Origin: an uncultured cyanobacterium
Lineage (GTDB): Bacteria; Cyanobacteriota; Cyanobacteriia; Thermostichales; Thermostichaceae
Assembly (NCBI GenBank): GCA_937944885.1
Contig: CALFBB010000061.1
Span: 1-34,955 of the forward strand
Length of the DNA: 34,955 nucleotides
Direction of reading: 5' to 3'
Under the pieces are notes generated by a model. The model saw only the letters and a program-made list of their open reading frames with translations. It searched no databases and was not told the origin of the DNA. The translations under genes and the position numbers were made by a program. Below, piece by piece: positions 1 through 34,955 of the stretch. Every line of letters begins with the position of its first letter. The first letter of the stretch is position 1.

Positions 1-138
1 CCCGCTGTTGCTTTCGGACAAACGCTGGTAAATTTGCTCTTTCTGCCAAAAGGCTTGGATGGCGGGCTCTTTCTTGGCCGCCTCTGCCCGCATGGAAAAC
101 TCGGTTTGCGGCAGGTTGAGGGTACTTTTGTAGTCCAC
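1..138 (-). CDS. ileS: Isoleucyl-tRNA synthetase, N-terminal fragment
   Basis: The reading frame entering from the left edge encodes the start of a class I isoleucine-tRNA ligase, which charges tRNA-Ile with isoleucine in the cytoplasm. Only the first 46 residues are inside the window. They begin (M)[19 protein letters not shown], the family-typical N-terminus also seen in E. coli IleS ([16 protein letters not shown]). The nucleotide-binding HIGH motif would lie beyond the edge. I chose the GTG at 138 because the family similarity begins right after it. The frame stays open upstream without similarity, and there is no clear Shine-Dalgarno sequence, so the start is moderately certain. The gene is divergent from aroB across a gap of about 680 bases. 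Confidence 0.88.
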
Positions 139-816
139 GGCAAAACAGGTTAGAGGGCGCTTCTCTATCCTACGCTGTTGCCGGGAAAGGAATGTTCTCT
201 CCGCTGCCCTCTGCAATCGGGTGGAGAACCCACCTTATCAGAAAGCACCCCGTCATAGGGATTTATGCTAACCTTTGGGTGTCGTCTAGTAAGGGAGGTG
301 CTTTGCGAATGCCAGATAGTAGTAGTTGTAAGGGTCATCAAGTTGGGTTCAGCCGGCTGTGCGCCGGGGCTGTTCTCTGACGATTTGAACTTAGATCCTT
401 CGGCCTGCTGAAGAGTCTTCATGTTCTTGCTCGCTTGGAGTTCCTCCCGGCAGTCAGGTTCCAGTTGAAGGCCCGCTAGACCGCTCTTCTCTGTTGCCAG
501 TGATTCTGTCTTGGCAGGGGAAGAGCGGATAGTCTTGCAACTCTACGCATAGCGGATTTGGATTGAAGGTTCAATGGAGTCGGTCAAAACTCAAAAATCA
601 TCAAAAATCAAGAGTTGTCGTTACACCTGAGGTAGAGCATCATACAAACCTGAGTAATCAGCAGTCTCTGGGTTTTACAGGTATTTTCGCCAGAATGCCC
701 CTGACTAAGGACTTTGTTCCGCTGCTGCGGTAGGGCTGTGCACCGTTCCAAGAACGCTTAGCATCATGCGTAGCGCCAGTAGTCGCGGGGGTAAGTCAAA
801 CTTTTACCGTACCCCG
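139..816. other. Intergenic region between ileS and aroB, with one strong hairpin
   Basis: No convincing gene is seen; short open frames here have no recognisable sequence. Two features stand out. A nested inverted repeat has CCGCTCTTC at 481-489 pairing perfectly with GAAGAGCGG at 520-528, with a second stem inside (TGCCA 495-499 with TGGCA 512-516). A perfect 10-base tandem duplication, TCAAAAATCA, lies at 591-610. The region must hold the promoters of both divergent genes, but I could not place a -35/-10 pair with confidence. Confidence 0.5.
481..528. other. Nested stem-loop (9-bp perfect outer stem)
   Basis: The outer arms are 481-489 and 520-528, and the inner arms are 495-499 and 512-516. 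Neither side carries a T-run, so it is not a typical intrinsic terminator. It could be a leader structure of ileS (minus), part of a small RNA, or a decayed repeat element. The function is unknown. Confidence 0.45.
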
Positions 817-1938
817 ATGGATCCCTGTCTCATTCCTGTCAAGCTGCCCGGCAGCCAGTATGACATTCTCATCCATTCTCCTGAAGGACCAAGCGGCCAC
901 AGCCTGATCCAGTTGGGATCCCAGATGCAGGCGCGGGGGCTTTCCGGCAAGGCTTTGGTGGTAAGTCATCCGCTGATTGCCAAGCACTTTGCTGCTCCTT
1001 TGATGCAAGGGTTACAGGCTGCAGGGTTTATTCCTCACCTGTGTTTGTTGCCTGCTGGCGAGCGCTATAAAACCCTCCGCTCCCTTGCCAAGATCTATGA
1101 CGCGGCCCTGGCCTCTGGGTTGGAACGCGCCTCTTGCATGATTGCCTTGGGGGGTGGGGTGATCGGAGATATGGCGGGGTTTGCGGCAGCCACCTGGCTG
1201 CGCGGGATCCCCTTTGTGCAGGTCCCCACTTCTCTATTGGCGATGGTGGATGCTGCTATTGGCGGCAAAACCGGGGTTAATCACCCAAAAGGGAAAAATT
1301 TGATCGGGGCTTTTCACCAACCCCGTCTGGTGTGGATTGACCCAACGGTGCTGAAAACCCTGCCTGCCCGGGAGTTCTCCTCTGCCTTAGCCGAGGTTAT
1401 CAAATATGGTGTGATCCAGGCGCCGGATGTGTTTGAGTTTCTGGAGGAGCGGCCTAAGCTGAGCCGCTATGCTGACTTTGCCCCGGCAGATTTGCATCAC
1501 CTGTTGGTGCGTTCTGCCGAGTGTAAAGCCTGGGTGGTGCAACAGGATGAAAAAGAAGGGGGCTTGCGGGCCATCTTGAACTATGGCCATACTCTTGGGC
1601 ATGCTCTGGAAAGTATCACCCACTATCGCCGCTATTTGCATGGAGAAGCGGTAGCCGTGGGTATGGTGGCAGCAGGGGAGATTGCCCGACAGATGGGGTG
1701 GTGGAGCGCTGCTGAGGCAGAGCGGCAACGCCGCCTGATCGAAAGGGCCGGTTTGCCTAGCCAGTGGCCGACTGGGATCCCTTGGGAAGCGGTGGTGCAA
1801 GCGATGCAGGCGGATAAAAAGGTTAAGCAGGGGCGGGTTCGTTTTATTTTGCCGCGCCGCATCGGTCAGGCGGAACTCACGGATCAGATCAACCTGGATC
1901 AGGTACGGGCTGCTGTAGAGGCAATCACCGCTGCATAG
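817..1938 (+). CDS. aroB: 3-dehydroquinate synthase
   Basis: The enzyme converts DAHP to 3-dehydroquinate, the second step of the shikimate pathway, in the cytoplasm. The core signature is unmistakable: the NAD-binding segment ALGGGVIGDMAGFAA, then PTSLLAMVDAAIGGKTGVNH and GKNLIGAFHQP. The metal and substrate residues sit in EVIKYGVI, NYGHTLGHALE and HGEAVAVGM. The length of 373 residues is normal. I took the ATG at 817, where the family-like N-terminus (IPVKLPGSQYDILI) begins. An ATG at 766 would add 17 residues that look non-conserved. Neither start has a good Shine-Dalgarno sequence. The gene precedes a membrane protein and pdxA on the same strand, but the 165-base gap after it makes co-transcription uncertain. 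Confidence 0.96.
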   Translation: MDPCLIPVKLPGSQYDILIHSPEGPSGHSLIQLGSQMQARGLSGKALVVSHPLIAKHFAAPLMQGLQAAGFIPHLCLLPAGERYKTLRSLAKIYDAALASGLERASCMIALGGGVIGDMAGFAAATWLRGIPFVQVPTSLLAMVDAAIGGKTGVNHPKGKNLIGAFHQPRLVWIDPTVLKTLPAREFSSALAEVIKYGVIQAPDVFEFLEERPKLSRYADFAPADLHHLLVRSAECKAWVVQQDEKEGGLRAILNYGHTLGHALESITHYRRYLHGEAVAVGMVAAGEIARQMGWWSAAEAERQRRLIERAGLPSQWPTGIPWEAVVQAMQADKKVKQGRVRFILPRRIGQAELTDQINLDQVRAAVEAITAA

Positions 1939-2103
1939 TCGGTACTGTCCCTCACTTCTGTCCCGGATATCCGGATTCGTTGGAAGGACTGCTGCAGTCA
2001 AGCCAGGAGGGGGCTGCACCATTGAGTAGAGATGATTTGCATAACCTTGGGATAGTCTGATCAAGCTAGGATCCAGTAGCGGAACAGGACAAAGCTCTGG
2101 GAG

Positions 2104-2895
2104 TTGCCGTCTGTGAACGATTATTCGCGTCGCCCCTCCTCTGGTCAGGGCTCTTGGCCAGACTACCTGCGGCGGATCCGGCAAGGGTCAGCTCAGCTGG
2201 GATCCCAAATCGCGCTGCTGGTGGTCTCGGCTTTGCGCGGTCCACGTGCCCAGTGGAGGGTGTTGGCTCTGTCGGGGTTAGCCCTGCTGGGACTGGCTTT
2301 TTGGAATTGGCGGCTGAGTCTTTCTCTGCTGGTGGGATCCTTGGTGATGTTGGGCCTGTATGCTTGGCGCAGTCGGGATCTGATCCAACGCTGGCAAGAG
2401 TTTCAGGCTTGGTTTCGGCGAGGGGATCGCTCCCTGTTGTTGGCGATTGCTGCCGGAGCAGCCGCTACCTTTGGCACCTATACCCTTGTTTCTATTTGGG
2501 CAGAGTCCAGTCAACGTTGGTTGACCACGGGCGCGATTTTGCAGGGGCTGGCTACCTTGGGCTTGTTGTCGGTGCTGTTTTGGGAGTGGCTGAATCGCCG
2601 ACAGGAGCGGCAACGGTCTCAATTTGAGCGGGATCTGAGCGATATTGCCTCCCCTGATTCCTTTAAGCGACTAGTGGGTGTTCGTCGTTTGCAAGGGCTG
2701 ATGTCCCAGTTGGATGCTGAGCAAACCCGTCTGGCGGTGGACTACTTGCGGCTGGCTCTGGATCAAGAAACCGTACCGATTGTGCGGGAAGCGCTCCTGG
2801 AAGCGCTGCAAGGATGGGGGATCCTCCGTCGCCTCAATGACTTGAATGAGATCGGCCACGCTCAAGCGGATCCCTCCCTCCACCGCAACCCTTGA
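2104..2895 (+). CDS. Membrane protein with ARM/HEAT-like C-terminus, function unknown
   Basis: A 263-residue protein of no assigned function. The N-terminal 45 residues are polar and basic. Hydrophobic segments follow at about residues 55-90 (probably a hairpin of two membrane helices), 115-136 and 144-166, each flanked by Arg/Trp. The soluble C-terminal third (about 170-250) is helical, with a leucine-rich pattern (LVGVRRLQGLMSQLDAEQTRLAVDYL..., VREALLEALQGWGIL) that resembles an armadillo/HEAT repeat. That matches cyanobacterial proteins described as ARM-fold membrane proteins, by recollection only. The start is a TTG at 2104; a GTG at 2113 is equally possible. The gene ends 10 bases before the preferred pdxA start, so the two are probably co-transcribed. 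Confidence 0.75.
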   Translation: MPSVNDYSRRPSSGQGSWPDYLRRIRQGSAQLGSQIALLVVSALRGPRAQWRVLALSGLALLGLAFWNWRLSLSLLVGSLVMLGLYAWRSRDLIQRWQEFQAWFRRGDRSLLLAIAAGAAATFGTYTLVSIWAESSQRWLTTGAILQGLATLGLLSVLFWEWLNRRQERQRSQFERDLSDIASPDSFKRLVGVRRLQGLMSQLDAEQTRLAVDYLRLALDQETVPIVREALLEALQGWGILRRLNDLNEIGHAQADPSLHRNP

Positions 2896-2905
2896 GAGGG
2901 CTAAC

Positions 2906-3976
2906 TTGCCGGACGCACCCAAACCTTGCCCAATGTTACCTGTCTCTCCAGCTGCCCAACTGGCCCTCACCCTGGGGGATCCCCTCGGTATTGGCCCGGA
3001 AATTATTCTCAAGGCGCTGGCGGAGCCCAAGGTGCAAGCCTGTGGGCAAATCACGGTGGTGGGCAACCGGCAGGTGTTGGAAACCACCTACCAGCTGCTC
3101 AAGGAGAGAACCCCTACCCCTTTAGCCGATCCGGCCCATCTTTGCATTGAGGAATGTGATACAGATTTTCGCCTGCGGCCCTCGCATCTAGGGCAGGGCA
3201 ACCCAGATAGTGGTGCTGCCAGTTTTATTTATCTCAAAACGGCCATTGAACAAACCTTACAGGGGAAGTTTCAGGGGATCATCACGGCTCCGATTGCCAA
3301 GTATCTCTGGCAGCAAGCGGGGCATTCTTTTCCCGGTCAAACGGAAGTCTTGGCACAATTGAGTCACGCTGAGCACTACGGCATGATGTTTGTGGCCCGT
3401 TCCCCCTGGAGCCACTGGCAGTTGCGGGTTTTGTTGGCAACCACCCACATTCCTCTGCGCCAAGTTCCAGCAATTCTCACTCCAGCACTGCTGCGGGCCA
3501 AGTTGGATCTGCTAGTGGGATCCCTACACCAGCTCTTTGGCATTGCTGATCCACGGATTGCGGTGGCTGGGCTGAATCCCCATGCGGGGGAACAAGGGCA
3601 ATTGGGCCAGGAAGAGCAGCAATGGTTGACTCAGCTGCTGCAAACCTATCCCAAAGCCCGCATCTGGGGGCCGCTGCCGGCAGATACGATGTGGCTGTCT
3701 CCCGCTCAAGCCTGGTATGGGGCTGGCTCTGCGGCTGTTGCCGATGCTTATGTGGCCCTTTATCACGACCAAGGCTTGATCCCGGTTAAGATGCTGGCTT
3801 TTGACCGGGCGGTGAACCTGACAATTGGTCTGCCGTTTATTCGCACCTCCCCCGACCATGGCACCGCTTTTGATATTGCCGGCCAGGGAGTGGCCCGTGC
3901 CGATAGCCTGAAGCAGGCCATTCTCTGGGCAGCAGAACTGCTAAATACCCCTGCAACCATGAAGAAATTGCCATAA
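2906..3976 (+). CDS. pdxA: 4-hydroxythreonine-4-phosphate dehydrogenase
   Basis: PdxA oxidises 4-phosphohydroxy-L-threonine in the DXP-dependent route to pyridoxal 5'-phosphate. The sequence shows the family landmarks in order: LTLGDPLGIGPEI near residue 21, GQTEVLAQ, the metal-ligand histidines in ATTHIPL, GLNPHAGEQG and YHDQGLIPVK, and then PFIRTSPDHGTAFDIAG. E. coli has GHTE where this protein has GQTE. The start is probably the TTG at 2906, because GAGAGGG at 2894-2900 sits five bases upstream of it. An ATG at 2933 would give a protein nine residues shorter with no such site. The Shine-Dalgarno overlaps the stop of the preceding membrane-protein gene, which suggests translational coupling. 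The length of 356 residues is usual. Confidence 0.95.
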   Translation: MPDAPKPCPMLPVSPAAQLALTLGDPLGIGPEIILKALAEPKVQACGQITVVGNRQVLETTYQLLKERTPTPLADPAHLCIEECDTDFRLRPSHLGQGNPDSGAASFIYLKTAIEQTLQGKFQGIITAPIAKYLWQQAGHSFPGQTEVLAQLSHAEHYGMMFVARSPWSHWQLRVLLATTHIPLRQVPAILTPALLRAKLDLLVGSLHQLFGIADPRIAVAGLNPHAGEQGQLGQEEQQWLTQLLQTYPKARIWGPLPADTMWLSPAQAWYGAGSAAVADAYVALYHDQGLIPVKMLAFDRAVNLTIGLPFIRTSPDHGTAFDIAGQGVARADSLKQAILWAAELLNTPATMKKLP

Positions 3977-4165
3977 AACCTGATCGCACTCGCGACAGAC
4001 TGGAGACATTTCAAACTGTGATCCACAACTTTCAACACGACTCAAGAAGTGGCTGTCTCGTGAGCTAAGTCTGGTGCGCCCTCTGCTACAAAGATCAAGG
4101 TTCCCAAATTGAAGGTGCTTTTCAGGGGGGGAAGGGATCCCTTAGCCCTCTCCTGCCGCCATCGA

Positions 4166-4834
4166 TTACGCTTTAGAAGCGGGCTTATTAAAGGCTGGGT
4201 ATTCCAGGTGAGCGGGTTGGGAAATGGGATAGAGACTTCGAGCTTTTGACCCAACCAATACAGAATGGATCCCAATCCACAATCCTGTCCATAGCCAGTT
4301 ATCCAGCCAGATTTTTCCTAAGACCGGCAAAGTCAAACCATGAGTACCCCCCAAAAATAAGCCGGCCAAGAAAATCAACACTTGAAAGCCCAGGAATCCC
4401 AGTACCAGCATCAAGGGGATCCAAGCATAATTGAGCCACAATTGACCGGGCTTCACCGGCTTGAAAAGAGGTCGATAACTGGCAGCTAGGGTCACACTTA
4501 AAGTAGCAATTCCCAAAACAATGCCCCAGCCAAAAGAATCGGGTGTACGGGGATAGTTGTGCAGTAAATAGCCAAAGATTTGATTGGCCAGCCAGATCAT
4601 TAAAGTACTGAGGATTGCCTTGGAACGAGTTAGGGTAGTTCCGGTCAGAATACCAACGGTTACAAAAGGGAGGGTGCAAGTGTAAGTGATGTTACCCAAA
4701 CAGCCAACGGTGGTGATTAGGCTTGGCCAAAAGTAGCCTTGGGCCATTTGTTGGCAAGTGTGTATCCAGATTGGAGCCGGGATCCAAGCAGTTTTTCTGG
4801 GCACAAAAGAGCTTAAAGATTGTAAGGTGGTCAT
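4166..4834 (-). CDS. Multi-pass membrane protein of the cobalamin-riboswitch operon
   Basis: A 222-residue hydrophobic protein with about six predicted membrane segments (roughly residues 35-65, 72-92, 101-119, 135-163 and 175-195; some of these are double). Cys27, Cys45 and Cys53 lie in the first third, and a few histidines sit at segment ends (H25, H92, H165, H190). It is the last gene of the operon behind the B12 riboswitch and starts only three bases after the [2Fe-2S] gene, so it is almost certainly co-translated with it. Size, topology and context recall solitary cobalamin transporters of the BtuM type (ECF S-component-like), which accompany BtuB in bacteria lacking BtuCD. I cannot show homology by eye, so transport of cobalamin or cobalt is an inference. 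Confidence 0.8.
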   Translation of the reverse strand: MTTLQSLSSFVPRKTAWIPAPIWIHTCQQMAQGYFWPSLITTVGCLGNITYTCTLPFVTVGILTGTTLTRSKAILSTLMIWLANQIFGYLLHNYPRTPDSFGWGIVLGIATLSVTLAASYRPLFKPVKPGQLWLNYAWIPLMLVLGFLGFQVLIFLAGLFLGGTHGLTLPVLGKIWLDNWLWTGLWIGIHSVLVGSKARSLYPISQPAHLEYPAFNKPASKA

Positions 4835-4837
4835 GGC

Positions 4838-5707
4838 TTATGCTCCTGGGAAAAGATGGGTGACAAGAGGACAATGGTGGAGAAGATGCTCCTGAACAAT
4901 TTGCTCAGCCACTGAAGGAGTTACCCGGGTGTACCAGGTGCGATCCCCTGAATAAAAAACCACCGGCCCCCGTTGACAAACTTCCAAGCAACCGGAGGTG
5001 ATGACTTTAACATTGAGCTGCGCTGCACTAACAGCAGACTCTAGGGCTTCAACCACCGGTTGATAATTGCGGGAGGGGTTGCAGCGGCTGGAACGACAGA
5101 CAGCCAAATAGGGGCGCTTCAGAGGATTGTCATCATAGGGGATCCGCTTTTTACCTTGCACATAGATCTGCTGTATTTCCTCATATAAAGAGAGCTTGCT
5201 ATAATCGGCTTTGCCTTCGGGTAGATAATCTTCATCCCGACCTAAAAAAGGGCTAGGCAGAAAAACTTGGAGCAAGGCTTCTTCCGCCCCATTCCAAAAT
5301 TGGATCCCCCACATACGAGGTTTCCCCTCTGGATTCAGACGTTGATAAAGAGCCGCTCGACTGACCAGCCGCTTCTTACGCAACTCGGGCGGGGTTTTGT
5401 TGTGGGGACCGCCCCGGTGCTCCTCCAAACAGAGATGCAAATGCCAAGTTTCAGTGGCTACAGTCAGATAGCCATCGTAGAGAACACACAGGGCCGGGGG
5501 AGCTTTGAAAGCCAGTTCCAGTACCCCTCCTTCGACCACATGCCCCACCTGCACCTGCGCCCAGTGCTCCTGGAATAGGCTGTACAGCAACGGCCCCAAA
5601 CAATCAATATGGGTAGGGATCCCTTCATACGCAAGGGTCCACCCTGTGGGGGAAACCTCCTGCCAAGATTGGTGAAGCGGTGTAACCCAAGGATGAAAAG
5701 AAGCCAT
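4838..5707 (-). CDS. [2Fe-2S] thioredoxin-like ferredoxin-domain protein with His-rich N-terminal domain
   Basis: A 289-residue, two-part soluble protein. The C-terminal 90 residues form a Shethna-type [2Fe-2S] ferredoxin domain: VCRSSRC (Cys204 and Cys209) and SGCLEVC (Cys240 and Cys244), with the usual 'GPVVFY...WYTRVTP' strand after the second pair. The N-terminal 190 residues are unknown to me. They contain a ligand-rich stretch, TWHLHLCLEEHRGGPHN, that could bind a metal, and a conserved-looking MWGIQFWNGAEEALLQVF segment. I chose the ATG at 5707, which has GAGAG about seven bases upstream. The frame also runs open through the 14-base tandem repeat to 5806, but that extension is repeat-derived. 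It lies between the DUF1636 gene and the membrane protein in the B12-riboswitch operon, so a redox role in cobalamin or cobalt handling is plausible. Confidence 0.88.
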   Translation of the reverse strand: MASFHPWVTPLHQSWQEVSPTGWTLAYEGIPTHIDCLGPLLYSLFQEHWAQVQVGHVVEGGVLELAFKAPPALCVLYDGYLTVATETWHLHLCLEEHRGGPHNKTPPELRKKRLVSRAALYQRLNPEGKPRMWGIQFWNGAEEALLQVFLPSPFLGRDEDYLPEGKADYSKLSLYEEIQQIYVQGKKRIPYDDNPLKRPYLAVCRSSRCNPSRNYQPVVEALESAVSAAQLNVKVITSGCLEVCQRGPVVFYSGDRTWYTRVTPSVAEQIVQEHLLHHCPLVTHLFPGA

Positions 5708-5721
5708 TGCTGCTCTCAGTT

Positions 5722-5805
5722 GATGTTGATCTTCTGATGTTGATCTTCTGATGTTGATCTTTTGATGTTGATCTTTTGATGTTGATCTTTTGATGTTGAT
5801 CTTCA
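5722..5805. repeat. 14-base tandem repeat, six copies
   Basis: Six head-to-tail copies of GATGTTGATCTTYT: copies 1-2 end in CT, copies 3-5 in TT, and the last in CA. They fill the gap between the DUF1636 stop codon and the start of the [2Fe-2S] gene. Because 14 is not a multiple of three, each gain or loss of a unit shifts the frame of any read-through. The two variant types are grouped, which is what expansion by slippage would leave. Confidence 0.95.
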
Positions 5806-5830
5806 ATGGGATTCCCTCTTCAGCCCGGTG

Positions 5831-6229
5831 CTATTCCACAGGTGGGATGCGGGCAATCACCCCTTTTTTCAGAGGGCGCTCGCCCCAAGGTAGGATCCCA
5901 TCTGCTTTGGTCAGATAAAGTTCTGCTGTGGCCACAATCCGATCCACATCCTTGTCGGGATCCAAATCCCCGAAAACATAAGTGGTTTTCTGCTTAGCCG
6001 CCAGTCCAACCACACAGGCATGGCTACAGCCGCTCATACAAGCTATGGGCTTAATTTTAAGTTGTGGATTCAGTGTCAAGGATTGCAGCTTTTCCAGGAG
6101 CTTTTCACCTTGGCTAGTGCCTTCTTTTTGGCCATTAACCCAATGGGATCCACAAGTGGTGCAGATCAAAAGATGATGAGTCAAGCTAGATGAAGATGGA
6201 GACTGAGTAGGTTGAATCATTTGGGTCAT
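5831..6229 (-). CDS. DUF1636-family cysteine-rich metal-binding protein
   Basis: A 132-residue protein of the DUF1636/COG5469 family (predicted metal-binding; function unknown). Two cysteine clusters define it: HHLLICTTCGSHW (Cys23-x2-Cys26) and ACMSGCSHACVVGL (Cys64-x3-Cys68-x3-Cys72). The second resembles the cluster-binding end of a thioredoxin-like [2Fe-2S] ferredoxin. The C-terminal motif 'KADGILPWGERPLKKGVIARIPP' is typical of the family, as I remember it. The start is the ATG at 6229; an in-frame ATG at 6277 would add 16 residues lacking similarity. It follows btuB by 65 bases and lies downstream of the B12 riboswitch, so its expression should fall when cobalamin is plentiful. It might traffic cobalt or an Fe-S cluster; this is an inference. 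Confidence 0.9.
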   Translation of the reverse strand: MTQMIQPTQSPSSSSLTHHLLICTTCGSHWVNGQKEGTSQGEKLLEKLQSLTLNPQLKIKPIACMSGCSHACVVGLAAKQKTTYVFGDLDPDKDVDRIVATAELYLTKADGILPWGERPLKKGVIARIPPVE

Positions 6230-6294
6230 GGTCGGTTTGATCTGTAAAGGATAAAAAGAGGTTGGGATCCATCCCATGTGTTGAAAGTACAGCC

Positions 6295-8265
6295 CTAAAA
6301 TTGCCCCCGCAGGTTAACTCTCAAGGTTTGCCCAATGCCGGGATAACCGGGAAACACTTCATACTGCTGATCCAGCAGATTCTCTACCCCCACTTCCAGA
6401 GCTAAGCTGTCTGCAATCGGGATCCCTCCTTTCAGGGCCAAGGTGGTGTAGCCGGGGAGAGATTGGCTGTTGCTGTTGTTGGTAAAAAAGGGCCCAATTT
6501 GATGCATCAAGAGGGATCCATACCAGCCCTCAGGATCACGATAGGTCAGCCCCAAGTTGAAGCTATCTGCCCCTACAAAGGCCAGTTCCTTGCCAATTGT
6601 GGCTGAGTCTAAAGCTTCACGAATTCTCGGCTCATTCAAGGTGTAATTGATAAAAGCAGTCCAGTTAGGGCCTAGACGCAGATCCAGGGCAGCTTCCAGA
6701 CCGGTGTACTCCACCAAGCCAATGTTTTCATAGGAGCCGGATCGTTCCCCGGTGCTGACAAACGTAATTCCATCGCGGATGCGATTTTGGGAAAACGTCA
6801 GACGCAACAGTCCACTTTCTCCCAAGGTTTGATCCAGACCAATATCCCAGCTCTCACCCCGTTCTGGACGCAAGTTGGGATTGCCATCCACCTCAAAAAA
6901 ACCCCGCAACCGAAAGAACAACTCTGAAATCAAAGGGGTACGAAAGCTGCTAGCATAATTGGCCCTTAGGATTGTCCCCTCGGCTATGGCCCAACGCAGA
7001 CCCACTGCCGGTGAAGTCGCAGAGCCGTTCACCAAGTTGCTAAAGTCTTGGCGTACCCCTAGGTTGATACCCAACTCCGGATTGGGAGTGTAGTCCAGCC
7101 GGGCAAACAGTGCCCCTTGATTCACTTGGTTGTCGTAATTGACGCAGCTGGATCCCTCGGCAAAAGAGAAGGTGGTGTTGCGCCCGGCAATAGATCGATA
7201 GTCTAGACCGGTTGTTAGACTGAGTTGCTTGCCAATTGGTCGGTCATACTGCAGCTGGGATCCCCAACCGCTTCTCAGAATCACATCACGCGAGCCCTGA
7301 GTTTCAGGGGCGCTAAAGCGATAGTTGAGATCATCCCAAAATAGCCTGGCCCGCAGGGATCCCTCCTCTTGTAGCCAGAGCCAATCCAAATCCAGCAGGA
7401 GATCATTCGTATTTTGAATGGCATCCAGGGAAGGAAAGGTGGTGCTACCCGGCACCTGAAAGGCTTTGGTGAGGTAAAGAGCATTCAAGTTTAAGGTGTG
7501 CTCCTGGCTCAGTTGCCAGGTGAGCTTGGCCTGCAGATTGTTGTACTCCACCCCTGAATTTTCTCGGATCCCGGATTGCTCCAGGCGGGCAATTGCAAAC
7601 GGAAAGTCATTGTTGCTTTCTAGGCGGCGGTAGCTCACCACCCAGCCTAGATCCTGCACTTGCCCCCGCGATTGGATCCCTTGTTCATTCAGCCCATAGC
7701 TGCCTACAGCGGCCTCCAGCAAGGTTTCCGGCTCAGCCGTCGGAGCTACCGTGACAATGTTAATTACCCCACCGATGGCATCAGAACCGTAAAGGGTAGA
7801 TCCTCCCCCTGGCGAGACCTCAATTCGCTCAATTACATCGCTGGTGATTTGGGAGAGATCAAACCCACCAAAAAAGCCCAAATCATTGATCGGGCGGCCA
7901 TCGAGCAACACCAAAACTTGAGCCGTGCGCGCCCCCCGCATGAATTGAGAGCTAAGCGCCCCCAACTGGGTACCGGCGGTGCCATCACTGAGGATCCCTG
8001 GCAGGTAGCGCAGCGCTTCCTGGGCTGTTCTCGCCCCTTGCTCCCGAATCTGCTGACGGGTAATCACATACACAGGACGCGAAGACTCCCGCAACAATCC
8101 CGGACGACGAAAAGGACTGGTTACCGGTTGATTGAGAATCTCAGCGCTAATCCCTGTATCCAAAACCTCCGGGGGCACCGCATCCGCTCCTTGTGTCCAT
8201 CCCTTCATCGGGATGCCAACACACAGCAGCCCCAGCCCCAAGCTGAGGATACAAACTTTATTCAT
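6295..8265 (-). CDS. btuB: TonB-dependent outer-membrane receptor, BtuB-like (cobalamin)
   Basis: A 656-residue outer-membrane receptor that imports a large scarce ligand using TonB energy. It has a signal peptide (about residues 1-25, ending around GWTQG). The plug domain follows at about 60-175, with RPVYVITRQQIREQGARTAQEAL, LPGI, VLVLLDGRPIND, IERIEVSPGGGSTLYGSDAIGGVINIVT. The rest is an alternating beta-barrel ending in a C-terminal Phe (LRVNLRGQF), the usual recognition signal of the outer-membrane assembly machinery. Plug and length match the BtuB/CirA family. Ligand assignment rests on the cobalamin riboswitch about 50 bases upstream, which points to B12 or a related corrinoid. A Shine-Dalgarno (AGGAG) lies about nine bases before the ATG. 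No BtuF, BtuC or BtuD gene is in the window. Confidence 0.92.
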   Translation of the reverse strand: MNKVCILSLGLGLLCVGIPMKGWTQGADAVPPEVLDTGISAEILNQPVTSPFRRPGLLRESSRPVYVITRQQIREQGARTAQEALRYLPGILSDGTAGTQLGALSSQFMRGARTAQVLVLLDGRPINDLGFFGGFDLSQITSDVIERIEVSPGGGSTLYGSDAIGGVINIVTVAPTAEPETLLEAAVGSYGLNEQGIQSRGQVQDLGWVVSYRRLESNNDFPFAIARLEQSGIRENSGVEYNNLQAKLTWQLSQEHTLNLNALYLTKAFQVPGSTTFPSLDAIQNTNDLLLDLDWLWLQEEGSLRARLFWDDLNYRFSAPETQGSRDVILRSGWGSQLQYDRPIGKQLSLTTGLDYRSIAGRNTTFSFAEGSSCVNYDNQVNQGALFARLDYTPNPELGINLGVRQDFSNLVNGSATSPAVGLRWAIAEGTILRANYASSFRTPLISELFFRLRGFFEVDGNPNLRPERGESWDIGLDQTLGESGLLRLTFSQNRIRDGITFVSTGERSGSYENIGLVEYTGLEAALDLRLGPNWTAFINYTLNEPRIREALDSATIGKELAFVGADSFNLGLTYRDPEGWYGSLLMHQIGPFFTNNSNSQSLPGYTTLALKGGIPIADSLALEVGVENLLDQQYEVFPGYPGIGQTLRVNLRGQF

Positions 8266-8318
8266 CTATCCAATCTCCTCTTTCCGTGCAACGCGGAACT
8301 CAAGGATACAAAACCGTA

Positions 8319-8455
8319 GGCGGGCATCCTGACTGAGCGCCAAGCCAAGCTCTAGCGCATCACAGTTGCGGCACAGCGCCGGATTTACACCGGACTTTCC
8401 CCATTACTCCCTGTGGCTGATCCCCAGAGGGGCCTAACGGTAAGACTGCATCATA
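8319..8455 (-). promoter_or_regulatory. Cobalamin (AdoCbl-type) riboswitch
   Basis: Read on the minus strand, the leader of the btuB operon holds the conserved core of a B12 riboswitch. The GGGGAAAGTCCGGTGTAAA region is followed by AAATCCGGCGC (complement of 8376-8386), the B12-box equivalent GCCGCAACTGTGATGC (8357-8372), and the 3' element GTCAGGATGCCCGCC (8319-8333), close to the usual GUCnGGAnACCUGCC. The start codon of btuB follows about 50 bases after the element, which suits control of translation initiation. It should repress the whole btuB-DUF1636-[2Fe-2S]-membrane-protein operon when cobalamin binds. Confidence 0.93.
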
Positions 8456-8498
8456 CCTCCAAACTGAGGGGATTCCAATCCATGCCGGGGGGATTGGC

Positions 8499-9047
8499 CT
8501 AGGGACTAACCGTAACAGTGAAAATCTCTTCGTCTGCTAGCTGCAAAACCTGCTGCCCTGCTGCTGCCAAGGCTTCCCTTGGCAAATCTCGATACTTTTC
8601 CAGAAAAGTAGGAAGTACGCGAAATTCCACCCGTCTGCCACTTTCCTTGTGAATAACCAGGCTGCGCATGTCGGCCAGGGATCCCACCTCTACCCATTTC
8701 AGGTTCATTTTTCCCAAGCTGGCACCGGTGCCGGCGTGCAGGCCATCCACAACGGAGGTAAATTGGATCTCCCTGGGTGATTCATGAATCACCTCCACCG
8801 CAAAGCGGTTCATGGAGGTATGAGGGGTGGGGCTAAGCAGATCCAACTCCTTTAAGGCTCTTAAACCCATGCGGTAACCGGCAACGGCCCAAGGCCCTGC
8901 TCCCCCATGAATATCGGCCACCCGTTGTGCTGCAGCAGCAGGGGATGATTCGTAGGTTACAGATTGGGGATGGGAAAGAGCCGGTCTGTCCAGCTCCGCA
9001 GCAAAGAGTACCAACAGCAATGAAATCCAAGATGGCCAAGTACGCAT
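8499..9047 (-). CDS. Exported FmdE-like protein (formylmethanofuran dehydrogenase subunit E family)
   Basis: A 182-residue protein with a signal peptide (MRTWPSWISLLLVLFAAEL, then RPALS, probable cleavage near residue 25). The mature part carries the FmdE-family pattern HGGAGPWAVAGYRMGLRALKEL. In FmdE proteins the loop is usually HGHxCPG, with a metal-binding cysteine; here the cysteine position is not cysteine. The FVVDGLHAGTGASLGKMNL-like segment (TSVVDGLHAGTGASLGK) also fits the family. The family is not tied to methanogenesis in most bacteria and is thought to bind metal or heme. The start is the ATG at 9047, which gives a proper signal peptide; the frame is open to 9092. The gene ends about 45 bases upstream of the B12 riboswitch on the same strand, so read-through into the btuB operon is possible. 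Confidence 0.72.
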   Translation of the reverse strand: MRTWPSWISLLLVLFAAELDRPALSHPQSVTYESSPAAAAQRVADIHGGAGPWAVAGYRMGLRALKELDLLSPTPHTSMNRFAVEVIHESPREIQFTSVVDGLHAGTGASLGKMNLKWVEVGSLADMRSLVIHKESGRRVEFRVLPTFLEKYRDLPREALAAAGQQVLQLADEEIFTVTVSP

Positions 9048-9287
9048 GTGGTTGTTCTCAAAACCCCTTTTGCAAGACCCAGTACACCTCAATAGGCAAA
9101 TGTCTCTCCCGACAAGGAATTTCAGGGAAAGTTAAGTCTGGAGCTTGGACCTGTGGCTGCTAGCCCCGAAGCAGAGGCCTTTGTTCATCCCTTGCAGAAA
9201 GGAAGTAACTACAGCACTGCTGCGCTGTAGAGCTGATTACAACTTGTCCCTGAGAGTTGTCCCTAAGAGGCGGGAAAAGAGGACAGC

Positions 9288-9309
9288 TAAGTTGCGCTTA
9301 AGTTGCGCT
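9288..9309. repeat. 11-base tandem duplication
   Basis: TAAGTTGCGCT occurs twice head to tail with no mismatch. It is one of several short perfect duplications in intergenic DNA of this window. Confidence 0.9.
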
Positions 9310-9791
9310 GACATCCTAAAAATAGCTCTGCCCCCGCAGGACCGCCTATCCTAGGGGAGGGGATGGAAAGCTCCATAGCTGAGGTTGTGACCTTAGTCTG
9401 GGGTTGCCAACGGCTAAGCTACAAATCTAGCCGACTGCACCACTGAGGAGAAAAGAAATAAGAGGAGAAATTATATTCTTGAGCTTCTCGTCGGAGCTAG
9501 GTCAGCCTCGTATCATGTAGTGGATGATTCTAGCTCCTAGAGAGAACTCAATGGTTGAGACTCCCTCTTCCCTTAACGCAGAAAACATTGGGTAAGCATA
9601 GACTAACCTTACCTCCTTGGCTCGCCCGTCATGAGACTCCCAGGGAAGGGGAGCCCCAACTCTTAATTGGGAAACAGACAATGGAAAATCAGCTGGAGTA
9701 GAAGCATCCCACCGGTAAAGGGATCCCCTCTATCCAGCGCTCTTCTTTAACGGTCAGAAAGCCATTATAAATATCAGGGCCTCATTTCTAT

Positions 9792-9811
9792 CTATTACTA
9801 GCTATTACTAG
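9792..9811. repeat. 10-base tandem duplication
   Basis: CTATTACTAG is present twice head to tail without mismatch, in gene-free DNA upstream of the small lipoprotein gene. Confidence 0.9.
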
Positions 9812-10211
9812 CTCAATCAAGTGAAGCTTAACTCCTCAAACCTATCTTGAGAAACCACCTGAAGCCCTTCATGAACGACTTCGCCAACGGCTTTGCCAGT
9901 AACCGTGATAGTTTTCAGGGCTGCGGAAACTGCATTTTTAGGGATCCCTTGAGGGCCGCTGTTGCCATTTGCATAACGGATGGGCAGGGTGGGAGTGTAG
10001 GTTACGTTGATAGGTCAGGACGTGAACGGCCAGTTCATCATCATCACTACATCCTGACATTCGGCCGCAAGGGTTAAGATGTGGGGCTTTCATCGCTTGA
10101 TGCGATAGGGATCCCTCTCCTCCTCGGTTATCCCTTAATGAATCTTCATCCGTTAGGGGTAGCCTTTGGGGTAATCTGTGCTATCAGTTGTACTTTTTAA
10201 GGCAGGAAACT

Positions 10212-10337
10212 ATGCGTTCTTTGGCTCACCTGCTCAGCTTTTTGCTGCTTAGTATGTCTTTGGTCGGTTGCAGCGGTGGCAACTCGGTCGGTGCCCCTGT
10301 AGTGGATCGGCAAACCCCCGCTCCGAGAGGAAACTGA
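10212..10337 (+). CDS. Small lipoprotein (41 residues)
   Basis: A very short gene with strong internal evidence. The protein starts MRSLAHLLSFLLLSMSLVGC: a positive n-region, a hydrophobic core and a lipobox LVGC ending at Cys20, the signature of signal peptidase II processing. The mature peptide is only 22 residues, rich in Ser, Gly, Pro and Val, ending PAPRGN. A good Shine-Dalgarno (AGGA at 10204-10207) lies four bases before the ATG. The size and build recall entericidin-like membrane lipopeptides, but the sequence is not recognisably one, and no function can be assigned. It stands alone in the gap between the FmdE-like gene and the CCB-family gene. Confidence 0.68.
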   Translation: MRSLAHLLSFLLLSMSLVGCSGGNSVGAPVVDRQTPAPRGN

Positions 10338-10531
10338 CTGTTCTAGCCCTGCACATTTGATGATCCTGTGTCTAAATCAACTCCAGCGTTACCCTGTTCT
10401 GAATCCTTTTGAAGCAGCCGGGTGGCGGGGGGCTGAGATACTTTTCTTTCACATCCCGGCAGAAATTTAGGCATTACAGGCCAGCGTAAGTTGTTGCCTA
10501 TCTCATTTTGTAGATTGACTATTCCGATCCT

Positions 10532-11083
10532 TCAACCGTCTCCTCGAACTGGATCTTGCTCCTGTAGCCCTAAGGTAGCCGCCAAGATATCCAGTTCATC
10601 CCGGTGCCCTTCCACCCACAGCTGTGAGCCAGGGCCATTTTCTTGCAGTTTGAAGTGGAGCTGTTCCGGGCGCTGATTGCGCTGCCAGTAGTAGCGGCCT
10701 GCCAGGGGAGAGATCAGCACCAGCAACCAAGGCCAGCCCCCCCATTGTGGCTCTAGAGTGTTTACCACCAGAGCCAGGCAAGCCAATCCAACCCCTGCTA
10801 GCCCTGTTAAGAAAACAGCTAGCCCTCCACTGGCTTGAGCTTGTCCTGTGAAGGTGGCAGTGCCATCTGAATCTATAGAGTGTAGTCGGTAGCCGCGACT
10901 TTGTAAGTGGCTTCGCAAGGCAGATCCCACTTCCTCCAGGGGGCGGCTGCTAAAGTAAAGGTGACTTTCCTTGCGATCCTTACCAGAGGCTCGCAGAAAG
11001 AAGAATAAGCCGATAGCTAATAGTAGCGTTAGTGTTAGTGTTGAAAGTGTTTCCCCCGTCAGGGTAGTCTCTGGCCCATTCAT
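10532..11083 (-). CDS. Cofactor assembly of complex C subunit B (CCB2/CCB4 family)
   Basis: A 183-residue membrane protein of the CCB2/CCB4 family, which helps attach the extra heme (c-i) covalently to cytochrome b6 of the b6f complex in cyanobacteria and chloroplasts. It begins with a membrane helix (STLTLTLLLAIGLFFFLRASGKDRKE), followed by the family-typical FSSRPLEEVGSALRSHLQSRGYRL and TATFTGQAQ. A hydrophobic pair (about residues 90-108 and 117-130) follows, then SPLAGRYYWQRNQRPEQLHFKL and a short soluble tail. The length suits the family. It is a single gene transcribed away from the sigma-factor gene. The family assignment is from recalled sequence pattern; I cannot say which paralog it is. 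Confidence 0.82.
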   Translation of the reverse strand: MNGPETTLTGETLSTLTLTLLLAIGLFFFLRASGKDRKESHLYFSSRPLEEVGSALRSHLQSRGYRLHSIDSDGTATFTGQAQASGGLAVFLTGLAGVGLACLALVVNTLEPQWGGWPWLLVLISPLAGRYYWQRNQRPEQLHFKLQENGPGSQLWVEGHRDELDILAATLGLQEQDPVRGDG

Positions 11084-11730
11084 TTTAATTCAGACAACCC
11101 AGCGTCCTTGAGTACAATCTTCTCCTGCGCTGTCTACTATAGCTCACACAAGCCGGTTGCTTGCTTATCAATAAAAGCTCCAAGCTACATCCCTATGAAG
11201 CCAGAAAAGGAAGTAAGGCTCCTCCCTTTTGGTTCGAAGGGATTGGTTCTAAGGTGACGTCTTGCTGCTACTGATGCTATGGGTACGATACGAGACCCAT
11301 AACTCCAATCCCTCTTCAGCCAGCCAGTCACCAGAGCTTGGAACAGGGATCCCTTGGCACTCCAACTGTTTTCCTAGCAGAGGAGGGAGCAATACGCTTT
11401 TCGGCAGTGGTTGTGACGGTTGAGACAGAAGGGCTCTACGTTAGATCTCATGTACATCCAAATCAAGAAGAGCAACTATAATTAAGTTATGATAAGAGGC
11501 TCACGCTTTAGTATCTACTGATCCCTCTGTTGCTACTTCTGCCCCCATTGAATGGGGTGTAAAACGGAAGGCCAGTTGCTGAAGAGGGGAGTGCGACATC
11601 CGCTTGGATGATGATAGCGCGAGGCCACCATCGTTGGGGAACACTAAGCTTAACCCGCTCCGTATTATCGCTATTAGCCTCTCAATCCACTTGCCTACCT
11701 GCCTCTGTTGCTATTTCAGCCACACCTTAC
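11084..11730. other. Divergent intergenic region upstream of the sigma-factor gene
   Basis: About 650 bases lie between the CCB-family gene (minus) and the preferred sigma start. A perfect -10 hexamer TATAAT sits at 11477-11482 on the plus strand, but the best upstream hexamer is poor and off-spaced (TGTACA at 11451-11456), so any promoter may need an activator or be a chance match. The sigma frame is open from 11608, so the last part of this region could be coding if the earlier ATG is used. Confidence 0.4.
11477..11482 (+). promoter_or_regulatory. Candidate -10 element for the sigma-factor gene
   Basis: An exact TATAAT stands about 130 bases before the ATG at 11608. It lacks a well-spaced TTGACA partner. 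AT-rich local context supports it weakly. Confidence 0.3.
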
Positions 11731-12837
11731 ATGTCTACCTACGAACCTGATCTGAACGACGTTTTATCGATGGCCGATGGCCCTGTTGACCTCCTCGAGT
11801 CCTCTGAGGGGATAGAGGTGGACTTAACCGATAGTGACTTTCTAGAAGAGGAGCCGGCCCGCCGCTCGACCGATCTTGTCCGTCTCTATTTGCAGGAGAT
11901 TGGTCGAGTTCCTTTGCTAGGACGAGATGAAGAGGTGTCCTTAGCTCAAAAGGTCCAGGACTACATGAAGCTTCTGGATCTGCGGTTTCGCCTGCAGAAG
12001 GAACTCGGACGGGAGCCCACCTATGCCGAGTGGGCTGCCAAGGCTAATCAATATCCGGAGTGGCAACACCTCACCCCTGAGAAGCTGCAGCAGATCCAGC
12101 GAATTGGCAACCGAGCCAAAGATCACATGATTAAGGCCAACCTGCGCTTGGTGGTGTCGGTAGCCAAGAAGTATCAAAACCGCGGTTTAGAGCTGCTGGA
12201 CTTAATTCAGGAGGGTACCCTTGGCCTGGAGCGGGCGGTGGAAAAGTTTGATCCCAAGAAGGGCTACCGCTTCAGTACCTATGCCTACTGGTGGATCCGG
12301 CAGGGGATTACCCGGGCCATTGCTACCCAGAGCCGCACCATTCGCTTGCCGGTTCATATCACGGAGAAGCTGAATAAAATCAAAAAAGCACAGCGCAAAA
12401 TCTCCCAAGAGAAGGGGCGCACCCCCACGATTGAAGACATTGCCTCTGAGTTGGAGATGACCCCACCGCAGGTACGGGAGCTGTTGGTGCGGGTGCCTCG
12501 CTCTGTTTCTCTGGAAACCAAAGTAGGTAAGGACAAAGACACCGAGCTAGGGGATCTGCTGGAGACTGATGATATTTCTCCAGAAGAGACGATGATGCGG
12601 GAAGCTCTGCATCGGGATCTGCAACATCTGCTCTCGGATTTGACCAGCCGCGAGCGAGATGTTATCCGTATGCGCTTTGGTTTGGGAGATGGGCGCACTT
12701 ACTCCCTAGCGGAGATTGGTCGAGCTTTGGATCTGTCGCGGGAACGGGTACGACAAATTGAAGCCAAAGCGCTGCAGAAGCTGCGGCAACCGAAGCGGCG
12801 CAACCGTGTGCGGGATTACTTGGAGGCGATGAGCTAG
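11731..12837 (+). CDS. RNA polymerase sigma-70 factor, cyanobacterial group 2
   Basis: A 368-residue sigma factor that directs RNA polymerase to promoters. Region 1.2 is STDLVRLYLQEIGRVPLLGRDEEV. Region 2 includes RAKDHMIKANLRLVVSVAKKYQNRG, the polymerase-binding LLDLIQEGTLGLERAVEKFDP, and the -10-reading YRFSTYAYWWIRQGITRAI near residue 180. Region 3 follows, and region 4 ends with the helix-turn-helix YSLAEIGRALDLSRERVRQIEAK near residue 325. The short N-terminus and the ERAVEKFDPKKGYRFSTYAYWWIRQGI pattern distinguish it from the primary factor SigA and place it with SigB/SigD/SigE-type group 2 factors. I cannot choose among those symbols. I chose the ATG at 11731 because region 1.2 begins shortly after; an ATG at 11608 would add 41 unlikely residues. 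Neither has a good Shine-Dalgarno site. Confidence 0.93.
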   Translation: MSTYEPDLNDVLSMADGPVDLLESSEGIEVDLTDSDFLEEEPARRSTDLVRLYLQEIGRVPLLGRDEEVSLAQKVQDYMKLLDLRFRLQKELGREPTYAEWAAKANQYPEWQHLTPEKLQQIQRIGNRAKDHMIKANLRLVVSVAKKYQNRGLELLDLIQEGTLGLERAVEKFDPKKGYRFSTYAYWWIRQGITRAIATQSRTIRLPVHITEKLNKIKKAQRKISQEKGRTPTIEDIASELEMTPPQVRELLVRVPRSVSLETKVGKDKDTELGDLLETDDISPEETMMREALHRDLQHLLSDLTSRERDVIRMRFGLGDGRTYSLAEIGRALDLSRERVRQIEAKALQKLRQPKRRNRVRDYLEAMS

Positions 12838-12854
12838 TTCTGGTACAGTTACCC

Positions 12855-13140
12855 AAATCCGTTGCCGTGCTCCGCCTGTCGCGACAGTGGTGCGTAGCAC
12901 CCTACCCTAGGGGGGTTAGGGGGTGGTGGAGACCTAGGTCGTGGGAACCGGCGGCGGGCGACCCTTGGTGCAGCCCAGAGGGGGCAGTCTGCTGAGAGGG
13001 TCCCAACGTGCGGTGGGGCGCAGCGTGGAGGTTCAATCAAAATGCCTGCGGAGACGGTCTGACGGAGGTTGGGGCAATCCAACCCAGTTCAGGGTTTGTG
13101 AAAAGGAATCTCCGATCCTACCCGTTAGGGTTGGGGGGAG
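12855..13140. ncRNA. GC-rich, densely structured non-coding block; candidate structured RNA
   Basis: Between the convergent sigma and murJ genes lies about 285 bases packed with inverted repeats: CTGTCGCGACAG (12876-12887), GGTGC-GTA-GCACC (12889-12901), CCCTACCC facing GGGTTAGGG (12900-12921), palindrome GACCTAGGTC (12931-12940), GACCCTT facing GAGGGTC (about 12960-13001), and CCAACCC facing GGGTTGG (about 13079-13134). The block is far richer in G than the neighbouring genes and contains no GGATCC. I did not find tmRNA, RNase P or SRP core motifs. 6S RNA is a possibility by size and by the CAGGGTTTGTG...GGAATCTCCG segment, but I cannot confirm it. Strand and ends are unknown. Confidence 0.45.
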
Positions 13141-13144
13141 AAGG

Positions 13145-14788
13145 TCAATGGTTCGGCTGACCAGCTAACCGACGAAGTACGCGACCAGCGCAGTTTCGGA
13201 TCTGAGCTGCTACCCAGTTCATTTCCGGGATCCGCAAGGCCAGGGCCCCTAAGAGGAACAGAGCCAGGCCTAGGCCTGCGGCCAATCCAGACCAGACAAG
13301 GGTGGTGAGCAGCGGAGATCCAAGCAATTCCAGTGACCGCAGTTGCATCCACAACCCGTGGCTTAGTCCGCCTGCCAAGGCAGTAATCCCCAGCAGAGGA
13401 ATGAGGTTGCGGCCCATGTCAAGCCAGGGGATCCCTTGTAAATGCTGCTGTAGGCGGATCCCTAGCCCAATCAGCGCCACCAAGTTTACCCCTGCTGTAG
13501 CCAAGGCGATCCCGGGTGCTCCGAAAGCCCGTAAAAGCAGAAAGTCTAGGAGGGCATTTAGGCCGATGGCTATACCGCTGATGCGCAAAGGGGTGATCCC
13601 ATCTTCTAGGGCGTAGAAGATCCGCACCAAGACATCCCGCAGCAGGTAGCAGCTCATCCCTAAGCCATAGGCCATCAGCAGGGCTGCTACCTCCTGCGCC
13701 ACTTCCGCCGTAAAGCGCCCGCGCTGATAAGCCACTTGTACAATCGGTTCTGCTAGCGCCACCAACAGCATCGACAGCGGTAGGGTGAGGATGGCAGTAA
13801 TCATCAAGCTTTGACGAATCCGTTGGCGCAACTCTGGCCAGCGGGCTCTATCTCCTGCCAACTGAGCGTAGAGGGGCATCAAGGGCACCAACACCATGTT
13901 GGAGAGAATCCCCAGTGGAGTTTGCACCAAAAGTTGGGCATATCCGAGATTGCCGATGGTGCGATCCCCGGGCACGAAGGAGGCAAAAAACATATCCACA
14001 TAAACATTGATGTGGATCATCCCGGAAGAAATCACTGCCGGCAACATCAACAATCCCACCGCCCGTACCTGGGGTGATCCCCACTCAAAGCGGAGACGAG
14101 GTTTTCCCAACCCCAACCGCATTTGCAAAGGCACTTGGGCCAACCACTGAGCCACTGCCCCCGCCAAGACCCCCCAGGCAATCAGAGAAGGGAGCCTGGT
14201 CCAGCCAAAGGCCAACAGCACGGTAATCACCGCCAGGCTGGAGATGAGTGGACTGAGGGCAGGTAAGGCGTAGTGCCCAGCAGCATTGAGGGTTCCAAAG
14301 CCAATACCAATCAACCCCGAGAGCAAAGCCAAAGGGGCCATGATCCGCAACTGGGTGGCGGCCAGGGCATGAACTTCTGGGCTAGCACCCGGCGCATTCA
14401 GGCGTACCACCCATTCTGCGCCCCACCACAAGCCAAAGGTAACCAGCAAGAGCAGGCAACCCACCAAGGTGGAGATTGACTCTAACCAGCGGGCTGGGTC
14501 ATCTGTGGCGGGATCCTGCTGTTTTTTAAGGATGCTAACAATGGCGCTGTGGAAAGGGCCGTTAATTCCCCCCAACAGGATCAACAAAAAACCCGGCAGA
14601 ATGTAGGCTACTCCAAAGGCACTGTACTCTGGCCCTGAGCCGTACACCGCCGCGATCAGGGCCTGCCGAATAAACCCCATACCTTTACTGAGCAAGGTAG
14701 CCCCAGCTACCAAGCCCGCCACTGAAAGCAAAGAACGGGATGCTCTGGGCAAGGAGGTTTCTTCACCGGTTGCACCCTCCTCGCTCAT
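13145..14788 (-). CDS. murJ: Lipid II flippase MurJ (MviN family)
   Basis: MurJ moves the peptidoglycan precursor lipid II across the inner membrane. The 547-residue protein has about 14 hydrophobic segments in the family arrangement. The N-terminus LVAGATLLSKGMGFIRQALIAAVYG is the typical MurJ opening. Later landmarks are GGINGPFHSAIVSIL, RIMAPLALLSGLIGIGFGTLNA, the NVYVDMFFASFVPGDRTIGNL loop region, LGYAQLLVQTPLGILSNMVLVPLMP and YALEDGITPLRISGIAIGLNALLD. The ATG at 14788 begins a polar N-terminus that fits the family. The open frame reaches 14929, but the extra 47 residues span tandem-repeat DNA (14831-14862) and are unlikely to be translated. The gene converges on the sigma gene across the structured block, and no partner gene is in the same transcription unit. 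Confidence 0.93.
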   Translation of the reverse strand: MSEEGATGEETSLPRASRSLLSVAGLVAGATLLSKGMGFIRQALIAAVYGSGPEYSAFGVAYILPGFLLILLGGINGPFHSAIVSILKKQQDPATDDPARWLESISTLVGCLLLLVTFGLWWGAEWVVRLNAPGASPEVHALAATQLRIMAPLALLSGLIGIGFGTLNAAGHYALPALSPLISSLAVITVLLAFGWTRLPSLIAWGVLAGAVAQWLAQVPLQMRLGLGKPRLRFEWGSPQVRAVGLLMLPAVISSGMIHINVYVDMFFASFVPGDRTIGNLGYAQLLVQTPLGILSNMVLVPLMPLYAQLAGDRARWPELRQRIRQSLMITAILTLPLSMLLVALAEPIVQVAYQRGRFTAEVAQEVAALLMAYGLGMSCYLLRDVLVRIFYALEDGITPLRISGIAIGLNALLDFLLLRAFGAPGIALATAGVNLVALIGLGIRLQQHLQGIPWLDMGRNLIPLLGITALAGGLSHGLWMQLRSLELLGSPLLTTLVWSGLAAGLGLALFLLGALALRIPEMNWVAAQIRNCAGRVLRRLAGQPNH

Positions 14789-14830
14789 CGATTTCCCCGC
14801 AACATCATGCACTCTCCCAAGACCAACCTC

Positions 14831-14862
14831 TCGATATTGGCTAACATCGATATTGGCTAACA
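14831..14862. repeat. 16-base perfect tandem duplication upstream of murJ
   Basis: TCGATATTGGCTAACA is present twice head to tail without mismatch, 40-70 bases before the murJ start. A second duplication (GGAGTACCTTAA, 14884-14895 and 14902-14913, period 18) follows closely. Confidence 0.93.
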
Positions 14863-14883
14863 AAGGCAACCGAGCAGCTTGAA

Positions 14884-14913
14884 GGAGTACCTTAAAGAAA
14901 GGGAGTACCTTAA
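14884..14913. repeat. 12-base direct repeat, period 18
   Basis: GGAGTACCTTAA recurs at 14884 and 14902, separated by six A/G-rich bases. Read on the minus strand it gives TTAAGGTACTCC twice, in the likely promoter region of murJ. Confidence 0.85.
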
Positions 14914-15007
14914 GCAGCCAAAACCTCATTATCCAGGATCTCTGGGATCCCGAACCGCTTGAGTGGAGATTGCCCAGTCAGGAGGGCTGATGGGGGAGTG
15001 GCTCCGC

Positions 15008-15397
15008 TTAGGCTAGCAATTGCCGTTCCTGCTCCAGTTGTTGCAGCAAATGCTCATCACCACGGGCTTGGGCAGAACGAATTCGCTCCTGCAGCCGGCG
15101 CATCAGGTTCTGCCGATGGGTCTGCTCGAGCATTGCTATGAAGTCTTTCTGAGAGGAGGTAACCCTCAGCGAGGCCATCTCAGCTTGGCCTACAGGGATC
15201 CCAGATGCCACCCTTGCAGATGGGTTGAGCGCCATGCCTCGGTAAATCAGGGTAAAGGATCCCGACAACGTCAGGGCTGCTGCTTGCGCTTGCCAGTTCC
15301 ACTCCAGACCCCGATACCGACAGGCCACAAGCCGCTTTTCAACCCCAGCGGAGGAACGGGCAAACTCGTAGCCAATGCCCCGATAGGTCAGTTGCAT
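15008..15397 (-). CDS. DUF4278-domain protein
   Basis: A 129-residue protein whose start, MQLTYRGIGYEFA, and the YRGLEW and LIYRGMAL segments are the short 'YRG' repeats of DUF4278, a small cyanobacterial domain of unknown function. Two such units lie within residues 1-60. The rest (about 70-129) is a charged helix, QTHRQNLMRRLQERIRSAQARGDEHLLQQL, with coiled-coil character. No signal peptide or membrane helix is seen. It lies between murJ and the phycocyanin operon on the same strand but is separated from cpcE by about 210 bases, so it may be a separate unit. The family assignment is fairly secure and the function is unknown. Confidence 0.82.
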   Translation of the reverse strand: MQLTYRGIGYEFARSSAGVEKRLVACRYRGLEWNWQAQAAALTLSGSFTLIYRGMALNPSARVASGIPVGQAEMASLRVTSSQKDFIAMLEQTHRQNLMRRLQERIRSAQARGDEHLLQQLEQERQLLA

Positions 15398-15609
15398 AAG
15401 AAAACTCCTAGGAAAAACAGTGGTCGGGCTTTAGAAAGGCGGATCCCTTCTACCAACCTCAGCTGAAACGGCTAAGGGTAAAAAGTAAGATTATTCTGTA
15501 TCTACTTTTACGAAATTCATCTTGCGGTGTCAAATAGTCGGGCAGGAAAGATCCCAACAAAAAGCCGCCCCGACGAACGGCTGTGAGTGAATAGGAGAAG
15601 ATGACCCTG

Positions 15610-16413
15610 CTAAAGTAGACTGTCAATCAACAGGAGAACCTCACGCAGGTCTGAACTCGATGGCGCTGAGTTAGCAAGACTCACCTCCACCAAGCTTTTT
15701 AGGGCGAGCAACTTGACATTGGCCTCCACTGCTGCTGCTGCAATTGCTCTAGCGCCTGGCAAATAGCCACTGGCCCCCAAATCCAGCAGAGCAGCCCGCC
15801 GCAGATGTACATTTTCATGGGCCAACACCGGCAACAGTCGCTGGGCAAAGGTGGGATCTTGAGTTAACCGATAGCAGGCACGGGCAGCTGCACATTGCAA
15901 CCGCAGCGAATCGTGCTCCAGATAGGGGTAAATGTGTTCTAGGGCATTGGTAGGTTGGAGCTGTCCGAGGGCTTCGATGATGGCTTCTAGAGCAGCTAGG
16001 GTTTCTGTTTCTAGGCCCTTTTCCACCCAGCGCAACCCCTCGATCAAGGCTGCCCCTAACCCCTCAGGTTGGTACTGCAGGGCAATCTCAGCCAGGGCTT
16101 GGGCTGCTGCTGCCACCACCTGACCATCGGAACAGCGTAGGGCCTCGATCAAGGCTGGGATCCCCTCCCTGGCCATCAATTTACCAAGAGCACGGGCAGC
16201 ATTGCGCCGCAGTGGGTAGCCCCCTTGAGCAGTGCGATCCGTTTCATCGGTCAGCGCCTCGATCAAGGCTGGGATCCCTTCCCGAACTCGCATCCGCCCT
16301 AGCCACCAGGCCGCATAGTAACGTTCCCCTGGATCCCCGTAGCGCAGCTTGGCGATCTGCCCCTCTGGGGTCAGATCCACCGGCAGATTCGCAGCAGCAG
16401 AAGTAACATCCAC
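15610..16413 (-). CDS. cpcE: Phycocyanobilin lyase subunit CpcE (HEAT-repeat)
   Basis: CpcE, with CpcF, attaches phycocyanobilin to Cys84 of the phycocyanin alpha subunit. The 267-residue protein is a string of HEAT-like helices. It opens with AKLRYGDPGERYYAAWWLGRMRV, the typical CpcE start, then has two near-identical units REGIPALIEAL (about residues 43-53 and 83-93), AAAQALAEIALQYQPEGLGAALIEGL, and further helix pairs to the end. The start is a GTG at 16413 with AGGAG about ten bases upstream. It is the last gene of the cpcB-A-C-E operon. No cpcF is found in the window, although CpcE normally works as a heterodimer with it, so cpcF must be elsewhere. Confidence 0.9.
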   Translation of the reverse strand: MDVTSAAANLPVDLTPEGQIAKLRYGDPGERYYAAWWLGRMRVREGIPALIEALTDETDRTAQGGYPLRRNAARALGKLMAREGIPALIEALRCSDGQVVAAAAQALAEIALQYQPEGLGAALIEGLRWVEKGLETETLAALEAIIEALGQLQPTNALEHIYPYLEHDSLRLQCAAARACYRLTQDPTFAQRLLPVLAHENVHLRRAALLDLGASGYLPGARAIAAAAVEANVKLLALKSLVEVSLANSAPSSSDLREVLLLIDSLL

Positions 16414-16450
16414 GGGAAGTGGGCTCCTAGAGCTTTTCGTTAAGTTTTAT

Positions 16451-16494
16451 CCCCTGCCGCTTTGAGCATGTCAGCAGCTATCTGTCGGCAGGGG
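16451..16494. other. Hairpin between cpcC and cpcE
   Basis: CCCCTGCCG (16451-16459) is perfectly complementary to CGGCAGGGG (16486-16494). On the transcribed (minus) strand it stands after cpcC and before cpcE. It has no long U-tract, so it is more likely a processing, stabilising or partial-termination structure than a full terminator. Confidence 0.55.
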
Positions 16495-16526
16495 AGCTCA
16501 AGAGTTACGGCAGCAGGTTTGGGCAG

Positions 16527-16550
16527 TTTAGCCCAACATTTAGCCCAACA
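16527..16550. repeat. 12-base tandem duplication after cpcC
   Basis: TTTAGCCCAACA occurs twice head to tail without mismatch, immediately downstream of the cpcC stop codon. Confidence 0.92.
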
Positions 16551-16566
16551 TGTCTACTGCCAGGGC

Positions 16567-17424
16567 TTAGGCATTGCGAACGCTGACGATCTTGGCGCCT
16601 GACTTGAGCAACCGCTGCAGAGTTGCAGAGAGTTGATCGGCGGAAACAAAGATCTGCTGGTTGGATTTGCGTACCCGACTGGAAGTAGCCAAGGCAGAGG
16701 CAGGGTTAAGCAAACGGGTCACTTCCACACAGAACATGCGGTCGGATGAACCTGTTGGGGGCCCTAGGTGCTTGGAAATCGGGGTTGGGGGTAATAGACC
16801 CCGTACCCCAATGCGTCGAATTGCTGGGGTAAACCCGGTCGCTAAGGGGGTCATCAAGCGTGGTCTGGGTCCCTGCGAGCGATCGTTATTGGCATAGCCG
16901 CCGTAGAGGGCAAACATGTTGGTGAAGTCACGGGTGGAATAGGAGCGACGGTACTCGAAGCCCCGTGGGTAGGGAACAATGTTGTCACCGAAGGCCTCCA
17001 GATATTCTGGGCTATCGATGTAGGAATCAATTTCCGCTCCATGGCCACCGGCTTGATAGATATCCAGGTGGCGAGCAATATCCTTGCCATCGGTGGGGGC
17101 GCGGCCCAACAGATGCTTGAAGTTGAGTTCGATAGCGCGGGTTTGGGAGTTGGGATAGAAGAACCGCTTTTTATAGGCTTCCGATTTAGCTAGCAGGCGC
17201 ACAAATTCTCGCACCGTTAAGCTACCTTGGCGCAGTAGCGATTCGGCGCTGGCCAATTCATCCACATCGGCCATAAACAGATGATCGTTGCCCAATACCT
17301 GCCGATAGATAGCCCGTAGCACGGCATTGATTTGAGACTGGCTGGCATTGGGGCGTAGTTCCAAGGGGGTACTATCCGTAATGCCCCGGATGCCCATCTG
17401 GCTTGCTACTGTGATTCCACTCAT
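16567..17424 (-). CDS. cpcC: Phycobilisome rod linker, CpcC type
   Basis: A 285-residue linker that joins phycocyanin hexamers in the peripheral rods of the phycobilisome. It contains an N-terminal phycobilisome linker domain (about residues 15-155) with LRAIYRQVLGNDH, ESLLRQGSLTVREFVRLLAKSEAYKKRFF, ELNFKHLLGRAP, and EIDSYIDSPEYLEAFGDNIVPYPRGF. A flexible Pro/Gly-rich stretch follows. The C-terminal CpcD-like capping domain (about 225-285) has MFCVEVTRL, SNQQIFVSADQLSATLQRLLKSGAKIVSV. The two-domain plan distinguishes it from the rod-core linker CpcG. I chose the ATG at 17424 because AGGGGAAG lies just upstream; the frame is open to 17472. It is the third gene of the cpc operon. Confidence 0.93.
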   Translation of the reverse strand: MSGITVASQMGIRGITDSTPLELRPNASQSQINAVLRAIYRQVLGNDHLFMADVDELASAESLLRQGSLTVREFVRLLAKSEAYKKRFFYPNSQTRAIELNFKHLLGRAPTDGKDIARHLDIYQAGGHGAEIDSYIDSPEYLEAFGDNIVPYPRGFEYRRSYSTRDFTNMFALYGGYANNDRSQGPRPRLMTPLATGFTPAIRRIGVRGLLPPTPISKHLGPPTGSSDRMFCVEVTRLLNPASALATSSRVRKSNQQIFVSADQLSATLQRLLKSGAKIVSVRNA

Positions 17425-17640
17425 GCTGCTTCCCCTAATTGAACTAAATTGACAAAAAGCTTTTGTGATCACCTGAGTATCACTGAGTCTTGCTTAGATC
17501 AAACTGGAGCAACAGCGGCGCTCCTCCATCCGAGAGATTGAATCCTCACCCAAGTAGGGCAAAAGGGATCCATCCACCAGGCGACAGGCTCACCACCGTT
17601 GCCCCAAATGACTTTCCCTTACAACTGACCTAGCCACCGA

Positions 17641-17693
17641 CCTAGTGTGCTCAAGCTTTAAGCAACCTCAACATTGCTCCTGTGCACCCTAGG
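17641..17693. other. Intercistronic hairpin between cpcA and cpcC
   Basis: Outer arms CCTAGtGTGC (17641-17650) and GCACcCTAGG (17684-17693) pair over nine bases with one mismatch. An inner stem AGCAA/TTGCT (17661-17665 with 17674-17678) adds a second level. It starts 12 bases after the cpcA stop. Structures here are known in other cyanobacteria to reduce transcription past cpcBA, so linkers are made in smaller amount. No U-run follows. Confidence 0.6.
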
Positions 17694-17704
17694 TGAAGAC
17701 AGCA

Positions 17705-18187
17705 TTAGCTGAGGGCGTTGATGGCGTAGTCGATGTAGGTGTTGGCTTCGGTAGCCGCTTGTCCGGTCAAGCCATGGTTGGCTTTGATGTAACGTAGGGC
17801 CTCGATGAACCAGCTCGGAGAGAGTTCAAAGGCAGTGTTGATCTCGCGGATCCCGGCCAACTGGTACTCATCCATGGGGCCGGTGCCACCTGCCACCAGG
17901 CAGTAGGTAACATAGCGCAGGTAGTGACGTACATCCCGAGCACACTTGTCTTTGCCCGCTTGGGTGTGGCATTGTCCACCGGGTTGGGTGGTGTAGGGGA
18001 ACTTGGCATATACGGCTTCGGTTGCACCGCGTACCAGCTCATCGGCACGATTGGTCAAGGCTTGAGCTGCTTCCATGCTGGCGGCAGCCCGCTGTAGGCG
18101 GCCATTGATGGCTTGCAGTTCACTGTTGCTCAGATAGCGCCCTTGGCTGTCGGCGGTGGCAATGGCGTCAACAATCGGGGTTCGCAT
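17705..18187 (-). CDS. cpcA: Phycocyanin alpha subunit
   Basis: The alpha subunit of C-phycocyanin, a light-harvesting biliprotein of the phycobilisome rods. Family identity is clear: [26 protein letters not shown], the chromophore-binding [26 protein letters not shown] with the bilin cysteine at residue 82, and the C-terminus YIKANHGL...[14 protein letters not shown]. At 160 residues it is two shorter than the usual 162, which places the bilin cysteine at 82 instead of 84. The shortening is in the loop before it ([13 protein letters not shown]), which also carries an unusual Cys73-His74. It is the second gene of the operon, 145 bases after cpcB. Confidence 0.97.
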
Positions 18188-18332
18188 GATTCAAAAGGCT
18201 CCTTTACTTAAGCTCAAGGCAAAAAAACAAGGCAAAATTTCAAAGGTGCAAGTGCAAAATGAGCGATAGCTAGGATCCCTCTCGTCAGGCTGGATCCCAC
18301 TGCACAGATCACTTGAACAAATCCAATCCAGA

Positions 18333-18851
18333 TCAAACCACCGCAGCAGCAGCGCGATCAAAGTAGGATTCCATTTCTGCAACCAGAGCACTGCAATCGC
18401 CACGGGTGATGCCGTTGGGATCGTTCACAATGGCTACGGCTGCTTTCTTCATTTTTTGGATGCCGTTGGCAACTGAGCTGCCGGGGGTGCCCAAAGCTTG
18501 ATAGGTTTCCCGCAAGCCGTTCAAGCAGCGCTCATTTAGTACACTGGCATCACCGGCTGCCAAGGCGTAGGTGATGTAGCGGAGGATGATGTCCATATCC
18601 CGCATACAGGCCGCCACATTACGGCTGGGATAAGCGGGGCCACCTGGGGCATTCAGGTTGGGCTCTTCGGCAAACAGCTCACGGATGGCGTTGGTAACGA
18701 TCTTGGAAGCGTTGCTGGTGAGGCGGTTGACGGCATCCAAGCGCTTGTTCCCTTCAGCAATCACCTGCTGGAGGGCAGAAAACTCGTTGGCTCCTAGAAA
18801 GGCACCTTTGGAGTCGGCTTGTGCAACAACTTTGCCAAATACATCATTCAT
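18333..18851 (-). CDS. cpcB: Phycocyanin beta subunit
   Basis: The beta subunit of C-phycocyanin, 172 residues as usual. It carries the two bilin cysteines: Cys82 in [18 protein letters not shown], and Cys153 in [12 protein letters not shown]. Other landmarks are [38 protein letters not shown] and [21 protein letters not shown]. The loop normally reading GGNAYT, whose Asn72 is gamma-N-methylated by CpcM, here reads GGPAYPSRN, so residue 72 is proline. The ATG at 18851 has AGGGAGA about nine bases upstream. It is the first gene of cpcBACE, so the promoter lies in the long region shared with cpcT. Its modification partners are CpcT (Cys153, adjacent) and a CpcS/CpcE-F set not fully present here. 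Confidence 0.97.
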
Positions 18852-19611
18852 GGTTTTGGATCTCCCTAGCGAAAGCAAAAGAAGTTATGTATCTACATCC
18901 CGCGTCTATGCCACCGAGAATCGGTACTGGACCGGAATGCCTGGATCCCTGTTGCCGCAGGGTACTGTTAATATCCGCAAATAACATCAACAGACCCAGC
19001 GACGAGATCAAAGCCAACAGAACCCAGGTGGGCAGACAGACCCCCGCCCGCCTCAGTCACAAGAAATGAACCCCGAGGGCCAAAACCACTCGACAGCGCA
19101 ACCTGCGAACCCCAACTAAGGGATCCCTAAAGGTGCTACCCACCTCCTAGAGCGGGATCGCTGAGGGTAATCTCAGCCGCGCAGACAGGGGGGCAGTCAG
19201 CTTCCCTGGTTTCCAGTCTTTTTCTACCCCGAAGGCAGGAATCGATTGAGTCAAAAAATGTAAATGGTCTTTACTCGATGCAAAAGAGCTCAGAAGGCTT
19301 CCAGACTAAGGATCTAGACCGACCGATCCTATTCTTCACAACCTTAGCTTTTACAAAAGAAAACTTTCCTTGATAAGCCTTCATCTCGTTAAGAAAAGTC
19401 AAAACCTCGATTTTGGCTCCACTGCTTTGGCTAGGGCTATCTTTGGTATCTTAGTGTACATTCTCATAAAGAATACATAAATTAACAATTGTCCAAAGGC
19501 TCTGGCAGGGCTAAAGTTGAGGGTAAATCTTGAGAAAACCCTCCTGCATAAGCTCAAATCTTTGGTATAAGGCTTTGCAGAACTTTTGAGTATTCACTTG
19601 AGTATTCACTA
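18852..19611. promoter_or_regulatory. Shared cpc operon / cpcT divergent control region
   Basis: A 760-base gap separates the cpcB start from the divergent cpcT start, and holds the leader of a gene set that is normally very highly transcribed and light-regulated. The half near cpcT (about 19240-19610) is AT-rich. A hairpin GCTGAG/CTCAGC (19160-19165 with 19172-19177) could be part of the cpcB leader. Direct repeats of TGAGTATTCACT abut the cpcT start. Candidate -35/-10 pairs can be drawn but none is good enough to assert. Confidence 0.5.
19588..19611. repeat. 12-base tandem duplication at the cpcT start
   Basis: GAGTATTCACTT is followed at once by GAGTATTCACTA, which differs only at the last base. 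The second copy ends just before the ATG of cpcT, in the place where a ribosome binding site would lie, so the duplication may influence translation of the lyase. Confidence 0.9.
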
Positions 19612-20226
19612 ATGTTTGCTTCACCGCATCCCTGCTTTTCCCCGGAGCTTCTCCAGATGGCACGTTGGTTGGCTGGAGACTTCTGCAACCAGGAGCAAGC
19701 TTGGGAAAATCCACCGTTTTTTGCCCAAATTCGGGTGGCCTATCGCCCCTTACCGACTCAAGTTTTGGCAGGGATTGGCTTTTATGTGGAGCAAGCCTAT
19801 AGTGGCCATTTAGAGGATCCCTATCGCCAGGCGGTGGTGGAATTGCGCCAGACCGACTCGGGAGTGGTTATTCGCAACTACCGACCTTTGCAGCCGCAGC
19901 GGTGGCGGGGCTGTGCGCGGGAACAAGTTCACCGACTCAGTCAACTGAAGGTTACCGATATCGCCTATCTGCCGGGGTGTGATGTCCATGTGCGGCAGCA
20001 GGGATCCCTTTTTGTGGGGGCAACTGAACCGGGACGGAAGTGTTGTGTGGTGCGCAAGGGTCAAACCACTTATCTGCAGACCACCCTGCAACTGAGTGAA
20101 ACCCAATTGAGCAGCCACGATCAAGGGATGGATCCGACCACCCATAAACAGGTTTGGGGGGCTGTGGCGGGGGCTTTTCGCTTCCGAAAGATCACCGACT
20201 GGCAATTGGAACTGCCGCTGCTCTAG
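19612..20226 (+). CDS. cpcT: CpcT/CpeT-type phycobilin lyase
   Basis: CpcT attaches phycocyanobilin to Cys153 of the phycocyanin beta subunit (and the equivalent site in related biliproteins). The 204-residue protein begins with the family pattern LLQMARWLAGDFCNQEQAWENPPFFAQIRVAYRPLP, followed by GFYVEQAY, DPYRQAVVELRQTDSGVVIRNYRPLQPQRW and GCDVHVRQQGSLFVGATEPGRKCCVVRKGQTTYLQTTLQLSE. It is predicted to be a soluble beta-barrel. The ATG at 19612 is natural, but the place of its ribosome site is taken by a 12-base duplication, so no clear Shine-Dalgarno is seen. It is divergent from cpcB, whose product is its substrate; this pairing supports the assignment. Confidence 0.93.
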   Translation: MFASPHPCFSPELLQMARWLAGDFCNQEQAWENPPFFAQIRVAYRPLPTQVLAGIGFYVEQAYSGHLEDPYRQAVVELRQTDSGVVIRNYRPLQPQRWRGCAREQVHRLSQLKVTDIAYLPGCDVHVRQQGSLFVGATEPGRKCCVVRKGQTTYLQTTLQLSETQLSSHDQGMDPTTHKQVWGAVAGAFRFRKITDWQLELPLL

Positions 20227-20422
20227 CAATGATCCGAAGACTCTGGAGTGGTTCTGGCCCCTCAATCCCCAACGGAACTGCGTTCTTGCGTGACCACTGC
20301 CCACAAGCCCTGGGTAAACTGACCTTGGATTCGGATCTGTCCAGATCTGGCCAAGCCACGGCAAGGGATCCTGCAGGAAAGCTCCGGGGTTGCTTGACCG
20401 AAGTGAAATCGAAGTGAGATCG

Positions 20423-21547
20423 ATGTTTATTCTGTTGGGGAAGTTAGCCAAACCATGCGATGGACTGCCGTGGGGATCCCTGTGGACCAAAGTCTGGAGT
20501 TGTCTGTGGGGGATCTTGGCCTTGCTGCTGATGTGGCTGGGTGGCGGGTGTTCTGGCCAAGGTGAGTCTACAGCTCCCCCTTCGGCGCTGATTCCGTCGC
20601 CACCGCAGCTGGGAACTGAGTCCATCCCGATGCCGGTACGCACCTTGGGCAACAGCCGCTTTAAGTTGCTTGGCCTCAATGTCGGAGTAGCCGGAGGTAC
20701 TGCCGAGCTACTCCTGGATACAGGCTCTGCCGGGCTACGCATTCTATCTAGCGCGGTTGGCCCTTTTGGCTTGGAACGAACAACCACCCCTTCTACTGTG
20801 ACCTTCGGAGATGGGACGCAATTTATTGGTGTCTTAGCTCGTGCTCCCTTTAGTTTGGGGGGGATTCAAAGTCGAGAACCAGTGACGCTGCAGTTGATTG
20901 ACCAAGTGACCTGTGTGGATGCCTTGGTGAGTGGTTGCTCAGAAACCCTGTTTGGACAGGGGAAGCCCTTTGCCGGGATCCTCGGCACAGCCTTGGATGA
21001 GCGTAGTACGGATCGAGAGGTGTTTAGTCCGCTCACGCGCTTACCGGGTAACTTTCGTTCTGGCTACATCCTCCAAACCGGTGGGTTTAATTCCACCCAA
21101 GGGATTTTCACCATTGGCCTGACGGCTGTCAATACAGCCGGCTTCAATTTTCGACAGTTTCCACAGGTGGGTATCTTCCCGGATGGCACCCCGATTTGGC
21201 GGGATGAAGCCCTACAAGCGGCCTATACCATTAGCAATACTTCCATTCAAAATGTCCTCAGCCCCACCAATTTTGACAGCGGTTCTTCGGATATTTTTCT
21301 CAATGTCAGACTCTTGGGGGCAGCTCCCTTTTCTACGGCTACTTTACCGCCGGGGGCAGAATGGCGGGCAGTTTTGGAGGGGGCTTTTGACTACCGCATC
21401 CGGGTTGGGTTTCCGGTTACCCCCGGCCGGGACCGCATTTTTGTCAATGGGCTTTTGAATAAACAACTGTTGGGTATGCCGCTGTTTTTTAGTGCGGATG
21501 TGGCTTTTGATATTGAGCGGGGTCGGGTGGGTTTTCGCCTGCGCTAA
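20423..21547 (+). CDS. Bilobal aspartic-protease-like secreted protein
   Basis: A 374-residue protein with a hydrophobic N-terminal segment (WGILALLLMWLGGGC). The cysteine could be lipidated but the lipobox (LGGGC) is imperfect. Two aspartate motifs lie about 186 residues apart: LLLDTGSAGLRIL with Asp99, and NFDSGSSDIF with Asp285. A TFGDGTQF flap-like strand follows the first, so it has the two-lobe plan of pepsin-like proteases, unlike single-lobe bacterial retropepsins. The sequence around the first motif recalls DUF3443. The first motif is intact; the second reads DSG, also allowed in active enzymes. Extra cysteines at 164 and 172 may pair. I took the ATG at 20423; an upstream TTG is possible. 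Substrate unknown. The next gene starts about 25 bases downstream, so the two may form an operon. Confidence 0.75.
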   Translation: MFILLGKLAKPCDGLPWGSLWTKVWSCLWGILALLLMWLGGGCSGQGESTAPPSALIPSPPQLGTESIPMPVRTLGNSRFKLLGLNVGVAGGTAELLLDTGSAGLRILSSAVGPFGLERTTTPSTVTFGDGTQFIGVLARAPFSLGGIQSREPVTLQLIDQVTCVDALVSGCSETLFGQGKPFAGILGTALDERSTDREVFSPLTRLPGNFRSGYILQTGGFNSTQGIFTIGLTAVNTAGFNFRQFPQVGIFPDGTPIWRDEALQAAYTISNTSIQNVLSPTNFDSGSSDIFLNVRLLGAAPFSTATLPPGAEWRAVLEGAFDYRIRVGFPVTPGRDRIFVNGLLNKQLLGMPLFFSADVAFDIERGRVGFRLR

Positions 21548-21571
21548 TGGCTGGTGAGTACTGCTGGGGGG

Positions 21572-22105
21572 ATGGAGTCCTTGTTGAGTTCTGGAGCAAG
21601 ATTGAGGATGCCAAGTCAAGATGGGATGCAAGCCCAACCACTGAACTTACGACAACAGCTTTTGACTTGGGGGAAGCTGCTACGCGCAGTTGGTGTAGCC
21701 GGTTGGGTGTTGCTCAGTTGGCTAGGGCTATCCCTACCGGGTTGGGGGATCAGCCTAGGGGATCCCTTGCCGGAGTGGGCTAAGCCCATATCTGTAGGTC
21801 GGCAACAGGTGCGCGTCGTTGAGTACTCTCAAGGCCGAGATCAGATCCGTGCCTACGGCAACGAAGCGGGGCGAGTGTTTTGGATCCAGATCAGCAGCCA
21901 AGCCGACCTGCCCCCTGATTATCGAGACTATTTGGGGGAGTACCAGCAGTTTCCACCACAAGTGGTGGAGGTGGTGCCCTTGCGGGCGCGCACATTGCGC
22001 TTTCGCCAAGGGGAGCGCAGCGCCGAATGGCGGGTGATGGGCATGAGCGGGCAGTTTCAAGCGGAGGCCATTAGTCAGGATCTGGCTCCAAACGGGTTGA
22101 AATAG
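21572..22105 (+). CDS. Exported protein of unknown function
   Basis: About 177 residues. After a polar start it has one hydrophobic segment (LLRAVGVAGWVLLSWLGLSLPGWG), which could be a signal peptide or membrane anchor. The rest is polar with no motif I recognise, containing EYSQGRDQIRAYGNEAGRVFWIQI and RFRQGERSAEWRVMGMSG. The start is unclear: GTG 21554, ATG 21572, ATG 21608 and ATG 21626 are all in frame. I chose 21572 because a G-rich stretch lies just before it. The gene follows the aspartic-protease-like gene closely. Its DNA is not marked by unusual composition. Confidence 0.6.
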   Translation: MESLLSSGARLRMPSQDGMQAQPLNLRQQLLTWGKLLRAVGVAGWVLLSWLGLSLPGWGISLGDPLPEWAKPISVGRQQVRVVEYSQGRDQIRAYGNEAGRVFWIQISSQADLPPDYRDYLGEYQQFPPQVVEVVPLRARTLRFRQGERSAEWRVMGMSGQFQAEAISQDLAPNGLK

Positions 22106-22118
22106 GGCCAGCTTGGGG

Positions 22119-22162
22119 GGTAGGTTGTGTTCCCTGCTGGAGTTGGCAGGCATCAACCTACC
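22119..22162. terminator. Nested hairpin after the exported-protein gene, terminator-like
   Basis: GGTAGGTTG (22119-22127) pairs perfectly with CAACCTACC (22154-22162), and an inner stem CCTGC/GCAGG (22133-22137 with 22146-22150) tightens the fold. It starts 14 bases after the stop codon of the plus-strand gene and lies in the gap to the convergent GH31 gene. On the plus strand a short T-run (TTTT) follows about ten bases later, so termination is possible but not canonical. Confidence 0.5.
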
Positions 22163-22260
22163 AAGAGGATTTTGCCAAGTGGTTCTCTGGTCACCGTCCC
22201 TCTGGTAGCACTGGGTTGAGTATAGGTGAAGTGCTCAACCTGACCACCTCAGGTACATAT

Positions 22261-22284
22261 TGCCCTTCAACTTGCCCTTCAACT
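22261..22284. repeat. 12-base tandem duplication between convergent genes
   Basis: TGCCCTTCAACT occurs twice head to tail without mismatch, in the 250-base gap between the exported-protein gene and the GH31 gene. Confidence 0.93.
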
Positions 22285-22359
22285 CCATCCTCTAGGTGCT
22301 GAGTGCCAGAGACATGGACAGATCCAGGGCGGTACTTTTGTGGGCCTAGGCAGGTGGAG

Positions 22360-24726
22360 CTATTGGCAGTTTGAGTCAAATCTTAGCTGCTGCCCTTGTC
22401 CATCTATGGTTAGGGAAGTAGAGGCGTAGCCGAGGGGTTCGATAACGAAGGTGCGGCTGGAGAGGCTCCAGCCCCCTTGGGGGGGGTCGATTTGTAGGTG
22501 GAGCTGGTTGGCTTGCTGCTGCAGGTGAAAGGTGGTGGTAGCCCATTCTCCCTGCTCATAGTTGCGGCTGTAGCCCTGATCTTCGTAGAGGGTGAAGCGG
22601 CCATGGCCGGGATAGAGGCGCAGAGTCAGGGGATCCCAGTGGGCAAGGGTGGTATGGGGGACGACGGGGGCCAGAGGAAGGATGGAGCCCCCCCGGACAA
22701 AGAGAGGGAGGCGCTCTAGGGGAGCTGCGGCAAGGATGTAGGTGGGGCCGTGGTAGGCTTGGCCTGTCCACCAATCGAACCAGGTGCCTGCCGGCAGGTA
22801 AACGGCCCGTTGGCGAACGCCGGGGCGCACTACGGGGGCTGCCAAAAGCTGGGATCCGAGCATTGCTTGATCGGAGAGGTCATAGGTTTGCGGGTCATCG
22901 GGGAACTCGTAAACCAAAGGCCGCAAAATTGGGGATCCCGTTTGGTGGGATTCCCAGAAGAGGCTGTAGAGGTAGGGGAGCAGTTGGTAGCGCAGTTGGA
23001 TGGCTTCTCGGCAGATGGCTTCCACTTGCGGCCCAAAACTCCAGGGTTCATGGGGACGGGTACCGCTGGCTGTATGGCCGCGCATCAGGGGGTAGAGGAT
23101 CCCCAGTTGCATCCAGCGGGCAAAAAGCTCCGGGGTAGCATTGCCCCCGAACCCCCCAATATCGGCACCGGCAAAACTCACCCCGGACAAGCCTAGGTTG
23201 CACACCATGGGCAGAGACATCTCCAGGTGTTCCCAAGAGGATTGGTTGTCGCCTGTCCAGACGGCTGCCCAGCGCTGGATCCCGGCAAAGCCGGAGCGGG
23301 TGAGAACAAAGGGGCGGCGATCGGGGTTGAGCCGTTCTAGGCCCTCTCGCGAGGCGCGCGCCATCATCAGCCCATAGAGATTGTGCACCTCGGCATGGGT
23401 GGTGACTTCCGGTGGGGATCCCTGGGGAGCATCCAGGGGAGGATCGACAATTTGGCCTCCATCCCCAAAGGGACGATCGTTGAGGGCGGGTTCATTCATG
23501 TCGTTCCAAATACCGGCTACCCCTACTTCTGTGAGCACCCGTTGCCAATCTCCCCACCACTGTCGTACTGCTGGGCGCTGGAAGTCGGGGAAAAGGGTCT
23601 TACCCGGCCAAACATAGCCATGGAAGAGGTGACCATCGGCACGGCGGATGAACACATCTTGGGCTATCCCTTCGTCAAAGACGGCATAGCCAGCCTCCGG
23701 ATCAAACTTCACCCCCGGATCGACAATGGTGACCACCTGAAACCCGGCTTGGTTGAGTTGGGCTATTAACCCTTTTGGATCCGGAAAGCGCAAGGGATCC
23801 CAGGTAAAAACGCGGTAACCTCGCATGTAGTCGATATCGAGGTAAATCACATCACAGGGGATGTGACGCCGGCGAAACTGCTGTGCCACGGCTTGGACTT
23901 GGGCGGCACTGGTGTAGCTCCAGCGACATTGCTGGTAGCCCAAGGCCCACAAGGGAGGGAGGGGGGTACGACCGGTGAGTTGGGTGTAGGTGTGGAGCAC
24001 CTGGGCAGGGGTGGGGCCGTAGATCAGGTAGTAGTCCAGCTCAGGGGCATGCACCTCTAGGGTGAGCTGCTCTGGGTGGCTCTGCCCCAAGTCCAATTGG
24101 CTGCGGTGGGTGCAATGGAGAAACAGCCCATAACAAAGACCGGGGCGCAGGCAGAGGGCAAAGGGAATGGCTTGGTAGAGGTTGTCACTGTGGGCATCGT
24201 ATTGCCAACAATCCCTGGTCCAGTGGCTGTAGCGTCTGCCCCGCTTGTTTAGGAGACCGGCCCGCTCCCCGAGGCCATAAACACCCTCTTGGGGGGGAAG
24301 CTGTTTGTGTAGGCGGATCCCTTCTTGATCCCAACTAAGGTTAGTCTCCTCTTCAAGGTCGCTGGCAAAAGACTGCCCCTGCTGGTCTTGAAAGTCGAAT
24401 CGGATGGGATCTCGATTGATCAAAACCTGCACCAAAGTGGTGGACAGTTGCACTTGGGTGGGAGTTTCTTGCCATTGAAAAGGAACCGGAGCCCAAGTTT
24501 CATCTGCTAGAGCAACATCCCACGAACGACGGGGCAAGAATGCTCCGCTGGGGCTAAAGCGCAGCCGCAACAGCCGTGGGCTGAGCACCTGTACCCACCA
24601 ACATCCCCTGCTGCAGTGAAGTTGGATCCCTTGGGAATCCACCTGTAAGCGTTGCAGGGATCCGCAGGTTTGCCGTTGGGGTGGGCGGGGTGGGAATTGA
24701 CCAAAAACTTCCATCGGTTGCAACAT
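22360..24726 (-). CDS. Glycoside hydrolase family 31 alpha-glucosidase
   Basis: A 788-residue GH31 enzyme, cutting alpha-glucosidic bonds in maltose-type or related substrates (the exact specificity cannot be read from sequence). An N-terminal galactose-mutarotase-like domain covers about 1-255. The (beta/alpha)8 barrel starts with PPLWALGYQQCRWSY and VIYLDIDYMRGYRVFTWD. The catalytic nucleophile is Asp409 in GIWNDMNEP. The substrate-binding RSGFAGIQRWAAVWTGDNQSSW and the acid/base region GHTASGTRPHEPW follow, and a beta-rich C-terminus ends the protein. No signal peptide is seen, so it is cytoplasmic. Conserved residues are all present. It is transcribed alone, divergent from the ABC exporter, about 100 bases away. 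Confidence 0.93.
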   Translation of the reverse strand: MLQPMEVFGQFPPRPPQRQTCGSLQRLQVDSQGIQLHCSRGCWWVQVLSPRLLRLRFSPSGAFLPRRSWDVALADETWAPVPFQWQETPTQVQLSTTLVQVLINRDPIRFDFQDQQGQSFASDLEEETNLSWDQEGIRLHKQLPPQEGVYGLGERAGLLNKRGRRYSHWTRDCWQYDAHSDNLYQAIPFALCLRPGLCYGLFLHCTHRSQLDLGQSHPEQLTLEVHAPELDYYLIYGPTPAQVLHTYTQLTGRTPLPPLWALGYQQCRWSYTSAAQVQAVAQQFRRRHIPCDVIYLDIDYMRGYRVFTWDPLRFPDPKGLIAQLNQAGFQVVTIVDPGVKFDPEAGYAVFDEGIAQDVFIRRADGHLFHGYVWPGKTLFPDFQRPAVRQWWGDWQRVLTEVGVAGIWNDMNEPALNDRPFGDGGQIVDPPLDAPQGSPPEVTTHAEVHNLYGLMMARASREGLERLNPDRRPFVLTRSGFAGIQRWAAVWTGDNQSSWEHLEMSLPMVCNLGLSGVSFAGADIGGFGGNATPELFARWMQLGILYPLMRGHTASGTRPHEPWSFGPQVEAICREAIQLRYQLLPYLYSLFWESHQTGSPILRPLVYEFPDDPQTYDLSDQAMLGSQLLAAPVVRPGVRQRAVYLPAGTWFDWWTGQAYHGPTYILAAAPLERLPLFVRGGSILPLAPVVPHTTLAHWDPLTLRLYPGHGRFTLYEDQGYSRNYEQGEWATTTFHLQQQANQLHLQIDPPQGGWSLSSRTFVIEPLGYASTSLTIDGQGQQLRFDSNCQ

Positions 24727-24830
24727 GGGTTTGGCATTGACACCGCCCTCCAGACTAACCTAGCCGGGTAAACCCAAAGACAGCTCTCGGGCGCGGCAGG
24801 ATCCTGTAAGCTGGTTGGGTCAGAGGCCCT

Positions 24831-26570
24831 TTGGGTTTGTTATTTGTGCATCCGGGTCGTAGCTATCGTCGTCTTATTCCTTTTATCCGGCCCCATCTGT
24901 GGATGCTGTTGTTGGGGCTGGTGTGCACCTTTGGTTTTGTGCTGACCATGCCGGCGCTGGCCTATCTAATCGAGTGGGTGGCGCGTTCGATTGGGGCAGG
25001 GGATTTGGGCCAACTGCGCCTGCTGGCTTTGATCGGGGTAGTGTTCTTTCTGGTGCGGGGTACTTTCCAGTATGGCCAAGATGCCCTGATGGCGCGAGCT
25101 TCACTGCAGATGGTGCTGGAGTTGCGACAACGGGTGTACGCTCACCTACAGGCTCTGGATCTGGATTATTTTTCTGGCAGCCGTACAGGAGATTTGGTCT
25201 ATCGCCTCACCGGGGATCTGGATCGGGTGGGGGAAGTGGTGCAGCGGTTTTTCCATCGTTTCATTCCCAGTGTACTTACCATTGTGGCGGTGGTGGGCTA
25301 TTTGTTTTACCTAAACGGCATCCTGACCTTGACCACGCTGCTGATGGCCCCTCTGATGGGGGCCTTGATTAGCTGGTTTGGGGATCGCTTGCTGTTTCGC
25401 TCCCGCCTCAATCAGGAGAGCATGTCGGACTTGGCTGCTCTATTGACGGAAGTCTTTGCTGGTATTAGCCTGATTCGCGCCTTTGCGGCGGAAGAATACG
25501 AAATTCGCCGTTTTAGTGCCATTGCCGAAAGCAATCGTCTGGCCCGCTTTCAAACGGAGCAGGTGAAGGCGATTCAAGATCCGGTGGTGGGATTCCTCTA
25601 CGCCATGAGCGTCTTGGGGGTATTTTGGGTTGGGGGTTGGCAAATTAGCCAGGGCAACCTGACCGGCAGCCAGTTCTTGGGGTTTATTGCCGGGATTGCT
25701 ATGCTGATCGACCCCATTGTGCACATCACCAACAACTACAGCGAGCTGAAACAGGGAGAGGCTTCGGTTGAGCGCATCTTCGAGCTCCTGGATACTCGCT
25801 CCCAGGTGTGCAATTTAGCCGGCGCCAAGCCTTTGCCCCCGATTCAGGGATGGGTGGAGTTCGATCAAGTTTCTTTTGGCTACAAGCCCGGTCAACCGGT
25901 GCTCAAACAAATTAGCTTTAAGGTCTCTCCCGGTGAGATTGTCGCCCTGGTGGGATCCTCCGGTGCCGGCAAGTCCACCTTGGTGAGCTTGATCCCGCGC
26001 TTTTACGATCCGCAGCAGGGGTGTGTTCGCATTGATGGCACTGATATTCGCACTGTAACTTTGCAAAGTTTGCGCCGTCAGATCGGCATTGTGCCCCAGG
26101 AGATCACCTTGTTTTCCGGAACCATTGCCAGTAACATCGCCTATGGCCAGGAGCACTTTGACCTAGAGGCTGTGCGCCAAGCTGCCCAAGTAGCCAACAT
26201 CCACACCTTTATTGAAAGTCTGCCGGATGGCTATGCCACTGTGGTGGGCGAACGGGGGATTACCCTCTCAGGGGGGCAGCGGCAACGGCTAGCCATTGCG
26301 CGGGCAGTTATGCTCAACCCCAAAATTTTGATCCTGGATGAGGCCACCTCAGCCCTAGACAATGAGTCGGAAGCCCTGGTACAGGAGGCTTTGCAACGAC
26401 TGATGCAGCGCTGCACGGTGTTTGTGATCGCCCATCGGCTCTCTACGGTGCGCAAGGCCCATCGCATTTTTGTCCTTGAGCAAGGGCAACTCCTCGAACA
26501 AGGTAACCACAAGGAGTTGCTGGGAAAAGGAGGGCGCTATGCCCAGTTTCATCTGCGTCAGTTTCAGTGA
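24831..26570 (+). CDS. ABC exporter, fused membrane and ATPase domains (MsbA-like)
   Basis: A 579-residue half-transporter of the type-I exporter family (MsbA-like). Six membrane helices lie in about residues 18-310, with the sequence LDYFSGSRTGDLVYRLTGD typical of this family. The nucleotide-binding domain follows: Walker A VGSSGAGKSTLVSL, Q-loop IGIVPQEITLFSGTIASNI, signature ITLSGGQRQRLAIARA, Walker B ILILDEATSALD, and the H-loop FVIAHRLSTV. All ATPase motifs are intact. The start is a TTG at 24831 with AGAGG four bases upstream; TTG 24837 and GTG 24846 are alternatives. The substrate (lipid, drug or polysaccharide precursor) cannot be told from the sequence. It functions as a homo- or heterodimer and lies divergent from the GH31 gene. 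Confidence 0.93.
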   Translation: MGLLFVHPGRSYRRLIPFIRPHLWMLLLGLVCTFGFVLTMPALAYLIEWVARSIGAGDLGQLRLLALIGVVFFLVRGTFQYGQDALMARASLQMVLELRQRVYAHLQALDLDYFSGSRTGDLVYRLTGDLDRVGEVVQRFFHRFIPSVLTIVAVVGYLFYLNGILTLTTLLMAPLMGALISWFGDRLLFRSRLNQESMSDLAALLTEVFAGISLIRAFAAEEYEIRRFSAIAESNRLARFQTEQVKAIQDPVVGFLYAMSVLGVFWVGGWQISQGNLTGSQFLGFIAGIAMLIDPIVHITNNYSELKQGEASVERIFELLDTRSQVCNLAGAKPLPPIQGWVEFDQVSFGYKPGQPVLKQISFKVSPGEIVALVGSSGAGKSTLVSLIPRFYDPQQGCVRIDGTDIRTVTLQSLRRQIGIVPQEITLFSGTIASNIAYGQEHFDLEAVRQAAQVANIHTFIESLPDGYATVVGERGITLSGGQRQRLAIARAVMLNPKILILDEATSALDNESEALVQEALQRLMQRCTVFVIAHRLSTVRKAHRIFVLEQGQLLEQGNHKELLGKGGRYAQFHLRQFQ

Positions 26571-26630
26571 CCCAAGCAGCAGTTGGATACACGGGATCCA
26601 AACCCGGATCTATCTCTATCTTTATCCCTT

Positions 26631-27545
26631 TCAACAGCCCCACTTGCTGCGAAACAAGGCATAAAACTCCGGATCCTGGGGTGTTCCTCCTGGGATCCCA
26701 CACAGGGCGGCAGCAAACTGCACCGCCCGTTCCAACAGGGAGACCTCTGGCCATCCCTGCAGCAGCCCCAGAATCACCACCGCACTAAAAGCATCACCGG
26801 CACCGACGGTATCCACCATTTCAGGTACCGGTACCGCCTCCGATCGATGGATTTGAGTGGAGCTGAGCAGCATGGCACCGGCTGCTCCGAGGGTAAGGAA
26901 AACCTTGCTCAGGTTCAGCTTCTCCCGCAAAGCCTGGGCTCGGGTCGGGAGATCTTGAGCAGGGATCCCTTCCAGTTGGGCTACTTGCGCCAGTTCCTCC
27001 TGGTTCAGCTTCAGCCAAGTACAGCTGCGGAGCATTTCCCGGACCCGATCTGGGTTCCACCAGGGATCCCGCAAGTTGAGATCCAAAAAGACCGGGCGAT
27101 TGAGCTTTTGCATGAAAGCCTGAATCCGTTGGTGGGCGGCTTCTGTACGGGCAGCCAGGCTACCTCGGTAAAGCAAGCTGGGTTTGAGGGCAGAGAGCTG
27201 TTCCGCATCCAGGTGAATGTAGTCATAGGCTTGGTTGGCCAGAATTTCATAGGCAGGGATCCCTTCTGCATCCAGGTTGACCCGAACCGTACCGGTGGGA
27301 TAGAGGGGATCCCGTTGCAGGAGGATGCTGCTCAATCCCTGACGACGCATAGCCGCCAACACTTGCTCCCCAGCAGCATCTTGACCGATCCGACTGAGAA
27401 AAATCGGCTCGGCTCCCAAGCCTTTCAAGTGCCAAGCCACATTGAAGGGAGCACCCCCCAACACTGTCCGGTCGGGAAACCGATCCAAGAGAACTTCCCC
27501 CAAGATCAACGGTGAACCGACCAGAGGTGGAACAGGATCCGTCAT
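26631..27545 (-). CDS. PfkB-family carbohydrate kinase (fructokinase-like)
   Basis: A 304-residue sugar kinase of the ribokinase/PfkB family, probably a fructokinase. It has the N-terminal substrate loop GGAPFNVAWHLKGLGAEPIFLSRIGQDAAG and the C-terminal signature DTVGAGDAFSAVVILGLLQG, where the aspartate of GAGDAF is the catalytic base. NLRDPWWNPD and KLNQEEL fit fructokinases more than adenosine or ribose kinases, but the substrate is not proven. It is the last gene of a minus-strand operon (exported unknown, M48 peptidase, kinase), starting 15 bases after the peptidase gene. Nearby GH31 and treY suggest a role in glucan or sucrose metabolism, which is inference only. Confidence 0.88.
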   Translation of the reverse strand: MTDPVPPLVGSPLILGEVLLDRFPDRTVLGGAPFNVAWHLKGLGAEPIFLSRIGQDAAGEQVLAAMRRQGLSSILLQRDPLYPTGTVRVNLDAEGIPAYEILANQAYDYIHLDAEQLSALKPSLLYRGSLAARTEAAHQRIQAFMQKLNRPVFLDLNLRDPWWNPDRVREMLRSCTWLKLNQEELAQVAQLEGIPAQDLPTRAQALREKLNLSKVFLTLGAAGAMLLSSTQIHRSEAVPVPEMVDTVGAGDAFSAVVILGLLQGWPEVSLLERAVQFAAALCGIPGGTPQDPEFYALFRSKWGC

Positions 27546-27560
27546 AGGTACACCGCCCCG

Positions 27561-28406
27561 CTAAGAGGCAACGGAGCCGTGCAACTCCAAGATTTGCCGA
27601 TAGGTGTTGCTGCGGAACCAACGATCGATCTCACGAGCCCGTAGCACCGGCAGGGGATGGGTACGCCCGATATTTTGCATTTGCTTCAGTTCCACTTGCC
27701 AAAGATCGTTATCCAACTCGTCATAGGTACGAGCTTGCTCCAGAAAAGCCTCCACATTCAGCTTGGCTGCCAATTGTGGGGATCCCCCACACAGTTTCAT
27801 CAACACTGAAACCACAGTCTTGGCATCCTGAGCCACCAACAAAGCCGCTCGGTCACAGGTAAACTCAGCACAGCGCAGCCAGTGCAACAGCTGATCCTGT
27901 AGGGCCTGATAAAATAGACCGCCAAAGGGGATCAAACTGGTGGAAAGCATCAGGATGTTGGCCATCGTCAGATAGACACCGTGGTTGCACTTCAGATGAC
28001 CCAGCTCATGGGCCAGAACTGCCTGAATCTCAAGCGGCTCCAGCAGATCCAACAGCGAACTGTGTAAAACGATAAAAGGCTTCTTCCCCTGCATGGCAAA
28101 GGTATAGGCATTGGGTACAGGGTTTTGCCGTACATACAGTTGCGGAACTTCCAAATCCAAAATGCGACAGGCTTGCACCAAGAGTTGATAAATCTCCGGC
28201 AACTGCTGTTCGTTAATTTGGATGCTGGAAGCGATGTTATCCAGATAAAAAACCTGGCCGGCGGTCGAACCCAAGAGATTCTGGATCAACAAGCCCAGTC
28301 CCGGCATTTGCTGTAGGGAGCGGGTCGCCTGCAGATCCACAGGATGACGAAACTGATCCGCCCGTAGGCCCAACAGGATATGAGGTTCTCGTTGAATGAG
28401 TGGCAT
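27561..28406 (-). CDS. M48-family zinc metallopeptidase
   Basis: A 281-residue HtpX/Ste24-type zinc peptidase. The zinc motif is AVLAHELGHLKCNHG (HExxH), and the third ligand is the glutamate of CAEFTCDRAAL further on; both are intact. The helix before the motif and VYLTMANILMLSTSLIPFGGLFYQAL after it are hydrophobic and may contact the membrane. Unlike HtpX it lacks the two N-terminal transmembrane helices: the sequence upstream is soluble (LYVRQNPVPNAYTFAMQGKKPFIVLHSSLLDLL is the family core). The start is the ATG at 28406; a TTG at 28424 is also in frame. It is 21 bases after the upstream exported-protein gene and 15 before the kinase, so the three form an operon. It could process membrane or envelope proteins. 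Confidence 0.9.
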   Translation of the reverse strand: MPLIQREPHILLGLRADQFRHPVDLQATRSLQQMPGLGLLIQNLLGSTAGQVFYLDNIASSIQINEQQLPEIYQLLVQACRILDLEVPQLYVRQNPVPNAYTFAMQGKKPFIVLHSSLLDLLEPLEIQAVLAHELGHLKCNHGVYLTMANILMLSTSLIPFGGLFYQALQDQLLHWLRCAEFTCDRAALLVAQDAKTVVSVLMKLCGGSPQLAAKLNVEAFLEQARTYDELDNDLWQVELKQMQNIGRTHPLPVLRAREIDRWFRSNTYRQILELHGSVAS

Positions 28407-28427
28407 AGATAGAGGGTCAAACAACGC

Positions 28428-29102
28428 TTAGGATGACAACTTGTAAGGCACAAACTGCCGATAACGATTCAGCAAAAATAGTCGCTCTGGAGGAGGATCC
28501 GGCAGAACCGGCTTATAGGTAAAACCAAAGGGATCCTCACCAGCAGGAATTTCCCAGTAGACCACTTGGTTCTGAAGGCGAGTGCCATCTGTAACGAAGC
28601 GACCCAAATCGGCAGCAGCCTGCTCAGCACGATTATAGAGCCGACCCTTCCAGCTCAGCTGCTGGGGCAGCCCCAAGGCAAAAAAAAGTTGCTGCTGGTT
28701 CTGGTTTAACACTGTTTGTAGGCGATCCCCCCAGATCCTTGCCAAATCAACAGGTTGAGGAGTAGAGTTGGCCTCTGCATCAGCAGGCGTTACTTCTAGC
28801 AGCAGCTGCCCATTCAAAAGAATACGCGCCGGTTGTGGCTCCACATCTAACGGAGCTGACAAAGAAGTTACTGGAGTTTCTGGGCTTGAGGTTTCTAGAC
28901 TAACCTGCAACTGTGGACCGGTGGCTTGGGCAAGGATCTCTTGAAATCGCTGCTCCAGCAGGCGCAAACGGAAAGGAGCATCAGGGGTACGCAACGTCAG
29001 GACAAGTTCATTCGCCACCCGAAACTCCTTTTGAGCCCAAACAGCACCCCCAGGACTAGCCCAGATCGCTGCACTCAGGAGGAGCCCAACCCAGTTCCTC
29101 AT
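28428..29102 (-). CDS. Exported protein of unknown function
   Basis: A 224-residue protein with a clear signal peptide (MRNWVGLLLSAAIWASPGGAVWAQ, cleavage after AxA-like VWA). The mature part has no motif I recognise. It begins KEFRVANELVLTLRTPDAPFRLRLLEQRFQEIL, has a Thr/Pro/Ser-rich stretch (about 75-95), then LARIWGDRLQTVLNQNQQQLFFALG and a C-terminal half with YNRAEQAAADLGRF and YWEIPAGEDPFGF. The ATG at 29102 has AAGG about eight bases upstream, better than the ATG at 29108. It is the first gene of the operon with the M48 peptidase and the PfkB kinase, divergent from treY. It may be a partner or substrate of the peptidase; this is a guess from position. Confidence 0.72.
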   Translation of the reverse strand: MRNWVGLLLSAAIWASPGGAVWAQKEFRVANELVLTLRTPDAPFRLRLLEQRFQEILAQATGPQLQVSLETSSPETPVTSLSAPLDVEPQPARILLNGQLLLEVTPADAEANSTPQPVDLARIWGDRLQTVLNQNQQQLFFALGLPQQLSWKGRLYNRAEQAAADLGRFVTDGTRLQNQVVYWEIPAGEDPFGFTYKPVLPDPPPERLFLLNRYRQFVPYKLSS

Positions 29103-29254
29103 GGTCATCGCCTTGAAGTTCTCCGGTCTCTACAACCTACAATGAACAACCTAGACCCCTACGAGTCGGATACCCTGTCAATCTTAGCCGCTACCCTGGT
29201 AGCATCTGTTCCCTCGTGGTGTTCACAGGTCTTGTTGTCTTTCTTGAGGTCATC

Positions 29255-32050
29255 ATGCGGATCCCGACTTCCACCTATCGCCTCCAGTTCCATGCTGGGT
29301 TTGACTTCGAGGCAGCACGGCAAATTGTCCCCTACCTGAAAGCCCTGGGTCTCTCTGATGTCTATGCCTCTCCCATTTTTCGGGCACGTAAGGGCAGTAC
29401 CCATGGCTACGACGTGGTGGATCCCGGCCAAATCAATCCAGAGTTGGGTGGCAGTGAGAAGTTCGAGGATCTATGGGAGACCTTGAACCAACACCAGATA
29501 GGTTGGATACAGGATATTGTGCCCAATCACATGGCCTATGACGGCCAAAACCAGATGTTGATGGATGTCTTAGAAAGTGGCCCAAACTCAGACTTTATCG
29601 ACTATTTTGATGTGAATTGGAACCAATCTTACTCGGGGATCCAAGGCAGAATACTGGCACCTTTTTTAGGAGACTTTTATGATAAATGCCTAGAATCTGG
29701 ACAAATCCAACTGCGTTACGATGCAGATGGCCTGAGCATTAACTACTACGACTTAAAATTTCCACTGAACATCGATACCTATGCAGATGTCTTTACCTAT
29801 AACTTGAGCAAGCTACGTCGAAAATTAGGACGCAGCCATCCCGACTACATTAAGCTACTTGGGATCCTCTTTAGCCTAAAATTCATCCCAAGTAAAGAGG
29901 ATCTCTTGGAGCGAACCGACCAAATTAACTTTGCTAAGCATTCCCTGTGGGAACTCTATACCTCCAGTCAACCGATTCAAAACTTCTTTGACGAGAATAT
30001 CGAAATCTTTAATGGTAAGCCAGGGGATCCCTCTAGTTTTGATTTGTTGGATAACCTCTTAGCTCGACAAAATTTTCGCATTTCTTTTTGGAAGGTGGGT
30101 GCTGAAGAGATTAACTACCGCCGCTTTTTTACTATCAATGAGCTGATCTCTCTACGTATAGAAGATCGAGAGGTATTTCGCAAAACCCATCAACTCATCT
30201 TGAGACTGGTTGAGCAGGGGCGCTTCACAGGTCTGCGCATCGATCATATCGATGGTCTATTCAATCCGGAAGAGTATCTCTATCGATTACGAGAACGCTG
30301 CCCAGATGTATATATTGTAGTGGAGAAGATTCTAGAATCTGAAGAGGATTTGCCACGAACCTGGCCGGTTCAAGGTACTACAGGATATGATTTTTTGATT
30401 AAAATGAACGGTATTTTTTGCCAGACTAAAAATGCAGAAAGGTTTGAATCACTGTATCAAAACTTTACCAAGTTACAGCAGTCTCCAGAACAGGTAATCG
30501 AAGAGAAAAAGCGCTTGATCATTGAGCGAAATTTATCTGGTGATATGGATAATCTTGCTTTCTTGCTCAAGCAGATAACTAGTCATCACCGTTATGCTAA
30601 TGACTTTACTCTCTATAGTTTGCGACGAGCTTTGGTAGAAGTTTTAGTGTGTTTTCCGGTCTACCGGGTCTACATTCGTGAAGGGAGCCTTGACCCAGAA
30701 AGTCAACGGATCATCCGGCGAGCTGTAGAGCAAGCCAGAGAGAACTTACCTATCTTAATCAATGAACTTAACTTTATTGAGCGCTTTCTTTGTCTGGAGT
30801 TCTTGGATAACCTATCAGAAAAAGAGAGAGAAGAGCAGATTTATTTTGTCATGCGCCTTCAACAGCTAGCCGGCCCCCTCATGGCTAAGGGAGTAGAAGA
30901 TACAGCTTTTTATGTGTACAATTGCCTACTTTCTCTCAACGAAGTGGGTGGGGATCTCTGTCGATTTGGTGTTTCTGTTCAAGACTTTCATCGCTTTAAC
31001 CAAGAACGAGCCACCCACTGGCCCCTAACGATGAATGCTTCTGCTACCCATGACACTAAGCGTGGAGAAGATACCCGCGCCCGTCTCAATGTGCTCTCTG
31101 AAATCCCTGATGAGTGGGAAAGGCACATTAAGCTCTGGCATGAACTGAATGCCAACTATAAGATCCGTAGTAAAAAGCGTTCAGAGCTGCCAGATCGTAA
31201 TGATGAGTATTCCCTCTACCAAACGCTACTTGGTTCTTATCCTTTTCAGCCGGAAGAACTACCTGAATTTGTGCAGCGGGTCAAAGCCTATATGATTAAA
31301 GCAGTTCGGGAGGCTAAGGTACACACTGCCTGGCTCCGGCCCGATATCGACTATGAAGAAGCAACCACTGCTTTTATCGATCAAATCCTAAACTCAGCCA
31401 ACCCTTTTTTGGAGTCTTTCCTTCCTTTCCAACGAAAGGTTGCTCACTTTGGTATTTTCAACTCCCTCTCCCAAACTTTGATTAAACTAACCAGCCCAGG
31501 GATCCCAGATATCTATCAGGGTACAGAACTTTGGGATTTGAGTATGGTGGACCCGGATAATCGCCGACCTGTTGATTTTTCTCGTCGTATAGCCTATCTT
31601 GAAGAGATTCAGCGGCGTACCAAACAGGAACCTCAGCGACTAATAGAAGATTTACTACTGCACCGAAGTGATGGACGTATCAAACTATTTTTGCTGCATC
31701 AGGCTCTAAGGATACGCCAGGAGCAACCGCAACTGTTCCACAAAGGTGGATACATTCCCCTACAGGTGACCGGATCCCACTGGGAGCATGTGGTGGCTTT
31801 TGCCCGTCATCAGGGCAAGCAAGTGTTGATTGTTGTTGTACCACGGCTGTTAACGCACCTCATTGATGAAACCCAGGATCCTTTTGGAGAGGCCATCTGG
31901 AAAGATACTCAAGTTCATTTGCCCCGTTGGAAACGAGTCGAATGGGTCAATGAGCTTACGAATGAAGAGATCCCTGCCGGAGAAGCTATACCCATAGGAT
32001 TGGCCTTAAAGACTTTCCCTGTAGCTATGTTGTATGGCCAGTTCCGTTAG
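29255..32050 (+). CDS. treY: Maltooligosyl trehalose synthase
   Basis: TreY rearranges the reducing end of a maltodextrin into a trehalosyl unit, from which TreZ then releases trehalose. The 931-residue protein begins MRIPTSTYRLQFHAGFDFEAAR, the family opening, with SDVYASPIFRARKGSTHGYDVVDP following. The GH13 catalytic aspartate is Asp330 in GLRIDHIDGLF, the acid is the glutamate of IVVEKIL about 25 residues later, and HDTKRGEDTRARL lies in the third conserved region. The C-terminal part has the usual TreY ending. The start is the ATG at 29255, with GAGG six bases upstream; the open frame from 29216 is a longer alternative. The middle (about 30030-31490) is more AT-rich than its neighbours and is free of GGATCC. 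No treZ lies in the window. Confidence 0.93.
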   Translation: MRIPTSTYRLQFHAGFDFEAARQIVPYLKALGLSDVYASPIFRARKGSTHGYDVVDPGQINPELGGSEKFEDLWETLNQHQIGWIQDIVPNHMAYDGQNQMLMDVLESGPNSDFIDYFDVNWNQSYSGIQGRILAPFLGDFYDKCLESGQIQLRYDADGLSINYYDLKFPLNIDTYADVFTYNLSKLRRKLGRSHPDYIKLLGILFSLKFIPSKEDLLERTDQINFAKHSLWELYTSSQPIQNFFDENIEIFNGKPGDPSSFDLLDNLLARQNFRISFWKVGAEEINYRRFFTINELISLRIEDREVFRKTHQLILRLVEQGRFTGLRIDHIDGLFNPEEYLYRLRERCPDVYIVVEKILESEEDLPRTWPVQGTTGYDFLIKMNGIFCQTKNAERFESLYQNFTKLQQSPEQVIEEKKRLIIERNLSGDMDNLAFLLKQITSHHRYANDFTLYSLRRALVEVLVCFPVYRVYIREGSLDPESQRIIRRAVEQARENLPILINELNFIERFLCLEFLDNLSEKEREEQIYFVMRLQQLAGPLMAKGVEDTAFYVYNCLLSLNEVGGDLCRFGVSVQDFHRFNQERATHWPLTMNASATHDTKRGEDTRARLNVLSEIPDEWERHIKLWHELNANYKIRSKKRSELPDRNDEYSLYQTLLGSYPFQPEELPEFVQRVKAYMIKAVREAKVHTAWLRPDIDYEEATTAFIDQILNSANPFLESFLPFQRKVAHFGIFNSLSQTLIKLTSPGIPDIYQGTELWDLSMVDPDNRRPVDFSRRIAYLEEIQRRTKQEPQRLIEDLLLHRSDGRIKLFLLHQALRIRQEQPQLFHKGGYIPLQVTGSHWEHVVAFARHQGKQVLIVVVPRLLTHLIDETQDPFGEAIWKDTQVHLPRWKRVEWVNELTNEEIPAGEAIPIGLALKTFPVAMLYGQFR

Positions 32051-32202
32051 CCATTAGAGGATGAAGAGTAGTGCATTGTAGTAATACTGAGTTAACATGT
32101 GATTTCTGAGTTTCTAAAGAACGAGCATGGTGCAATCCCCTGAATGCAACTTAACTGGTGTTGTCGGGTAGGGGAAGATATGCAAATAACCTCCAATGAT
32201 TG

Positions 32203-32518
32203 TGGATAGTGATAGATTCTGATACCCACACAGTTGTAGATGCTTATGTCGGGGATAGAAGTAGAGAGATGACTAGGGCAGCAGATCTCAGAAGATTACT
32301 ATAAAAGCGCTTTAGTTTATCCAGCCTTTTGGGAGATGTATATGGGTGTGATACCAGCTAAACAGCATCAAGCAGTTCGCAAAAGGAGTGGGAAGACTGC
32401 ATAGATTGAAAAGTGGAATAACCAGTGAGTGGGGTAATAGGTTAGAGAGACTTTGTCATTTTCTAGAAAGATTGACAATTCCTATCGCAGCGATTTTGAC
32501 TTTCTATGTCATTAGAAT
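32203..32518 (+). pseudogene. Decayed IS1-family transposase (InsB-type remnant)
   Basis: Translation in one frame gives DTHTVVDAYVGDRSRE from 32221, the family's core around the second catalytic Asp. After a frame change at about 32290 the other frame gives KSALVYPAFWEMY, GVIPAKQHQAV, SGKTA-stop-IEKWNN and VRETLSFSRKIDN, ending in CH-stop-N. That order matches the InsB end of IS1 elements (VIPAxQHxAVGKxSGKTxxIERFNN...VRKTLSFSKKLDNHIG...HYN). At least five in-frame stops and a frameshift show it is dead. Terminal inverted repeats were not found, so the element boundary is unknown. Confidence 0.8.
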
Positions 32519-32667
32519 GGGTCATCGCTCGTCTAGGACTACCGAAAACAGTTCCTAGAGTTCAATTCAGCATGAGTTGCTGTATCGCTTCTTGATCCCT
32601 GAGAACTTTTGACCCTAGGCATTCGCAGCAAGTGGATCCACCGCAAAATCACAAATCCTCACTTCAG

Positions 32668-32697
32668 GATGAGTCATGATGGGTCATGATGAGTCAT
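32668..32697. repeat. 10-base tandem repeat, three copies
   Basis: GATGAGTCAT, GATGGGTCAT and GATGAGTCAT lie head to tail, the middle copy with one substitution. The following bases (GAGG) begin like a fourth copy. It lies about 145 bases before the helicase start. Confidence 0.92.
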
Positions 32698-32841
32698 GAG
32701 GAGCACAACCAGGTAAAGCAAGTGTGGAGCCGCTCGGAGAAAGCTTGTATCTTAGAAGTTAAGAGGTTGCTGCAAAAGTCAGTAGCCTAGAGTTCAGCTT
32801 TTCTCCCACCCCAGTTGGTTGCTTATGTTGACTTGGATCCC

Positions 32842-34955
32842 ATGAGTGCGCTTCTCTCCCCGGTAAGGCTGGATGAGTTGCGAGAGCTCTTCCCGTTCAC
32901 GCCGGATGACTTTCAAATCCAGGCCATGCAAATCTTGGCAGCAGGGGAATCGGTGGTGGTTTGCGCCCCAACGGGATCCGGCAAAACCTTAATTGGGGAA
33001 TATGCCATCTATCGGGCCCTAGCTCAAGGTAAGCGGGTGTTTTACACCACCCCTCTCAAGGCGCTTTCTAACCAGAAGTTTCGAGATTTTGGCCAGCAAT
33101 TTGGCCCAGATAAGGTTGGTTTGCTGACAGGGGATGTCTCTATCAACCGCACGGCCCCTGTTTTGGTCATGACCACCGAAATTTTCCGCAACATGCTTTA
33201 CGGCACGCCGATCTCCTGGGCCCTCATGGCTGAGGTAGATCAGCCAGAAGCAACGACAGCGGATCCCTTGCAGGATGTGCAGGCGGTGATCCTGGATGAA
33301 TGTCACTACATGAACGATCGGCAGCGGGGTACCGTCTGGGAAGAATCGATCATCTATTGTCCTCCCACCATCCAGCTGATTGCCCTTTCCGCCACCATCG
33401 CCAACAGCGACCAACTCACCGATTGGATGAACCATGTGCACGGCCCTACCCATCTGATCGACTCCGACCATCGCCCTGTCCCTTTGCAATTTCACTTCGC
33501 CAATCGCAAAGGGTTGTTTCCGTTACTGGAGCAAACCGAGTCGGGCCAGTGGATCCGCAATCGCCGCCTGAGAAGCAAACGGCCCAACCCCCACGAAGGT
33601 TCTCGGGCAGGGGTACCTGATATGAGGCAGGTGCTGGAAAACTTGCGCCAGCGGGATATGCTCCCTGCTATTTACTTTATCTTCAGTCGCAAAGGCTGTG
33701 ATATGGCAGTTGCCGATGTGGGTGCTATCGATTTGATGACCAGTGATGAAGAACGACAACGACTGGCGGAGCAGATTGACCGCTTTTGTCAGGAAACCCC
33801 GGAAGCGGTGCGGCAGGATCACCTCGATGCTCTCTATCGGGGCATTGCTGCCCACCATGCCGGGATGCTGCCCGCCTGGAAGGGCTTAGTAGAACACCTC
33901 TTTCAGCAGGGGTTGGTGAAGATTGTCTTTGCCACAGAAACCTTGGCCGCCGGGATCAATATGCCTGCCCGCACCACGGTGATCTCCTCCCTCTCCAAAC
34001 GCACCGATACGGGTCATCGTCTGCTGACGGCTTCCGAGTTTATGCAGATGTCAGGTCGGGCCGGACGACGGGGTAAGGATGTCCTTGGCCATGTGGTGAC
34101 GGTGCAATCTCCTTTTGAGGGGGCACAGGAAGCGGCACGGCTGGCCACTGCCGGGGCGGATCCCCTGGTGAGCCAATTTACCCCTACCTATGGCATGGTG
34201 CTCAACCTGCTGCAAAAGCATTCGCTGGAGGCGGCTCGGGATCTAATCAACCGCAGCTTTGGTCAGTATTTGCTCTCGTTGCAGAAGTTACCGGCCCAGC
34301 ACGAACTCCAACACACCCGCGCCGAACTGGAGGAATTGGATCGCACGCTGGGGGATATTTCCAGTGAGGACGTTACCCGTTATGAAAAAATGCAGGCCCA
34401 ACGGCGGGAGGAACGGCGCATTTTGCGCTACTTGGTCAAGCAACGGGAAGCGGAGCCAGATCCGACTTTACGTTTGTTGGCTCTTCCTCACATCCAAGCG
34501 CAAGAGGAAAAAATTCGTGCCCTGGAAAACCAGATTCTGGCCAATCCTGCTCACAAAGTTGGTAAAAAACTGCTGGGGTTGCAGGAAAAACGACAACGGC
34601 TGCTGAAGCGCCTGGAGCATCTAGAGCGGCAAAGTGACTCGGTACAGGAGTTGCGCTGGCAGCAGTTTATGGCCTTGGTGCAGGTTTTGCAGGATTTTGA
34701 CTGTTTGCAGGAGTATCAACCCACAGCCAGTGGCGAGGTAGTAGCGACTCTGCGGGGGGATAACGAATTGTGGCTGGCGCTGGCTTTGCTCTCCGGAGAA
34801 TGTCAGGGTTGTGGGCCCCATCACTTGGCCGGGATTGTTGCCGCCCTGGTTACCGAGTCGCCCCGTTCAGGCACCTACAGTCGGCTGCGCACCTCCGGAC
34901 TGGTGGAGGATGTGTTGCACGGGTTACGGGGATTGCGACGGCAACTGTTTCGCAG
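32842..34955 (+). CDS. DEAD/DEAH-box RNA helicase, Ski2/Mtr4-like, C-terminally truncated by the window
   Basis: A superfamily-2 helicase, ATP-dependent, probably acting on RNA. The first 704 residues are in the window. Motif I is APTGSGKT (residues 42-49). Motif II is ILDECH (150-155, a DExH box), motif III is LSATIA, and the second RecA lobe has AHHAGMLP, IVFATETLAAGINMPARTTV and QMSGRAGRRGKD (motif VI near residue 404). The order and spacing match Ski2/Mtr4 proteins, common in cyanobacteria. Past the helicase core come charged coiled-coil stretches with the SKI2 extension (KKRLLxxLEHLERQ-like). The protein continues past the right edge. The ATG at 32842 lacks a good ribosome site; a TTG nine bases upstream is in frame. 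Confidence 0.93.
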   Translation, partial: MSALLSPVRLDELRELFPFTPDDFQIQAMQILAAGESVVVCAPTGSGKTLIGEYAIYRALAQGKRVFYTTPLKALSNQKFRDFGQQFGPDKVGLLTGDVSINRTAPVLVMTTEIFRNMLYGTPISWALMAEVDQPEATTADPLQDVQAVILDECHYMNDRQRGTVWEESIIYCPPTIQLIALSATIANSDQLTDWMNHVHGPTHLIDSDHRPVPLQFHFANRKGLFPLLEQTESGQWIRNRRLRSKRPNPHEGSRAGVPDMRQVLENLRQRDMLPAIYFIFSRKGCDMAVADVGAIDLMTSDEERQRLAEQIDRFCQETPEAVRQDHLDALYRGIAAHHAGMLPAWKGLVEHLFQQGLVKIVFATETLAAGINMPARTTVISSLSKRTDTGHRLLTASEFMQMSGRAGRRGKDVLGHVVTVQSPFEGAQEAARLATAGADPLVSQFTPTYGMVLNLLQKHSLEAARDLINRSFGQYLLSLQKLPAQHELQHTRAELEELDRTLGDISSEDVTRYEKMQAQRREERRILRYLVKQREAEPDPTLRLLALPHIQAQEEKIRALENQILANPAHKVGKKLLGLQEKRQRLLKRLEHLERQSDSVQELRWQQFMALVQVLQDFDCLQEYQPTASGEVVATLRGDNELWLALALLSGECQGCGPHHLAGIVAALVTESPRSGTYSRLRTSGLVEDVLHGLRGLRRQLFR

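Follow-up and report, generated by a model that had tools for sequence, protein, structure and literature searches.

A GC-rich block lies between a sigma-70-family factor gene and murJ in the 34,955-nucleotide stretch of DNA analysed here (the window, positions 1-34955), raising the question of whether it encodes a structured RNA or has some other origin. A preliminary description of the block, which was delimited at 12855-13140, had reported a G-rich spacer between two convergent genes that do not need it, with no plausible open reading frame (ORF) and no GGATCC sites, and had suggested that it may be an independent RNA, possibly 6S RNA or a novel class. The setting was described accurately. 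The two genes are convergent, the GC content is 63.3% in the block and 53.6% in the window, 112 of the 286 bases are G, and no credible ORF and no GGATCC site are present in the block. In the window as a whole GGATCC is a highly iterated palindrome spread over its length (100 sites, 12.3 expected, sd 3.3), and GGGATCC occurs 124 times (6.9 expected).

The block had also been called strongly folding, with six or more inverted repeats regarded as unusual. When it was compared with shuffled sequence of the same composition, as the preliminary description had itself proposed, its fold was no more stable than that of the shuffles (z -1.22 on the forward strand and -1.23 on the reverse strand, with 19/200 and 18/200 shuffles equally stable). 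Perfect hairpin stems were likewise at the level of shuffled sequence, with two stems of at least 6 bp (1.47 ± 1.05 in shuffles) and four of at least 5 bp (3.8 ± 1.2 in shuffles), and an independent stable RNA was rejected on these grounds. Searches with Rfam identified no family at its gathering score over the block, and at E≤10 across 12800-13200 two weak, irrelevant matches alone were returned. The 6S models had no match at either threshold, and 6S RNA was rejected together with other known RNAs. No tRNA or tmRNA was found in the block, and a HEARO/IscB-type RNA was considered and discarded due to the lack of an Rfam match and because the homologous genes encode TnpB. Elsewhere in the window, the Rfam search located a cobalamin riboswitch (52.1 bits) at 8302-8452 on the reverse strand, a short distance 5' of a long ORF (6295-8265, reverse strand) whose product, named by eye, appears to resemble a TonB-dependent receptor.

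A search of the host's own genome using window positions 12830-13160 as the query returned 31 matches at E≤1 and 19 (window included) at E<1e-5, located on many contigs, and the ten best matches beyond the window all had E<1e-20. At least ten other strong copies, partial or full, are dispersed in the host genome: near-complete copies on contigs C7 (76% identity) and C47 (68%), left-half copies on C55 and C7 (86%), and right-half copies on C17, C25, C50 and C8 (84-89%). The 11 best matches, the window itself aside, are 68-89% identical and many of them are partial, indicating a heterogeneous family in which left-half and right-half copies show no clear difference in BLAST identity. Similar right halves were also found in other cyanobacteria.

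Multiple dispersed copies that share their ends within one genome are typical of a non-autonomous IS200/IS605 element, and alignment of the copies allowed both ends to be placed (Table 1). In 9 of 11 left-end rows the alignment begins immediately after YTAC, which is displaced outwards by some bases in L028 and L030, and TCAA is found at the end of all but one (L037) of 22 right-end rows, giving the combination of a left target tetranucleotide (YTAC) and a conserved right cleavage site (TCAA) that marks IS200/IS605 elements. The feature first delimited is real, but its extent is slightly larger than had been described.

Table 1 Features of the sigma-factor/murJ junction in the window
Feature	Position	Strand	Basis or remark
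Sigma-70-family factor gene	11608-12837	+	Convergent with murJ
TTAC, putative target and left cleavage site (would double as TnpB TAM)	12849..12852	+	YTAC at left ends; IS608 CL
Complete miniature element, 296 bp, without tnpA or tnpB	12853..13148	+	Dispersed own-genome copies; ends from alignments; element-free sites in 5 congeners
Left end	12853..12965	+	Alignments
Subterminal imperfect hairpin, predicted	12870-12931	+	Within left end; DNA fold z 0.26, not above shuffles
Right end and residue of tnpB 3' end (codons NACGDGLT; IS605 OrfB C-terminus)	13009..13148	+	Matches in other genomes
omegaRNA/reRNA-like core, nested stems P1-P4 and right-end hairpin	13041..13148	+	Model R1, 103.9 bits (training-set member)
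GAAT, like IS608 right guide sequence GR	13106..13109	+	Just before right-end hairpin
Right-end hairpin (IPR-like)	13109..13141	+	DNA fold z -1.80, 11/200 shuffles as good; helix 4 of consensus
TCAA, right end and right cleavage site	13145..13148	+	Right-end alignment; IS608 CR
murJ	13145-14929	-	Convergent with sigma-70-family factor gene
Host sequence, would-be 16-nt guide if the right end is transcribed	13149..13164	+	Guide position by analogy with ISDra2 TnpB (extracts of PMC8612924)

The sigma-factor gene and murJ are adjacent, convergent and element-free in five of five congeneric genomes, in agreement with the view that neither gene needs the block, and model R1 (see below) had no match at this locus in any of the five. 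The junction in these congeners ranges from a few to some tens of bases. TTAC is present at the corresponding empty site in two of the five (GTTTACGG in L101 and CTTACCC in L102), although divergence of the spacer leaves the exact position of the junction approximate. The complement of 13145-13147, the last bases of the element, is the TGA stop codon of murJ, and an element-free allele would end murJ with a TAA supplied by TTAC, so that the insertion would hardly have altered the protein. Two further copies were considered for empty sites. The flanks of the 109-bp copy on C25 are closer together in G005 and G002 and too diverged for a precise junction to be read, and the copy on C8 was uninformative, as its two flanks are either widely separated or on separate contigs in the five congeners.

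These comparisons bear on two other explanations for the block. An independent structured RNA gene fixed at the sigma-factor/murJ locus, either 6S RNA or a new class, would fit a GC-rich spacer without a credible ORF, but is highly improbable given the lack of any Rfam match, the fold z of -1.2 on both strands, its absence from this position in all five congeners and its multiple copies in the genome; as a locus-specific conserved gene it is refuted, and the RNA tentatively suggested in the preliminary description proved to be a dispersed mobile element. A transcription terminator or barrier between the convergent genes, whether native or co-opted from the element, would suit the position of the block between two convergent stop codons, one of which is formed by the last bases of the element. 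However, no terminator-like hairpin with a T-run was found on either strand and the congeners lack the block, having only their short junctions, making this role quite unlikely.

The source of the element was indicated by matches in other genomes. Positions 13041-13148 match the tnpB 3' end and transposon right end in other cyanobacteria. The proteins encoded at three of these loci (L055, L056 and L058) are TnpB (OrfB_IS605, Cas12f1-like_TNB, HTH_OrfB_IS605), the 3' ends of their genes overlap the right-part match, and remnant codons for the TnpB C-terminus persist in the window. Within the left end, approximately 12914-12963 matches DNA located just upstream of tnpB in a sister genus (L055/L060). 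Family queries also matched both ends of a complete element containing tnpA and tnpB (L063, genome G008), as expected of an autonomous relative, in which the left end is followed in order by a Y1 tnpA facing the opposite way, tnpB and the right end. Separately, contig C31 of the host's own genome has a degenerate tnpB 3' end with a right end behind it (L082, ~1534-1740), left over from another, related IS605 lineage.

In order to define the structure of the right end, a covariation alignment was assembled from 16 of the 22 aligned right ends, drawn from MITE-like copies and tnpB-linked loci; the remaining six (L037, L038, L052, L054, L059 and L060) were excluded because they were degraded, truncated, near-duplicate or interrupted by long inserts. 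The consensus consists of nested stems P1-P4 and the right-end hairpin. Across the 16 sequences, 94.1% of cells were paired compared with 83.7% in shuffles, there were 43 double-changed cells compared with 11.6, and the covariation score was 0.392 compared with 0.198, with 0/500 shuffles as high. For 27 matches outside the model set, aligned by fitting to the model structure, there were 134 double-changed cells compared with 46.0. A conserved, covarying fold of this kind is expected of an omegaRNA/reRNA. At E≤0.01 the covariance model (R1) gave 22 matches in the own genome; the eight scoring above 100 bits are all model members. Across the class, 36 of 145 genomes had matches at E≤0.001. A tnpB 3' end overlaps or abuts the R1 match in 15 of 23 added loci (L138-L160); as L141 repeats a model sequence, the count of tnpB-linked loci independent of the model is 14 of 22.

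As the fold covaries and R1 recovers tnpB 3' ends, the right third of the block can be assigned as a TnpB omegaRNA/reRNA scaffold. Overlap with the tnpB 3' end and extension to the transposon right end, as in known omegaRNAs, apply to the window by homology, the tnpB gene being gone there. The expectation of structured RNA within the block was thus correct for the covarying fold of the right third and incorrect for a single conserved RNA gene. The comparison with relatives that had been recommended yielded covariation in the right-end family and no element at the locus in the congeners, and it is only by such comparison that structure in the block is visible, since its own fold is no better than that of shuffled sequence.

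The copies are dispersed and have defined ends, the congeners have empty sites, both ends are homologous to those of a tnpA+tnpB element, and the covarying fold is common to tnpB-linked loci. The block is best explained, with a probability of about 94%, as a non-autonomous, internally deleted IS200/IS605-family element (MITE/PATE-like, with IS608-type ends) located 3' of TTAC and containing a tnpB-derived omegaRNA scaffold. It is an ordinary, well-supported transposable element, an already-known kind of genomic parasite, and most likely a decaying one. It carries a relic or orphan omegaRNA scaffold and is neither 6S RNA nor a new RNA class. The element would have inserted 3' of TTAC, into the very short gap that separates the sigma-factor gene from murJ, once this lineage had diverged from its congeners. 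Its movement, present or past, would occur as single-stranded DNA, with mobilisation by a Y1 transposase (TnpA) acting in trans and cutting at TTAC and TCAA. The right third is the old tnpB 3' end with its omegaRNA/reRNA scaffold, which explains the conserved, G-rich, foldable sequence. There are four Y1 matches in the host, three of them over the cut-off. A BLAST comparison of five element queries with 12 tnpA loci gave matches only in L092 and L100, and not in the host's own L089, identifying no host TnpA with matching ends. This counts against the explanation, as do the heterogeneity of the family, the ordinary stability of the left-end hairpin, the lack of TCAA in L037 and the approximate reading of the empty-site junction. 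The RNA function has probably been lost, since the host assembly yielded no cognate full-length tnpB: matches at E≤1e-20 were limited to proteins of 34% and 35% identity and a 78-residue fragment of 65% identity.

The element resembles several known systems. In IS608, the left cleavage site (CL) is TTAC, the right cleavage site (CR) is TCAA and the right guide sequence (GR) is GAAT (extracts of PMC5934647); the TTAC on the left, TCAA on the right, GAAT guide and right-end hairpin are common to the block and this IS200/IS605 element. In contrast to IS608, the block lacks tnpA and tnpB, its predicted left-end hairpin is longer and interrupted, and its other copies use CTAC in addition to TTAC. 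PATEs of Haloquadratum walsbyi are transposase-free IS605 derivatives that retain only the termini, some having arisen by core deletion, and they share with the block the absence of a transposase and of terminal inverted repeats and the IS605-type target oligonucleotide, while their IS605-type subterminal palindromes may have counterparts in the predicted end hairpins of the block (extracts of PMC3119063). Unlike these archaeal elements, the block has kept a right end that includes a covarying omegaRNA scaffold, a feature not discussed for PATEs in the accessible part of that paper. The omegaRNA/reRNA of ISDra2 is formed from the tnpB 3' end and the right end, with ~16 nt of adjacent DNA serving as guide (extracts of PMC8612924), and the block has the same origin, a similar length of ~140 nt and flanking sequence in the guide position, whereas it has no attached tnpB, differs in sequence and is a predicted RNA. 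MITEs derived from ISSoc2 have been reported in thermophilic Synechococcus (Nelson 2012, as summarised in part of the review PMC10969869) and are set beside the block by description rather than by sequence. Among the papers returned by literature searches, no title or abstract opening mentioned omegaRNA MITEs lacking tnpB in cyanobacteria.

An alternative to decay is that the scaffold still acts in trans: the right end would be transcribed with ~16 bases of murJ flank as guide, loaded into a TnpB encoded elsewhere, and used to cut the element-free allele, which would preserve the element or copy it back in. The scaffold fold is retained (R1 score in Table 1), TTAC and the right flank reproduce the TAM and target layout of ISDra2 (extracts of PMC8612924), comparison of the window with L028 shows slightly higher conservation in the core (97/116 aligned columns) than in the left part (115/162), and the host encodes other TnpB genes (13 PF07282 matches, 12 over the cut-off). 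However, the assembly contains no cognate full-length TnpB, the window copy has lost one base in stem P1, its own minimum-energy fold is not above shuffles (z 0.14), no promoter-like site was found at the block and the copies have diverged, so activity in trans is unlikely. It is equally doubtful that the miniature transposons, some as short as 109 bp, of Synechococcus-like cyanobacteria from hot springs form a family of guide-RNA-only selfish elements, having a complete scaffold without tnpB and persisting through borrowed TnpB that cuts element-free alleles in trans.

With the block read as a decaying MITE/PATE-like element, an apparent new RNA becomes an explained mobile element, and IS605-derived MITEs may account for GC-rich "structured" spacers elsewhere in these genomes. 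Together with the copies that lack tnpB, the covariance model supplies a defined collection of orphan omegaRNA scaffolds open to testing, relevant to the question of whether a guide RNA can survive the loss of its nuclease gene and act in trans. Among R1 matches in other cyanobacteria, eight (L138, L139, L143, L153, L156, L157, L158 and L160) were those for which no tnpB was found on the 5' side, and they may, on the basis of the model, be orphan omegaRNA scaffolds elsewhere. In the dispersed family, 109-bp versions (L032 3001-3109, L034 2994-3102 and L035 3001-3109) comprise the omegaRNA core and still have a YTAC border. These three of the four short copies (~109 bp; L036 is the exception) start directly at CTAC followed by AATGCC, and all three end in TCAA; they look like a minimal mobile form that dispenses with the usual left end.
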